A stretch of DNA of 64,000 nucleotides from Chitinophagales bacterium (GTDB lineage: Bacteria; Bacteroidota; Bacteroidia; Chitinophagales; CAIODY01), in NCBI GenBank assembly GCA_947449695.1, contig CANFST010000015.1, positions 1 to 64,000 of the forward strand, given 5' to 3'. The translations under genes were made by a program, and so were the position numbers. Shown here piece after piece: positions 1 to 64,000 of the stretch (position 1 is the stretch's first letter; the number at the start of each line of letters is the position of its first letter). Under the pieces are notes generated by a model. That model did no database searches. It was not told the DNA's origin and saw only the letters and a list, made by a program, of their open reading frames with translations.

Positions 1-53
1 CCTTTACTTTTGAAAAAATCTAAAAACTGCTGACGGATTTCGGAAGAGGTCAT
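1..53 (-). CDS. alaS: Alanine--tRNA ligase, N-terminal fragment running off the left edge
   Basis: Reverse complement of 1-53 translates to MTSSEIRQQFLDFFKSKG, the characteristic AlaRS N-terminus; not in the ORF track because it is truncated. Confidence 0.85.
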   Translation of the reverse strand, partial: MTSSEIRQQFLDFFKSK

Positions 54-83
54 TTATGAATTATGAGTTATAAATTATGAATT

Positions 84-166
84 GTCATTGGTCATAAGAC
101 ATTGGTCATTGGGGAATACAAACGCTAATTGTATTTGCTAATGACTACTGACAAATGACTATTGAC
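84..166. repeat. Imperfect inverted repeat of GTCATTGG / AATGAC type (dispersed-repeat-like)
   Basis: Left arm 84-110 GTCATTGGTCATAAGACATTGGTCATT pairs imperfectly (about 19/27) with right arm 140-166 AATGACTACTGACAAATGACTATTGAC. Confidence 0.5.
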
Positions 167-244
167 TTTTTCGAACGGCGAAGTTAAAAAAATGAAGGGA
201 TTGAATTAAACAGCAGTAATATTATTTTTCAATGAGTAAGAAAT

Positions 245-1141
245 TTATTTACACACTGAAATTTTCTGAATAGCAATACTTTTATCAGCATTGAAAATTT
301 TCAGAAAATAAATTCCGTTATCGAAATTGCTCACATCAATCGTAGTTTGATGATTGTTCAGCGAAATATTTCTCACTAATTGCCCAACTGAATTACTAAT
401 TTCAATTTTGTTGATTGATGAATTAGATTGAATGTAAATCTTGCTGGAAGAAGGATTGGGGAATAGCTGAACGGAATTATCAGCACTAATTTCATTTACT
501 CCAGTTGTTCTGTTCAATGAAAAATCATCTACTAAAAATGTTGTTCTAAAATGCGCTTGCGTATTTGGAGCAGCAGTTGCCACTTCAATCATGGCCAATT
601 TGGCTTTACTGCCACTTACTGTGTAATTAATATTTGCTGAGGCTTTTGTATAAGTGCTTGCAGCATTAGGAATCAATATTGTAGCATCGCCAATTAACAT
701 CCCTAACGAGTCAAAAATATCAACATGAGCAAATGCAGTATCGTTTCCAACTTGATTAAACTTATAATAGAAACTAAATTCATCGGGTTGTTGCGTTAGT
801 GTAATTGAATTGGCAAAAGAGCTGTAAGCATCTGTATCATCAGCTACGGTCATTTGCCCAACAAATGTGGAGGATGCGGTGTAATCGAAAATGTTATTTA
901 GCTGAATAGCTTTTGTGCCAGTGTGAGCATCATTTGAAATAAAATATGTTGAAGTGCTTGACAATGAATCATGGTGAGCAACACCGTTGGAATCAATAAA
1001 TACAATGATTGCCAACTGCTGTGGATTCCAGTTAGACGTGTGTCCGCCAGATAAAATATTCTCAAAACTGCTGTTTGGAATTTGAGCCAATGCAATAGTT
1101 GAAATAAATAAAGCAAAAAAGATTGTAGTAATTAGTTTCAT
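245..1141 (-). CDS. Secreted protein with T9SS type A C-terminal sorting domain
   Basis: Signal peptide MKLITTIFFALFISTIALAQ; C-term VQLFPNPSSSKIYIQS...NGIYFLKIFNADKSIAIQKISVCK typical of Por secretion tail. Confidence 0.85.
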   Translation of the reverse strand: MKLITTIFFALFISTIALAQIPNSSFENILSGGHTSNWNPQQLAIIVFIDSNGVAHHDSLSSTSTYFISNDAHTGTKAIQLNNIFDYTASSTFVGQMTVADDTDAYSSFANSITLTQQPDEFSFYYKFNQVGNDTAFAHVDIFDSLGMLIGDATILIPNAASTYTKASANINYTVSGSKAKLAMIEVATAAPNTQAHFRTTFLVDDFSLNRTTGVNEISADNSVQLFPNPSSSKIYIQSNSSINKIEISNSVGQLVRNISLNNHQTTIDVSNFDNGIYFLKIFNADKSIAIQKISVCK

Positions 1142-1318
1142 GATAGTTTGGTTTTAAAATTAAAAAAATGTTTTTAAAATAGACGACTAAAAATGTAAAA
1201 TGGTTGCAAGCAAATTTTGTATTTGTTCTTTATATCTAAACATTTGGGATAAAAAGGAAAAGATTGAATTAAATGAAAAAGTTTATTTTTGGAAAATCTA
1301 AAAACAAATTTAATAGTC

Positions 1319-2011
1319 ATGAGGAAATGCAACTTGCTTTTAATTGTATTTGCGCTTTACAGTTTGAATTTATTCGCACAAGGGAATTACATAGGTATCA
1401 ATGCCAATGCAGGGTTGGTGAATGTGAATGGTGTGAATAATTCATCAAGTAAATTTCTGTTTGTTTTAAATCCAAGTTTATCATTTCAAAGTATTTCTCA
1501 AAACAATTTTTTGTTTGCAATTGATTTAATGTATGAAACAAAAGGGAATTCTTACACCCAACTAAAAACTGATCCAAACGGCGCAACACTTAATGGAACT
1601 TACACTGTGAAGTTTAGGTACAATTACATGGCGTTACCTATCAAAGTTGGTTACCATTCTGGTGGAAAACTTTTTGGAATTGTTGCCGGAGGTTTGAATC
1701 CATCGTTTTTTTTGAATGAATATTTTTATACACCAACATTTGATGCAAACAACAATCAAAATGGTTCAAAGACTATTCAAATTACTTCAAATAATAGCAG
1801 AGAAAAGATGAATGTTTTTGATTTAGCTCCTTTCGCAGAATTTGGAGGCGGAATAAAATTCAATCAAAAAATATCATTACAAAGTGTTTTCAAGTTTCAA
1901 TATAGTTTGACTTCTTTCAATCAATTCAATCCTCATCATTATGGAATTTCTTTGTCAGTTGGTTTAAAATATTGTTTATCAAAAAAAGAAGCTTTACCGA
2001 CAAATAAATAA
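1319..2011 (+). CDS. Outer membrane beta-barrel protein (porin family-like)
   Basis: Signal peptide and alternating beta pattern ending in a barrel-like C-terminus; ATG at 1319 preferred over ORF start 1289. Confidence 0.6.
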   Translation: MRKCNLLLIVFALYSLNLFAQGNYIGINANAGLVNVNGVNNSSSKFLFVLNPSLSFQSISQNNFLFAIDLMYETKGNSYTQLKTDPNGATLNGTYTVKFRYNYMALPIKVGYHSGGKLFGIVAGGLNPSFFLNEYFYTPTFDANNNQNGSKTIQITSNNSREKMNVFDLAPFAEFGGGIKFNQKISLQSVFKFQYSLTSFNQFNPHHYGISLSVGLKYCLSKKEALPTNK

Positions 2012-2032
2012 GTTGTTGAATCAAATTTCAAA

Positions 2033-2824
2033 ATGAAAAAAAACTATTTCGCTTTATTTTTTACGATTCTGATTTCTGCCAATTTATTTGCGCAGGATAG
2101 CTACAAAGAAGTTGCTTCACGAATTTTTCGTTCCACTAAATTAACCGTTACAAAAGGCAACCAACAAAAAGATTACCACATCGAAAGTCCGTTTTTTAAT
2201 CTGCAATTGAAGATTTATAACGATTCGCTTTTTGTGGCAAAACTCAAGCCCAGTTGGACAACAGCCATTAAACAATTGAGTGGAAAAACCGACAAAAACT
2301 TTGGTGATGAAACCGCCAATTGTTTCTCTGTAAAAAAAAATGGCGATGAAAATTTCAAAATTAGGTTTAATAATTGCGATGATATTCCGATGAAAATCAA
2401 CATCGTTATTCAACAAGATTCACTGAAATTATTTCAGCATTGGAGCAATATTGATTTCAACAATGTAACCATCAATTTTAAAGACACTTCTTCCTTTCAT
2501 CAAATGAATATGGATGGATTTGATAAAACTTATTTCTTCAATAGCAGGCTGCAAATGCTGTATTCATGGGAGTTTGTAACTGTTCCTTATTTTGATGAAA
2601 CGCAATCAAAGTTGCTGAACCGATACTATGAAATCAAAAAAGATACTGCTGGCAAAATTTTAGAAATGAATCAAAGCAAAGAATTGGAATGGTACGATTA
2701 CATCGGCACAAAAAAGATTTCGATGAGTAAATCAGTGAAAGAAGGTGAGCAATATAAATTGGATGCAGCCGACAAAACCCGATATTATTTAGAGATTTGG
2801 AGGGACGATAAAAAGGTGAAATGA
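2033..2824 (+). CDS. Hypothetical secreted protein
   Basis: 263-aa ORF with signal peptide MKKNYFALFFTILISANLFAQ. Confidence 0.6.
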   Translation: MKKNYFALFFTILISANLFAQDSYKEVASRIFRSTKLTVTKGNQQKDYHIESPFFNLQLKIYNDSLFVAKLKPSWTTAIKQLSGKTDKNFGDETANCFSVKKNGDENFKIRFNNCDDIPMKINIVIQQDSLKLFQHWSNIDFNNVTINFKDTSSFHQMNMDGFDKTYFFNSRLQMLYSWEFVTVPYFDETQSKLLNRYYEIKKDTAGKILEMNQSKELEWYDYIGTKKISMSKSVKEGEQYKLDAADKTRYYLEIWRDDKKVK

Positions 2825-2880
2825 TTTTAGAATGGTATTTAGAGTCTTAAGCCAATTAAAATAAATCCTTAAATTTTCGT

Positions 2881-3915
2881 TTAATTTTTTCTTTGTAAAA
2901 AAATTTTACTTCGAAATGCAGCATTGTTTTTAACATTCATATAGAATAAATTGATGTCGCCAATGTGATAATTTTTTATGTTTAAAAAAGGGAATGGCGA
3001 TTTAATCCATAGTAGCCCCTTATTCACTTTTGCTCCGACAAATTTTGGTTTTATTTTTCCGAATGGTTTTATCACTGCACCTTCATTGAATTGTTTCCCA
3101 ACATTATTTTCAACATCATTCCATGATAATGGATTTACACAATAAGCCACAGCATATTCATTGTAATTTGGTGGGTAATAATTTTCTTTAAAAGTGTACC
3201 AACTTAAATAACATTTTGTTTGCGATGAGTCTTTACATGGTAATAAAAAATTTAAAGAATCTTTAGGGATTGGCATTCCGATAATATAAGCTGCAACTAA
3301 TTGTTTCATTAATGGCTGATTTGCAAAATAATCTCTCAATAACCAAAATGCATGTAATCCGCCCTGGCTGTGCGATGCAATAATAATTGGTCTGCCGTGG
3401 TTGTAGTTTTTTAAATAAAATTCAAATGATGTTTTTATGTCTTCATAAGCCAACCTTAATGCTTTTCTTTTCAATGATTTATCTGGTGTGAAAAATGCAT
3501 ACAGATGTGCTTGCCTGTATCGAGGTGCATAAATTTTTCCTGCACTATTAAAAGCACTTGCCTGATAAAGAATTGTACTATTGTCGGTTTTGAGATTTAA
3601 CTCCACATCATTCACATCGGCATTCCAGCAAAAATTTTGTTTTGGAGCTTGCGTAAAAGTGGTTGGGTGAATCCAAAATACATCTACCATTTGCGCTATG
3701 GAGGTATCTGTTTTTCCATCAGGGCTTTGGTCGCAAGCATCGTTTCTGTTTGGCAATGCAGCCCAGTTTTTAGATTGACTATAATCAGGCGCTGGCGGTG
3801 CTTTCACTTGTTCAAATGGTTGGTGCATGAATGTTTGAGTTTGTTTAACTCTAATGCAACAACAACTTGTGAATAAAATTGAAATTAAACAAATCAGAAT
3901 AAAATTTCGAAACAT
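2881..3915 (-). CDS. DUF3089 domain-containing (alpha/beta hydrolase-like) lipoprotein
   Basis: Lipobox-like CC near N-term; DVFWIHPTTF and IIASHSQGG nucleophile-elbow motif. Confidence 0.75.
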   Translation of the reverse strand: MFRNFILICLISILFTSCCCIRVKQTQTFMHQPFEQVKAPPAPDYSQSKNWAALPNRNDACDQSPDGKTDTSIAQMVDVFWIHPTTFTQAPKQNFCWNADVNDVELNLKTDNSTILYQASAFNSAGKIYAPRYRQAHLYAFFTPDKSLKRKALRLAYEDIKTSFEFYLKNYNHGRPIIIASHSQGGLHAFWLLRDYFANQPLMKQLVAAYIIGMPIPKDSLNFLLPCKDSSQTKCYLSWYTFKENYYPPNYNEYAVAYCVNPLSWNDVENNVGKQFNEGAVIKPFGKIKPKFVGAKVNKGLLWIKSPFPFLNIKNYHIGDINLFYMNVKNNAAFRSKIFLQRKN

Positions 3916-3989
3916 TTAAGCTTGTTTTTAAGGGTGCAAATTTAGTCAATGAACAACATTGTACAACTTGGCTATTCAAAATTTGTATC

Positions 3990-4826
3990 TTGCAAAAAAA
4001 TGAAATTAAAGTGTCTGATTTTTTTCAAAATAAAGTTTTAATTATTACAGGAGCATCGTCCGGAATTGGTTTGGCAACGGCATTTGAAGCGTTTGTAAAA
4101 AATGCAAAAGTTGTTTTTGCTGCTCGTAATTTGGATGCTGTTAAAAGTGAATTACAAAAAAAAAATATTGCATCAGAAAAATATTTGTTGGTTAAAACTG
4201 ATGTTGCTATAGAATCCGATTGTAAAAATTTAATTGAGCAAACAATTCAAAAATTTGGTGGTATTGATATCTTGATCAACAATGCTGGCATTTCAATGAG
4301 AGCAGCATTTGAAGATGTTGAATTGGAAGTGATAAAAAAACTGATGGATGTTAATTTTTGGGGTACTGTGTATTGCTGTAAATATGCACTGCCTTATTTA
4401 ATAAAAAGTAAAGGTTCAATTGCAGGTGTTAGTTCTGTGGCTGGTTTTAAGGGATTACCTGGAAGAACTGGTTATTCTTCATCTAAATTTGCGATGAATG
4501 GTTTTTTAGAAACTTTACGATTGGAATTGTTTGAAAAAAATGTAAGTGTTTCAATTATTTGTCCTGGATATACATCTTCCAACATTCGCAATACTGCTTT
4601 GAATAAGGAAGGAAAATCACAAAATGAATCACCTTTAGAGGAATCAAAACTAATGAGTGCCGAAGCTGTTGCGAAAGAAATTTTATCAGCTATTGAAAAT
4701 AAAAAAAAATTCAAAGTGTTGACGCTGATGGGTAACGCAACATTTTGGTTAAATAAATTTTTCCCAAAATTTATTGATAGACAGGCTTTGAAATTGATAA
4801 AAAAAGAGACCAAATCACCTATTTGA
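3990..4826 (+). CDS. SDR family oxidoreductase
   Basis: TGASSGIG, NNAG, YSSSKFA motifs; apparent TTG start. Confidence 0.85.
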   Translation: MQKNEIKVSDFFQNKVLIITGASSGIGLATAFEAFVKNAKVVFAARNLDAVKSELQKKNIASEKYLLVKTDVAIESDCKNLIEQTIQKFGGIDILINNAGISMRAAFEDVELEVIKKLMDVNFWGTVYCCKYALPYLIKSKGSIAGVSSVAGFKGLPGRTGYSSSKFAMNGFLETLRLELFEKNVSVSIICPGYTSSNIRNTALNKEGKSQNESPLEESKLMSAEAVAKEILSAIENKKKFKVLTLMGNATFWLNKFFPKFIDRQALKLIKKETKSPI

Positions 4827-4835
4827 AAAATAGGT
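4817..4835. terminator. Hairpin shared by the 3' ends of two convergent genes
   Basis: ACCTATTT-GAA-AAATAGGT, 8-bp perfect stem spanning both stop-codon regions. Confidence 0.45.
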
Positions 4836-5854
4836 TATCCCATTAACCAATCTGCTGCAATCAATTCATTATTATGTTTCTCTGAATATAAAGCATAGCT
4901 GAATCCCTTTTGTAATGCATATCCTGCGGCTTCGCCTTGTTTGTTTACTGCAATAAAAGCAATTTGTTTGTCTTTTAATTTATCACCTCTTAATTTAATT
5001 GCACGTTCGATAGCGGCTTTGCAAGCGGCTTTCGGCGATTTTCCAAGACGCATTAATTCTACTACTAAATGACTTCCAGCAATTCTTATCACTTCTTCGC
5101 CATGCCCAGTTGCAGCTGCTGCACCAACTTCATTATCTACATACATACCAGCACCAATAATGGGCGAATCACCTACTCTACCTCGATATTTAAAGCCCAT
5201 TCCGCTTGTAGTGCATGAGCCCGAAAGATTCTGAATGTTATCTAATGCCAGCAAAGCTATCGTGTCATGATTGAATTGTCCGTTTTCTAATTTATTTGGG
5301 GCATTGGTTTTATTGCCTATATTTTCAATATTAATCATTGGTTTATACTGCGATTTTTTTAACCATTCTTTGTAATTCTTTTCAGCATCTGGTGATAATT
5401 TTTTTGGTTTTAATTCAAATCCATTTGCCAATGCAAATTGTTGCGCACCTTGCCCAACAAGCATAACATGCGGCGATTTTTCCATTACTGCCCGTGCAAC
5501 TGAAATGGGATGTTCAATTTGTTCTAATGCAGCCACACTGCCACAATCGCCTAAATGATTCATAATACTGGCATCTAAAGTTACTATACCATCTCTATCT
5601 GGGTTTCCACTTAGTCCAACACAGCAGTTTATTTCGCTTTCAGTTATCATTACGCCTTGTTCAACTGCATCAAGAGCTGATTTGCCATTTTTTAATAATT
5701 CCCATGCTTTAGCATTCGCTCTTAAACCTGCATCCCAAGTGCTTATCACTAATGGAAAATTATTTATTTTTTGATCAGCTGTTACCTTCAGAATAAATGG
5801 GAAACTACCAGCAGCCAAAGCGGTTTGAGTAATAAATTTACGACGAGTAGTCAT
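4835..5854 (-). CDS. N(4)-(beta-N-acetylglucosaminyl)-L-asparaginase (glycosylasparaginase family)
   Basis: NFPLVISTWD...; GSCTTSGMGFKYRGRVGDSPIIGAGMYVDNEVGAAAATGHGE typical Ntn-hydrolase asparaginase motifs; Tat-like signal TRRKFI. Confidence 0.88.
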   Translation of the reverse strand: MTTRRKFITQTALAAGSFPFILKVTADQKINNFPLVISTWDAGLRANAKAWELLKNGKSALDAVEQGVMITESEINCCVGLSGNPDRDGIVTLDASIMNHLGDCGSVAALEQIEHPISVARAVMEKSPHVMLVGQGAQQFALANGFELKPKKLSPDAEKNYKEWLKKSQYKPMINIENIGNKTNAPNKLENGQFNHDTIALLALDNIQNLSGSCTTSGMGFKYRGRVGDSPIIGAGMYVDNEVGAAAATGHGEEVIRIAGSHLVVELMRLGKSPKAACKAAIERAIKLRGDKLKDKQIAFIAVNKQGEAAGYALQKGFSYALYSEKHNNELIAADWLMG

Positions 5855-6058
5855 GTTATTTTTTTTTGAAAAATAAGCATCATTTATTATTCAACAATAA
5901 AAAAAACCTTGTTTGAGTAGTTTAAGAGATGGAAATTGCACAATTAATTTCGATTTGTTTCGCCTACTACAATTTACCATTCGCCTAAAACCTTTTTGGG
6001 GCTTATATTTGCGTTCTATTTTCGCAGTCTTTTCAATTTTTATAATAAATAAACAATT

Positions 6059-7294
6059 ATGCTTTCAAGAGTTTTTACGGTGTTGTTGGTGTGGCTTGTG
6101 TTAGATTTATATTTTTTTCAAGCAATTAAAACTGTTACATCTAATCAACGAATTTATTGGATGTATTGGGGAATAGAATGTGTGGTAATGTTAATAGCTT
6201 TTTATTTTTTTATCAGTGGAAAATTTGCAACCGCTGCTCCTAAAAATCTTAATTTGATTAGTGGATTAATGATGGTAATGGTATTGCCAAAATTATTTGT
6301 TGCGCCAGTATTGATGCTCGAAGATATTTTCAGGCTTGTGTTTTCAGGTTTTAGATGGGTAACACATTTTTTCTCATCAGATAAAAATAATGAAATTGCT
6401 TTGATGGTTTCACGACGAAAATTTATTAGTCAGGCAGCTATTTTATTAGCAGTTATTCCATTTGCAGGTTTATTATATGGAGTTGTAAAAGGAAAATATC
6501 AATATACAATTCGTCGAGTAAAACTAAAATTTAACGATTTGCCTGATGCATTTCATGGTTTTACAATCACACAATTATCAGACATACATTCGGGAAGTTT
6601 TGATGATGAAAAAGCTGTGGCAAAAGGTATTGAAATGATTAATGCACAAAAGAGTGATGTGATTTTTTTTACAGGTGATTTAGTGAATAACAAAGCGGAT
6701 GAAATGCTGCCTTGGAAAAAAATGTTCAGCACATTGAATGCACCAATGGGGAAATTTTCAATTCTTGGAAATCATGATTATGGTGATTATATCGCATGGG
6801 AAAGTGAACATGCCAAAACAAATAATTTGCAACAACTTAAAAATACACATGGTGAAATTGGTTTTAAATTATTGTTGAATGAAAATGTGCGATTAGAAAA
6901 AAATGGCCAAACAATTTCTTTATTAGGAGTAGAAAATTGGGGACTTAGAGGATTTCATCAATATGGCGATTTGAAAAAAGCATTAACCAATGTGAATCAA
7001 AATGAATTTAAGATTTTGCTTTCGCACGATCCTTCTCATTGGGAAGCACAAGTATTGCAACATCCTAAACACATTCATCTTACGTTGAGCGGACATACAC
7101 ACGGTATGCAAATGGGTATTGAAGTACCTGGTTTCAGATGGAGCCCTGTTCAATATATTTACAAGCAATGGGCAGGTGCCTATCAGCAAAATGGGAAATA
7201 TATTTATGTTAATCGTGGCTTCGGATTTTTGGGATACCCAGGCAGGGTAGGCATATTACCTGAGATTACTGTTATCACTTTAGAAAAAGCATAA
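6059..7294 (+). CDS. Metallophosphoesterase, membrane-anchored
   Basis: QLSDIHSG, FTGDLVNN, LGNHDYG, LSGHTHGMQ motifs; N-terminal TM segments. Confidence 0.88.
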   Translation: MLSRVFTVLLVWLVLDLYFFQAIKTVTSNQRIYWMYWGIECVVMLIAFYFFISGKFATAAPKNLNLISGLMMVMVLPKLFVAPVLMLEDIFRLVFSGFRWVTHFFSSDKNNEIALMVSRRKFISQAAILLAVIPFAGLLYGVVKGKYQYTIRRVKLKFNDLPDAFHGFTITQLSDIHSGSFDDEKAVAKGIEMINAQKSDVIFFTGDLVNNKADEMLPWKKMFSTLNAPMGKFSILGNHDYGDYIAWESEHAKTNNLQQLKNTHGEIGFKLLLNENVRLEKNGQTISLLGVENWGLRGFHQYGDLKKALTNVNQNEFKILLSHDPSHWEAQVLQHPKHIHLTLSGHTHGMQMGIEVPGFRWSPVQYIYKQWAGAYQQNGKYIYVNRGFGFLGYPGRVGILPEITVITLEKA

Positions 7295-7301
7295 AGTAAT
7301 T

Positions 7302-8483
7302 TTATTCTTTCTCTTTTTTAGGCTCCCTTTTCGACCCTTCATATAATTCATATTCTAACAATCTACATTCGATTGTACTATTGTAGAATTCATATTTCTT
7401 ATTAGCTTTTAAACCTATTTTTTTTGCCAAATTCATATTGCCTGTAAAAATATAACCCATATAGCCACCACATTTTTGTTTTAGAAAATCTCCAATGCGG
7501 CTGTAGGTGCCTTCCAAAGCTGTTGCTTCACCTAATCGTTCACCATATTCAGGATTCATGATTACAATTCCTTTTTCAGATTCTGGAATGATCGTATTTG
7601 CAAAATCACATACATCAAAATCAATCAGCATTTCAACACCAGCATTATAAGCGTTGTATTTAGCAGCTTTTACAGCCTCTTCATCTAAATCAGTAGCAAT
7701 AATTTTAAAGGTTGGGGCAGAGGTTATTTTGTTTTTTAACAAAGTCATTTCGTTGAAATAAACGGATTCGTCATAGTCAACAATATGCATAAAAGCATAA
7801 TTGCTACGCTGTAATCCCGGCATTCGATTGGTGGCTAAAAGTGCAGCTTCAATTGCTAATGTTCCAGCGCCACACATTGGATTAATAAAATTTGAATTGC
7901 GATTCCATTGAGTTGCTAATATGGTGGCAGCTGCTAATGATTCCATCATTGGTGCTTTACTTGGCATTTTTCGGTAGCCATGTTTTGATAAAGTTTCTCC
8001 GGAGGTATCAATAAAAATTTCAGCTTCATATTCTTTCCAAAATAGATGAATGACAGCACCGTTAAGCTCTGGTCCTGAGTTTGGACGATTGCCAGTTTTG
8101 TTGCGTAATCTATCAGCAATAGCATCTTTCACTTTTACATTAGCAAATAATGGATTATTTATTGTGTTGTTATCAATTTTTCCTGTGATTGAAAAATAGG
8201 TATTAGGGGTAATAATTTTTTCCCAGCTTATTCTGCTCAGATTGTTATATAAATCATCAGCATCAAAGGCTTTAAACTTTTTTATGCTGAATAAAATCTG
8301 ACTGGCACATCGCAGGTTTAAATTCAGGTGAATGCAGTCATTCATCGTGCCATTTAATTCAATACCTGTTTGAAAAACCCTTTCAGGTTTAAATCCTAAA
8401 GCCTCAACTTCTTGTTTTAAATAAGGGGAAAGATGTTTGCTGCAAGTAATAATTATGTTACTTGGCGTAGTAAATAAATGCAT
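7302..8483 (-). CDS. Class I SAM-dependent RNA methyltransferase (THUMP domain, RlmL/YcbY N-terminal-like)
   Basis: NFINPMCGAGTLAIEAALLATNRMPG and IVIMNPEYGERLG motifs. Confidence 0.85.
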   Translation of the reverse strand: MHLFTTPSNIIITCSKHLSPYLKQEVEALGFKPERVFQTGIELNGTMNDCIHLNLNLRCASQILFSIKKFKAFDADDLYNNLSRISWEKIITPNTYFSITGKIDNNTINNPLFANVKVKDAIADRLRNKTGNRPNSGPELNGAVIHLFWKEYEAEIFIDTSGETLSKHGYRKMPSKAPMMESLAAATILATQWNRNSNFINPMCGAGTLAIEAALLATNRMPGLQRSNYAFMHIVDYDESVYFNEMTLLKNKITSAPTFKIIATDLDEEAVKAAKYNAYNAGVEMLIDFDVCDFANTIIPESEKGIVIMNPEYGERLGEATALEGTYSRIGDFLKQKCGGYMGYIFTGNMNLAKKIGLKANKKYEFYNSTIECRLLEYELYEGSKREPKKEKE

Positions 8484-8536
8484 GGTGCAATATTAACAAG
8501 TAATAATGAAACGGAATGTGATTGGAATAAAATGAT

Positions 8537-9115
8537 TCAATCGTTTATTGCTCTTTCAATATTTTTATCTGGAATAATCCACATGATAGCTACAATAACA
8601 AATAATATTTCAGAAATGACAGGTGTTATAAAAGATGCTCCAATGGCTGATGTATAACCAATTAGCGAATAAATTCCTTTTCGTGTCTGTTTTTTTAGTG
8701 CTGATAAAATATTGGGCGATAATGAATGACAAGCCATAATAGTGTGCTGTAAAATAGTGTATGATACTCCACAAATATTTAATAACACTGCATAGCAAGC
8801 AACTGTTGAGGTTGCAAAATTATTTTCACCCATCCAACCCGTTGCGAATGGAACTAATGATAACCAAAACAACAAGTTTAAATTTGCCCACATAATTCCT
8901 GAGCTAACATGTTTTACAACGTGCAATAAATGATGATGATTGCCCCAGTAAATGCCTACAAAAACAAAACTCAATGCATAGCAAAAAAATGTAGGTAACA
9001 TTGGTTGTAAAGCTGTAATTGAACTTTGGTGAGGCATTTTAATTTCTAACACCATAATGGTAATTATAATAGCTAATACGCCATCGCTAAAGGCTTCTAA
9101 TCGGCTTTTGTTCAT
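8537..9115 (-). CDS. TMEM175/DUF1211 family membrane protein
   Basis: N-term RLEAFSDGVLAIIITIMVLEIKMP signature. Confidence 0.88.
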   Translation of the reverse strand: MNKSRLEAFSDGVLAIIITIMVLEIKMPHQSSITALQPMLPTFFCYALSFVFVGIYWGNHHHLLHVVKHVSSGIMWANLNLLFWLSLVPFATGWMGENNFATSTVACYAVLLNICGVSYTILQHTIMACHSLSPNILSALKKQTRKGIYSLIGYTSAIGASFITPVISEILFVIVAIMWIIPDKNIERAIND

Positions 9116-9178
9116 GATTTATTTTTTTCAAAAATACAATTTCATTTAAAAAATTATTGCTTCATTTTTTTTAAAAAG

Positions 9179-9210
9179 AAAAGCCCGAATGAATTTACAC
9201 TCGGGCTTTT
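9179..9210 (-). terminator. Rho-independent-like terminator downstream of the C10 peptidase gene
   Basis: AAAAGCCCGA ... TCGGGCTTTT, 10-bp stem. Confidence 0.7.
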
Positions 9211-9233
9211 ACAATTTTCTATTAACAACAAAA

Positions 9234-11063
9234 CTATTTTTGAATCACTAATTTTTTGTTCAATTCGCCACCTTGTTTCGTAATGATTTTTACCAAATAC
9301 ATACCATCATTGATGTTATTTAAGTCAACTGAAAATGAACGGTTGTTTTGTGGTGCTGATTCTGTAATAACTTGTCCTTGCATGTTCAATACCATTACTT
9401 TTTCAACAATAAAATTTGATTTGTTCTCTACTTTTAAAACATTGTTCGCTGGATTAGGCCACATGTTTACATCACCATCTTTAATTACATTATTAATGCC
9501 TGTGATACCAGTAAATGTAATTTGAGCTTGATTTGTTAATGTACCGTTGTTGCTTACTAAAGTCCAAGTAGGAGCCAAACCAGTCATGCTATAGATGGCA
9601 ACATTATAAGTGCCTGCAGCAATTCCATATAAACCCTGCGTACCAAAGGTTGTATCCTGGTTTAATGTCGCTAAATTTGCTATTCTAACTGTGTCCAAAA
9701 AAGTTTTATTTTGATTTATTTTTACCATTCCAACAAAGTTGCCACTATTATCAGTAATAATTGCAGCTAGATTACCTGAAAAATCGTAATGACCTAAATT
9801 TTTAAAATTAGCAGCAAAAGAAAATGCCTGACCATTATTAACAGTTTGTGTTGCTGGTGAAATTGCACTTGCCATTTGCAATGTTGGTGGAGGTGCTACA
9901 CCTAATAAAGCTTCTTCATCTGCGCCATAGTTGCCAGCACCACCACCAATACCAACACCGCTTGGCACTAAATTGTGAATGCCATAATAACCATTACCTA
10001 AGCCACTCCAACCCCAATTAATATGAAACAAATCGTTGACGTCATAACCGTCAAAATCAAAGCAATGTCCTTCTTGAGAAGCAGTGTCTGCCCCAGCGTA
10101 AATAATAGGACGATGATTGTTCAATTCATTTTCTAACATACTAATCCAAAGACTATCATTTGAAGCTTCTTTATATCCTTTCAAATTACCATCATATAAA
10201 AAATATTGACGTAATGCATATTCAGCACCATATCCACCGCAATCACTTGAGTTTACGCATGCGCCGCTACCAGCAGGTCCATAACCCATATTCAAGGCTA
10301 CACCACAAGCGTACATTAGTGTATCAACAGATGTGTTATTGTTAGTAACGTTATTAGGCATGTGACTATTGCCCCATAAGAAAGTGAAGTTACCAAAGTC
10401 GAAAGTTTGAGGCCCATAAGTCCAAGCACTATAGGTATGTTTACCATAACCACTTGAAGGATATTTCCAGTATCTTAATATTTGTGCCACTGCAGTAGCT
10501 ACGCAACCTGTTGGACAACGTTTATTTCCAATAATTGAGTTGTTGTCAACTGGGCATAGATTATTGTAATGATTGCCCTGATCCCAGGTTGTAGTTAATA
10601 AAGGTGAAACACTATGACCAGCTTTTGCATTGCTTTTAAAACCGCCATTGTTCCATAATCCAACAACTTCAGCAGTTGCAGGCACATTATTTTCGATTAC
10701 ATAATTAATTTGACGAGTGTATTTATTGATGTAATAAAAAGCTGGATTTTTCGAATCGGTTACATCAAAATTGCTTTCTGTTGAATAAGCCAACACAGGT
10801 TGCACATTGTCATCAGCAGCAATAATAACAAAGCCTTTTGCGCCTTTTACATTAAAAATGTACAAAGCCTGTGGCTTTTTAGCATTTAAATCTGTTGATC
10901 GATTAGCCCATTCCAATTCAAAATTGGTATTCATTTTTTGTTGCGCAAATTGCTTGGTTAAAAAATTAGCAGCAAAAGTTTGGGCATTGCTAACAGTCAC
11001 TGGCTTTGCAAATGTCAAGCTACCAAAAGCGATAGCAACTACGAGTAAAATAATCTTTTTCAT
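9234..11063 (-). CDS. C10 family (streptopain-like) cysteine peptidase with T9SS sorting domain
   Basis: CPTGCVATAVAQILRYWKYP catalytic Cys region; EGHCFDFDGYD...FHINWGWSG catalytic His region; C-term DVNMWPNPANNVLKV sorting tail; MKKIILL start at 11063 preferred. Confidence 0.88.
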   Translation of the reverse strand: MKKIILLVVAIAFGSLTFAKPVTVSNAQTFAANFLTKQFAQQKMNTNFELEWANRSTDLNAKKPQALYIFNVKGAKGFVIIAADDNVQPVLAYSTESNFDVTDSKNPAFYYINKYTRQINYVIENNVPATAEVVGLWNNGGFKSNAKAGHSVSPLLTTTWDQGNHYNNLCPVDNNSIIGNKRCPTGCVATAVAQILRYWKYPSSGYGKHTYSAWTYGPQTFDFGNFTFLWGNSHMPNNVTNNNTSVDTLMYACGVALNMGYGPAGSGACVNSSDCGGYGAEYALRQYFLYDGNLKGYKEASNDSLWISMLENELNNHRPIIYAGADTASQEGHCFDFDGYDVNDLFHINWGWSGLGNGYYGIHNLVPSGVGIGGGAGNYGADEEALLGVAPPPTLQMASAISPATQTVNNGQAFSFAANFKNLGHYDFSGNLAAIITDNSGNFVGMVKINQNKTFLDTVRIANLATLNQDTTFGTQGLYGIAAGTYNVAIYSMTGLAPTWTLVSNNGTLTNQAQITFTGITGINNVIKDGDVNMWPNPANNVLKVENKSNFIVEKVMVLNMQGQVITESAPQNNRSFSVDLNNINDGMYLVKIITKQGGELNKKLVIQK

Positions 11064-11294
11064 TTTGTTATGCAATTTTTGTATTGATTTATTATTTTGA
11101 TTTTTAAAAATTTTAGTTGTCAAATGTATATTATTTTTTTGCAAAAAGAATATTTTTTTTTAGCTGTCAAAGTCAATTATTGTTAGTCTGATTTACTCAA
11201 CATTATAATTTTAACAGCAGATACGCCAAATAGTTTAAATCGGTTTTTACGACTTGGGTATTATTAATGACGAGAAACAAGCTATCTTCGTTGC

Positions 11295-12062
11295 ATGCGA
11301 AACAAAATTTTTTTTGAAAAAGAAAAAAAAGAAAACCTGATTTATGGTAAACATCCCATCCTGTCTGCATTTGAGAGCGGTCAGACGTTGGATGTAATTT
11401 ATACACAAAAAGAACTCAAAAGTGAAATTTTGGATGAAATCAGAGATTTAGCCAAAAAAAATGGGGTGCCTTTAAAGGCAGTACCAAAGGATAAATTAGA
11501 TTATCTTACTTTTCGTGCAAATCATCAAGGTGTTGCGGCATTTATTGCAATTGTAAATTACTACGAAAAGGATGAGTTGCTGAAGGAGGTATTAGAAAAA
11601 AACAAAGTTCCGTTTATTTTGATTTTAGATTCTATTACTGATGTAAGAAATTTTGGCGCTATATCCCGAACTGCTTTAGGTACTGGTGTTCAATTTGTAA
11701 TCACTGCTAAAAGAAACAGTGCACAAATTAACGCAGAAGCCATGAAGACCAGTGCTGGCGCATTAAATAATTTACCTGTTTGTCGTGAAGATGATTTGGT
11801 TCAAACCGTAAAATGGTGTAAACAAAATAATATAAAAGTTTTAGTAAGTGATTTGCAGGCAACAAAAAATCTGGCTGAAATAAATTTCAATGAGCCTGTT
11901 GCCATAGTTGTGGGTGAAGAAGCTGAAGGTGTGAACAGATTAATTATAAACCGAGCTGATGAAACATTCAAAATTCCGATTACAGCGCAAGTTGATTCTT
12001 ATAATGTTAGCGTAGCAACAGGTATGATTTTATATGAAGCCATGAAAGGCAGAAAAAATTAA
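11295..12062 (+). CDS. rlmB: 23S rRNA (guanosine(2251)-2'-O)-methyltransferase (TrmH/SpoU family)
   Basis: YGKHPILSAFESG; LDSITDVRNFGAISRTA; VGEEAEGVNR; PITAQVDSYNVSVATGM. Confidence 0.9.
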   Translation: MRNKIFFEKEKKENLIYGKHPILSAFESGQTLDVIYTQKELKSEILDEIRDLAKKNGVPLKAVPKDKLDYLTFRANHQGVAAFIAIVNYYEKDELLKEVLEKNKVPFILILDSITDVRNFGAISRTALGTGVQFVITAKRNSAQINAEAMKTSAGALNNLPVCREDDLVQTVKWCKQNNIKVLVSDLQATKNLAEINFNEPVAIVVGEEAEGVNRLIINRADETFKIPITAQVDSYNVSVATGMILYEAMKGRKN

Positions 12063-12664
12063 TAGAACCAACCTGCAATCATCATTCCTAATATACCTAA
12101 AATATAACCACTATAAATTTCTTGCGGTTTATGTTCTTTTAAATATAATCGGGCTGTACCAACCAATCCTACCAACAAAATACAGAGTAATAATATTGAG
12201 ATCATATTAGTATAGCCAATTATTGATGCTTGAACAGCAACACAAAGCAAGCATCCCATGCCTAATGCATGTAAACTTATTTTCATGATAATATTTGTGA
12301 TGAAACCGAAAACCACTGCCACACAACTTCCTAGCATCATCCATAAAATGGTGTCGGGCAATTGTTGCGAACGTAAGACCATAAATGTCCAGAAGTAATA
12401 AACCATAATAGCAACAAATGGAATAAAGCGTTGCTTCTGATCTCTTAAATGCAGGTCATCAATAAAATTTAATGCTTTCATTAGCAATAACGTAATTACT
12501 GGAAAACCGAATGTTAATGGGGTAATGATAAATAAGATAGAATAATTTCCGTTTTTCAAACCACCAAACCAATATGGATTTGCCTTTATAATTAGGGCTG
12601 TACCTAAAGTGGGTAGTAATAATGGATGAAAAATAAACGATAATATTTTAGCAAAAATTTTCAT
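12059..12664 (-). CDS. Conserved membrane protein (PAP2-like C-terminal region possible)
   Basis: 201 aa with multiple TM segments; C-term HKPQEIYSGYILGILGM. Confidence 0.6.
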   Translation of the reverse strand: MKIFAKILSFIFHPLLLPTLGTALIIKANPYWFGGLKNGNYSILFIITPLTFGFPVITLLLMKALNFIDDLHLRDQKQRFIPFVAIMVYYFWTFMVLRSQQLPDTILWMMLGSCVAVVFGFITNIIMKISLHALGMGCLLCVAVQASIIGYTNMISILLLCILLVGLVGTARLYLKEHKPQEIYSGYILGILGMMIAGWFY

Positions 12665-12705
12665 TGTGAATTGTTGAAGATTATAGGTGTGAATCAGTCG
12701 TTAAC

Positions 12706-14181
12706 TCACAATTCTTTTCTTAATCGAGCCACTGGAATATCTAATTGCTCACGATATTTTGCAACTGTTCTTCTGGCAATATTATAGCCTCGGTTGTTGA
12801 GTTCTTCCATTAAATATTCATCGCTCCATGGTTTCTTTTTATCTTCAATAGCAATTACTTCGGCTAATATTTTCTTTACTTCTTTGTTCGATACTTCTTC
12901 GCCATCATCGGTTGTCATCGCTTCGCTAAACAATGATTTTAATGCAAAAGTACCAAATTCTGTTTGTACATATTTACTGTTGGCAACCCTCGAAACTGTT
13001 GATATATCCATGTTTGTTGGCTCGGCAATATCTTTCAAAATCATGGGTTTCAAATCTGCCGCATCGCCTGTTTTAAAATATTCGTATTGTAAATTTACCA
13101 TCGTTCGCATCACTTGCATTAACGTATGTTGGCGTTGTTTAATGGCATCAATAAACCATTTTGCCGAATCTAATTTTTGCTTGATGAATTGAACTGCATC
13201 TTTTTGTTGTTTATCTTTTTTATCACCTTTTTCATAATCTCTCATCATTTCTTTAAAATGGCTGCTGATGCGCAATTCAGGAGCATTTCTCGAATTTAAA
13301 GTAACCACTAATTCACCTTCATTATTCTGTACAATAAAATCAGGAATGACATAATAATCCATTTTATTGTCTTCGTTATAACCACTTCCTGGCTTTGGAT
13401 TTAAATGTATAATTTGTTCTAACACTAGCTTTAATAATTCATCATCCAAATCGTATTCAGCGCAAAGTTTGTCGTAATGTTTTTTTGTAAATGCATCAAA
13501 ATTTTTCTCTACAATTTTGGTTGCCAATTTTACGTAAGGATTTTTGTGTTCTTTTTTTCGCAATTGAATTAATAAACACTCTTGCAAATTCCTAGCAGCA
13601 ATGCCAGGTGGGTCAAATTGCTGAATTTGTTCCAACAAATTTTCCAACTCTTCAATGGTGGTAGAAATATTTTGTGTGAATGCTAAATCGTCAATCATGG
13701 CATCTAACGGGCGACGCAGATAACCATCATCATCAATGCTTCCAATGATATAATCAGCTACAACAAACTGGTGGTCGCTTAATTCTAGCATTCCCAATTG
13801 TTGTTCTAAATAATCATGAAAACTTTTTACAATTGGAGAAGGAGTTGTTTTTTTATCGTCATCATCATCACTATAATCATCACCTTGAGTTTTATAATCA
13901 GGCACATCTAAATCATCGTCACTTAAGTATTCCTCAAGTTGAATATCCTCTTCAGTTTTTTCTTCTTTCGTTTCTTGTTCATCATTTTTCAATTGGTCTT
14001 CCACACTTTTATTGTCGAAATCATCAGTGTTGTTGCCATCTTCCAATGCTGGATTAATTTCCAATTCTTCTTTTATGCGTTCTTCCAATTGTGCGGTGGG
14101 CACTTGCAACAGCTTCATCAACTGAATTTGTTGCGGTGAAAGTTTTTGTAATTGTTTTTGTGATAAATGTTGCGAAAGCAT
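12706..14181 (-). CDS. rpoN: RNA polymerase factor sigma-54
   Basis: QKQLQKLSPQQIQLMKLLQVP...EEELEINPALED N-term; RpoN box ARRTVAKYREQLDIPVARLRKEL. Confidence 0.95.
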   Translation of the reverse strand: MLSQHLSQKQLQKLSPQQIQLMKLLQVPTAQLEERIKEELEINPALEDGNNTDDFDNKSVEDQLKNDEQETKEEKTEEDIQLEEYLSDDDLDVPDYKTQGDDYSDDDDDKKTTPSPIVKSFHDYLEQQLGMLELSDHQFVVADYIIGSIDDDGYLRRPLDAMIDDLAFTQNISTTIEELENLLEQIQQFDPPGIAARNLQECLLIQLRKKEHKNPYVKLATKIVEKNFDAFTKKHYDKLCAEYDLDDELLKLVLEQIIHLNPKPGSGYNEDNKMDYYVIPDFIVQNNEGELVVTLNSRNAPELRISSHFKEMMRDYEKGDKKDKQQKDAVQFIKQKLDSAKWFIDAIKQRQHTLMQVMRTMVNLQYEYFKTGDAADLKPMILKDIAEPTNMDISTVSRVANSKYVQTEFGTFALKSLFSEAMTTDDGEEVSNKEVKKILAEVIAIEDKKKPWSDEYLMEELNNRGYNIARRTVAKYREQLDIPVARLRKEL

Positions 14182-14280
14182 ATTTATGTTTTCTTGTTGA
14201 AACAAAAGTAGTTACACTGATACGCTTCGCAAAATGAAAATCAAAATTTATAATTCTGTTCTATAAAGTTTAACTGTAAA

Positions 14281-15069
14281 TTATTTTTCGTAGATACCTG
14301 TAGTTATTTTATTAATTAAAGTAGCTGGCATAAAGCTTACTGCTTTTGCACTCCACCAATTTATTGCACCAGGTATGATTTCATATTTTTTATTGAACAT
14401 GGCTTTCAGCCCAATTTTAGCAACATCTTGAGGTGTCATATTTACCTTGTCTGCCATTTTTCTGATTTTATCATTAAAACCGCCACGATCAATAAAACCC
14501 GTATCAGTGCCACCTGGTAGCAAACAAGTAACTGATACAGTTGGGGCATGCTTTTTTAATTCAATTTGCAATGCTTTGGTAAAACTATCTACAAATGCTT
14601 TCGAAGCGCCATAACTATTTAAATAAGGCATCGGCTGAAAAGCTGTAGTGCTGCTCACGTTCAGAATGTAAGCTTGTTTTTGCGTTTTTAAAATGGGCAA
14701 TAATTGATGCGTTAATGAAAGTACCGCATGAATATTTACTTGCAACATTTTATTTTGTTCCTCCATCGATAATTCTTCAAACGTTCCCCACAAGCCATAC
14801 CCAGCGTTATTAATTAAAACCGAAAGTGGAATTTTGTTTTGCAAGCAATAATCGACCACTTGCTGTGTTTGTACTGCGTCAGCTAAATCTTTTTTCAAAA
14901 TAATTACCTCGATGCCAAACTCGGTTTGTAATTTTTGTTGCAAATCATTCAGGTTTTTTTCATTGCGACCAACTATAATCAAGTTGTATTTTTTTTGAGC
15001 TAATTCAAAACAGATTGCTTTGCCAATTCCGCTGCTGCCGCCTGTTACAAGTGCATAATTATTTTCCAT
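14281..15069 (-). CDS. SDR family NAD(P)-dependent oxidoreductase
   Basis: ALVTGGSSGIGKAIC, INNAGYG, YGASKAF. Confidence 0.87.
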   Translation of the reverse strand: MENNYALVTGGSSGIGKAICFELAQKKYNLIIVGRNEKNLNDLQQKLQTEFGIEVIILKKDLADAVQTQQVVDYCLQNKIPLSVLINNAGYGLWGTFEELSMEEQNKMLQVNIHAVLSLTHQLLPILKTQKQAYILNVSSTTAFQPMPYLNSYGASKAFVDSFTKALQIELKKHAPTVSVTCLLPGGTDTGFIDRGGFNDKIRKMADKVNMTPQDVAKIGLKAMFNKKYEIIPGAINWWSAKAVSFMPATLINKITTGIYEK

Positions 15070-15208
15070 GGTAAGTTTGAATATTGTATTTGATTGGCTG
15101 CAAAGCTAAATTGAAAATAATTTTAAATAAGTATAGTTTTTGAAATAAAACCAAAACTTATTTTAGCATTCAAAAAAAAACATTGAATCTTTACCCCACA
15201 AAAATTTT

Positions 15209-15697
15209 ATGCTACCCGAATATAAAAAAATAATTGAACAGGCCGCAATAAAAAAAAATGAGAATCAAAAATTCTTAGAACGATTAAAAAAAATAACTCC
15301 ACGTGATTTGGATAAAGTTACCAATCAATTGCACGATGAGGCTTTTGAACATATTGATTGTTTACAATGCGCAAATTGTTGTGCTACTACTGGACCACTT
15401 TTAAAAGATAAGGATATAGACCGACTAGCGGCTGCAACAAAAATGAAACCATCAATATTTACTGAAAAATATTTACGAATTGATGAAGACCACGACTATG
15501 TCTTCAAATCTCACCCTTGCCCGTTTTTAGGTAATGATAAGTATTGTTCTGTTTATGAAAATCGTCCGAAAGCTTGCGCTGATTATCCGCATACACAACA
15601 AAACAAAATTCATAACAAACTAAAAATAACATTTTTGAATTCTATGATTTGTCCTGCTGTAGCTGAAGTGGTGGAAGGTTTGAAAAAAGTTTACTGA
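15209..15697 (+). CDS. YkgJ family cysteine cluster protein
   Basis: CLQCANCCATTGP...CPFLGNDKYCSVYENRPKACADYP. Confidence 0.87.
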   Translation: MLPEYKKIIEQAAIKKNENQKFLERLKKITPRDLDKVTNQLHDEAFEHIDCLQCANCCATTGPLLKDKDIDRLAAATKMKPSIFTEKYLRIDEDHDYVFKSHPCPFLGNDKYCSVYENRPKACADYPHTQQNKIHNKLKITFLNSMICPAVAEVVEGLKKVY

Positions 15698-15747
15698 TTT
15701 TACTTTTATTAATTTCTTTTATCTTCACCCAATCCAAAAAAAATCGC

Positions 15748-17268
15748 ATGGCTAATTCAACAGCAACACTCGAAGAAATTCAAAGTTTCAAAGGAGCTTA
15801 CCCAAAGCAATTATGGTCATTGTTTTTTAGTGAAATGTGGGAGCGGTTTTGTTTTTATGGCATGAGGGGAATGCTTACGTATTTCATGGTTTATCATTTG
15901 ATGATGGACGAGAAATTAGCTCAACTTCAGTATGGGGCAACTCAAGCATTTGTATACGCTTTTACTTTTATTGGGGGCTTGTTTGCTGATAAAATTTTAG
16001 GATTTCGACGTTCTCTTTTTTGGGGAGGTGCTTTGATGATTGTTGGAAGCATTTTATTAGCAATAAATCCAAAAGAACTATTCTTTCTTGGTTTAAGTTT
16101 CAATATCGTTGGTACAGGCTTTTTTAAACCAAACATTTCATCTATGGTTGGTCAGCTTTACAAAGATGGAGACCACAGAACTGATGCAGGTTTTCTTCTT
16201 TTTTATTCTGGAATTAATCTAGGGGCTTTCTTTGGTGGATTTGTAATTCAGATAGGGAAAGGAACTATGCTAAGTGATTTAATTCCTGAAGCATTGCGTT
16301 GGAATGTTGCTTTCAGCTTAGCTGCAGTAGTAATGGTAATTAGTTTAGTTACTTTTATTTTTACAAAAAACAAATTGGGCCCTATTGGTTTATCACCTCT
16401 GAATAAAAATCAGCAGATTAGTAATTCACGAAAAAAAATCTATGAGTATGCTGTTTATCTTGGCGCATTATTGGCTGTTCCATTAATCATGAAAATGGTT
16501 TCAAATACGACATACACCAACGTTTTCATGTACTGTGTCGGCCCGTTTAGTTTACTTTATTTATTTTATGAAATGACCAAATGTACTCGTGCAGAGAACT
16601 TGAAACTTATTGCCGCATTGCTCTTTATTTTATTTTCAGTAATATTTTGGGCAATCTTCGAGCAAGCAGGAGGTTCACTTTCAATATTTGCAGCAGAGCA
16701 TGTAAGTGATAAGCTGTTTGGTTTTATTTCTGTTGACCCTAATGCAATTAATAACTCAGCTAATTCTTTTTTTGTAATTGCTTTTGCCCCATTAGTTGGT
16801 TTATTGTTTATTAAGCTAGCTAAAATTAAATTAGAACCAAATGGAATAATTAAATTCGGACTCGGGTTTTTGTTTTTGGGAATTGCTTTTTACACCTACT
16901 ATTTTATGCGATTTGGTGCTAACGCAAATGGTATTGGCTCGGTGAATATCTTTGTGCTGGCAATTTTTATTTCGACATTGGCTGAATTATTTCTTTCTCC
17001 AATTGGTTTATCTTTAATGACAAAATTATCACCACAAAATTTGCAGGGATTTATGATGGGAATGTGGTTTTTGGCAAGTGCTTATGGTCAGTATGCTGCC
17101 GGTCTTTTTGGTGCAAGTATTTCGCCAGATAAAACTTTATCGAAAATTGAAAAAATGAACATTTATACTCAAGGGTATAAAGATTTTGCCCTGTATGCTT
17201 TGATTGCAGGTATTATATTAATTATCATTTCTCCATTAATGAAAAAATTAATGTTAGAAGTAAAGTAA
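15748..17268 (+). CDS. Peptide MFS transporter (POT/PTR2 family)
   Basis: FFSEMWERFCFYGMRGMLTYFMVYHL; GTGFFKPNISSMVGQLY; GINLGAFFGGF. Confidence 0.92.
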   Translation: MANSTATLEEIQSFKGAYPKQLWSLFFSEMWERFCFYGMRGMLTYFMVYHLMMDEKLAQLQYGATQAFVYAFTFIGGLFADKILGFRRSLFWGGALMIVGSILLAINPKELFFLGLSFNIVGTGFFKPNISSMVGQLYKDGDHRTDAGFLLFYSGINLGAFFGGFVIQIGKGTMLSDLIPEALRWNVAFSLAAVVMVISLVTFIFTKNKLGPIGLSPLNKNQQISNSRKKIYEYAVYLGALLAVPLIMKMVSNTTYTNVFMYCVGPFSLLYLFYEMTKCTRAENLKLIAALLFILFSVIFWAIFEQAGGSLSIFAAEHVSDKLFGFISVDPNAINNSANSFFVIAFAPLVGLLFIKLAKIKLEPNGIIKFGLGFLFLGIAFYTYYFMRFGANANGIGSVNIFVLAIFISTLAELFLSPIGLSLMTKLSPQNLQGFMMGMWFLASAYGQYAAGLFGASISPDKTLSKIEKMNIYTQGYKDFALYALIAGIILIIISPLMKKLMLEVK

Positions 17269-17285
17269 GTTTTTAAAAAAGAATT

Positions 17286-18425
17286 ATGAGTAGAATAAAA
17301 AAGTTTTTTTTAGTGATAATAATTTGCAGTTTGCAATTTGCAGTTTGCAATTTTTCTTTCGCTCAAGATGTGAAAACTGCTGGTGAAATTGATGCAGCCA
17401 ATGCGGCTAAAAATTATCAGCATGGCATTGAGTTGATGAAAAAAGAAAATTACAAAGGTGCTATTGAAGCATTTAATGATGCAGTTGATTTAGATAGCAG
17501 CAAAGCCAATTATCAATTTCAGTTAGCCTTGGCAAACTACTATTCCAAGAATTTTGAAACCACTATCAAAATAACAAAAGGCTTAATGAAAAATTTTCAG
17601 CCTGATGTTCGTTATTACGATTTAATGGGCGAATGTTATACAGAAATGCGGAGCGATAAAAAAGCCCAATCGGTTTTATTAGAAGGGTTAAAATTATTTC
17701 CAACCAGCGGTAGCATTCATAGTCAGCTTGGAAAAATTGAATACGACCACAAAAATTTAAACACGGCAATTCAATATTGGGAACTTGGAATAGCTGCTGA
17801 GCCTACTTTTCCATCGAATTATTATTATGCTGCTCAAGTTTATGGCACAACATCTGAAAGAATGTGGGCAATTATTTATGGTGAAATCTTTGTGAATTTA
17901 GAAACCAATACTGGCAGAACTTATGAGATTTTGTTCAGAATGTATGATTGGTATAAACAATCAGTTATATTAAAGTCGCCAAAAGAAAAATATGCTTTAT
18001 TTACTGATGAACGAATGCATATCAGCGAAGCAGAATTTAGAGATACTATGTTGTTTCATAAAAATTTTGCAATGGCTTATAATAATATTGCACAGCGATG
18101 TACAAATGTTTTTAAGGATAAATTTAATGCTGAAGATTTAATGAAATTCAGGAATAAATTTATAACTCTTTGGTACAGCAGAAATTTCCCAATTGATTTC
18201 CCAAATCCGATTTTCGACTATCAACGTACAGTAATAAGTGCTGACTTTTTTGAGTGTTATAATTACTGGCTGATCAGCAAAGGAGATGTGAAAACATTTA
18301 ATGACTGGATGGAAAAAAATAAAAAAAAATATGACCAGTTTATTAAATGGTTTATGGCACATCCTCTTGAAATCACTTCTAGCAATGTAATAACTCGAAC
18401 TATAACATCTCAAAAATTGCGTTAA
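17286..18425 (+). CDS. Tetratricopeptide repeat protein, exported
   Basis: Signal peptide then TPR-like helices YQHGIELMKKENYKGAIEAFNDAVDLDSS. Confidence 0.75.
   Translation: MSRIKKFFLVIIICSLQFAVCNFSFAQDVKTAGEIDAANAAKNYQHGIELMKKENYKGAIEAFNDAVDLDSSKANYQFQLALANYYSKNFETTIKITKGLMKNFQPDVRYYDLMGECYTEMRSDKKAQSVLLEGLKLFPTSGSIHSQLGKIEYDHKNLNTAIQYWELGIAAEPTFPSNYYYAAQVYGTTSERMWAIIYGEIFVNLETNTGRTYEILFRMYDWYKQSVILKSPKEKYALFTDERMHISEAEFRDTMLFHKNFAMAYNNIAQRCTNVFKDKFNAEDLMKFRNKFITLWYSRNFPIDFPNPIFDYQRTVISADFFECYNYWLISKGDVKTFNDWMEKNKKKYDQFIKWFMAHPLEITSSNVITRTITSQKLR
17324..17351 (+). repeat. Four tandem heptamers TTGCA(G/A)T within the signal-peptide coding region
   Basis: TTGCAGT TTGCAAT TTGCAGT TTGCAAT, encoding part of IICSLQFAVCNF. 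Confidence 0.85.
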
Positions 18426-18497
18426 TTATCCATGTGACCAAAAGCAGTTTTTTTTGATTTGAAAATCTACATCTTTGTTGCTAAAAAAAAGTATTTT

Positions 18498-19346
18498 ATG
18501 AAACTGAAAATATTTTCATTTCTGATAGCCATTTTATTTTTTCAAAATTTGTTTGCATCAAATAATGATTCAATTCAATATAAGCATCGTTGGTTTGCTT
18601 ATTGGGGATATAATCGCGAATATTATTCTTTAAGCAATATTCATCTTAAAGGAAATTTTTACGATTTGACTTTTTATCAAGTAAAAGCAAAAGATAAGCC
18701 TTACCCTTTTAATTTAAAAAATTATGTTGACCCCACTTCTATGTGGGTGCCACAATACAACTATCGCTTAGGCTTTCAATGGAGTGAAAAAATTTCTTTT
18801 TCATTGGGATTAGACCACATGAAATACATTGCTGAACAAGGACAAATTACTAACGTGACAGGTAGCATTTCATCTCAAGCAAATTTGCCTAATCAAACAA
18901 AGTATCCGACTAATTTTAGCAGCACCCCCATGCAGTTTACGGGTGATTTTTTATTTTTAAAACATACCAATGGTTTAAATTTAATTTCATGTGATATTGA
19001 ATATAAAACAAAATTGAGCAGCAAACATTTTATTAAAATTAATTTGAACAGCGGTTTTGGTTTGGCGGCAATTGTCACCAAAACACAAGTTACTTTAGAA
19101 GGCTATGGACAGGATAATAACTTTCATTTATGTGGTTATGGCGCAAGCACTTATCAAGGATTGGAATTTGTATTTGGTAAATATTTTTTCTTACGCCCAC
19201 AATTTCGTTTGGGCTGGTTAAACCTAACAGGTTTTTTGATTAATGGCAAATCCGATACTGGCCGAGGGTATCAAAATTTTTCATTCACCGAAGGTATGCT
19301 GGCAGCCGGAAGTTATTTTCAATTGCACTGCCACAAGAAAAAATAA
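18498..19346 (+). CDS. Hypothetical outer-membrane-like protein
   Basis: Signal peptide MKLKIFSFLIAILFFQNLFA; beta-rich; ORF track starts at 18459. Confidence 0.55.
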   Translation: MKLKIFSFLIAILFFQNLFASNNDSIQYKHRWFAYWGYNREYYSLSNIHLKGNFYDLTFYQVKAKDKPYPFNLKNYVDPTSMWVPQYNYRLGFQWSEKISFSLGLDHMKYIAEQGQITNVTGSISSQANLPNQTKYPTNFSSTPMQFTGDFLFLKHTNGLNLISCDIEYKTKLSSKHFIKINLNSGFGLAAIVTKTQVTLEGYGQDNNFHLCGYGASTYQGLEFVFGKYFFLRPQFRLGWLNLTGFLINGKSDTGRGYQNFSFTEGMLAAGSYFQLHCHKKK

Positions 19347-19356
19347 ACATTCACTT

Positions 19357-20034
19357 TTAAAAAAATATAAACCTCTTTTTAGGTTTCATAATCGTGCATC
19401 TTATGATTCGAACATCTTGCAATGGTCTGTCGCCGGGTGCAGTTTGTACGGCAGCAATTTTATCCAATACATCCATGCCTTGTTCTACTTCACCAAACAC
19501 CGTGTAGTTATTGTCTAAATGCGGTGTGCCGCCAATTGTTTTATACAAATCTTTTTGTTGTTGCGTATATTTCACACCGCTACGTTGCCCCATTTTATTC
19601 AATTCATCGTCGGTAAAAGTTTTGCCGTGTACAATATAAAACTGACAATTGCTGCTGGCTTTTTCAGGATTGCCATCTCTTGCAGCAGCTAACGCACCCT
19701 TTTTGTGAATGTATAGATCAGTTTTAAATTCAGCTGTTATGCGTCCTCCAGGTGCTTCGCCATTGCCTAGCATTTGCCCCGATTTTGCATGTTTCGATTC
19801 GGGATCGCCACCTTGAATCATAAAACTTTTGATAACGCGATGAAATAAAAGACTATCAAAAAAGTGTGCTTTTGTTTTAGCTAAAAAATTATCGCGATGC
19901 AATGGAGTTTCGTTGTAAAGTCTGATTATCATGGTTCCCATGTTGGTTTCCATTTTTATGCGATAAACTTTCTCCTTTTTTGCAAAAGCATTCAAGCTAA
20001 AAAATGTGAGTGCAATGAATAAAATTTTCTTCAT
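19357..20034 (-). CDS. Cyclophilin-type peptidylprolyl isomerase
   Basis: ETNMGTMIIRLYNETPLHRDNF; LLFHRVIKSFMIQGGDPESK. Confidence 0.9.
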   Translation of the reverse strand: MKKILFIALTFFSLNAFAKKEKVYRIKMETNMGTMIIRLYNETPLHRDNFLAKTKAHFFDSLLFHRVIKSFMIQGGDPESKHAKSGQMLGNGEAPGGRITAEFKTDLYIHKKGALAAARDGNPEKASSNCQFYIVHGKTFTDDELNKMGQRSGVKYTQQQKDLYKTIGGTPHLDNNYTVFGEVEQGMDVLDKIAAVQTAPGDRPLQDVRIIRCTIMKPKKRFIFF

Positions 20035-20044
20035 AATGTTTGGT

Positions 20045-20395
20045 TTAATTGAGTTCGTTAAAATAATCTATTTCGATAAAATAGTTGATGATATTTTCTT
20101 TCAGTAAATTTTCTTGTTGCTGCAAATTCAATTCTGGCAATGGTTTTACAGCTTTCCAATGTGGCCAGCCATCTTGGTCGGCAAATTCTAATTCATAATA
20201 ACCTTGTCGGCTCAATAATTTGCAGGTGGCAATATGCATCAGATTTTGTTTGTCTTCTTTCGAAAAATCTTCAGGCATCTTTCCCAATTCTCTTACGCCA
20301 ATCAAAAATAATAAGGCATCAATATCAGGCTTCTTGCCAAATTGATTTTGCAATTGTGCCAGCAATTTTCCCCATTGAAATTCCAATTGATTCAT
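20045..20395 (-). CDS. Conserved hypothetical protein
   Basis: 116-aa ORF tightly downstream-oriented with the isomerase gene neighbourhood. Confidence 0.6.
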   Translation of the reverse strand: MNQLEFQWGKLLAQLQNQFGKKPDIDALLFLIGVRELGKMPEDFSKEDKQNLMHIATCKLLSRQGYYELEFADQDGWPHWKAVKPLPELNLQQQENLLKENIINYFIEIDYFNELN

Positions 20396-20454
20396 GATTG
20401 CAAATGTATTAAAATAGAAAATTGAAAGAACTACATTTGTAAAAATTCTGCAAA

Positions 20455-21657
20455 ATGCCTTTTCAGAAAAAAATTATTAATGACCCGGTTTATGGTTTCA
20501 TCAACATTCCAAATGCTTTGGCGTTTGAAATTATTGAGCATCCATTTTTTCAGCGATTAAGAAATATCAAGCAATTGGGCTTGTCGAATTATGTTTACCC
20601 AGGCGCTAATCATACCAGGTTTCATCATGCTTTGGGGGCTATGCATTTAATGATGGAAGCCATAAAAGAATTGCGAAGCAAAGAAATTTCAATTTCAAAA
20701 GAAGAAGAGGAAGCCGCTATAGCAGCCATTTTGCTACATGATATAGGGCATGGTCCATTTTCTCATTGCTTAGAAGGTGTATTATTGCAAAACATTCATC
20801 ACGAAGAGGTGAGTTTGCAAATGATGCAATCGTTGAATGAAAAATTTAATAATCAACTCCATTTAGCAATTGAAATTTTTACAGGAAAATATCCTCGAAA
20901 ATTTTTGCACCAATTGGTGAGCAGCCAACTAGATGTGGATAGATTGGACTATTTAACTCGTGATAGTTTTTTTTCGGGTGTGGCTGAAGGTGTGATTAGT
21001 TATGACAGAATTATTAAAATGCTGAACGTAAAAAATGAAGAATTGGTAGTAGAAGAAAAAGGAATTTACTCTATTGAAAAATTTTTGACTAGTCGAAGAT
21101 TGATGTATTGGCAAGTGTATTTACACAAAACAGTAATTGCTGCAGAGCAACTTTTAGTAAAAATATTTCAACGAGCAAGAGAGCTGCATACTGCTTCGCA
21201 ATTGAGCTTTAAAACTCCATTGTTAGAATTTTTCTTAAGCGAAAAAAACAAAACTGAACCCTGGATTGATGTATTTGCACAATTGAATGATGCCGAAGTT
21301 TTAACCAACGTAAATTATTGGCAACACGAAAAAGATGCTTGCATAGCTAATTTAAGTAGAATGTTGGTGAACAGAAATTTGTATAAAATTCATTTAAGCA
21401 ATGAAAAAATCTCAACAGTTGAAATCGAAAATAAACGAAAAGAATTTTCAAATAAAAACATTGTAGCTCCTGAATTGAGCCACTACTTTGTGTTTGAAGA
21501 TGTGATTTCTAATTATGCGTATCGGTTGGATGTTGGGCAAATAAATATTTTAATGAAGAATGGCGAAGTGGTGGATGTATTAAAACATTTGAATCACCTT
21601 AACATTCCAATTTTTACTGAGGCAATTATAAAACATTACATTTGTTACACAATTTGA
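20455..21657 (+). CDS. HD domain-containing phosphohydrolase
   Basis: KKIINDPVYGFI; GANHTRFHHALGAMHLM; ILLHDIGHGPFSH; LDVDRLDYLTRDSF. Confidence 0.88.
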   Translation: MPFQKKIINDPVYGFINIPNALAFEIIEHPFFQRLRNIKQLGLSNYVYPGANHTRFHHALGAMHLMMEAIKELRSKEISISKEEEEAAIAAILLHDIGHGPFSHCLEGVLLQNIHHEEVSLQMMQSLNEKFNNQLHLAIEIFTGKYPRKFLHQLVSSQLDVDRLDYLTRDSFFSGVAEGVISYDRIIKMLNVKNEELVVEEKGIYSIEKFLTSRRLMYWQVYLHKTVIAAEQLLVKIFQRARELHTASQLSFKTPLLEFFLSEKNKTEPWIDVFAQLNDAEVLTNVNYWQHEKDACIANLSRMLVNRNLYKIHLSNEKISTVEIENKRKEFSNKNIVAPELSHYFVFEDVISNYAYRLDVGQINILMKNGEVVDVLKHLNHLNIPIFTEAIIKHYICYTI

Positions 21658-21666
21658 AAAAACATG

Positions 21667-21748
21667 GAACACGGATGACACAGATTTAAAAGATTATCAC
21701 AGATTTAAAAATCGGCGAAAATCAGTTTAATCCGTTTCATCAGTGTTC
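21667..21748. repeat. MITE-like imperfect inverted repeat (GAACACGGATGACAC family)
   Basis: Left arm GAACACGGATGACACAGATTTAAA (21667-21690); right arm TTTAATCCGTTTCATCAGTGTTC (21726-21748), reverse complement GAACACTGATGAAACGGATTAAA. Confidence 0.7.
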
Positions 21749-21767
21749 TATTCAAACTAAAAATTCA

Positions 21768-22802
21768 ATGACCATATCTGCCAATCAATTAGCTGCTTTG
21801 CTTTCAGGAATCGTTGAAGGGAACGGCGATGTACAAGTAGAAACGATCGCTAAAATTGAAGAAGCGCATCCTAAAGCATTGGCATTTTTGGGTAATCCCA
21901 AGTATGAAGAATTTGCTTATTCAACCCAAGCAGGTATTTTGATGGTGAACAAAACTTTTGTGCCTTCACAAAAAATAAATGCTACACTTTTAAAAGTAGA
22001 AGACCCTTATCAAGCGTTGGCATTTTTGTTAGAAAAATTTGGTAACGCTTCTCAAAATCCATTGACTGGTATTGATGCGAAAGCTTCAGTAAGTGATAAT
22101 GCAGTACTTGGTCAGCATGTATATATTGGTGCTTGTGCAGTAGTTGAAAACAATGTAAAAATTGGTGCCAATACACAAATTCATCCGCAAGTTTATTTAG
22201 GCGAAGGCGTTGAAATTGGCGAAAACACCATAATTTTTTCTGGCGTAAAAATTTACAAAGGCTGCAAAGTGGGCTCTAATTGTATTATTCACAGCGGTGT
22301 GGTAATTGGCAGCGATGGTTTTGGATTTGCTCCGCAAGCCGATGGCACTTATCAAAAAGTAAATCATATTGGTAATGTAGAAATTGAAAATTATGTTGAA
22401 ATAGGCGCAAACACTACCATTGACAGAGGCAGCATTGGTTCAACCATTATTAAAACAGGCGTTAAGCTGGATAACTTAATTCATATTGCCCATAATGTTG
22501 AGATTGGCGAAAACACCGTGATTGCTGCACAAACTGGTGTTGCAGGCAGCACCAAGATTGGAAAAAATTGTATGATTGGCGGACAAGTGGGTATTGTTGG
22601 CCATTTGAAAATCGCAGATGGCACAAAGATTAATGCTAAAAGCGGTGTGTCAAAATCTATTGAGGAACCGAATACGGCTATCAACGGAAGTCCTGCCTTC
22701 AAATACGCATCTTCATTGCGTTCGCAAGCAGTTTATCGCAAATTACCCGATTTAGAACAGCGCATAAAAGAATTGGAAGATTTGCTGAAAGCAAAATCTT
22801 AA
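21768..22802 (+). CDS. lpxD: UDP-3-O-(3-hydroxymyristoyl)glucosamine N-acyltransferase
   Basis: Left-handed beta-helix hexapeptide repeats; HSGVVIGSDGFGFAP; NTTIDRGSIGSTIIKTGVKLDNLIHIAHNVEIG. Confidence 0.95.
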   Translation: MTISANQLAALLSGIVEGNGDVQVETIAKIEEAHPKALAFLGNPKYEEFAYSTQAGILMVNKTFVPSQKINATLLKVEDPYQALAFLLEKFGNASQNPLTGIDAKASVSDNAVLGQHVYIGACAVVENNVKIGANTQIHPQVYLGEGVEIGENTIIFSGVKIYKGCKVGSNCIIHSGVVIGSDGFGFAPQADGTYQKVNHIGNVEIENYVEIGANTTIDRGSIGSTIIKTGVKLDNLIHIAHNVEIGENTVIAAQTGVAGSTKIGKNCMIGGQVGIVGHLKIADGTKINAKSGVSKSIEEPNTAINGSPAFKYASSLRSQAVYRKLPDLEQRIKELEDLLKAKS

Positions 22803-23156
22803 TTTGAATTAGATGAGGTTGCTGACAAAAACAACAACAATGACTGAAATTAAAAAAAAGGTATCATTTTTTTTGTTTGAACTACCTATTATCCATACTC
22901 CGTATTTTGGAAATGGATTCTGATTTTGGAATTTTTAATGAAATTTCTATAAATGCTTAACCATTTTATAAAAGCTACTGCTGATAATAATTACAGCCTG
23001 TTTTTGATAAGTTTATAGCTTTTTTTTGCGGCTGCAAAAGTAAAATGTTTTTTGAAAACATAAAAATTGATAAAAACTTGTGGATAAGTTTTTTTAACCA
23101 TTGTTTTGCTGCACGATTTTATTTATATCTAACTAAAAAATAACCTCATGCGTAAT

Positions 23157-23212
23157 CGTCCATCGTCCATCGTCCATCGTCCATCGTCCATCGTCCATCG
23201 TCCATCGTCCAT
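23157..23212. repeat. Perfect heptanucleotide tandem repeat (CGTCCAT)8
   Basis: Eight uninterrupted CGTCCAT units counted by position. Confidence 0.97.
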
Positions 23213-23244
23213 TAATTTTTAGGGCTTGCAAGATAAGCCTTGTT

Positions 23245-24276
23245 ATGATGACTATGTTTTTAACCCATGCTTTTATGAATAGTGCCAAAGCCCAAACGGC
23301 TGATAGCGCATTGGTAGTAACCGATAGTTCGGTAACTACCAGTAGCAATGTGGTAGTAACTGATAGCAGTGGCACCACCACTTTATTTGCAGGTGGGCAG
23401 CAAAGCAATTATAGCGGCATGGTGGGTGTAGGTACCAGTACCCCTGCTGTGAAGCTGCATGTGTATGATGATTATAAAGCCAACTTTCGCTTAAGCCAAC
23501 GGGTGAGCCACGATAGCACCCAAGCCACTGCCCGAAGCAGCAACCACCAACATACGGCACAAAGCATGATAAGCCATACGGGCTTAATACAAGGCAATGG
23601 GCAACATTTATTTGGGCAACAAATAATGGGTAATAACGGGCAACCGATTGATAATTTTGATATTTCGATATTGAGCGAACCTTTGGGAGGAACTTATGGA
23701 CGGCAAGGGGATGCAGTGCTTTCAACATTTGGTAACAATTATACAGGCATTTCTACTGTAAATGTTGCAGCATACACCATACCCAACCTTTCTACATTTT
23801 GCCCTCAATCAGCGGATGGAAGTATGCAATTTATGTCCGCCTCATTTGGCTGGCTCACTTATGAATTAGATGGCAGTGGTTGCCCTACACCTACGGCTGA
23901 TGTACAAATGGTGATGGATAATGCTGGCGATTTGCAATTGGTGAATGGTTCATTTACCGTGGGCAATGATATTTTTAAAGTGAACAAACACGATAGAATT
24001 ACTTATGCCCGTGAAATAAAAGTACAAGCTGCGCCTTTCCCTGCTGATTTTGTTTTTGAAAAGGAGTATAAAATGATGGGCTTACACGATTTAGAAAACT
24101 ATGTAAATGCCAACCACCACTTGCCCGAAATACCTTCGGCTGATGAACAAAAGAAAGACGGTGTGAATGTAGCCGATATGCAAAACAAACTACTGCAAAA
24201 AATTGAAGAACTAACTTTGATTGTGATTGAGCAAAACAAACGCATTGACGAGTTGGAAAAACAAGCCAAGCATTAA
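23245..24276 (+). CDS. Tail-fibre/endosialidase-chaperone-like secreted protein; true start may be upstream
   Basis: VGVGTSTPAVKLHVYDD motif; C-term LPEIPSADEQKKDGVNVADMQNKLLQKIEELTLIVIEQNKRIDELEKQ coiled coil; frame is open upstream to 23137. Confidence 0.7.
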   Translation: MMTMFLTHAFMNSAKAQTADSALVVTDSSVTTSSNVVVTDSSGTTTLFAGGQQSNYSGMVGVGTSTPAVKLHVYDDYKANFRLSQRVSHDSTQATARSSNHQHTAQSMISHTGLIQGNGQHLFGQQIMGNNGQPIDNFDISILSEPLGGTYGRQGDAVLSTFGNNYTGISTVNVAAYTIPNLSTFCPQSADGSMQFMSASFGWLTYELDGSGCPTPTADVQMVMDNAGDLQLVNGSFTVGNDIFKVNKHDRITYAREIKVQAAPFPADFVFEKEYKMMGLHDLENYVNANHHLPEIPSADEQKKDGVNVADMQNKLLQKIEELTLIVIEQNKRIDELEKQAKH

Positions 24277-24324
24277 ACCAATTGCTGCCTTTTTATTCTT
24301 TAATTTTACTACAAATAGTTTGTT

Positions 24325-25014
24325 ATGAAAAACAATATTCTTTTACTGCTTGCCTTGCTGCTTTTAGCCAGTTGCCAAAAGCAACCCACTGCTAATTTTA
24401 ATACAGATAAAACCTTGTATTATGCTGGCGAAACGGTACATCTAACCGATGCCAGCACCAATGCACACCATTGGTATTGGACTATGCCCGATGGCAGCGA
24501 AAAAACTGGGCAAAATGTAGATTATGTTATTGATACCAACGATTTAGGAGGTAATGAAACTTTTGCTTTAACAGTTACTTCAAAAAATGAAAAGAAATTA
24601 AACACTATTGCAAAACCAATTTTAATTTCTCAAAAAATATTTAATACCGATTATTATGCTTTTGATCAGACACAAAATCACATCATACCTTTAATAAAAT
24701 ATAGCTATTTTGAAAATGGAAATTGGGTTATAGTCGTTGATAGATTGATTATTACATTTTTGGGATTAACAAATAAACCAAGTGCAGGTACTTATCAAGC
24801 TCAGTCACAAGTGACAGTTGCTCCAATATATTACAGTACCAATGCTGATACTTTTGATAATATTGTATTCAGCACGGGGAGTATAACTGTAGCAAATTTT
24901 GCCAATGGCTTGATTCAATTTTCAATACAGAATGTGAATGGCTCACATTACTCGTTCAATTTTGGAGGTACACCTCAATCTGTAAGTTTAAATGGATTAA
25001 TTAATTGTTATTAA
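24325..25014 (+). CDS. PKD-domain-like lipoprotein
   Basis: Lipobox LLLLASC; NFNTDKTLYYAGETVHLTDASTNAHHWYWTMPDG. Confidence 0.65.
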   Translation: MKNNILLLLALLLLASCQKQPTANFNTDKTLYYAGETVHLTDASTNAHHWYWTMPDGSEKTGQNVDYVIDTNDLGGNETFALTVTSKNEKKLNTIAKPILISQKIFNTDYYAFDQTQNHIIPLIKYSYFENGNWVIVVDRLIITFLGLTNKPSAGTYQAQSQVTVAPIYYSTNADTFDNIVFSTGSITVANFANGLIQFSIQNVNGSHYSFNFGGTPQSVSLNGLINCY

Positions 25015-25025
25015 TACTTAAGTTT

Positions 25026-25325
25026 ATGAAAAAAATCATAATAACATTTTTTCTCATCATAATAACGTTAGCTATTCAAGCACAAGTTTATAATTCGAGC
25101 GCCTATATTTATAATGGGTATACCGATAAGCTATCTTATGAAACTGGTGATATTGTAACCTTTTATTTGTCAGGAAATTTACCACACCCATGGTATATTC
25201 CTTCATCATGGTGTTCTGCGCCTCGGTTCGTGTCCCCACGAACATCAATCATTTCGGTTAGTGGGGACACTAACCGAGGCAGGGGAACTAACCTTATACT
25301 TATTGCAGCAACAGAAAGATATTGA
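25026..25325 (+). pseudogene. Truncated exported protein; ORF runs into a 71-bp structured element
   Basis: MKKIIITFFLIIITLAIQAQVYNSSAYIYNG...PSSWC then reads through the repeat element. Confidence 0.65.
25214..25284. repeat. 71-bp structured dispersed element, copy 1
   Basis: TTCTGCGCCTCGGTTCGTGTCCCCACGAACATCAATCATTTCGGTTAGTGGGGACACTAACCGAGGCAGGG, identical to 25856-25926. Confidence 0.95.
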
Positions 25326-25362
25326 TGAATTGAAAGCACAGGTAGCTAATACTAAACACTAA
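25285..25362 (+). pseudogene. C-terminal remnant of a tail-fibre-like gene paralogous to 23245-24276
   Basis: Translates to ELTLYLLQQQKDIDELKAQVANTKH*, cf. ELTLIVIEQNKRIDELEKQAKH* of the intact gene. Confidence 0.8.
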
Positions 25363-25373
25363 TCCACTTCTTT

Positions 25374-25823
25374 ATGAAAAACTTTATTCTATTGCTTATT
25401 GTAATAATAGGTTTAGGTACTATTTTTTCTTGTAAAAATTCAGGATATAAAAAAGTAAGCGGTATAAGTGATTTTGATATTAAAACGCTTTGTATTGCAA
25501 ACAATATTGGCCAGTTAGTGATTAATGATATGGCTTCGTATAGGGCACTATATGGAAATCCTTATAATCTTCAACATTGTGATTCATTAGCCTATATTGA
25601 TTTTTCACAGCACACACTGCTTCTTAAATATACCGAATATACAGGATGTGATGTTAAATTTAGTCATAGTCTTTTGGTAAATGATAAAGACAAAGAATAT
25701 AGATTTATTATTGATATTTCCTCAAGTTCTTGTAGCTGGGGCTTGTTATCCTCAAGTTATAATTTTGTGCTAACACCCAAGTTAAATTCAAATTACCAAA
25801 TTAACTTTATTGTAAACAAATAA
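25374..25823 (+). CDS. Hypothetical lipoprotein
   Basis: Signal/lipobox MKNFILLLIVIIGLGTIFSC. Confidence 0.6.
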   Translation: MKNFILLLIVIIGLGTIFSCKNSGYKKVSGISDFDIKTLCIANNIGQLVINDMASYRALYGNPYNLQHCDSLAYIDFSQHTLLLKYTEYTGCDVKFSHSLLVNDKDKEYRFIIDISSSSCSWGLLSSSYNFVLTPKLNSNYQINFIVNK

Positions 25824-25827
25824 TAAA

Positions 25828-25857
25828 ATGAATAAATATTTATTAATTCTTTTTTTT
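25828..25857 (+). pseudogene. 5' stub of an exported-protein gene truncated at element copy 2
   Basis: ATG AAT AAA TAT TTA TTA ATT CTT TTT TTT then the repeat begins; MNKYLLILFF resembles the start of a signal peptide. Confidence 0.45.
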
Positions 25858-25926
25858 CTGCGCCTCGGTTCGTGTCCCCACGAACATCAATCATTTCGGT
25901 TAGTGGGGACACTAACCGAGGCAGGG
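25856..25926. repeat. 71-bp structured dispersed element, copy 2
   Basis: Identical to 25214-25284. Confidence 0.95.
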
Positions 25927-26010
25927 TGGTGAGATTGTCTTTAGCTCCCTCTCCTTCGGAAAGGGCAGGGGTGAGGTCAAAATAAGGGGTTTAAAGCGGA
26001 TAAGTATTGA

Positions 26011-26241
26011 AAATCAAACGGTTGTAAATTATAAACAAAAGTTTACAGCCTGTAACCAACTGGATATGGCTTGTAACCAGTTGGTTACAAATGATAACCA
26101 GACGGATAAGGTTTAAAACCATTTGGTTACAAAACAAAACCATTTGGATACGAACCATATCCAGTTGGTTATAAAGCAAAACCAAATGTTTACTAATTAT
26201 AACCAGTTGGTTATAATTGATAACCAGACGGATAAAATGAC
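26011..26241. repeat. Degenerate tandem array, 11 x 21 bp, consensus about TAACCAGTTGGTTACAAATGA
   Basis: Units begin every 21 bp (26011, 26032, 26053, 26074 ... 26221) with substitutions but no indels. Confidence 0.85.
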
Positions 26242-26292
26242 AATAGATTTTTTTTAAATAATAATTTTTAACAATTAAAACAGCTAACAATT

Positions 26293-26895
26293 ATGAGCAC
26301 AAAAAAAGGATTTATTCCAAACCGCGATGGCGATGAAAAAACATGGGTAGTTAACCTCCGTACAGTAGCACCCAGTCAGGCAGCTACTTTGAGTATTTCG
26401 GTAGCCGATTTAGCTACCATCAACACCTCATGTAATGACATCGAAAACCAAATCAACCTGGCTATGCAGGCGCAGCAAGTAGCTAAGCAAGCCACTGCTA
26501 CTAAAAAAGCAAAGGTGAAAGTGGCTGAAACCAATTTAAGAGGCGTGATAAAACGCTTAAAAAGTAGTCCTAATTATACCGATGCTATTGGCAAATTATT
26601 AGGCATTGTAGGCGAAGACCATGTGGTGGATGAAGCTAACAGTGCACCCGAATTGAAATTGCACAAAGTGCCATCGGGCTGGCAAATAGATTTTAATTTG
26701 CAAGACCATTTTGATGGGGTGAATATTTATAAAAAACTCAGCACTGCGGCTGCGGCTACTTTTTTAGCCCGTGATACGGCATCGCCTTATATTGATACCA
26801 CTGCGGTTGATAATGGCACACAGTATTATGCTTATTATGTTATGCACGATGAAGAAGTAGGCTTGGTGAGCAATACAGCAGTAGTGAGTGTATAA
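26293..26895 (+). CDS. Hypothetical protein with C-terminal fibronectin III-like region
   Basis: 200-aa ORF; C-term GWQIDFNLQDHFDGVNIYKKL...SPYIDTTAVDNGTQYYAYYVMHDEEVGLVSNTAVVSV. Confidence 0.6.
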   Translation: MSTKKGFIPNRDGDEKTWVVNLRTVAPSQAATLSISVADLATINTSCNDIENQINLAMQAQQVAKQATATKKAKVKVAETNLRGVIKRLKSSPNYTDAIGKLLGIVGEDHVVDEANSAPELKLHKVPSGWQIDFNLQDHFDGVNIYKKLSTAAAATFLARDTASPYIDTTAVDNGTQYYAYYVMHDEEVGLVSNTAVVSV

Positions 26896-26976
26896 AACAT
26901 TTAGCCATTATCGGGGTTTGTTCTCTGGCAAGTGCAATGAATCGTTAGTGAACAAATGCTAACGATGGCTGAAAAG

Positions 26977-27011
26977 AAAAAGGCTTATCAATTATTTTGA
27001 TAAGCCTTTTT
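26977..27011. terminator. Bidirectional rho-independent-like terminator
   Basis: AAAAAGGCTTATCAA-TTATT-TTGATAAGCCTTTTT, 15-bp perfect stem between convergent genes. Confidence 0.88.
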
Positions 27012-27034
27012 TAGTTGGAATAAATCAGATTTAA

Positions 27035-27943
27035 TTATTCAATGCCTTTCAATTCAACTTCGAATAATAATACTGAATTAGCCGGAATATCATCGCCCAT
27101 AGCTTGAGGTCCGTAAGCCATGGTAGATGGAATAATTATTTTAGCTTTAGCGCCTTTATTGAGCAAAGTAAAGGCTTCATCCCAGCCTCTGATTACCTGA
27201 CCTTCGCCCAATTTGAATTTGAATGGCTCAACATGATGTTTAGATGGGTCAACATTAGAGTCGAACATTTTACCATCTAACAAATAGCCAGTATAATTTA
27301 CATTCACTTTTTTACCCTTTTCGGCATTTGGTCCGCTACCTTTTTGGGTGATGATGTAATACAAACCACTTTCAGTTTTCTGAACATTTTTCAATCCTTT
27401 TTCTTTGATGTAGTTTTGAATAGTTACTTCATCTTTAGCCGCTTGAATTTTAGCCAATTCCATTTGTTGTTGTTGCGCTTCCTGTTGTTTTTTTTGTGCA
27501 TCGGCAGCATTAATCAAATCAGTCACTACCAAAATTGATTTCACTTTTGAATGTGCACGAATAAATGGCGGACGAGTAGCTGCATCAGGGAAAATAGAAT
27601 CGGTAGGTAATGCAAACACAGCGCTATCGCCTTTTTTGAGTAACATCAACCAGGCCATAATATCGTATTTGCCTTTTGATTCACGAATAGGAATCTGAAT
27701 AGCTTTTGGTGCTGCGCCATTCATGCCTTTGTGTGTATCCATAATTACAGAGTCTTTATCAGTCATGTTAATGATGTGCACTGACAATATATCGCCTACT
27801 TTGGCTGTTACTTTGCCACTGCCTTCTTTTAAAATTTTATACTCAACACCACCGGCTATTTTTTTAAAACCACCGTTTGAATTACACGATGCAATGGTGA
27901 ATATTGCCACTACCGCCATGCTTAATTTAATAACGCTTTTCAT
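27035..27943 (-). CDS. FKBP-type peptidyl-prolyl cis-trans isomerase lipoprotein
   Basis: GKKVNVNYTGYLLDGKMFDSN; GEGQVIRGWDEAFTLLNKGAKAKIIIPSTMAYG. Confidence 0.92.
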   Translation of the reverse strand: MKSVIKLSMAVVAIFTIASCNSNGGFKKIAGGVEYKILKEGSGKVTAKVGDILSVHIINMTDKDSVIMDTHKGMNGAAPKAIQIPIRESKGKYDIMAWLMLLKKGDSAVFALPTDSIFPDAATRPPFIRAHSKVKSILVVTDLINAADAQKKQQEAQQQQMELAKIQAAKDEVTIQNYIKEKGLKNVQKTESGLYYIITQKGSGPNAEKGKKVNVNYTGYLLDGKMFDSNVDPSKHHVEPFKFKLGEGQVIRGWDEAFTLLNKGAKAKIIIPSTMAYGPQAMGDDIPANSVLLFEVELKGIE

Positions 27944-27994
27944 TTTTTTTGTTTGATTTGTATTATATGTTTAAAAATAATTTTCGAAAATAAT

Positions 27995-29089
27995 TTATTG
28001 CAATTGTTCTTTGATGCCAGGCAGAGTATCTAAAAATATTTGCAAGGTTTCATCTAAAGTTTTAAAACTATGTCCACCCGAAGCGTTTTTATGTCCGCCC
28101 CCTTCAAAATATTTATTGCAAATTTCATTCACTGCTATATCACCCTTGCTGCGTAAAGATAATTTTACTCTTTCAGTTCTGTCAACAATCAGGCAGGCTA
28201 ATTTGATACCTTTAATGGATAATGGATAATTTACCAAGCCTTCTGTATCGCCCGTGGTAATTTGAAATTGTTTCAGTTCTTCTTTAGTAATAGTGATATA
28301 GGCTGTATTGTATTCAGGCAATACTTTCAACTTATTCAATAAGCAATAGCCAACAAATTGCAACCTGTTTAATCGGTTGGTATCGAAAATGTTTTCAAAA
28401 ATATCGTAAGGCTTTACACCAATTTGCAATAAATCAGCCGTAATGTGATGCACATCAGGCGTAGTGCTATTAAATTTAAACGAACCACTATCAGTTAAAA
28501 TGCCTGTGTATAAACAAGTTGCACTATCTAAATTTATTTTTTCTTTATCGCCCATTTCAACGATAAATTTAAAAATCAACTCAGCAGTAGCCACAGCCCG
28601 TGTATCGGCAAATGCAGCATCTTCAAATCCTTCAGCATTCAAATGATGATCAATCATCACTTTAATAGCTGCTGACTGGCGCACTAATTCGCCCATTTCA
28701 TTAATTCTGCCTAAGTTATTAAAATCCAAACAAAAAATTAAATCAGCTTCGGTAATAGCTTGGTTGCTTGTTTCTTCTGTTTTAGGAAATTCCCAAACAG
28801 AATTATTGCCTGGTAACCACCATAAAAAATCAGGATAATCAGTAGGCGAAATCACTTGCACCTGATGGTTCAATTGAATCAAATAATGATACAAGCCAAG
28901 CGAAGAGCCCATTGCATCACCATCAGGTTTATGATGTGTGGTGATTACAATTTTTTTTGGCGAACCATGTATTAATGATTCTACAGTTGCAATATTTTTA
29001 TTGTTGAGCAATGATGGATTATTTTTTCGGGCAGCAAATGTAGTGTTTCGGTATGATAATGTAGGCAGAAAAAAAACTTGATACAACAA
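27995..29089 (-). CDS. DHH family phosphoesterase (bifunctional oligoribonuclease/PAP phosphatase NrnA-like)
   Basis: ITTHHKPDGDAMGSSLGL; FCLDFNNLGRI; MIDHHLNAEGF; GGGHKNASGG. Confidence 0.9.
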   Translation of the reverse strand: MLYQVFFLPTLSYRNTTFAARKNNPSLLNNKNIATVESLIHGSPKKIVITTHHKPDGDAMGSSLGLYHYLIQLNHQVQVISPTDYPDFLWWLPGNNSVWEFPKTEETSNQAITEADLIFCLDFNNLGRINEMGELVRQSAAIKVMIDHHLNAEGFEDAAFADTRAVATAELIFKFIVEMGDKEKINLDSATCLYTGILTDSGSFKFNSTTPDVHHITADLLQIGVKPYDIFENIFDTNRLNRLQFVGYCLLNKLKVLPEYNTAYITITKEELKQFQITTGDTEGLVNYPLSIKGIKLACLIVDRTERVKLSLRSKGDIAVNEICNKYFEGGGHKNASGGHSFKTLDETLQIFLDTLPGIKEQLQ

Positions 29090-29185
29090 TTATTAACTAA
29101 AATGTAATAGTCTGGTTGATTTGTTCAATTGCGAATAATTGAAGAATATTTTTTTCATAACGCAGTCAGAAATATTTTGGTTGTA

Positions 29186-29193
29186 TATCTTTG
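29186..29193 (+). promoter_or_regulatory. Bacteroidota-type -7 element (TAnnTTTG)
   Basis: TATCTTTG upstream of 29243; -33 element not identified. Confidence 0.45.
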
Positions 29194-29242
29194 GCAAAAA
29201 TAAATCAGCTATTTAAGAGTATTTTTGTTTTAAAATAAGTAG

Positions 29243-29791
29243 ATGGACAAAACCCTTCAGCAATACAACACAGCAGTAGCCGAATGTGCCAAAATATTTT
29301 TGTTAAAAACCAAAGATTATGGCACAGCATGGCGCATACTTCGTACACCAAGCATCACTGACCAGATTTATATCAAAGCACAGCGAATCAGAACTATACA
29401 AGATACTGGTGAACAGCAAATCAGCGAAGGCATCGAATCTGAATTTATCGGTATCGTTAATTATGCTGTAATTGGATTGATGCAATTAGAATTGAAAAAT
29501 GATGAGCGAATGGAATTAAATTTTGCTGAAGTAGAAAGTAAATTCAATAAAGTAATAGATGATACTCGTAATTTAATGCAACGCAAAAACCATGACTATG
29601 GAGAAGCCTGGCGTAGCATGAGAGTGAGCAGTATTACCGATTTGATTTTGATGAAAATTTATCGCATTCGCCAAATTGAAGATAATAAAGGCAAAACCTT
29701 GATAAGTGAAGGAATAGACGCATCTTATTACGACATTATTAATTATGCATTATTTGCATTAATACTGTTGAATGAAGAAAAGAAAAAATAA
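29243..29791 (+). CDS. DUF1599 domain-containing protein (internally duplicated)
   Basis: Two copies of KxxDYGxAWRxxRxxSITDxIxxKxxRIRxIxD. Confidence 0.85.
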   Translation: MDKTLQQYNTAVAECAKIFLLKTKDYGTAWRILRTPSITDQIYIKAQRIRTIQDTGEQQISEGIESEFIGIVNYAVIGLMQLELKNDERMELNFAEVESKFNKVIDDTRNLMQRKNHDYGEAWRSMRVSSITDLILMKIYRIRQIEDNKGKTLISEGIDASYYDIINYALFALILLNEEKKK

Positions 29792-29835
29792 TTTTTTCTT
29801 AACCCCATACAACCATTTGCAATTTTTTTTCGACT

Positions 29836-30792
29836 ATGTTATTAGAATCTGCTTCTTTAAATGCTTTAGTGCTGGATGATATTCATCCAGTATTCTTGCA
29901 AGGATTGGAAGAGATGAAAATAAAAGTTCTTAAAAAATTGGATTTAAGTAGCGATGAATTAGAAAAGATAATTGCAGGCTATGAAATAATTGTGGTGAAT
30001 AGCAAAACACAAGTCAATAAGAAATTAATAGATGCCGCAACGCAATTAAAATTTATTTGTCGCCCGGGCAGCGGAATGGAGAATATTGATATGCTGTACG
30101 CCGAACAAAAAAAAATTGTTTGTATCAATTCGCCCGAAGGTAATTGTGTAGCAGTAGCAGAGCATTGTTTGGCGATGCTATTATCATGGAATAGAAATAT
30201 CATTAAAGCCAACAACGAAATAAAAAGAGGAGAGTGGCTGCGCAAAGAAAATACAGGCGAAGAGTTGAATGGTAAAACTATAGGAATTGTTGGATATGGA
30301 CACACAGGAAGCGAATTGGCTATTAGGGCAGCTGCAATTGGGATGAAGGTATTAGCCTACGACAAATACAAAACAGGTTTTGGTAATGAGAAAATTGAAG
30401 AATGTTCTTTAGAAAAGATAAAAACTGATGCAGATATTATCAGTTTTCATTTACCACTTACAACTGAAACAAAATACATGGCGGATGCAAGTTTTTTTGA
30501 GCAGTTGGGTAAAAAAATTTTATTACTCAATACCTCTCGGGGCGAAGTGGTAAATACAAAAGATTTGATAACAGCTTTGCAGCAAAATAGAATAAAAGGT
30601 GCTTGTTTGGATGTATTGGAAAATGAAAATTTAAAATCGTATAATGAAAAAGAAAAGATGCAGTTTGATTTTTTGTTTGAACTTCCTAACGTAATAGTAA
30701 CACCACATATCGCAGGTTGGACAAATGAATCGAGATACGCTATGGCGGCGGTTTTATTGCAAAAACTAAAAAAAAATTTAAAAATTAATTAA
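29836..30792 (+). CDS. D-2-hydroxyacid dehydrogenase family (phosphoglycerate dehydrogenase-like)
   Basis: GKTIGIVGYGHTGSELA; FHLPLTTETKYM; LLNTSRGEVV; VTPHIAGWT. Confidence 0.9.
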   Translation: MLLESASLNALVLDDIHPVFLQGLEEMKIKVLKKLDLSSDELEKIIAGYEIIVVNSKTQVNKKLIDAATQLKFICRPGSGMENIDMLYAEQKKIVCINSPEGNCVAVAEHCLAMLLSWNRNIIKANNEIKRGEWLRKENTGEELNGKTIGIVGYGHTGSELAIRAAAIGMKVLAYDKYKTGFGNEKIEECSLEKIKTDADIISFHLPLTTETKYMADASFFEQLGKKILLLNTSRGEVVNTKDLITALQQNRIKGACLDVLENENLKSYNEKEKMQFDFLFELPNVIVTPHIAGWTNESRYAMAAVLLQKLKKNLKIN

Positions 30793-30799
30793 CAACATA

Positions 30800-30807
30800 T
30801 ATCTTTG
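30800..30807 (+). promoter_or_regulatory. Bacteroidota-type -7 element (TAnnTTTG)
   Basis: TATCTTTG in ATATCTTTGGCAA, 28 bp before ATG 30835; same context as 29186. Confidence 0.45.
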
Positions 30808-30834
30808 GCAACTTCAAATCAAAAAGTATAACCT

Positions 30835-33800
30835 ATGCACTCTAAAAGTACAATATCATTTAGGTTTTTAATTATTGCGATTTTATTATCGTTATCGTTT
30901 TCAGTATTTGCACAAAAAGGTGAAATACATGGTACAGTAATTAATGCTGAAACCAAAAAACCACTCGATTACATTGCTGTAAAAGCAATTCAGGGCGATT
31001 TAACCAAGGGGCTTACTTATACACAAGAAGATGGTTCGTTTGTAATTAAACCTTTAGACGCAGGCGAATATGAAATCTTGATTGTTGATTTAAAATATGA
31101 TACAGTTAGGATGACAAATCTACAAGTAACATCTGATGGTGCTCGTGTGATTACAGAACCAATTGAATTATTAAAGAAATCTAAAGTTATAAAAACACTT
31201 ATTATTAAGTCTGAGCGCCCACCTATTAATGTAGGTGATCCATCACAAAAAACTACTTTTAGCGATAAGGATATTAAAGCAGCACCTGTTCGTAGTATTA
31301 CTGACATAGCTTCTGCAGGAACAGCTAATGTTTATAAAGACAGAGATGGAAATTTGAAAATTGGTGGCGATAGAGGTTCAGGAACAAGAATATATGTAGA
31401 TGGTATTGAATTAAGAGGTGATGCAGCAGTGCCAGTTGGAGCTATTTCCGAAGCCGAAATCACAACAGGTGGTTTACCTGCAAAATATGGTGATGCAATT
31501 GGGGGTGTAATTAGTGTAACCACAAAAGGAGCATCTAAAAAATTTGCTGGTGGCGGTGAAGTAGCTACTTCAAAATTATTGGATCCATATGGCTACTATT
31601 TAGGAGCAATCAACTTAACAGGTCCTTTATTATTTAAGAAAGAGGTTGGTGCTAAAAACAGAAAACCATTATTGGGTTATAATGTATCAATCGAATTTCA
31701 ACACGATAAAGATCCTTCACCATCTGCAGTTGGTGCTACAAAAATAAAAGATGCTACATTAGCACAATTAGAGGCAAATCCCTTGGTATTAAATCCGAAA
31801 ACTGGCTATGGATTTATTCGTAGCACAGATTTTACAACTGCAAATGATTTTGAAACTATTAAGTATCAACAAAATGTTGCTTCCAATCAATTAAGAATTG
31901 CCAGCAAATTAGATTTTAATTTAAACTCTCAAATTTCTTTATCTGTAGGTGGAAATGGATTTTATTCAAAGTATCATGAATATATTAGAGAGTACGCATT
32001 GTTTAATACGGAAAACAATCCTGAAGACAGAAAATATTCTTGGAGAGTATTTGCACGTTTCACACAACATTTAGGTAAAACAGATACAGCATCATTAAGA
32101 AGAATGCAGCAATCGGCTGTTCAAAATGCTTTCTATACAGTTCAGGTAGATTATAGTCAGGATAATTTCCGCCGCTGGTCAGATGTGAGTCATTTTGATG
32201 CATTTAATTATGGCTATGTTGGTAAGTTTCAAACTTTAAGAGAAAAGCAATTTAGACCAGGCAGAGATTCTTTAACTAATATTTCGGGAGTTATTCAAAC
32301 TTTAGATAAAGACACATTGGTAGTTTATACGCCAGGTACAATTAATCCTAAAATGACCAATTATGCTACTCAGTTTTTTAATACAGTAGGTGATGGTACA
32401 AGCAACATTTATAATACGAGTATGTCTAATATTTTAGCTGGTGGCGGCTTATTAAATGGTCAACGCCCAGGCAACGTAAATGGTTTGTGGTATAATACAG
32501 GAAGAAGATATGGCGGCTACGATTTTAACCAACAAAATCAATTAAGAGTATCTGTAGATGGTTCATTCGATTTGAAATTATCTAACCGAAAAGGTGCAAA
32601 ACCTCATAGTATCGAGTTTGGTTTGTTGTATGAACAACGTACTGATAGGTCTTACAATATAAGTGCTTTAAGCCTTTGGGGGTTGATGCGTTTATTAGAA
32701 AACAATCAATTAACTCAATTGGATAAACAACACCCTATCATTAAAGGGGGCTTTGGCGGTGGTTTCCAAGATACTGTGTTTTATAATTATCAATATAATA
32801 AAGCTGATCAATATAACTTTGATAAAAACGTAAGAGAAAAATTGGGTATGGCTGTAAATAGCACTCAAAAAATTGATATTGATGCTTTGGATCCATCTTT
32901 CTTCAAGTTAAGCATGTTTTCACCAGATGAATTATTGAATTCTGGCAATAGTTATGTAGGTTATTATGGTTACGATTACACAGGAAATATTTATCGTGGT
33001 ACAAACCGTTTCAATGATTATTTTACAAAAAAGGATGATAATGGAAATTATTTACGTCAAGTAGGTGCTAATCGTCCAATCTACAATGCGGCTTATATTC
33101 AAGATAGATTTTATTTTAATGATTTGGTGTTCAATGTGGGCTTGCGTATAGACCGCTTTGATGCCAACACTAAAGTTTTAAAAGATCCTTATTCTTTATA
33201 TGCAATTAAACCAGTAAGCGAAGTGCCTGGTGCACAGAACATTGCTAACGGCGGTAAACATCCGGGCAATATTGGAAGTGATTATGCGGTTTACATTGAC
33301 CAATTATCAAATCCCCAATCGGCAAAAATTTTGGGTTATAGAAATGGAGATACTTGGTATGATGCAAACGGTGTTCAATTAACTGACCCAACTGTATTAG
33401 CTAAAGCAACTGCAACTAATAATATTTTACCTTATTTGGAAAATACAACAACAAAAATAACAGATGCTTCATTTGACCCAGCTACATCATTTAAAGATTT
33501 TAATCCGCAATTAAATTTTTCTCCACGTATTGCTTTTTCGTTCCCAATCAACAACGACCAAGCTATGTTTTATGCTCATTATGATGTAATGGTTCAACGT
33601 CCTCAGGATAGAAACTATCTTACACCCGACTACTATTTGTTCATGGACAAAATAGCTACTGATGCTACATTTCCAAATCCAAATTTACAACCTGAAAGAA
33701 AAATTGATTACCAGATTGGTTATAAACAAGCACTTACAAAACGTTCTTCTTTGAACTTAGCAGCACATTATACTGAATATAGAGATTTAATTCAGGTGAC

Positions 33801-34587
33801 TCGATTGTTCTATTCTTATCCAGTATCTTACAGAACTTATGGCAATCGCGATTTTGCTACCAATAAAGGCTTTGATATTACTTACGAACAACAAACAACT
33901 AAAAATGTAAGATTAAGAGCAAGTTATACTTTAGCATTTGCAGATGGTAGTGGTTCGGATGATCGTTCACAAGCGGCTTTGATTGATGCAGGTGTTCCTA
34001 ACTTAAGAACTATTTTACCATTAAATTACGATGTACGCCATACCGTAAGTGGTAATTTTGATTTCCATTTTTCTCAAGGTCAAGGTTATAATGGACCTGA
34101 AAAGTTAAGAAAGATATTGGAAAATTCTGGTATTAATGTTATTTTCATTGCTCGTTCTGGGGAACCATATAGCAGAATCAGTCAGGCAAGAGGCATGGGA
34201 TATATTACTGCGACAGGTTTCCAGGTTTTACAAGGAACAATTAATGGGTCACGTTTACCATGGAATTATAATTTTGATATTAAATTCGATAAAAATTTCT
34301 TAATCAGCGCTAAAACAAAAGCAAATGGCAAAGCTTCTCATGCAACGTCGCTTACAGCTTATATCACTATTACAAATGCTTTAAATACCAAGAATATTGC
34401 AGCTGTTTATAATTATACTGGCAATGCAAATGATGATGGATATTTGGGAAGTCCTACTGCACAAAATGCCATTGCTAGTCAGAATAGCTCACAAGCATTT
34501 ATAGACCAGTATAAAGTTAAAATAGATAATCCAAGCAATTATTTTTTACCTCGTAGAATTCGTTTTGGTTTAAGTTTCAATTTCTAA
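30835..34587 (+). CDS. TonB-dependent receptor with carboxypeptidase-regulatory-like N-terminal domain
   Basis: GEIHGTVINAETKKPLDYIAVKA; plug-like GTRIYVDGIELRG...KYGDAIGGVISVTTK; C-terminal PRRIRFGLSFNF. Confidence 0.9.
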   Translation: MHSKSTISFRFLIIAILLSLSFSVFAQKGEIHGTVINAETKKPLDYIAVKAIQGDLTKGLTYTQEDGSFVIKPLDAGEYEILIVDLKYDTVRMTNLQVTSDGARVITEPIELLKKSKVIKTLIIKSERPPINVGDPSQKTTFSDKDIKAAPVRSITDIASAGTANVYKDRDGNLKIGGDRGSGTRIYVDGIELRGDAAVPVGAISEAEITTGGLPAKYGDAIGGVISVTTKGASKKFAGGGEVATSKLLDPYGYYLGAINLTGPLLFKKEVGAKNRKPLLGYNVSIEFQHDKDPSPSAVGATKIKDATLAQLEANPLVLNPKTGYGFIRSTDFTTANDFETIKYQQNVASNQLRIASKLDFNLNSQISLSVGGNGFYSKYHEYIREYALFNTENNPEDRKYSWRVFARFTQHLGKTDTASLRRMQQSAVQNAFYTVQVDYSQDNFRRWSDVSHFDAFNYGYVGKFQTLREKQFRPGRDSLTNISGVIQTLDKDTLVVYTPGTINPKMTNYATQFFNTVGDGTSNIYNTSMSNILAGGGLLNGQRPGNVNGLWYNTGRRYGGYDFNQQNQLRVSVDGSFDLKLSNRKGAKPHSIEFGLLYEQRTDRSYNISALSLWGLMRLLENNQLTQLDKQHPIIKGGFGGGFQDTVFYNYQYNKADQYNFDKNVREKLGMAVNSTQKIDIDALDPSFFKLSMFSPDELLNSGNSYVGYYGYDYTGNIYRGTNRFNDYFTKKDDNGNYLRQVGANRPIYNAAYIQDRFYFNDLVFNVGLRIDRFDANTKVLKDPYSLYAIKPVSEVPGAQNIANGGKHPGNIGSDYAVYIDQLSNPQSAKILGYRNGDTWYDANGVQLTDPTVLAKATATNNILPYLENTTTKITDASFDPATSFKDFNPQLNFSPRIAFSFPINNDQAMFYAHYDVMVQRPQDRNYLTPDYYLFMDKIATDATFPNPNLQPERKIDYQIGYKQALTKRSSLNLAAHYTEYRDLIQVTRLFYSYPVSYRTYGNRDFATNKGFDITYEQQTTKNVRLRASYTLAFADGSGSDDRSQAALIDAGVPNLRTILPLNYDVRHTVSGNFDFHFSQGQGYNGPEKLRKILENSGINVIFIARSGEPYSRISQARGMGYITATGFQVLQGTINGSRLPWNYNFDIKFDKNFLISAKTKANGKASHATSLTAYITITNALNTKNIAAVYNYTGNANDDGYLGSPTAQNAIASQNSSQAFIDQYKVKIDNPSNYFLPRRIRFGLSFNF

Positions 34588-34611
34588 AATTTTATTCAAA
34601 AGTTATTTTAT

Positions 34612-37600
34612 ATGAAAAAAATGAAAAATATATTAACGATTTTAATCATTGCGGCGGCTTTTAAGGGATATGCTTTTGAAATTCCTTATTTACCTCATGC
34701 TCCAGTTACGCATTCGCAAGGTGGCGGTAAAAGTGCTTTATCATCTTGTGTTCAACCTACTGCTACAATAGATTTAGATATTAATAACGTACGGGCAAAA
34801 TTGATGAATGGTAGCGATATGTGGTGGGACAGAGGTTTGGGGGTCGCTCGATATGAAGTCCCTAAAAGAAACTTGGCTAACGATCCTGGTATGAGGGTAA
34901 GTTCTTTATTTGCTGGTGCAATTTGGGTTGGTGGATTTGACCCTGCAGGAAATTTAAGAGTGGCGGCGCAAACTTATCGTCAAAATGGGAATGATTTTTT
35001 TGCTGGTCCTTTAGATGGCAATGCATCAGTTGATGCTACAACTTGTAGTAAATATGACAGATTCTGGAAAATAAATTTAAGTGAAATTCAAAATTTTTGG
35101 ACTTATGTTGCAGCTAATGGTGCAACAGTTGGTGACCAATCTGCTCAATTTCCAAATGTTTTTGATTGGCCTTCAAAAGGTAATGTATATGCAAAAGATG
35201 CCAACGGGAGTCTGTTTGGTCCAGGTATTGTGCCTGATTTAGCACCTTATTACGATTATAATGGGAATGGTAGCTACGATCCAGACTATGGTGATTATCC
35301 AGCATTTGACCCAACTTTGCCAACAACTTTTCCTGACCAAATGATTTACTGGGTTTATAACGACAAAGGAAATGTACATACTGAAACTCAAGCTCCTGCT
35401 ATTGGTTTGCAGGTGAATGCAACAGCATTTGCTTTCTCAACTAGTGATGATGTGAATAATATGACTTTTTATAGGTATGAATTGTACAATAAAGGGAATG
35501 CTATTTTGGATAGTACTTACATGACTCAATGGATTGATCCAGATTTAGGTTGTTACACAAACGACTATATAGGTTGTGATACTTCTGCAGGTTTTGGAAT
35601 TTGTTATAATTCAGAAGCAAATGATGCGCCTTGTACTACTGGTTATGGTTCGCCAGGTAATTATACTTTTGGGGATGGCGTAGGTATTCCAATGGTGGGT
35701 GTTGATTTTTTTGAAGGACCAACAAATGCACAAGGAAAGCAATTGGGAATGACTGATTTCTATTATTTTATTAATGATAATTCAGTTTTAGGTAATCCGG
35801 TTGGAGCAAATGATTATTATGGATATATGACTGGTACTTGGAGAGACAGAACTCAATTTACTGCTGGAGGAAACGCTCATTTGGGTTCTAAGCGTACTCA
35901 TTATGTTTTTCCTGATGCACCTAACTTAAGCGGTATTAATCCTGTTTCTGGTGATGCTTATTGGTCAATGTGTAATCCAAAGCAAACTGCTGCTGATATG
36001 AGAATGGTGTTATCTTCTGGCCCTTTTCAATTAATACCTGGCTCAAAACAGCGAATTACTGTAGGTGTTGTTTGGGTTCCAGCAATAACTTACCCATGCC
36101 CATCATTTAATAAAATTTTAGCAGCTGATAGAAAGGCTCAGGCTTTGTTTGATGCGCATTTTAAATTATTAAACGGACCGGATGCACCTGATGTTAGTAT
36201 TAAAGAATATGATAAGGAATTGATTTTACAATTAACTAATAACTCTGTTACTTCAAATAATTTTCACGAGCATTATGTTGAGTTTGATAATGAAATTATG
36301 CCTTATGTCGCTTTAAATCCTAAGTCGCCTACACGTGCAGATTCATTAAAGGCATCTTTTCAATTTGAAGGGTATCAAATTTTCCAACTAAGAGATAATT
36401 CTGTGTCTGTTTCTGATTTGCATGATGTTTCTTTAGCACGTCAGATTGCTCAGGTTGACATTAAAAATGGCATTACTAAAATCGTAAACTTTACCCACGA
36501 TGCAGTAACCAATGCAGATGTGCCTATTTTAGAAGTTGATGGTCAGGATAATGGAATAAAACATACATTTGATGTGAAAACGGATGCATTTGCTACAGGA
36601 AGTAATACCAATTTAGTTAATCATCAAACTTACTACTACATGGTAATAGCTTATTCTTATAACAATTACAAACAGTTTTCTTCTAATGATCCTACATCAC
36701 AAAGTGCTCCTTATAAATCAAGTAGAAGAGGTGTTAAGGTTTATAGTGGTATTCCTCACATTGTTGCTCCAGAACAGGGTGGAACAGTTCTCCATTCTAA
36801 ATTTGGGGATCAGCCTCAAATTACTAGAGTTGAAGGTTTTGGTTCGGGCACTAATTTGTTAAATATTACTCAGACATCAGTTGATCAAATTTTGCAAAAT
36901 GGTCATTTGGACCAGTTGGTATATGATTCAATGGGTGGTCCAATTGCTATATCAGTTTTCGACCCTAAAATGGTAAAACCAAGTGATTATGAAGTATATT
37001 TGATTGATTCAGTTTATTCAGCCGCAAATAATAATAACGATAGTATTAATAAAAATGCTTACTGGAAAATTGTTAATAAAACGACAGGAGAGACGAGGTA
37101 TTCATTAAATGATATATCAGTTTCTTCAGAACAAGTTTTTGAAGATTGGGGTTTTTCGGTAAACATTGCTCAAAATGCTTTTCCAGGTACAAAAACTATT
37201 TCTAATGGACCAACCAATATTGTTGAGTATGCACCTAATAACGGATTTCTAGGTTGGGATTATAAAGTGAATTCTCAAATTAATTTTTGGTACAATTATA
37301 CAACACCTGGAACTGCAGATGGTGAAGGAGATGTTCCAAACAATTGGATTCGTTCAGGTACTTATTTACCATCATTAGCAACCCATGCAATTTATGGCGA
37401 TTATACTTATCATGCTGCGACTCAAACTACCCCAGCTTATTGTGATCCATTAGATAAGAATGAAGACTTTGAAAAAATAGCTGGAAGAACTTGGGCTCCA
37501 TACAGATTATGTCAATATGATATTTTTACTACGCCAACAGATTCGGAAGCATTATACGAACAGGCAATTATACCAGGTTATAGCGCTAATTCTGTTAATA

Positions 37601-38670
37601 CTCATAAATTAGCAGATGTGTTTAGTGTAGACATTGTTTTCACAAGCGATAAATCAAAATGGACGCGTTCTGCTGTTGTAGAAACTAATCCAAGAATGAA
37701 ATATAGTAATACAAGTGCAACTTTAAATAAAAGATTGAGAGGTAGATCACATGCATCTTGGATAGATAAATATGCAGTTAACCCTGATGGTTCGCCTCAG
37801 TACGACCAAAGTGGCAGTACAGGCTTAAGTTGGTTCCCTGGCTATGCAATTAATGTCGAAACTGGCCAAAGATTAAATATTATTTTTGGAGAGGATAGTC
37901 ACTTACCTACGAATAATGGCGATGATATGCTTTGGAACCCTACTGATAGTATATTCAATACTGTATTTTCTAGACTTGTTTATGGAGGAAGGCATTACAT
38001 TTATGTATTAAATTCAGAATATCAAGAAGATTTAGGCTACCAACAATCTTACGTAGCTGATGTTTTGGCTAACAATAGTTCCACGGGTTTGAGTCCTATT
38101 GATATTTTTAACTCAGCAATTTGGGTAGGTGTGCCAATGACTCAAATACCAATGAAATCTGCAAAAGATGGTATTATTCCAGCAGATTTTACTTTGAAAT
38201 TAAGAGTTGCAAAACCCTATTGTAAGGCTAATTATGGTAATAACAGCGATTATCCAACTTATCCAAAATACACTTTTAGTATGAAAGGATTAGCAGCTGA
38301 AACAAATGTTATTGATACAGCAAAGTCAGCATTAGATTTAATCAATGTAGTTCCAAATCCTTATTATGCCTTTTCAAATTACGAAACAGGAATGTTGGAT
38401 ACAAAAGTTAAGATAACCAATCTACCACGTAAATGTACTATTACCATTTATGCTGTGGATGGCACGTTAATTCGTCAGTTCAATCGAGATACAGAATTAC
38501 CTACTTATCAAGAATGGGACTTGAAAAATACAGCAAACGTTCCAATATCCAGTGGATTATATTTGATTCATATTTCTGCTACAGGATTAGGAAAAAATCA
38601 AAACGAATCTGCACAAAAGGTAATTAAATGGTTTGGCGTTATGCGACAAGTGGACTTAAATACTTTTTAA
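34612..38670 (+). CDS. Very large secreted protein co-transcribed with TonB receptor and PorV-like protein
   Basis: 1352 aa; C-term region VVPNPYYAFSNYETGMLDTKVKITNLPRKCTITIYAVDGTLIRQF typical of this operon type. Confidence 0.75.
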   Translation: MKKMKNILTILIIAAAFKGYAFEIPYLPHAPVTHSQGGGKSALSSCVQPTATIDLDINNVRAKLMNGSDMWWDRGLGVARYEVPKRNLANDPGMRVSSLFAGAIWVGGFDPAGNLRVAAQTYRQNGNDFFAGPLDGNASVDATTCSKYDRFWKINLSEIQNFWTYVAANGATVGDQSAQFPNVFDWPSKGNVYAKDANGSLFGPGIVPDLAPYYDYNGNGSYDPDYGDYPAFDPTLPTTFPDQMIYWVYNDKGNVHTETQAPAIGLQVNATAFAFSTSDDVNNMTFYRYELYNKGNAILDSTYMTQWIDPDLGCYTNDYIGCDTSAGFGICYNSEANDAPCTTGYGSPGNYTFGDGVGIPMVGVDFFEGPTNAQGKQLGMTDFYYFINDNSVLGNPVGANDYYGYMTGTWRDRTQFTAGGNAHLGSKRTHYVFPDAPNLSGINPVSGDAYWSMCNPKQTAADMRMVLSSGPFQLIPGSKQRITVGVVWVPAITYPCPSFNKILAADRKAQALFDAHFKLLNGPDAPDVSIKEYDKELILQLTNNSVTSNNFHEHYVEFDNEIMPYVALNPKSPTRADSLKASFQFEGYQIFQLRDNSVSVSDLHDVSLARQIAQVDIKNGITKIVNFTHDAVTNADVPILEVDGQDNGIKHTFDVKTDAFATGSNTNLVNHQTYYYMVIAYSYNNYKQFSSNDPTSQSAPYKSSRRGVKVYSGIPHIVAPEQGGTVLHSKFGDQPQITRVEGFGSGTNLLNITQTSVDQILQNGHLDQLVYDSMGGPIAISVFDPKMVKPSDYEVYLIDSVYSAANNNNDSINKNAYWKIVNKTTGETRYSLNDISVSSEQVFEDWGFSVNIAQNAFPGTKTISNGPTNIVEYAPNNGFLGWDYKVNSQINFWYNYTTPGTADGEGDVPNNWIRSGTYLPSLATHAIYGDYTYHAATQTTPAYCDPLDKNEDFEKIAGRTWAPYRLCQYDIFTTPTDSEALYEQAIIPGYSANSVNTHKLADVFSVDIVFTSDKSKWTRSAVVETNPRMKYSNTSATLNKRLRGRSHASWIDKYAVNPDGSPQYDQSGSTGLSWFPGYAINVETGQRLNIIFGEDSHLPTNNGDDMLWNPTDSIFNTVFSRLVYGGRHYIYVLNSEYQEDLGYQQSYVADVLANNSSTGLSPIDIFNSAIWVGVPMTQIPMKSAKDGIIPADFTLKLRVAKPYCKANYGNNSDYPTYPKYTFSMKGLAAETNVIDTAKSALDLINVVPNPYYAFSNYETGMLDTKVKITNLPRKCTITIYAVDGTLIRQFNRDTELPTYQEWDLKNTANVPISSGLYLIHISATGLGKNQNESAQKVIKWFGVMRQVDLNTF

Positions 38671-38710
38671 TTTTTTATAAAAACTATTAATTAAAATTCA
38701 ATCTTTCAAC

Positions 38711-39808
38711 ATGATAAATATTAAAAGATTTTTATTTACTGCGATATTAGCCAACGTTGTTTTGGTAAGCGGCACTGTATTTGCAGGTAACCCTGATAGA
38801 GCAGGTCAAGCAGGTGCTTACGAGTTGCTTATAAATCCATTTGCTAAAAGTTCTGGTTGGGGTGGTGTTAATTATGCAAATGTTACTGGAATAGAAGCTA
38901 TGCGACTTAATGTAGCTGGATTGTCTGCCACCGAAAATACTGAAATCAGTTTCAATAAAGATGTATGGTTACAATTAAAGGGTTCAAATTTGGGCGTAAG
39001 TAACATTGGATTTGCTCAAAAGATGGGCAAAAATGGTGGTGTGTTGGGGATCAACTTATTAGGAATGTCATTTGGTGATATCCCTATTACAACCACAGGT
39101 GTTCCTGATGTGGTAAATGGTCAGGCAACTTTAGGCACTTATGCGCCACATTATTATAACTTATCTTTATGTTATGCTAAGAAAGTGTCACAATCTATTC
39201 AAGGTGGAGTAGGAGTTACGGCTATTTCAGAGCAAATTCCAAATGCCAAAGCACAAGGTTTCGCATTAGATGCAGGCATTCAATACACTCCTGTTGCCGA
39301 GCCTCAAATTCATATAGGTATTGCGTTGAGAAATGTAGGCGTTGGTAGCCATTTCACAGGTGATGGTTTATCATTTTCAGGCACATCACAAAATAGCAAT
39401 TACTCAATGACGCAAGAAATGCGCTCAGCTCAATTTGAATTACCATCTCAATTAAATATTGGAGCTGCATACGATCTGAAGTTTAATAAAATTGACGAAA
39501 ATTATTATTTACACAAAATAATAATTGCAGGGGCATTTGTATCCAACTCTTACTCAGCAGATCAATTTGGTCTTGGCGTTGAATACTGTTATCGTGAAAT
39601 GTTTATGTTGCATACAGGATATCGTTATCAGGCAGGAATGTTAAGCAATACGCAAGTTCACACCAACGTTTATACTGGTTTAAGTTTTGGATTTTCATTT
39701 TTGTTGCCATTAAAAAAAGATGGCCCAAAAATGGGTATTGATTATTCGTATAGAACGACAAATCCTTTTTATGGTACACACTCAATTGGTGTTAATATAG
39801 CTTTATAA
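38711..39808 (+). CDS. PorV/PorQ family protein
   Basis: GQAGAYELLINPFAKSSGWGGVNYANVTGIEAMRLNVAGLS; GIDYSYRTTNPFYGTHSIGVNIAL. Confidence 0.85.
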   Translation: MINIKRFLFTAILANVVLVSGTVFAGNPDRAGQAGAYELLINPFAKSSGWGGVNYANVTGIEAMRLNVAGLSATENTEISFNKDVWLQLKGSNLGVSNIGFAQKMGKNGGVLGINLLGMSFGDIPITTTGVPDVVNGQATLGTYAPHYYNLSLCYAKKVSQSIQGGVGVTAISEQIPNAKAQGFALDAGIQYTPVAEPQIHIGIALRNVGVGSHFTGDGLSFSGTSQNSNYSMTQEMRSAQFELPSQLNIGAAYDLKFNKIDENYYLHKIIIAGAFVSNSYSADQFGLGVEYCYREMFMLHTGYRYQAGMLSNTQVHTNVYTGLSFGFSFLLPLKKDGPKMGIDYSYRTTNPFYGTHSIGVNIAL

Positions 39809-39834
39809 TTTTTATCTCAAATATTAATTTGATT

Positions 39835-40917
39835 ATGAACAAAAAATACTTTTTAGCAGTAGTTATCTTTATAGTGGCTTCCAAATTATCAATGGCCCAA
39901 TGCGTTGCCTCATTTACAATAAGCAACGGAGCAAAAGACACAACGATCTTTAACTCAACATCTACGGGAACTAATTTGTTATATAATTGGAACTTTGGCG
40001 ACCATAATAGTTCAGACACATTAAGTAGTTTGAAAAAACCAAAACATTATTTTTCTGTAAAATGCAAGAAATATAATGTTTGCCTAACAATTACAGATCC
40101 AGTTAATTCGTGCATAAATACTTATTGTGATTCAGTTTATATCTCAACACCATCATTATCTGCCAATTTTAGTTATGTAATTAATGGTAGAAATGTAATT
40201 GCAACTAACGCATCGGGTGGTAGTTTTTCAAAAAGCTATTGGAATTGGGGTGATGGACATATTGACTCTGTTATTAATGCAAGCCATTTATATAGTTCAA
40301 CCTATGCAAAAGATTCTTTAACGCTTGCAGTAAAAAATATTTATGGTTGTGTTTCCTCTACAAAAAAATACTTTTATACTGGATGTAAAGATAGTTTTGC
40401 TTATGTTATGACTAACAATAGCACTATTGATTCTTTTACATTTACACCATGGAGTAATCAAACCATCTCACATTTTACTTGGACAATTAATGGTGGAAGT
40501 ATTTTAACTAATTCAAATCAAAATCCTTTAGTGGTTGCACTTACAGCGGCTGTGACTTATAATGTTTGTTTGAAAACTACTGACAACCATAATTGCATCA
40601 CTACATGGTGTAAAACGATTGATTTATCAACAGGAATTAGCAATATCGATTTTGTAGATAACTTCAATGTTTTCCCGAATCCTACCGGTGATAAAATTAA
40701 TATTAATTTTAATCTAAATAAATCAGATAAAATAGATTTTACAATTTACGATGTAACGGGAAAAAAATTATTTAATACATCAAGAGCTTATAATAATGAT
40801 GGATTGAAAGAAGAAATCATTGATCTATCTAAATATAATAGTGGCTTATATTTGTTAGAAATGAAAAATCAAACAAAGTCAATCATCTTCAAAAAGATTG
40901 TAGTTTCAAAAAACTAA
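39835..40917 (+). CDS. PKD-domain protein with T9SS type A sorting domain
   Basis: YNWNFGDHNSSDTLS PKD-like; C-term NFNVFPNPTGDKININF...SGLYLLEMKNQTKSIIFKKIVVSKN. Confidence 0.85.
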   Translation: MNKKYFLAVVIFIVASKLSMAQCVASFTISNGAKDTTIFNSTSTGTNLLYNWNFGDHNSSDTLSSLKKPKHYFSVKCKKYNVCLTITDPVNSCINTYCDSVYISTPSLSANFSYVINGRNVIATNASGGSFSKSYWNWGDGHIDSVINASHLYSSTYAKDSLTLAVKNIYGCVSSTKKYFYTGCKDSFAYVMTNNSTIDSFTFTPWSNQTISHFTWTINGGSILTNSNQNPLVVALTAAVTYNVCLKTTDNHNCITTWCKTIDLSTGISNIDFVDNFNVFPNPTGDKININFNLNKSDKIDFTIYDVTGKKLFNTSRAYNNDGLKEEIIDLSKYNSGLYLLEMKNQTKSIIFKKIVVSKN

Positions 40918-40942
40918 TTTAAAATTTACTAATTTTGCGACC

Positions 40943-40984
40943 AACAGGGCGTATCGTTAAAAGATATGCCCTGTTTATTTTTTT
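40943..40984 (+). terminator. Rho-independent-like terminator/attenuator upstream of greA
   Basis: AACAGGGCGTATC ... GATATGCCCTGTT followed by a T-rich tract. Confidence 0.7.
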
Positions 40985-41007
40985 TAAAACATAACAAATT
41001 AATTTTA

Positions 41008-41478
41008 ATGGCTTATACATATTTAACTGCAGAAGGATTTGAGAATTTGAAAAAAGAAGTAAACGAATTAAAAACAAAAGGCAGAGCTGAAATGGCTCGG
41101 CAAATTGCAGAGGCAAGGGATAAAGGCGATTTGAGTGAAAATGCTGAATATGATGCTGCTAAAGAAGCTCAAGGTCATTTGGAAGCAAAAATTGCAAAAT
41201 TGGAAGCAATGCTTTCTGTTGCTCGTGTAATGGACGCCAGCACAATCGATATTTCGAAAGTGTCAGTAATGTGTAATGTGAAACTAAAAAATTTGAAAGA
41301 TAAAAAAACCATCAAATATCAATTGGTTAGTGAAAAAGAAGCAGATTTGAAAACTGGAAAAATATCTGTTAACTCCCCAATTGGCAAAGGTTTATTAGGT
41401 AAGCAGGTTGGTGAAGTGGCTGAAATCACTGTACCAGCAGGGCAATTAAAATTTGAGGTCTTGGAAATCAGTATTTGA
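41008..41478 (+). CDS. greA: Transcription elongation factor GreA
   Basis: MAYTYLTAEGFENLKKEVNELK...IAEARDKGDLSENAEYDAAKEAQGHLE; ATG 41008 preferred. Confidence 0.95.
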   Translation: MAYTYLTAEGFENLKKEVNELKTKGRAEMARQIAEARDKGDLSENAEYDAAKEAQGHLEAKIAKLEAMLSVARVMDASTIDISKVSVMCNVKLKNLKDKKTIKYQLVSEKEADLKTGKISVNSPIGKGLLGKQVGEVAEITVPAGQLKFEVLEISI

Positions 41479-41480
41479 TT

Positions 41481-42110
41481 TTAAGCAAAATAATTTTCTA
41501 AAATCTTTATCAGCGAAGGATAAGAGGCAGTAGTATGATTTTTTAAATCGGCTTTGCTAACCCATTTGGCAGCTGTAATTTGTTCATCAGCCTGTGGCGT
41601 TAAAGCATCTGCTGAATTGCCTTTCATCTCGAACCAATAATTTACTTTAATAAATTTTTCTTCTTCATGATAAGTGTGGTACGATGTAGCCAATGCTTTT
41701 GTAATCGAAATATTTTGCAAGCCGGTTTCTTCTCTCACTTCTCTTAAAGCAGTTTGTTCGTGGGTTTCACCCTTTTCGGCTTTGCCTTTTGGTAAATCCC
41801 ATTTGCCTTTTCGTTCAATCAACAACACTTCATCTTTTTCGTTCAACACCACACCACCTGCGGCTTCTACTTCGGTAAAATGCGTCCAAACCATTGCTTT
41901 CAACGCATCCATTGACGAATGAAACAACATCGCAATTTCTAACTTTTCATCCTTTTCGCAAATGTTGATAATGCGTAAAGTATCATCTTCGGTTTTTGCT
42001 TTGCAATATACATAACTCTTGTAATGCACTGCTGGTGGGGTATAGTAGGTTTCTTCTTCATCAGTTAAGATGAGCGGTTTTTGATTTACATATACCGTCA
42101 GTTGTGCCAT
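41481..42110 (-). CDS. NUDIX hydrolase
   Basis: GKAEKGETHEQTALREVREETGL Nudix box. Confidence 0.92.
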   Translation of the reverse strand: MAQLTVYVNQKPLILTDEEETYYTPPAVHYKSYVYCKAKTEDDTLRIINICEKDEKLEIAMLFHSSMDALKAMVWTHFTEVEAAGGVVLNEKDEVLLIERKGKWDLPKGKAEKGETHEQTALREVREETGLQNISITKALATSYHTYHEEEKFIKVNYWFEMKGNSADALTPQADEQITAAKWVSKADLKNHTTASYPSLIKILENYFA

Positions 42111-42176
42111 AGATTCAGTTTTAATTTTTTAAAAGAAGTTCGAGATTTTCCCATTGAAACAGATTATTTTTGGCAA

Positions 42177-42818
42177 ATGATATACAATGAAACTGTTGCC
42201 AAACAACTAGCAGAAAATCTCTTACAAATAAACGCAATCAAACTGAAACCGCAAACGCCATTCACTTGGGCAAGCGGTTGGAAATCCCCAATCTACTGTG
42301 ATAACAGGCTTACTTTGTCCTATCCATTAGTCAGAAATTTGATAAAACAACAATTTGCCGATTGTTTGAAAAAACATTTTCCCGATGCTCAATGCATTTC
42401 GGGTGTTGCCACCGCAGGCATTGCGCATGGTGCGTTATTAGCAGATGCAGTTAATTTGCCATTTTCTTATGTACGCAGCGCTCCCAAGCAACATGGTTTG
42501 AGTAATCAAATTGAAGGAAAAATTTCGGCTGGCGATAAAGTGGTGGTGATTGAAGATTTAATTTCTACCGGCAAAAGCAGTTTGGAAGTGGTACAAGCCT
42601 TACGTAGCACAGGTGCAGAAGTTTTGGGCATGATGGCTATTTTTACTTATGGTTTTGCAAATGCCGACGAAGCCTTTGCTGAAGCCAATTGCAGGTTGAT
42701 TACTTTAAGTGATTACGAACATTTAATTCCGCAAGCCATCGAAAAAAATTATGTGTCGGCAAATGATTTAGAAACTTTAATGCAGTGGCGAAAAGCACCT
42801 GAAAGCTGGGGAAAATAA
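42177..42818 (+). CDS. pyrE: Orotate phosphoribosyltransferase
   Basis: FTWASGWKSPIYCDNRLTLSYP; VVVIEDLISTGKSSLEVVQALR; ATG 42177 avoids overlap with the divergent Nudix gene. Confidence 0.95.
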   Translation: MIYNETVAKQLAENLLQINAIKLKPQTPFTWASGWKSPIYCDNRLTLSYPLVRNLIKQQFADCLKKHFPDAQCISGVATAGIAHGALLADAVNLPFSYVRSAPKQHGLSNQIEGKISAGDKVVVIEDLISTGKSSLEVVQALRSTGAEVLGMMAIFTYGFANADEAFAEANCRLITLSDYEHLIPQAIEKNYVSANDLETLMQWRKAPESWGK

Positions 42819-42828
42819 AATTCAATTT

Positions 42829-43875
42829 CTATTTTGGTTTTGAATAATCGTGATTTGTTGCTAAACCATTATCAGTAAAGGTTTTCAGCAAGGCAACAAT
42901 ATCAGCTACATCTTGCGCTGAAAGTTGGTTGTATTTTCTTTTCAAAATTAATGGGTCGGCTGAAAGCGGTTTGTGAAAACCTGTGTTGTAAAAATTTACC
43001 ACATCTTCTAAAGTTCTGAATCTGCCATCGTGCATGTAAGGCGCAGTGAGTGCGATGTTTCGAAGCGATGGTGTTTTAAATTTCCCAATATCAGCATTGT
43101 TTAAAGTAATTCTGTATCGCCCCGAATCAGCTGGAATAGAATCTAAGCCATTATTTTTATAAGCAAAATCTGTCATCGTGCTGCCCACAGAATGACAATG
43201 AAAGCAATCACCAGCTTCAGAAGTGTATAGATTTAAACCCCGGAGTTCGCTGGCAGTAAGCGTTGCCTGACCACGTTGATACAAATCAAATTTCGAATTG
43301 CCCGATAAAATTGTTCGCTCAAATTGTGCAATAGCTTTCATAAGCATCGAAGTAGTGATAGGTAATTTGCCAAAAACTTTTTTAAATTCATTGGTGTAAT
43401 ACCCATCAGCATTGAGTTTAAGAATTACATTTTGCAAATCGCTGTGCAATTCAATCGGATTTTTGATGGGGCCAATCACTTGGTCTTCGAGGCTGGCAGC
43501 ACCACCGTCCCAAAAAAATTGTTGCGCATAAGCCACATTAAAAAGTGGCATCGCACTTCGTGTTCCATGAATGCCATCAATCCCAAAACTAAATCTGCCT
43601 GTATCAGCAAATGCATAATTTTGCAAATGACAACTTCCGCAATTCATTGTTCCATTTGCCGACAAAATATTATCGTAAAATAATTTTTTTCCCAATGCCA
43701 CTCCTTCTACACTCATCGGATTATTATCTGGTATATGAATAGGGGGTAAACCTGCAGGAATATTGAAAATGTAAGGCGTTAAGGCTGGAGAAATATTTGT
43801 ATAAACTGCTGCATCTTTTTTGCAAGACGTCAAGCTTAATAAAGACACAACAATAAAAAAAAAGATTTTCTTCAC
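42829..43875 (-). CDS. Di-heme cytochrome c peroxidase family protein (MauG/MbnH-like)
   Basis: Two CxxCH motifs (CGSCH, CFHCH); LFYDNILSANGTMNCGSCHLQNYAFAD; lipoprotein signal. Confidence 0.9.
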   Translation of the reverse strand: MKKIFFFIVVSLLSLTSCKKDAAVYTNISPALTPYIFNIPAGLPPIHIPDNNPMSVEGVALGKKLFYDNILSANGTMNCGSCHLQNYAFADTGRFSFGIDGIHGTRSAMPLFNVAYAQQFFWDGGAASLEDQVIGPIKNPIELHSDLQNVILKLNADGYYTNEFKKVFGKLPITTSMLMKAIAQFERTILSGNSKFDLYQRGQATLTASELRGLNLYTSEAGDCFHCHSVGSTMTDFAYKNNGLDSIPADSGRYRITLNNADIGKFKTPSLRNIALTAPYMHDGRFRTLEDVVNFYNTGFHKPLSADPLILKRKYNQLSAQDVADIVALLKTFTDNGLATNHDYSKPK

Positions 43876-43881
43876 AGCAAA

Positions 43882-44631
43882 TTATTCGGTTCTGTCAAAA
43901 GAAAAAGTGTTGGCAAAATTGGCTTTTAATTTTACAATCCAAATTGAATCGGCTTGTGTAGTTGATTGCTGATAATTGTATTGATTAAAGTTTATCTGAT
44001 GGGGTGATTTATATAAATTATTTAAATTGAATTTTAAATAAACAGTTTTAGTGTTTCCTTCAACATCAACACTGATAGGTACTTGAACTATGGCTAAAGC
44101 ATTATCTGTTCCATAGTGAAATACCAAAGCTTGTGAAACACCATTTGTGTCTTTATACAGACCTTCGTGCTTGAAAAAGATATAACCAGTATTCCAAGTC
44201 CATATCATGTTGTACATAGGGTCTAAATCTCCATCTTGAACACCGCTGTGGTTGCGACTTAGGGGAACGCCAATAAAAAATTTTGCATTATTATAAATGC
44301 CATTAGGCACATTGTTGATTGTAAAACTTTGTTTGTTTGCATCAGCGGCATCTATCAAAGTATAATTATTTGCCGAAAAAATAGAGCCATTCGATTTTGT
44401 TAAAATAAAACTGTTAAGATAATATTTTAGCAGACTAACTGAATATTGATTGCCAGCGGCATTGGTGTAATTTAGGCCTGTCATTGCAATGTTTTGACCA
44501 TCTACCTGATTTTCTATTTTTACAACAATTGTACCTGTGGTTGCTATAGAATTATTACTGCTTTCTTTTTTCTTACAAGCATAAAAAGTAAAACCAAGAG
44601 TACAAAAAAGCAAAAGCAAAGTTTTATTCAT
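43882..44631 (-). CDS. MbnP family copper-binding-like protein
   Basis: YSVSLLKYYLNSFIL; MIWTWNTGYIFFKHEGLYKD; adjacent to the di-heme peroxidase. Confidence 0.85.
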   Translation of the reverse strand: MNKTLLLLFCTLGFTFYACKKKESSNNSIATTGTIVVKIENQVDGQNIAMTGLNYTNAAGNQYSVSLLKYYLNSFILTKSNGSIFSANNYTLIDAADANKQSFTINNVPNGIYNNAKFFIGVPLSRNHSGVQDGDLDPMYNMIWTWNTGYIFFKHEGLYKDTNGVSQALVFHYGTDNALAIVQVPISVDVEGNTKTVYLKFNLNNLYKSPHQINFNQYNYQQSTTQADSIWIVKLKANFANTFSFDRTE

Positions 44632-44739
44632 TTCTCTTTTTTTATAAAAGTAAAATTACAAAAAAATATTGATAGCAAATTTTCCGTTGTATAATAAACT
44701 TTAAAAAGTGAGAGAAGTTTAATTTTACAGCAATACTTT

Positions 44740-45330
44740 ATGCGATTTTTATTATTTATGTTTTTACCTGTTTTAAATATTGCTGCTTTTGGGCAACAAA
44801 AAAATGATTCATTGAAAATATTAGCCATGATTATACAAGGAGATACTTTCCCTTCTAAATACCTAAGAACTCTTTATATAAAAGATTTTCGGGGTATTGC
44901 AGATTATAGTCAAAGGCGATTATATGATTATCTGAAAAGTGATGTGGCCATTGTGTATCCGTACGCAAAAAAAACTTCAGCATTGCTTTTGGAAATCAAT
45001 CTGCATTTGGCCTCCCTTAAAAATCGGCATGAGCGAAAAGAATATATTAAATCAAAAGAAGATGAATTGAATAAACAATTTAAAAATCAATTAGTCAATA
45101 TGACAACAAGACAAGGCAGAATATTGATATTATTGATTAACAGAGAAACTGGCAGCACATGTTATGAATTGGTGAAAGAATTTAAAGGTGGTTTTAAATC
45201 ATGGGTGTATAACACCATGATGACTACATATGATGATGATTTAAATATGAAAAGAAAATACAACGCTCAAGAACAATTCCTGCTCGAACGTGCTATTTTT
45301 GAAATCGAAAACTCAAAACAAAAAAAATGA
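44740..45330 (+). CDS. DUF4294 domain-containing protein
   Basis: YSQRRLYDYLKSDVAIVYPYAKKTSALLLEIN; RQGRILILLINRETGSTCYELVKEFKGGFKSWVYNTM. Confidence 0.85.
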   Translation: MRFLLFMFLPVLNIAAFGQQKNDSLKILAMIIQGDTFPSKYLRTLYIKDFRGIADYSQRRLYDYLKSDVAIVYPYAKKTSALLLEINLHLASLKNRHERKEYIKSKEDELNKQFKNQLVNMTTRQGRILILLINRETGSTCYELVKEFKGGFKSWVYNTMMTTYDDDLNMKRKYNAQEQFLLERAIFEIENSKQKK

Positions 45331-46061
45331 AATTAGATATTTTAGCTATTGGCGTACATCCAGATGACATTGAATTATCATGTAGCGGAACATTGATTGG
45401 CGCTGCATTGCAGGGTAAAAAAACAGGCATTATAGATTTGACTGCTGGCGAATTGGGCACCAGGGGCACCCCAGAAATAAGATTGCAAGAAGCTGCTAAT
45501 GCTGCAAAAATCATGAACGTTTCAGTTCGTGAAAATTTATTTTTGCAAGATGGGTTTTTCAAAAATAATGAACAAGATGCAATGCAAAAAATCATGTCTG
45601 CTATCAGAAAATTTCAACCTGAAATTATTTTAGCAAATGCTTTAGAAGACAGACATCCTGACCATGGCAGAGCAGGTAAAATGATTGCCGAATGCTGTTT
45701 CTATGCTGGGTTACGAAAAATTGAAACCAAAGATGAAAATGAAAATCTTCAAAATGCCTGGCGACCAAAACATATTTTACATGTAATTCAAGACCGATAT
45801 TATACGCCTACATTGGTAGTGGATATTACACCATATTACGAACAAAAACTTAAAGCAATATTTGCTTACGAATCACAATTTTATAATCCAAATTCCAATG
45901 AGCCACAAACTTATATTGCGACACCTATGTTTATGGAAGGTGTGAAAGCTCGATGTGTTCAATATGGAAAAACAATTGGTGTTGATTATGCCGAAGGCTT
46001 CACTACAGTTAATCCAATTGGCATAAAAGATTTGTCGGCATTGGTTGGTGGTTTATCGTAA
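45327..46061 (+). CDS. bshB1: Bacillithiol biosynthesis deacetylase BshB1
   Basis: LDILAIGVHPDDIELSCSGTLI; DRHPDHGRAG. Confidence 0.9.
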   Translation: MKLDILAIGVHPDDIELSCSGTLIGAALQGKKTGIIDLTAGELGTRGTPEIRLQEAANAAKIMNVSVRENLFLQDGFFKNNEQDAMQKIMSAIRKFQPEIILANALEDRHPDHGRAGKMIAECCFYAGLRKIETKDENENLQNAWRPKHILHVIQDRYYTPTLVVDITPYYEQKLKAIFAYESQFYNPNSNEPQTYIATPMFMEGVKARCVQYGKTIGVDYAEGFTTVNPIGIKDLSALVGGLS

Positions 46062-46096
46062 TCAGATTTATTGAATTAATTTTAGTAAAATTTTTG

Positions 46097-47692
46097 ATGA
46101 AAAAATATTTATTCTTTTTAGTTTTTACAATTGTGGTACAATTTGTTTTGAAAGCACAATCTGTGAATTTTATTCATCCGCAACCATTATGGAATGAACA
46201 TTCTCCCTTGATTGAAATGAATCTTATTCCACTTACAAAATTGCAATTGGAAGATGAATTAAATAAAAACAATAAAACCATTCCTTGGCGTTTTGCTTTT
46301 GAGTTCAACACCAATTTTACCCCTGAGAATGCTGGTGCATGGCAGTTTTTAGATGATGGCACAAAAATTTGGCAGTTAAAAATTTCATCTCCCAATGCAC
46401 AAACTTTGCATTTTGTTTTGGAAAATTTCAACTTACCCAAAGATGCTTATATAATTATTTACAACAACAAAAACCAGACTTCAATCAAAGCTTATAATTC
46501 TTCAAACATTAACGCAGAGCACATTTTAGGTACTACTTTAATTGTTGGAGATGAGGCGGTGATTGAATATGCTGAGCCTGCAAACGCTGAATTTAGAGGC
46601 ACTTTCAGTGTTTCAAAAGTTTTTCATGGATACAGGACATTTGGTTATAAATCAATTTTGACAGGATTTGGGAGCAGTGGAAATTGCGAAAACAATGTCA
46701 ATTGCCCAATTGGAAATGATTGGCAGAAAGAAAAAAGAGCAGTAGTAGTTTTGGTTGCAGGGGCATCATTTTGTAGTGGTTCATTGCTAAATAATCCATT
46801 GCAGGATACCACACCTTTTTTAATTACAGCGCACCATTGTGGCACAACTGGAACTGCTTCATGGGTATTTGTTTTCAATTATGAGAGCCCAAATTGTACC
46901 AATATCAATGTTGCCCAGAATCAAACTGTATCAGGGGCAACTTTATTGGCTACGAATACTAAAAGTGATTTTAGCTTATTGAAATTAAATTCGAAAGTGC
47001 CGTTAAGTTATCATCCATTTTTTGAAGGTTGGGATAATTCTAACACCATACCCGATACAGTAGTTTGTATTCATCATCCTGAAGGTGATATAAAAAAAAT
47101 ATCTATTGCAAATAATGCATGCTATGATTCATCTTATACTGATGGTTATACTGCCAAATGTTGGAATATAAAACATTGGGACAATGGTGTGACAGAACCA
47201 GGCAGCAGCGGTTCTCCTTTGTTTAATAAGCACCATCAATTTGTTGGTCAATTGTTCGGAGGACCATCATATTGTGGTTGTGACGATACTGATAAAAATG
47301 ATTACTTCGGAAAATTTTCGACTTCATGGGATGCAGATACAGCTTTTCATGCACAAGCAAAATATTGGCTCGACCCACAAAATACAGGTGCAATAAGCAT
47401 TCTAGGATTCGATCCCAATCCACCAAAGAATATAGGAATTGAAGATGTAATTAAAAGTGATTTTCAAGTTTACCCCAACCCAGTCGGGCAATCACTTTTA
47501 ATTCGCCATCAGTCATTTGTAAAATCAATTGAAGTGATTGATATTATTGGGCAAATCATAAATTGTAAACTACAAGACACAAATTCATCAACAACAATAA
47601 TTGATGTTTCAAATTTATCTAGCGGTATTTATTTTTTGAAAATTGTGGATGAGAAAAATAATTTCACAGTGAAAAAATTTGTGAAAGAATAA
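46097..47692 (+). CDS. Secreted trypsin-like (lysyl endopeptidase-like) serine protease with T9SS tail
   Basis: FLITAHHCG; EPGSSGSPLFNKHHQFVGQLFGG; C-term FQVYPNPVGQSLLIRHQS sorting domain. Confidence 0.85.
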   Translation: MKKYLFFLVFTIVVQFVLKAQSVNFIHPQPLWNEHSPLIEMNLIPLTKLQLEDELNKNNKTIPWRFAFEFNTNFTPENAGAWQFLDDGTKIWQLKISSPNAQTLHFVLENFNLPKDAYIIIYNNKNQTSIKAYNSSNINAEHILGTTLIVGDEAVIEYAEPANAEFRGTFSVSKVFHGYRTFGYKSILTGFGSSGNCENNVNCPIGNDWQKEKRAVVVLVAGASFCSGSLLNNPLQDTTPFLITAHHCGTTGTASWVFVFNYESPNCTNINVAQNQTVSGATLLATNTKSDFSLLKLNSKVPLSYHPFFEGWDNSNTIPDTVVCIHHPEGDIKKISIANNACYDSSYTDGYTAKCWNIKHWDNGVTEPGSSGSPLFNKHHQFVGQLFGGPSYCGCDDTDKNDYFGKFSTSWDADTAFHAQAKYWLDPQNTGAISILGFDPNPPKNIGIEDVIKSDFQVYPNPVGQSLLIRHQSFVKSIEVIDIIGQIINCKLQDTNSSTTIIDVSNLSSGIYFLKIVDEKNNFTVKKFVKE

Positions 47693-47694
47693 TT

Positions 47695-48666
47695 CTATTT
47701 TTCCCTCTCAATAGTGTATGCAATTAAGTCTTGTAAACCATTTCGGTATTGACTTTCGGGCAATTCTTTCAATAATGAAATAGCTTGCTGATGGTATTCA
47801 TCCATGCGTTGTTGAGCATATTTTATGCCGCCATGTTCAATGACAATTTGCACCAATTCTTTCACCGCTTTTTTGTCTTCGTTTTTATTTTTTACGGTGT
47901 TAATCAAATTTCTTTTTACTGATGAATTGCAATTGTTCAACGTGTAAATCAAAGGCAGTGTCATTTTCTTTTCTTTGATGTCGATATAAGTCGGCTTACC
48001 TACATCAGCATCATTATAATCAAACAAATCGTCTTTGATTTGAAACGCAATGCCAGCCAACTCTCCTACCATTTTCATTTTATCAACCACACTTTTTTCA
48101 GCACCTGCCGAAGCAGCACCAACACCACAAGCCGATGCAATTAATGATGCGGTTTTTCCTTTAATGATTTCAAAATAAACAGCTTCATCAATATCCAATC
48201 TTCGGGCTTTTTCTATTTGCAATAATTCTCCTTCGCTCATCACTTTTACAGCATGGCTCACAATTTTCAGCAATTCAAAATCTTCATTTTCTACACTTAA
48301 CAATAAGCCACGACTTAACAAATAGTCACCAACTAAAACCGCAATTTTATTTTTCCAAAGTGCATTGATACTAAAAAAGCCACGACGTTGATAAGCATCA
48401 TCTACTACATCATCATGCACCAAAGTGGCTGTGTGTAGGAGTTCAATCAATGATGCGCCACGATAAGTGGTAGTAGAAATTTTGCCACAAGTGCCTGCTG
48501 CCAACAACACAAACATCGGTCGCATTTGTTTGCCTTTGCGCTTTACAATGTATTTCATAATGATGTCTAGCAAAGCCACACGACTGCGAAGTGAAGTTTC
48601 AAAAGTTTTTTCAAACTCGTTCAACTCGTCATCAATTAAAGATTGTATTTGTTTGAAGGATGTCAT
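47695..48666 (-). CDS. Polyprenyl synthetase family protein
   Basis: LLHTATLVHDDVVDDAYQRRG; AFQIKDDLFDYNDAD; ATG at 48666 preferred (ORF-track extension lies in an inverted repeat). Confidence 0.92.
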   Translation of the reverse strand: MTSFKQIQSLIDDELNEFEKTFETSLRSRVALLDIIMKYIVKRKGKQMRPMFVLLAAGTCGKISTTTYRGASLIELLHTATLVHDDVVDDAYQRRGFFSINALWKNKIAVLVGDYLLSRGLLLSVENEDFELLKIVSHAVKVMSEGELLQIEKARRLDIDEAVYFEIIKGKTASLIASACGVGAASAGAEKSVVDKMKMVGELAGIAFQIKDDLFDYNDADVGKPTYIDIKEKKMTLPLIYTLNNCNSSVKRNLINTVKNKNEDKKAVKELVQIVIEHGGIKYAQQRMDEYHQQAISLLKELPESQYRNGLQDLIAYTIEREK

Positions 48667-48678
48667 TGATTTATTGTT

Positions 48679-49138
48679 ACCACATAGGTACATAGTTTTT
48701 AATCAGGTAATTTTCTGAATAGCTCATTAACAAATGTTTGTTGCCCATGTTTAAAAATATTTTTGCAGTTGAAATTTATCAATATTCCTTTCGGAGAATT
48801 CAATAGCTTCATATAGGTTAAAAGCTGTGCTTGAAAAGTTGGAATAATTTCTGATACTGATTTTAATTCAACCACCAAACAATTTTCAACAAATAAATCA
48901 CATCTAAAATCAACATTCAAAGGTTTATTTTTATAAATCACTGGAATTTTCAACTCTGTTTGAAAATTTATTTTCCTATTGATTAATTCTTCTTTCAAAG
49001 CCTCATGATATATGCTTTCTAACAAGCCTTGCCCGAAATATTTATGTACTTCGATAGCGGCTCCAATCACTTCAAAAGTTAAGTTATCTAAATATTTTTT
49101 CGTTAATAATTTTTCCACAATCTATATTTCTATGTGGT
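48679..49138. mobile_element. Putative inverted-repeat-bounded single-gene cassette carrying a GxxExxY gene
   Basis: Left ACCACATAGGTACATAG (48679-48695); right CTATATTTCTATGTGGT (49122-49138), reverse complement ACCACATAGAAATATAG, 14/17 match. Confidence 0.5.
48699..49118 (-). CDS. GxxExxY protein (PD-(D/E)XK nuclease-superfamily-like)
   Basis: GAAIEVHKYFGQGLLESIYHEALKEEL; VDFRCDLFVENCLVVELKSV. Confidence 0.92.
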   Translation of the reverse strand: MEKLLTKKYLDNLTFEVIGAAIEVHKYFGQGLLESIYHEALKEELINRKINFQTELKIPVIYKNKPLNVDFRCDLFVENCLVVELKSVSEIIPTFQAQLLTYMKLLNSPKGILINFNCKNIFKHGQQTFVNELFRKLPD

Positions 49139-50623
49139 TTAATAAAACTTCTTCCAGCCCTTTGAAATCAATTGATTGATTTCTGGTGAAATTTTTAATG
49201 TGGTTAAAGATAAAACAAACAACACACTTGCAACAAAAGTTCTGATTGCAATATCAAGCCACCAAATCTTAATGAGTGGAATAAAAAAACAAATGCTTCC
49301 AATTATAATTGTTAAAGTCAATACCAAAGCTGTTTCTCGAGTAAATGGTTGCATATTAAATTTAAAATAAACGTAGAGATATTTTACCACGTTAAAAAAA
49401 ACATTAGTTAGTGTTGTGGCAATTGCAGCGCCAATCAAACCATAAATCGGAATCAAAAAATAATTGGCAACAATGGTAAAAAACAATAATGCTACAATTA
49501 AATACAAATTGAATTTATAAAATTTAGAAGTTTGAATTATTTCACCATTAATGCTGGTTGCCATATCAATTAATTTGGAAAAACACATTAGCACTACTAC
49601 CCATTTTGCAGCATGATAAGCTGTGGGCAATTGCCCCAAAAATGTATCAATATTTATGAATAGTAACATCACTAAAAATCCAGAAGCAATAACTAATTGC
49701 AATGATGATTTTTTATAGAGTTCACCTATCTTTTGTAAATTATTTTCTTTCCAATGTTCACCTAATAATGGTAAAAGTATTTGAGTAATAGTTCGTTGGG
49801 GCATTTGTACAACACTGCAAATAAAAAAAGCCAAGCGATAAACACCTGCATCGCTCAAACTATAACCAGCCAGCATCAAGCTATCAATGCTATTAGCTAT
49901 AGTCCAAGCTCCACCTGCTAAAACATTAAAGAATCCATACTTGAAGATTTCTCCTTTAGAAATTATATCATCAAAATTGCTTTTGAAATTAATTTGCCAA
50001 AATGATTTGTTTCTGTTGTTAATTACCAATAACAAAAATATAAAACCATAACTTAAAGCAAACAACCAAACAAATAAATTGAAGGGAATAATATGAAATG
50101 CAAATAAAAGTAAAGCTGCAATATTGAATACTCTAAGCATTACTTCACGGGTAAAATTTGTGAACACAATATCCTTTTGTGAACGAGTATAAGCTTCAGT
50201 TAAATTATAGAATACCATACAAATCGTGAATGGAATCACCAACCAATAATAATCTAAGAACAAAGCCGATTTAGCACTGTACCATTGAATAAACAAAGGT
50301 TTGAAGCAGATATAAATTATTGAAACTAAGCCCAAACCAATAAGTGCTAACTTAATTAAGTAGCCAAAAAATTTAGGTTGGCTTTTATGATTATTGAAGT
50401 GTGCAACAAAATAAAAGGAACTATTGCCAGTGCCTAACATAGCTATTTGAGCAAGAATACTTGCTAGCGATAATAATACACCTGTTGTTAATCCTAATTC
50501 AGTTGGCGTTAAAAATTTGGGATACAGCCAAAGTGTGGTGATAGTGCCCAAAGCCACTCCAACATAAGCCCATACTGTGCTTTTTATACTTTGCCGAATA
50601 ACAATTCCCATAGTCGGTTTCAA
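49139..50623 (-). CDS. Oligosaccharide flippase / polysaccharide biosynthesis membrane protein
   Basis: Multi-TM, about 494 aa; GLIGAAIATTLTNV; MATE/Wzx-like pattern. Confidence 0.82.
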   Translation of the reverse strand: MKPTMGIVIRQSIKSTVWAYVGVALGTITTLWLYPKFLTPTELGLTTGVLLSLASILAQIAMLGTGNSSFYFVAHFNNHKSQPKFFGYLIKLALIGLGLVSIIYICFKPLFIQWYSAKSALFLDYYWLVIPFTICMVFYNLTEAYTRSQKDIVFTNFTREVMLRVFNIAALLLFAFHIIPFNLFVWLFALSYGFIFLLLVINNRNKSFWQINFKSNFDDIISKGEIFKYGFFNVLAGGAWTIANSIDSLMLAGYSLSDAGVYRLAFFICSVVQMPQRTITQILLPLLGEHWKENNLQKIGELYKKSSLQLVIASGFLVMLLFINIDTFLGQLPTAYHAAKWVVVLMCFSKLIDMATSINGEIIQTSKFYKFNLYLIVALLFFTIVANYFLIPIYGLIGAAIATTLTNVFFNVVKYLYVYFKFNMQPFTRETALVLTLTIIIGSICFFIPLIKIWWLDIAIRTFVASVLFVLSLTTLKISPEINQLISKGWKKFY

Positions 50624-50657
50624 AAATAGCGGAAAAAAATCAATGCAATAGTAATCG

Positions 50658-50722
50658 GTTGTCAGTTTTCAGTCATCAGTGGAAAATATTGTTGCATTTA
50701 CTGAATACCGATAACTGTAAAC
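50658..50722. repeat. Imperfect inverted repeat (CAGTTTTCAGTCATCAG type)
   Basis: Left arm GTTGTCAGTTTTCAGTCATCAG vs reverse complement of the right arm GTTTACAGTTATCGGTATTCAG (about 16/22). Confidence 0.45.
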
Positions 50723-50742
50723 TAAATTCTTACTTTTACAAA

Positions 50743-51768
50743 ATGATTTTAAATAACAAAACCCTTATCATTGCCGAAGCTGGTGTAAACCACAATGGCG
50801 ATATTTTGTTGGCAAAAAAATTAATTGAAGAAGCAGCCAAAGCTGGTGCCGATTATGTAAAATTTCAAACTTTTATTACCGAAGAAGTGATTAGCAAAGA
50901 TGCGCCAAAGGCTGAGTATCAAAAGGCTTCAACTGGAAATGACGAATCGCAATTCGATATGGTGAAGAAATTAGAATTGAGCGAAGCAGCACATTATGAA
51001 TTACAAGCGCATTGCGAAAAACATAACATCGGTTTTCTCTCAACACCATTCGATTTACCCAGCATTGATTTATTGCAACGTATGAAATTGAAATTGGTAA
51101 AAATTCCATCAGGCGAAATAAACAATGTGCCTTACTTACGCCATATTGCTGGAAAGTTTGAACATTACTTACTTTCAACTGGCATGAGCGATTTGAATGA
51201 AATTGAATTTGCTGTAAATGAATTGATGAAAAAAGGAGTAAGTAAAAATCAAATTACTATTCTTCATTGCAATACTGAATATCCTACGAAGATGGAAGAT
51301 GTGAATTTGAAAGCCATGCAAACCATTGCATCTCACTTCAAAACTCCAATTGGTTATAGTGATCATACGATTGGCTGGGAAGTAGCCGTAGCAGCTGTGG
51401 CATTAGGTGCTTCTGTTGTTGAAAAACATTTTACTTTAGATAAAAACATGCCAGGTCCTGACCACAAAGCATCATTAGAACCTTACGAATTAAAAACTTT
51501 GGTGGAGAAAATTCGTTCCATAGAAATTGCTTTGGGTAGTAGTGAAAAATTAATTTCCGATTCAGCAAAAAGAAATGCTTTAGTAGCTAAAAAAAGTATT
51601 GTAGCAAAAATTGAAATCAAAAAAGGGGAAACATTTTCTGAAAACAATTTAACTGTGATGCGCCCTGGAACAGGCATCAGTGCTATACGTTGGGATGAAA
51701 TAATTGGAAAAGTTGCAATAAGAGATTTTGCAAAGGGGGAAATGATACCTGTAAATTTTTCGGATTAA
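50743..51768 (+). CDS. neuB: N-acetylneuraminate synthase family protein with SAF domain
   Basis: IIAEAGVNHNGDILLAKKLIEEA; IPSGEINNVPYL; GYSDHTIGWEVAVAAVALGASVVEKHFTLDKNMPGPDH; ATG 50743 preferred. Confidence 0.88.
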   Translation: MILNNKTLIIAEAGVNHNGDILLAKKLIEEAAKAGADYVKFQTFITEEVISKDAPKAEYQKASTGNDESQFDMVKKLELSEAAHYELQAHCEKHNIGFLSTPFDLPSIDLLQRMKLKLVKIPSGEINNVPYLRHIAGKFEHYLLSTGMSDLNEIEFAVNELMKKGVSKNQITILHCNTEYPTKMEDVNLKAMQTIASHFKTPIGYSDHTIGWEVAVAAVALGASVVEKHFTLDKNMPGPDHKASLEPYELKTLVEKIRSIEIALGSSEKLISDSAKRNALVAKKSIVAKIEIKKGETFSENNLTVMRPGTGISAIRWDEIIGKVAIRDFAKGEMIPVNFSD

Positions 51769-51869
51769 ACTTTACTAAAATAAAAAAACTGCATCGCAGC
51801 TTCAATAGCTCAATGCAGCTTTTAACTAAAACAACCTGTTAATTACTGTCCAATTCAGAACGCAGAATA

Positions 51870-52652
51870 TTAGCAACCATAATTCATCATCCTGTATAAT
51901 TCATATTTACTATTATCGAATGTGAATTCGTCAAATACTTCATAAAAATTTTGTTTGTCAATTACATTTCTGAAAGCAGTTTTTGCTATGCATAGTTTGT
52001 TGTTTTCAAAATCAAATTGTTGCAAAATTGAATAAACTTGATCGCTACTTAAATAATTGTTTTGAATGAAGTCCATTGCTATAGCTTCACGATTATTTTC
52101 AAAATCTTCTATGCTTATTTCATAAATGAAATTGTTGAATGTTTCTTCATCTACAGCATACACTTTGCAGTCAAACACGGGAAAAATATGACAATTGTAA
52201 TTTAAATAATATTGTCTGCCATTGAAATAGGAATATCTGCTATGGCAAACATTATTGTTCCAATTGTTATATTCAAATCGGTGTTTGCCTCTTCTATGAT
52301 CATGCCATCCGTTGTTACCATAATTTTCTCCATTATTATATTCATAAAAAGTTCTTCCTCCATGTTTTCCGTAGTGCCTATCATTTTGATAAGACTCATT
52401 TGATGACTGATTGTAACTTCTTAAAGTTTGATGAGTTGGTTGCGGCTGATTACCTTGCGTTTGGTTAGTACCTTGTTGCCATCCACCATTGCTATTCTCA
52501 TAATTAGAATGGATAGTGCTGTTGCCACTGGTTTGCTGATGAGATTGATTTCCTCCACCATTGTTGTGATTGTCACCATGATTGCGTTCGGCATACATCT
52601 TACCAATTGTAATTGATGCGAACGCAACTGTTAAAAGAATTTGCTTTTTCAT
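51870..52652 (-). CDS. DUF4476-like secreted protein with Asn/Gln/Gly/His-rich low-complexity domain
   Basis: NHGDNHNNGGGNQSHQQ... region; C-term FIQNNYLSSDQVYSILQQFDFENNKLCIAKTAF. Confidence 0.7.
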   Translation of the reverse strand: MKKQILLTVAFASITIGKMYAERNHGDNHNNGGGNQSHQQTSGNSTIHSNYENSNGGWQQGTNQTQGNQPQPTHQTLRSYNQSSNESYQNDRHYGKHGGRTFYEYNNGENYGNNGWHDHRRGKHRFEYNNWNNNVCHSRYSYFNGRQYYLNYNCHIFPVFDCKVYAVDEETFNNFIYEISIEDFENNREAIAMDFIQNNYLSSDQVYSILQQFDFENNKLCIAKTAFRNVIDKQNFYEVFDEFTFDNSKYELYRMMNYGC

Positions 52653-52789
52653 TTTAGTAAGATTTAATTGTTTGTTTTTTTATAATATTATTATATTTTC
52701 AATTGCCGTGCCAATCATAAAAAATAAATTATTTGATCCTTTAAAACGAACTTTAAAAAAGTAATTTCTTCGGCGTAAATTTGCATAGA

Positions 52790-53788
52790 ATGAAAATATT
52801 AATTCTTCGTTTCAGTTCAATTGGTGATATTGTTTTAACAACTCCTGTAGTGCGTTGTGTTAAACACCAAGTTAAAAATTGTGAATTACATTATGCTACT
52901 AAAAGCAGATTTGCAAGTCTATTACAAACTAATCCATATATTGATAAATTACATTTACTCGATAATTCAATTTTTGATTTAATTACCCAATTGAGAAAGG
53001 AAAAATTCGACTACATTATTGATCTACATCATAATTTAAGAACAGCTATAATTAAAAATTTATTAGGTGTAAAATCTTTCTCTTTTGATAAATTGAATTT
53101 CGAAAAATGGCTGTTGGTTAATTTGAAAATTAATCGAATGCCTGATACTCATATAGTGGAACGATATTTAAAAACTATTGAAAAATTGGGTGTGATAAAT
53201 GACAAAGGTGGACTTGATTTTTTTCTCACTAATGAAGAAGACGAATTTGGAAAATCTATTGCAACTAAAAAAAAATATGTTGCTTTTGCTATCGGTGGAC
53301 AAAAAGCAACCAAAAAAATGCCACCCGAAAAAATAGTAGAATTGATAAATACGATTTCTTTAGCATCAATTACGGATGGCAGGAGTGAGGCAAAACCAAT
53401 TCTTTTATTAGGAGGCAAAGAAGATGAAACGGCTGCTAATTTTATTTTATCAAAAACAAAAGGGGTTGAAAATTTTTGTGGTAAAATTTCTATTCAACAA
53501 TCAGCAGCCATTATTAAATATGCTGATATTGTTCTTACACATGATACAGGCATGATGCATATTGCATCAGCCTTTCAAAAGAAAATAATTTCGATTTGGG
53601 GAAATACAATTCCGCAATTCGGTATGCAACCTTATTTGCCAAAGGAATTATTTTTTAATGCTGAGGTTGAAAATCTAAATTGTCGCCCGTGTTCAAAAAT
53701 TGGTTACAATTCATGCCCAAAGGGACATTTTAAATGTATGAGCCAGCAAAATATATTAAAAATTACAAAGGCTATGGATATTTTGTGA
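52790..53788 (+). CDS. Glycosyltransferase family 9 (heptosyltransferase-like)
   Basis: MKILILRFSSIGDIVLTTPVVR; LTHDTGMMHIASAFQKKIISIWGNT. Confidence 0.9.
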   Translation: MKILILRFSSIGDIVLTTPVVRCVKHQVKNCELHYATKSRFASLLQTNPYIDKLHLLDNSIFDLITQLRKEKFDYIIDLHHNLRTAIIKNLLGVKSFSFDKLNFEKWLLVNLKINRMPDTHIVERYLKTIEKLGVINDKGGLDFFLTNEEDEFGKSIATKKKYVAFAIGGQKATKKMPPEKIVELINTISLASITDGRSEAKPILLLGGKEDETAANFILSKTKGVENFCGKISIQQSAAIIKYADIVLTHDTGMMHIASAFQKKIISIWGNTIPQFGMQPYLPKELFFNAEVENLNCRPCSKIGYNSCPKGHFKCMSQQNILKITKAMDIL

Positions 53789-53858
53789 ATATCTTGAAGC
53801 AGTTTTTTTTGTTGCTATTATTTTTTTTTGTATTATTGCTTCAACTTAATTTAATGAG

Positions 53859-55751
53859 ATGAAAACAATTTCTTCATGTTTGAAAAAGGTCTATTATCGA
53901 ACGCGATTACTTTCAATTTTTTTATTTTTATTTAGTATAAAATCCTTCGCACAATGTCCTGGTAATATTGGTTTTGAAACAGGGGATTTAAGTGGATGGG
54001 AAACTATTATTAGTGGCGATGTGGCTTGTTCATCTGGCAATATTGGCACTGGTAATGTTTGTACGCTGCCACCTTCACCCACCAATCCAGTTACACCTTT
54101 GTCAACTTGTTTATCATTAGGATTTAATCAGCAAATATTTACAAACACACGAGCACAAGTAGTTAATTTAACTTCTTCGATAACGTCAAATATTTTAGCA
54201 ACAACAACAGTAGGCATTGATCCTTTTTCAAGCTTACCAATTGTGTGTCCTGCCATTGCAGGCAATCAATTTTCTTTAAAATTAGGCGATGATAATATTA
54301 ATGACAGTGCCGAAACTGAGCGTATGCAGTTCACTGTAACGCAAGCCTATGCACTTACCTATCGTTTTATGGCAATTATGGATATGCCACCCTCACATAA
54401 TTATTGCACACAACCTCGAATAGAATTTAATGTATATGATTTAGGCCCTACTAATAATCATTATGCTACAAAGGTAATTAGCCCGTGTGCATCAGTTATT
54501 ATTCCTACTCCACCACCATCAGCCTTGCCACCAGGTTGGTTTAATGTAATAAATCCGTCCTATTCTGACACAGTAGTTTGTTCTAACTGGATTCCTGTTT
54601 CAGTAAATTTATTATCACTTGTTGGACATGATGTTGAAGTTGAATTCACAACTGGAGATTGTGCTTTAGGGGGACATTTTGGATATGCCTATATTGATGT
54701 AGAATGCAGCAAGTTTGAAATAGCTACCAAATATTGTATTGGAGACACTACTGCAACATTATATGCTCCAAAAGGTTATGTGAATTATGTTTGGGACTCA
54801 ATAGGAAATACATCAGGCGTACCAATTGCGACAGGTCAAGATTCACTTTTTATTTCTCCAGCGCATGATGGCACTGTGATTAAATTAGATATTTATCCTT
54901 CATCTTCAAGTTGTTCAGTGACTTTGTATGACACTGTACATGTAACACCACCGCCTACTGCCAAATTTTTATTTAATCCTATGCCAGGCTGTGTGGGTTA
55001 TAATGTTAATTTTATTGATACCAGCCGAAGCAATTATAAATTTGCTTATATTGATTATTGGGGTTGGAATTTTGGCGATGTAGCATCAGGCGCTGCTAAT
55101 ACCAGTCAGCAAAGATTTCCAACACATACATTTAACAGAGCAGGCACTTACTTTGTTAAATTGGTAGTAAAAACAAATTTTCAATGCATATCAGTTGATG
55201 ATATAAAAACAGTTTATATCGAGCAACCATCAGTACATTTGTTAGATTCGGCAAACGCTTGTTATCGTAGTGCTTATCACCTAAGTTTTTTCTCGGATAG
55301 TAATATAATTGGCGCTCATTGGTTTACTAAAAATGCCATTGGTAATTTGTCCTGTGTAGATTGTTTAGACCCATTGTATTCAGGAAATCAAAACAACAGA
55401 GTGTTTGTTTTTTATACGGATACTCATGGATGTACAAGCACTGATTCTATTCAGATTAATTGGGAAGAATGTCCTGAATTGATTATTCCTAGTGCCTTTA
55501 CACCAAATGATGACGGCGCTAATGACTATTTCTTTTTATTGAATCGAAAATTTGCTTTTTTAAATACCTTTGAAGTGTTTAATCGTTGGGGAGAATTGGT
55601 TTATACCACCAACGATTTGAATGCAAAAGGATGGGATGGTACCTACAAAGGAAAGCCACAACCATCAGAGGTATATGTGTTTCATGTGGTTGCAACCGAT
55701 GTGTTTGGTAATGTGAAAACCAAAAAAGGTAATGTGACTTTGTTGCGATAA
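53859..55751 (+). CDS. PKD-domain adhesin-like protein with gliding-motility-associated (T9SS type B) C-terminal domain
   Basis: ELIIPSAFTPNDDGANDYFFLLN...FNRWGELVYTTNDLNAKGWDGTYKGK...KGNVTLLR. Confidence 0.9.
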   Translation: MKTISSCLKKVYYRTRLLSIFLFLFSIKSFAQCPGNIGFETGDLSGWETIISGDVACSSGNIGTGNVCTLPPSPTNPVTPLSTCLSLGFNQQIFTNTRAQVVNLTSSITSNILATTTVGIDPFSSLPIVCPAIAGNQFSLKLGDDNINDSAETERMQFTVTQAYALTYRFMAIMDMPPSHNYCTQPRIEFNVYDLGPTNNHYATKVISPCASVIIPTPPPSALPPGWFNVINPSYSDTVVCSNWIPVSVNLLSLVGHDVEVEFTTGDCALGGHFGYAYIDVECSKFEIATKYCIGDTTATLYAPKGYVNYVWDSIGNTSGVPIATGQDSLFISPAHDGTVIKLDIYPSSSSCSVTLYDTVHVTPPPTAKFLFNPMPGCVGYNVNFIDTSRSNYKFAYIDYWGWNFGDVASGAANTSQQRFPTHTFNRAGTYFVKLVVKTNFQCISVDDIKTVYIEQPSVHLLDSANACYRSAYHLSFFSDSNIIGAHWFTKNAIGNLSCVDCLDPLYSGNQNNRVFVFYTDTHGCTSTDSIQINWEECPELIIPSAFTPNDDGANDYFFLLNRKFAFLNTFEVFNRWGELVYTTNDLNAKGWDGTYKGKPQPSEVYVFHVVATDVFGNVKTKKGNVTLLR

Positions 55752-55866
55752 AAGTGAGTGAGTAGAATTCGGTAAAATTGTAATTGCATAGTTGAAAAAT
55801 AATAACGACTTTTGAACTATAATTAAAATAGAATAAAAAATCAAATAACAAATAAATCAAATCAAC

Positions 55867-56229
55867 ATGAAAAAGATTATCATTTTTTTAGCCTTAATTC
55901 TTCCATTGTCATTTGCATTAAATGCCCAACAAGCTAATAAAAGTTTGAAGCGTATTAAAATTATCGACCAAGCTGAAAACCCAGTTCGTCACTGGCGTTT
56001 GTATTCATTTGAAATGGAAAATCAACAACCAGCAAATATGGAATTGTTGATGAAAAATTTGAAAGCTGTAAAAGGTGTAACTGATGTAGTGCCAAGAAAT
56101 GAAACTATATCAAAACGTATTTTGATTACTATTAATTTCGATATGCGTTTAAGCAAAAGCGTTGAATTGAAAAATGCTTTTACAAATAGTGGATTTGAAA
56201 TCACCAATATGCCTGATAGCGAAAAATAA
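55867..56229 (+). CDS. Small secreted protein with HMA-like fold pattern (paralogue 1)
   Basis: Signal peptide; LMKNLKAVKGVTDVVPRN...ELKNAFTNSGFEI. Confidence 0.7.
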   Translation: MKKIIIFLALILPLSFALNAQQANKSLKRIKIIDQAENPVRHWRLYSFEMENQQPANMELLMKNLKAVKGVTDVVPRNETISKRILITINFDMRLSKSVELKNAFTNSGFEITNMPDSEK

Positions 56230-56280
56230 ACTAATTGGGGTTCGTATAATTTTTTATTAAATTTTCAAATATAAATCAAC

Positions 56281-56646
56281 ATGAAAAAGATTATCATTTT
56301 TTTAGCCTTAATTCTTCCATTGTCATTTGCATTAAATGCCCAACAAGCTAATAAAAGTTTGAAGCGTATTAAAATTATCGACCAAAATGAAAATAGCCAT
56401 CGCCAATGGCAATTGTATGTATTTGAAATGGAAGACCAACAGCCTGTTGATTTTTCGTTATTGAAGAAAAATTTAGCTGCCATTAAAGGAATCATAGTTG
56501 AAGAACCTAAACAACAAAACGTTGCTTCTAGGATTAGTATTGATTATGAATTTGGTATGTCTTTTAGAAAAAATCCTGAATTGAAAAAAGCATTTAACGA
56601 TAGTGGTTTTGATGTGATTAATATCAGTGAATTCGAAAAAAAATAA
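56281..56646 (+). CDS. Small secreted protein with HMA-like fold pattern (paralogue 2)
   Basis: First 105 nt identical to 55867 gene; LLKKNLAAIKGIIVEEPK...ELKKAFNDSGFDV. Confidence 0.7.
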   Translation: MKKIIIFLALILPLSFALNAQQANKSLKRIKIIDQNENSHRQWQLYVFEMEDQQPVDFSLLKKNLAAIKGIIVEEPKQQNVASRISIDYEFGMSFRKNPELKKAFNDSGFDVINISEFEKK

Positions 56647-56695
56647 TTCTATTTCCTTATTTTAAAACTATTAAATCTTACAACCATTCAACTCA

Positions 56696-59600
56696 ATGAT
56701 TATGAAAAATTTGAAAAGAATATTTACTATTATTTGCATTTGGGTTGCAAGCAATCAATTATTGTTTGCGCAATGCCCAGCCAATATTGGTTTTGAAAAT
56801 GGAGATTTAAGCGGTTGGCAATCTTTTATTAGTGGTCCTTCTGGGTGCCCATCGGGTAATCCAGGAACACCAATTGTCGCCCCATGTAATAAACTGACGG
56901 CTTGCAGCCTTGTTGGAAGCGGTGCACAGGTTACAACAAATAGTAGAATAGTTGTAGCAAGTAATACAACTGTTTTGCAATCTGCTTTTTCTTTATATCC
57001 TTGCGCTGGTTCAACCTATTCGGGAACAGATCCTTGGTCAGGCTTACCTGTTGTTTGCCCTGCAGCATGTGGTAATAACTATTCATTGAAATTAGGAAAT
57101 GATTGGCGAAATGATAGTTCGGAAGCTGTAAGAATTCAATTTCCAGTTTCTTCTTCTAACTCAACATTAATTTATTATTATGCTGCTGTAATGGAAAATA
57201 TAGGTCATCCCGTATGCACTCAACCAAGGCTTGAGTTTGAAGTATCAGATATGGGGCCAATAGGAAACTTATATGCTACACCTGTTATTAGTACTTGTGC
57301 ATCACTTTATCAAGCTACCCCTTTGCCTAATTCGCTGCCTCCAAATTGGTTCATTAGCTCATTAACTTGTGCCCAGGTAATGTGTTCACAATGGACGCCA
57401 GTCTCTGTTAATCTAAATGCTTATGTAGGTCATATAATTCAATTGAAGTTTTCAACTGGTGATTGTGCTGCTGGCGGCCACTTTGGTTATGCTTATATTG
57501 ATATTCCATGTGGTTGCAACCCCTTCCATATTTTTACAGGTTATTGCCCTGGCGAAGACACGGCAATTTTGTTAGCTCCTCAAGGATTTTCAGGTTATCA
57601 ATGGTTTAATGGTGATTCAATACTTCAGGCTACTTTGGGGCATGATACTTTAATCGGTATTGGACAAATTGTTAGTTTTCCTACCAATTCCAATGTTCAA
57701 CATCCTTCTCCAATTCCTGTAATGTTAGTTGTTACACCTGTAGGTGGAACAGCTTGTAATGATACTTTGTATGATACTTTACGAGTAATACCGCCACCTC
57801 ATGCAGCATTTACTCATCAGCAATATATTTGCGCAAAAAGCCCTATTCAGTATTTTGATTCATCTTATACAGGTGGATGGGGAAATATTATAAGGTGGCA
57901 GTGGGATTTTGGAGATGGGACTCCATTTGATACTTCTCAAAATCCTTCACATGCTTATGCTACTACTGGTAACTATACAGTAAGATTAGTTGTGTGGTCA
58001 TCATTATCTTGCGTATCTGATACAGCATTACATAGTGTTGTGAATGTGAATATTTCGGCAGTCAATATCAATGCAGGTCCGGATATTACTATTTGCCAAG
58101 GAAATTCTGCTAATTTGAATGGGTCCTATTTTGCTGGATCGCCTTACAAATACCTATGGTATCCACTAAATAATTCAATAAATCCATTTAATAATGGCCA
58201 AAGCCATGATACTACTATTTATAATCCAATTGCAAATGTTTTAACTACAACTGCATTTGTATTTAAAATAACAGACACTTTACATAGTTGTGTATTTTAT
58301 GATACTATGAATGTGAACGTTAGTGGTGTATCTCCTAATGTTTTGATTACCTCTAATTTTGATACTATTTGCCCAGGAGGTAGTGCTCATTTCCATGTTC
58401 CTCAAGCACCTGTATATTGTGGTAGCACCCAAGTATTTTGTAATGGAATACCTACTAATCGTCAATGCGGAAGTGGTACTACTAATTTATCTGCCGAGTC
58501 GCCATTTAATGGGCAGTACCCTGAAGGTAGAATGCAAATGATATTTACTGCACCAGAGTTAACAAATTTCGGATTGGTAGCAGGCGAAATTAATAGCGCA
58601 ACCTTTAATGTGACTAATAAAGCCAGCACTTCAGCATATTATGATGTGTCTGTTAAGATAGGTTGCACATCACTTAATCAATTTTCAGCTACTTCATCAT
58701 TCCAAACACCATTGAGTTTAGTATTCTCTCAAACTAACTATAATGTAGCCGCAGGCTTCAATACATTCAATTTTCAAACACCTTATATGTGGGATGGTGT
58801 AAGTAATTTAATACTTGAAGTATGTTTTGGAGGTGGTACAACTAATTCAGATATGGTTGCTCAATCAACCACTACTTTCAATTCTGTATTATATGATTAT
58901 GATTATGCTGGATATAGTGGATGCTCAATGACAAATGGTTATGGGCCTTTTATTGCAACTAATCGTCCAACAGTTATATTAAATGTTTGTTCGCCTACTA
59001 GTGTTGGCTATACCTATCAATGGACATCATCACCAATAGGTTTTACATCAGCATCTTCTAATCCTATTGTTTCACCATCAAATAACACTATATACACTTG
59101 TAAGGTAACTGATCCTTTAGGTTGCTCAACTATAGTGTCTAAGCCAATAATTGTTGATACCACTACTCATTTGAATTTAGGTTTGGATACTACAATTTGT
59201 AATGGTGGGATCTATCAAACACATCCATCGGTTTCGGGATTATTGCCTTATACTTATTCTTGGACATCAACTCCTTCTGGATTTACATCTTCTGCGCCTA
59301 ATCCTTTGGTATCACCAACTGTAACTACTACTTATTCACTTACTTTTTCAGGTTTACATGGTTGTACAAAAACGGACAATGTAGTAGTACATGTTAATCC
59401 TATACCTACTTCCACATTTACAGTATCACCTAATCCAGTGTGTACTGGTGGAATTGTAACAGTAACTTATACAGGTTATGCGCCTACAGGTTCTACGGCT
59501 AACTGGAATTGGGGTGGTGGAACTTTATTAACAGGTGGTGGTTTAGGAACTTCCACTCTGCAGTGGTCAACTGGTGGAGTAGTAACCATTTCTTTAACAG

Positions 59601-61489
59601 TAACAGCTAATGGTTGTTCATCAACAACTACAACTTATCAATTAACTGTTAATCAAACACCAACTTCTACATTCTCAGTTAGTCCAAACCCTATTTGTTC
59701 GGGTTCAAATAATGTAGCTGCTATAAATTATACTGGTTTGGCCTCCCCATCAGCTAACTTCACTTGGAGTTTTGTGGGTGGAACAATTGTGAGTGGATTA
59801 GGTCAAGGACCATATCAAGTCTACTGGAATACTTCGGGTACTAAAAATGTTACTTTGTTAGTTACAGATGCTAATTGCACATCGCAATCAACAGTGCCAG
59901 TAACTGTTAATCAAACACCATTAGCAGTGTTTACAGCCAGCCCGATGAATGTATGTACAGGTCAGAATATTAATATTGGTGTAAACTATCCTGCAGGCAC
60001 TTTGCTTTATTGGAGTTGGGATGGAGGGTCTGTAACACCTGGAGGCGTTAACCCATTACCACCTGTTAATCAAACATTAGTATATAGTAATAGCAGTTTG
60101 GTAAATGGAAATACGGCTGGACCAAAAGTGGTTAAATTGCAAGTAACTGAAAATGGTTGTACATCTGCACCTGATTCGATTGTGTTATTTGTTTCACCGT
60201 CGCCAACTTCTACCTTTACTATTAATCCAACTGCAGCTTGTTCAAATAGCAATGTAGCAATATTCTATACGGGCAATGGTAGTGCAAGTTCAGGCTATAC
60301 TTGGACAGTAACTGGTAATTCCAATCCGGTTAATCTTGCTGGACCAGGGCCTTTCAATATTTCATGGTTAGAACAAGGCAATGTGGTACAAAATGAAACT
60401 TTGACATTAACTGTATCTGAAAATGGATGTTCAACCACAACTTCTCAATCTATACCAATAACACCAGTTCCTACTGCTGATTTTACAATTACTTCGCCTG
60501 TGTGTGCTGGTAGCGATGCATTGGTTAATTATATTGGAAATAACGCAATTAACGGGGTAACTGTTTCACCAAATTGGTCTAGTGGTATAGTTAGTAGCGG
60601 TAGTGGCACAGGACCTTACCATGTGAAATGGATGTCGGCAGGTAGCTACAATGTTACTTGGACTTTAACACAAAATGGTTGTGCGTCTAATCCATTTACA
60701 GCTAATGTGAATGTATTGCCTAATCCTATTGTTGATGCACATCCTGATACTACTATTTGCCCGGGCAGTGGTGTTGGATTGTGGGCAAGTGGTGCTAACA
60801 GCTATGTATGGCAAGTAAATAACTCAACTATGCCAGCTATATATGTTTATCCTACATATAACTCAACTACTTATACGGTAACTGGTACAGATAATAATGG
60901 ATGTCAGGGTACTGGCAATGTTGTGGTTAATCTATTCAATCCACCATTTGTAGATGCTGGTAGAGATACATGTGTATTAAGAAATAATATGGCTCTTATT
61001 GGCTCTTCGGCTTATGTAGCGCCTAATTTCCACTATTTCTGGACACCAAGTTTGAGTGTTACAAAAGTAGATACACCTTTAACAACTGCTAATCCATCTA
61101 ATACTACACAATATACTTTGCATGTAACAGACAGCAGAGGATGCAACAATTCCGACTCAATTATTGTCTGTGTTACTGCATGTACTGAAATTGTACTGCC
61201 AAATGCATTTGCTCCAGATGCTCCTGATCAATCAGGTAATAATCCTGACAAAGACAATAGAAGATTTAAAATATCTAATCATACTGAATTAATTCAATTG
61301 AAAAGGTTTGATATTTATAATCGTTGGGGTGTAAAAGTATTTAGTACTACTGATTTGAATGATAAAGGATGGGATGGCACATTTAAAGGATCTCCACAAG
61401 AGTTTGGTGTATATACTTACTTTATTGAAGCGGTTTGTGAACAAGGTTCAACTGTTAGAAAACAAGGAAATGTTACATTATTGAAATAA
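56696..61489 (+). CDS. Giant PKD/Ig-like repeat protein with gliding-motility-associated (T9SS type B) C-terminal domain
   Basis: 1597 aa; repeated PTSTFTVSPNPVCTGG-type modules; C-term EIVLPNAFAPDAPD...YNRWGVKVFSTTDLNDKGWDGTFKG...QGNVTLLK. Confidence 0.92.
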   Translation: MIMKNLKRIFTIICIWVASNQLLFAQCPANIGFENGDLSGWQSFISGPSGCPSGNPGTPIVAPCNKLTACSLVGSGAQVTTNSRIVVASNTTVLQSAFSLYPCAGSTYSGTDPWSGLPVVCPAACGNNYSLKLGNDWRNDSSEAVRIQFPVSSSNSTLIYYYAAVMENIGHPVCTQPRLEFEVSDMGPIGNLYATPVISTCASLYQATPLPNSLPPNWFISSLTCAQVMCSQWTPVSVNLNAYVGHIIQLKFSTGDCAAGGHFGYAYIDIPCGCNPFHIFTGYCPGEDTAILLAPQGFSGYQWFNGDSILQATLGHDTLIGIGQIVSFPTNSNVQHPSPIPVMLVVTPVGGTACNDTLYDTLRVIPPPHAAFTHQQYICAKSPIQYFDSSYTGGWGNIIRWQWDFGDGTPFDTSQNPSHAYATTGNYTVRLVVWSSLSCVSDTALHSVVNVNISAVNINAGPDITICQGNSANLNGSYFAGSPYKYLWYPLNNSINPFNNGQSHDTTIYNPIANVLTTTAFVFKITDTLHSCVFYDTMNVNVSGVSPNVLITSNFDTICPGGSAHFHVPQAPVYCGSTQVFCNGIPTNRQCGSGTTNLSAESPFNGQYPEGRMQMIFTAPELTNFGLVAGEINSATFNVTNKASTSAYYDVSVKIGCTSLNQFSATSSFQTPLSLVFSQTNYNVAAGFNTFNFQTPYMWDGVSNLILEVCFGGGTTNSDMVAQSTTTFNSVLYDYDYAGYSGCSMTNGYGPFIATNRPTVILNVCSPTSVGYTYQWTSSPIGFTSASSNPIVSPSNNTIYTCKVTDPLGCSTIVSKPIIVDTTTHLNLGLDTTICNGGIYQTHPSVSGLLPYTYSWTSTPSGFTSSAPNPLVSPTVTTTYSLTFSGLHGCTKTDNVVVHVNPIPTSTFTVSPNPVCTGGIVTVTYTGYAPTGSTANWNWGGGTLLTGGGLGTSTLQWSTGGVVTISLTVTANGCSSTTTTYQLTVNQTPTSTFSVSPNPICSGSNNVAAINYTGLASPSANFTWSFVGGTIVSGLGQGPYQVYWNTSGTKNVTLLVTDANCTSQSTVPVTVNQTPLAVFTASPMNVCTGQNINIGVNYPAGTLLYWSWDGGSVTPGGVNPLPPVNQTLVYSNSSLVNGNTAGPKVVKLQVTENGCTSAPDSIVLFVSPSPTSTFTINPTAACSNSNVAIFYTGNGSASSGYTWTVTGNSNPVNLAGPGPFNISWLEQGNVVQNETLTLTVSENGCSTTTSQSIPITPVPTADFTITSPVCAGSDALVNYIGNNAINGVTVSPNWSSGIVSSGSGTGPYHVKWMSAGSYNVTWTLTQNGCASNPFTANVNVLPNPIVDAHPDTTICPGSGVGLWASGANSYVWQVNNSTMPAIYVYPTYNSTTYTVTGTDNNGCQGTGNVVVNLFNPPFVDAGRDTCVLRNNMALIGSSAYVAPNFHYFWTPSLSVTKVDTPLTTANPSNTTQYTLHVTDSRGCNNSDSIIVCVTACTEIVLPNAFAPDAPDQSGNNPDKDNRRFKISNHTELIQLKRFDIYNRWGVKVFSTTDLNDKGWDGTFKGSPQEFGVYTYFIEAVCEQGSTVRKQGNVTLLK

Positions 61490-61508
61490 AACAATTAATT
61501 ATTTAAAA

Positions 61509-64000
61509 ATGAAAAAGATATTATTTGTCATCGGGTTCACTTTTATTATAATGAGAGTATCTGCTCAATGCCCTCCCAATCTAGACGCTGAAGATGCAAC
61601 ATTATTTGCAAATTGGAGTATCTACACTGGTTCTTGTTCAGCAGGAGCGATTGGAACTCAAACCGCAACTACATATAGTCCAACTACCCCAGTCGCACCT
61701 TCAGTAGTATTAGGAATACCTAGGGATACTATTACTTCCGGTGGAACTGATTTGTATGGTGGTTTTCCACGTGTATGTAATTTACCTGGGGCATCGCAGC
61801 ATAGTATTCAGGTAGGTAATGATCAAACTGGTTCTGAAGCGGATATGTTGAGATATTACTATAGAGTCCCACAAGCGTTTAAGTATTATTTCGCACAGTT
61901 TTATTATGCTTTTGTTCTTGATAATGGTGGAGGGCATCCAGTTGAACAGCAGCCCAGATTTACTATTTCAGTTTATGATTCAGCAACTAATAACTTAATA
62001 GGCTGTAATTATTTTCAGTTAGCCATGAATCCGAATTGCCCAACTTGTGGTGGATTAACCCAGTCGTCTTATTTAAGTACAGTTTATTATAAAGCTTGGA
62101 CCCCAGGGACGATTGAATTGAAAAATCAAAATGGCAGAACGGTTTATTTTCAATTTGAGACAACTGATTGTTCGAATGGCGGACATTTTGGGTATGGTTA
62201 CTTTGATTTCGTAACATGCAGCCAAAGTGTTGTTTTACAAACTGGTTGCTATAATCCTGGAGGTAATATCGCAACAGGAGATACCTTAATAGGACCAAAA
62301 GGATTGGCTCAACTTAAATGGTATAATAAGTCTCTTACTACTGTAATAGATTCTACACATGATACATTAACTATAGCCCCAGCTTTATTGGTAAATGATA
62401 CTTTTAATGTGGTACTTGTGCCGTATTCAGGATTTGGTTGTAAGGATACAATCCCAATTTATTTTAAACCTCCTCAACCCCCTGTATCTGCATTTATTTA
62501 TCCAACCACTTATTGCTCAACAAGTTATCTGCAATTTGCAGATTCATCTTATATAACAACTTTGGGTGATTATGTTGATTGGTGGGCATGGAATTTTGGT
62601 GATATTCCAAGTTCTATTGGGCCTAACAATTTGAATACAGATAGTACCCAAAACCCTATACACACTTATAATAGTATGGGTACATACACTATTTCATTAA
62701 TTGTAAAGACAAGGAATGGTTGTAAGTCAGACACTACTTACCATAATGTAGTTATCAATAAGACTCCACCTCCAATTCATTTTGGTTTTTCACGGAATAA
62801 TATTTGTGCACCGCGAGACTCAATAGCTATTTCTTTTGTTGGATTAACATTTCCTGGATTTAAATATCATTGGACTGTACCAACTGGCTGTTTTATTACT
62901 AGTGGTTCTGATTCGTCGTCAGCTCCAATAACAATAAAGGCAAAAACTTCTGGAATGTACACAGTCGGTTTTGAAATAATTCCACCTTCCGGCGATACTT
63001 CGTGTTGGGAACATAAAGATACTACATTTAACGTAAAAGGAGTTTATCCATCTGTTTTTGAAAGTGGTAATGACTCAATTTGTTTGCACCAAAATACTGT
63101 TATCACAACTTCGGGTAAACCTGTTATTTGTGGGCCTGCTTCTTCTGTTTGTGCAAACCCTTCTACATTTACAGCAGGTATTAATAATGCTGGAACAACT
63201 TATTCTACACCATTTTATGCCTATGAACCTAAAGAAAAATCTCAAATCTTGATTTTGGCAAATGAACTTACTAGTCAGGGCTTTCAGGGCGGACCTATTT
63301 CTGAAATAGCTTTAAATGTCACTCAGAAAAATAGCTCTTCAAATTCATGTACAAACTCTCAATTTGAAGGCCTAACAATTAGCATGGCTTGTGTACCATA
63401 TTACTCTTTCAAATATTCTACTTCTTACGATTCATTAGATTTGAATACACCATTGACTACAGTTTATTCAGCTACTTCATTTAATACTGTGGCAGGTCTA
63501 AATAGTTTTCACTTCCAAACGCCTTATAATTGGGATGGAGTAAGTAATCTATTGATTCAAATTTGCTACGATGCAGGTTCTTGTTCATCTTCTCCAGACT
63601 ATGTTGCTGCCACAACGTTTAATTCTATTGCTACAACATATGGTGCACCGGCTGGTTCAACATTTTTTGCTTATGCCTATGCTTATTCTAATGCTACCCC
63701 TTGCGACCCATTTTTCCCTTATTCGCCTTCTAATACGGGGTATTTAGGCTACATATATGGCTCATATTACGCAAATCGTCCTGATGTATTAATTAAAGGT
63801 TGTTCTGGTAATATTCCTAATCCTACAACTTTTAATTGGACTTCAACTCCTGCAGGCTATACTTCATCACAACAAAACATTACAGTTTCTCCATCTGTAA
63901 CTACCACTTATCATGTAACCGCAGACAATAATGGATGCCAAACCAAGGATTCTTTTAAAGTAAATGTATTAACAGTAAATACTGTTTCGGCTGGTAATGA
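61509..64000 (+). CDS. Third large PKD-type secreted protein, truncated by the window end
   Basis: MKKILFVIGFTFIIMRVSAQCPPNLDAEDATLFANWSIYTGSC...; open to 64000; WWAWNFGDIPSSIGPNN PKD; not in ORF track because it lacks a stop in the window. Confidence 0.88.
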   Translation, partial: MKKILFVIGFTFIIMRVSAQCPPNLDAEDATLFANWSIYTGSCSAGAIGTQTATTYSPTTPVAPSVVLGIPRDTITSGGTDLYGGFPRVCNLPGASQHSIQVGNDQTGSEADMLRYYYRVPQAFKYYFAQFYYAFVLDNGGGHPVEQQPRFTISVYDSATNNLIGCNYFQLAMNPNCPTCGGLTQSSYLSTVYYKAWTPGTIELKNQNGRTVYFQFETTDCSNGGHFGYGYFDFVTCSQSVVLQTGCYNPGGNIATGDTLIGPKGLAQLKWYNKSLTTVIDSTHDTLTIAPALLVNDTFNVVLVPYSGFGCKDTIPIYFKPPQPPVSAFIYPTTYCSTSYLQFADSSYITTLGDYVDWWAWNFGDIPSSIGPNNLNTDSTQNPIHTYNSMGTYTISLIVKTRNGCKSDTTYHNVVINKTPPPIHFGFSRNNICAPRDSIAISFVGLTFPGFKYHWTVPTGCFITSGSDSSSAPITIKAKTSGMYTVGFEIIPPSGDTSCWEHKDTTFNVKGVYPSVFESGNDSICLHQNTVITTSGKPVICGPASSVCANPSTFTAGINNAGTTYSTPFYAYEPKEKSQILILANELTSQGFQGGPISEIALNVTQKNSSSNSCTNSQFEGLTISMACVPYYSFKYSTSYDSLDLNTPLTTVYSATSFNTVAGLNSFHFQTPYNWDGVSNLLIQICYDAGSCSSSPDYVAATTFNSIATTYGAPAGSTFFAYAYAYSNATPCDPFFPYSPSNTGYLGYIYGSYYANRPDVLIKGCSGNIPNPTTFNWTSTPAGYTSSQQNITVSPSVTTTYHVTADNNGCQTKDSFKVNVLTVNTVSAGN

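Follow-up and report, generated by a model that had tools for sequence, protein, structure and literature searches.

Twin-hairpin elements in a Chitinophagales genome are heterodimeric REPINs, very probably served by a resident RAYT

Analyses of a 64,000-nucleotide stretch of Chitinophagales DNA (the window) and of related genomes indicated that two identical twin-hairpin elements in it are heterodimeric REPINs, each made of two inverted REP units with different stems. They very probably belong to a REP family served by a RAYT encoded on another contig (C11) of the same genome, a TnpA_REP of the HUH/Y1 type with the motifs of subclass 2.6, which corresponds to RAYT group 5. This assignment draws on sequence comparisons of five kinds: the anatomy of the units, their dispersal, the conserved flanking of RAYT genes by them, covariation of the units across RAYT relatives, and a stem position that tracks the RAYT tree. 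From these we infer that the RAYT recognizes, cleaves and transposes the twin; a REPIN-like working of the element is well supported. The element represents a type of mini mobile element that is already known, in a version little described so far.

The twin elements of the window

The two 71-mers, at a spacing of 642 bp, proved to be 100% identical and to lie where an earlier note on this DNA had placed them. Both contain the two hairpins reported there, GTTCGTG-TCCC-CACGAAC (25226-25243 and 25868-25885) and GTTAGTG-GGGA-CACTAAC (25257-25274 and 25899-25916), and a search of the window for the hairpin pattern, allowing up to three mismatches, gave four matches, compared with zero in 100 shuffles. 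The features are as follows.

25214..25284, forward strand: twin element (REPIN-like), copy 1; 100% identical to copy 2, member of a genome-wide family
25219..25250, forward strand: left REP unit of copy 1; foot CGCC, stem TCGGTTCGTG / CACGAACATC, loop TCCC; covariance model R1, 35.9 bits, E 5e-9
25250..25281, reverse strand: right REP unit of copy 1, inverted; foot TGCC, stem TCGGTTAGTG / CACTAACCGA with 10 pairs, loop TCCC; covariance model R1, 43.2 bits, E 2.1e-11
25856..25926, forward strand: twin element, copy 2; identical to copy 1
25861..25892, forward strand: left REP unit of copy 2; covariance model R1, 35.9 bits
25892..25923, reverse strand: right REP unit of copy 2, inverted; covariance model R1, 43.2 bits
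25927..26235, forward strand: sequence 3' of copy 2, GGTGGTGAGATTGTCTTTAGC..., then a 21-bp minisatellite; largely common to the C26 and C47 copies and absent from copy 1

The covariance model was built from an alignment that included the twin family, and its finding of the four window units tests consistency and does not count as independent evidence. In the left unit of copy 1 the lower three stem pairs are broken.

The surroundings of the two copies are unlike each other. Copy 1 (window 25005-25373) lies at the junction of the N-terminal fragment of a small secreted-protein-like ORF, with a signal-peptide-like start, and a C-terminal coiled-coil-like sequence, ELTLYLLQQQKDIDELKAQV, that is similar to the terminal part of the 23245-24276 ORF; this site is possibly a rearrangement breakpoint. 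Copy 2 comes after the first codons of an ORF (MNKYLLILFFL...). The minisatellite that follows it (TAACCAGTTGGTTACAAA-like, with inverted versions too) occupies 26033-26235 and precedes an ORF at 26293, and the same minisatellite composite was found 3' of the twin copies at C26 and C47. The stretch 25927..26235 belongs to a composite repeat whose left edge is formed by the twin element.

Anatomy of the REP units

Comparison of the twin copies with the units found at RAYT genes showed that a REP unit consists of a 4-nt foot (mostly [CT]GCC), a 10-bp stem and a 4-nt loop. The apex is near-constant, GTG-TCNN-CAC: the GTG and CAC that enclose the loop do not vary, and the loop usually begins with TC. 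A twin is made of two such units, inverted, with different stems and a short conserved spacer. In a typical copy the left unit reads CGCC-GAGGTTCGTG-TCCC-CACGAACATC and the right unit, on the other strand, TGCC-TCGGTTAGTG-CCCT-CACTAACCGA. Assignment to the canonical GTAG/GTGG type of REP was rejected because no GT[AG]G tetranucleotide stands 5' of the foot, which is mostly GCC and otherwise CTA, TTA or CCC.

The outer CCTCG/CGAGG stem described in the earlier note is present in the window copies and is peculiar to them and the C26 copy, where it results from a left foot of TCGG in place of the GAGG of the typical copy; of 25 copies, 18 lack its pair 12/72 and 20 lack its pair 13/71. The complementarity of the two tetraloops likewise holds in the window copies and is not a property of the family, as loop pair 25/59 fails in 15 of the 25. 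The loops vary independently among copies, which speaks against the kissing loops that had been suggested.

A second twin-hairpin family was observed in the same genome (C19:28035-28103, C19:28528-28596, C20:28780-28848 and C88:2955-3023). Its units, AGCC-ATCGTTGGTG-TTTGTT-CACCAACGAT and an inverted AGCC-GTTGTCGGTG-TTTGTT-CACCGACAAC, share the GCC foot and architecture of the first family and have a 6-nt loop; they flank neither of the two RAYTs found.

Dispersal of the copies

The 71-mer gave 17 BLAST matches in this genome (G000). After removal of a self-complementary double match and two single hairpins these represent 14 twin-like places which, with one more found by pattern on C39, make about 15 twins, a low copy number for a REP family. 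Same-genus genomes gave 19 (G001) and four (G002) matches, and a genome of another genus in the same family held single hairpins. This search of the genome and its relatives, proposed in the earlier note, excluded a simple local duplication. Matches to the covariance model at E<=1 in six genomes of the family numbered 55, 38, 12, 6, 43 and 18. Across the order, the hairpin pattern GTTMGTGNNNNCACKAAC was found patchily in 27 of 199 genomes, with at most 17 sites per genome, and a reversed control pattern was almost absent. Among the genome contigs searched, two same-genus bins had the exact twin pattern. Mongoliibacter ruber gave one match, which consists of two separate units and is not a compact twin; the pattern was not found in viral contigs. 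At C47 (125-750 of the locus, several times), C36 and C76, a longer repeat, TTGGTTCAAGCCAAAAGAAAATAAAACAGCCTAAAATTATGGAG, was seen to have one GTTCGTG unit as its end.

Several twin copies lie just 3' of stop codons and some inside ORFs of this unannotated genome. The copies after stop codons at C11:13877 and C58:14178 are missing after the corresponding genes of the same-genus genomes, which indicates that presence varies within the genus. A search with joined flanks found no exact empty site, because the intergenic flanks had diverged, and no excision or insertion product was seen.

Passive spread, in which the twin would be a relic carried by recombination, segmental duplication or gene conversion of composite repeats with no RAYT transposition, could account for the composite tail common to copy 2 and the C26 and C47 copies, for the identical pair 642 bp apart and for the position of copy 1 at a gene-fragment junction. 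The three copies with the common tail do move with a larger composite repeat, so some of the spread may be due to larger duplications. Most twin copies, however, have unrelated flanks on both sides, RAYT genes from several families of the order have the units beside them, and the units covary with the RAYT tree (see below). On these grounds we regard passive spread as an unlikely explanation of the family.

The RAYT gene of this genome and its relatives

The earlier note had likened the elements to REP/BIME-type units linked to RAYTs, and this was borne out: they are dispersed REP doublets, and a RAYT gene is flanked by the same units both here and in relatives. The note's statement that no such gene is visible is correct for the window; in the genome, one was found on another contig (C11:40358-40906). 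A single unit lies on its 3' side (40311-40342) and a twin on its 5' side (40948-41018). The gene was found with a related RAYT protein, 55% identical, from another family of the order in which two RAYT genes stand inside arrays of GTTCGTG hairpins. A search with the PF01797 (Y1_Tnp) profile had identified a single RAYT, at C28, and missed the C11 RAYT, which scores below the Pfam cut-off.

RAYT relatives flanked by these units were identified in four other genomes of the family (G001, G002, G004 and G005) and in other families of the order (G023, G080 and G102). At the 5' position there is a single unit in G001 and a twin in G000 and G002. A further genome, G003, has no close RAYT relative and only six covariance-model matches. 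Over the 199 genomes, presence of a close RAYT was associated with presence of the hairpins (Fisher p 4e-6, and 0.002 without this family), p-values that serve only as a guide since the genomes are related. Some genomes (e.g., G041 and G063) have many hairpins and only distant RAYTs.

The motifs of the C11 protein (NHIH, WQ and YMHQNP, with I changed to M relative to the YIHQNP of G001) fit, at the level of sequence, the NH[LIV]H, WQ and YIH[QN]NP given for TnpA_REP subclass 2.6, or RAYT group 5, in PMC6006769. The protein scored 75.9 bits (E 2.8e-21) against NF047646 (REP-associated tyrosine transposase), short of the curated cut-off of 80 bits, which the relatives in G004, G005 and G023 exceed. 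The sole match of its profile to a sequence of solved structure was TnpArep (4er8), and 4er8, in which a RAYT is complexed with a REP hairpin, was also the best fold match of its predicted model (moderate confidence, mean pLDDT 68).

The other RAYT of this genome (C28:15032-15631) would be the cognate transposase if the arrangement at C11 were coincidental, and a twin copy does lie 2.3 kb from it (C28:17918-17989). We consider this very improbable, as a different palindrome, AAGTTCGTCGAACTT, stands on both sides of the C28 gene and twin-family units flank the C11 RAYT and its relatives. In the flanks of the C28 gene (2730-3940 of the locus) the AAGTTCGTCGAACTT palindromes form arrays with a spacing of about 65 bp, and gene and palindromes make up a RAYT-REP pair of their own.

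Two further arrangements were observed in relatives. The RAYT at G001:C134 (3798-4520 of the locus), whose motif is YIHQNP, is enclosed by long inverted repeats (CTGCTGGCGCAAGTC...GACTTGTGCC on one side, the inverse on the other) in a layout like the 'TIRYT' arrangement, and adjoins the end of a coiled-coil gene. In G148 (678-1450 of the locus) a tandem array of about 13 units, repeating every 57 bp and with the stem TCGGTTGGTG, lies upstream of a RAYT.

Folding and covariation

An 89-nt stretch folds far below shuffled energies (z -6.7 as RNA and -7.6 as ssDNA), and both folds named in the earlier note, two local hairpins or one long hairpin, were predicted. Across copies the local hairpins are paired in 90.0% of cells, versus 72.7% for the long duplex, and the typical copy has its energy minimum with both local hairpins formed. 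Maintenance of the local fold, as suggested there, describes the family; the window copies have drifted toward the long hairpin, which is their predicted minimum-energy fold, favored by about 7 kcal/mol with DNA parameters. The rewriting of the left foot from GAGG to TCGG in this subgroup is what favors the long hairpin.

The C-G versus A-T difference between the two arms had been read as compensatory change within the element. This was not upheld, and inside the twin family the outcome is one that the earlier note had named as refuting its idea: the twin-copy alignment has one doubly changed cell versus 1.2 in shuffles, and the fourth left-stem pair is broken in 8 of 25 copies, for example at C26 with GTTAGTG...CACGAAC. 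The covariation sought across copies is strong only between units that flank different RAYT relatives, where it sits in the lower stem. Among 37 units from RAYT flanks and the twin family, most of them chosen with at least 8 of 10 stem pairs, 73 cells were changed on both sides versus 21.9 in shuffles, and the covariation score was 0.505 versus 0.131, with every slid control far lower. With the loop core as the sole criterion, and hence no selection for pairing, 79 sites showed 89.3% pairing at the outer seven stem positions. At the stem position that sets the two arms apart, with C-G or A-T, other RAYT clades have G-C or T-A. This fourth pair from the loop tracks the RAYT tree, the label C requiring two changes versus 8.3 when shuffled (0 of 500 shuffles as low).

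The very stable RNA fold and the several copies just after stop codons would suit a selected RNA role, as a terminator, mRNA 3' stabilizer or attenuator, with the hairpins not mainly mobile DNA. Such a role is nevertheless improbable. No terminator-like site was found at either window copy, leaving the terminator role unsupported; no Rfam family passed its threshold, and we took the sub-threshold matches as chance; copies differ at corresponding gene ends of same-genus genomes; and compensatory change is absent inside the twin family.

Based on the reading as a RAYT-served REPIN, each unit would fold when the element is single-stranded, as on the lagging strand, and the RAYT would cleave with its tyrosine, after which the doublet would be moved or copied to new sites. 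Of the two folds proposed for REPINs, the long hairpin has been suggested to be the less mobile one (PMC3116915). By that hypothesis the window copies, as a subgroup whose left foot went from GAGG to TCGG, may have come to favor the less mobile fold.

Comparison with known systems

The features of a REPIN were found together here: inverted units with a short spacer, a hairpin fold, dispersal and a RAYT flanked by the same units. In these respects the twins resemble the REPINs of Pseudomonas fluorescens SBW25 (PMC3116915), which are dispersed inverted REP pairs able to form a long hairpin or two hairpins ('clover'), with the same units flanking the RAYT. They differ in the [CT]GCC foot in place of GTAG/GTGG, in arms with different stems and in the few copies (about 15). 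The best-described REPIN/RAYT systems are those of proteobacteria, with hairpins that have a GTAG foot; the present family is clearly linked to a RAYT and has a different foot. Its natural stem variants follow the RAYT tree, which makes a RAYT-hairpin recognition code testable. We tentatively suggest a class of REPs with a code unlike that of GTAG REPs, in which a [CT]GCC foot and a constant GTG-TCNN-CAC apex would be combined with a lower stem that drifts with the RAYT, and which would move as fixed heterodimers of two stem types; the second twin family, with its GCC foot and 6-nt loop, would share this plan without flanking a RAYT.

The REP dimers, heterodimers and BIMEs of the GTAG families (PMC3733652) share with the twins the inverted arrangement, the occurrence of heterodimers, conserved spacers and the presence of some copies inside ORFs; the twins lack a GTAG or CGTC tag. 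Atypical REP-like structures at TnpA_REP subclass 2.6 (RAYT group 5) of Bacteroidetes, as described in PMC6006769, are similar in the motifs of the enzyme (NHIH, WQ and Y[IM]HQNP), in having no GT[AG]G foot and in having copies elsewhere in the genome. They are credited there with weaker secondary structure, whereas the stems here are perfect over 10 bp. With IS200/IS605 the system shares the HUH/Y1 fold of the enzyme and the possession of subterminal hairpins that have a foot on their 5' side. A multi-copy IS200/IS605 unit, with the gene between hairpins, was rejected as a description: this genome has one C11-type RAYT gene, which does not spread as a unit, and many hairpins that have spread without it.
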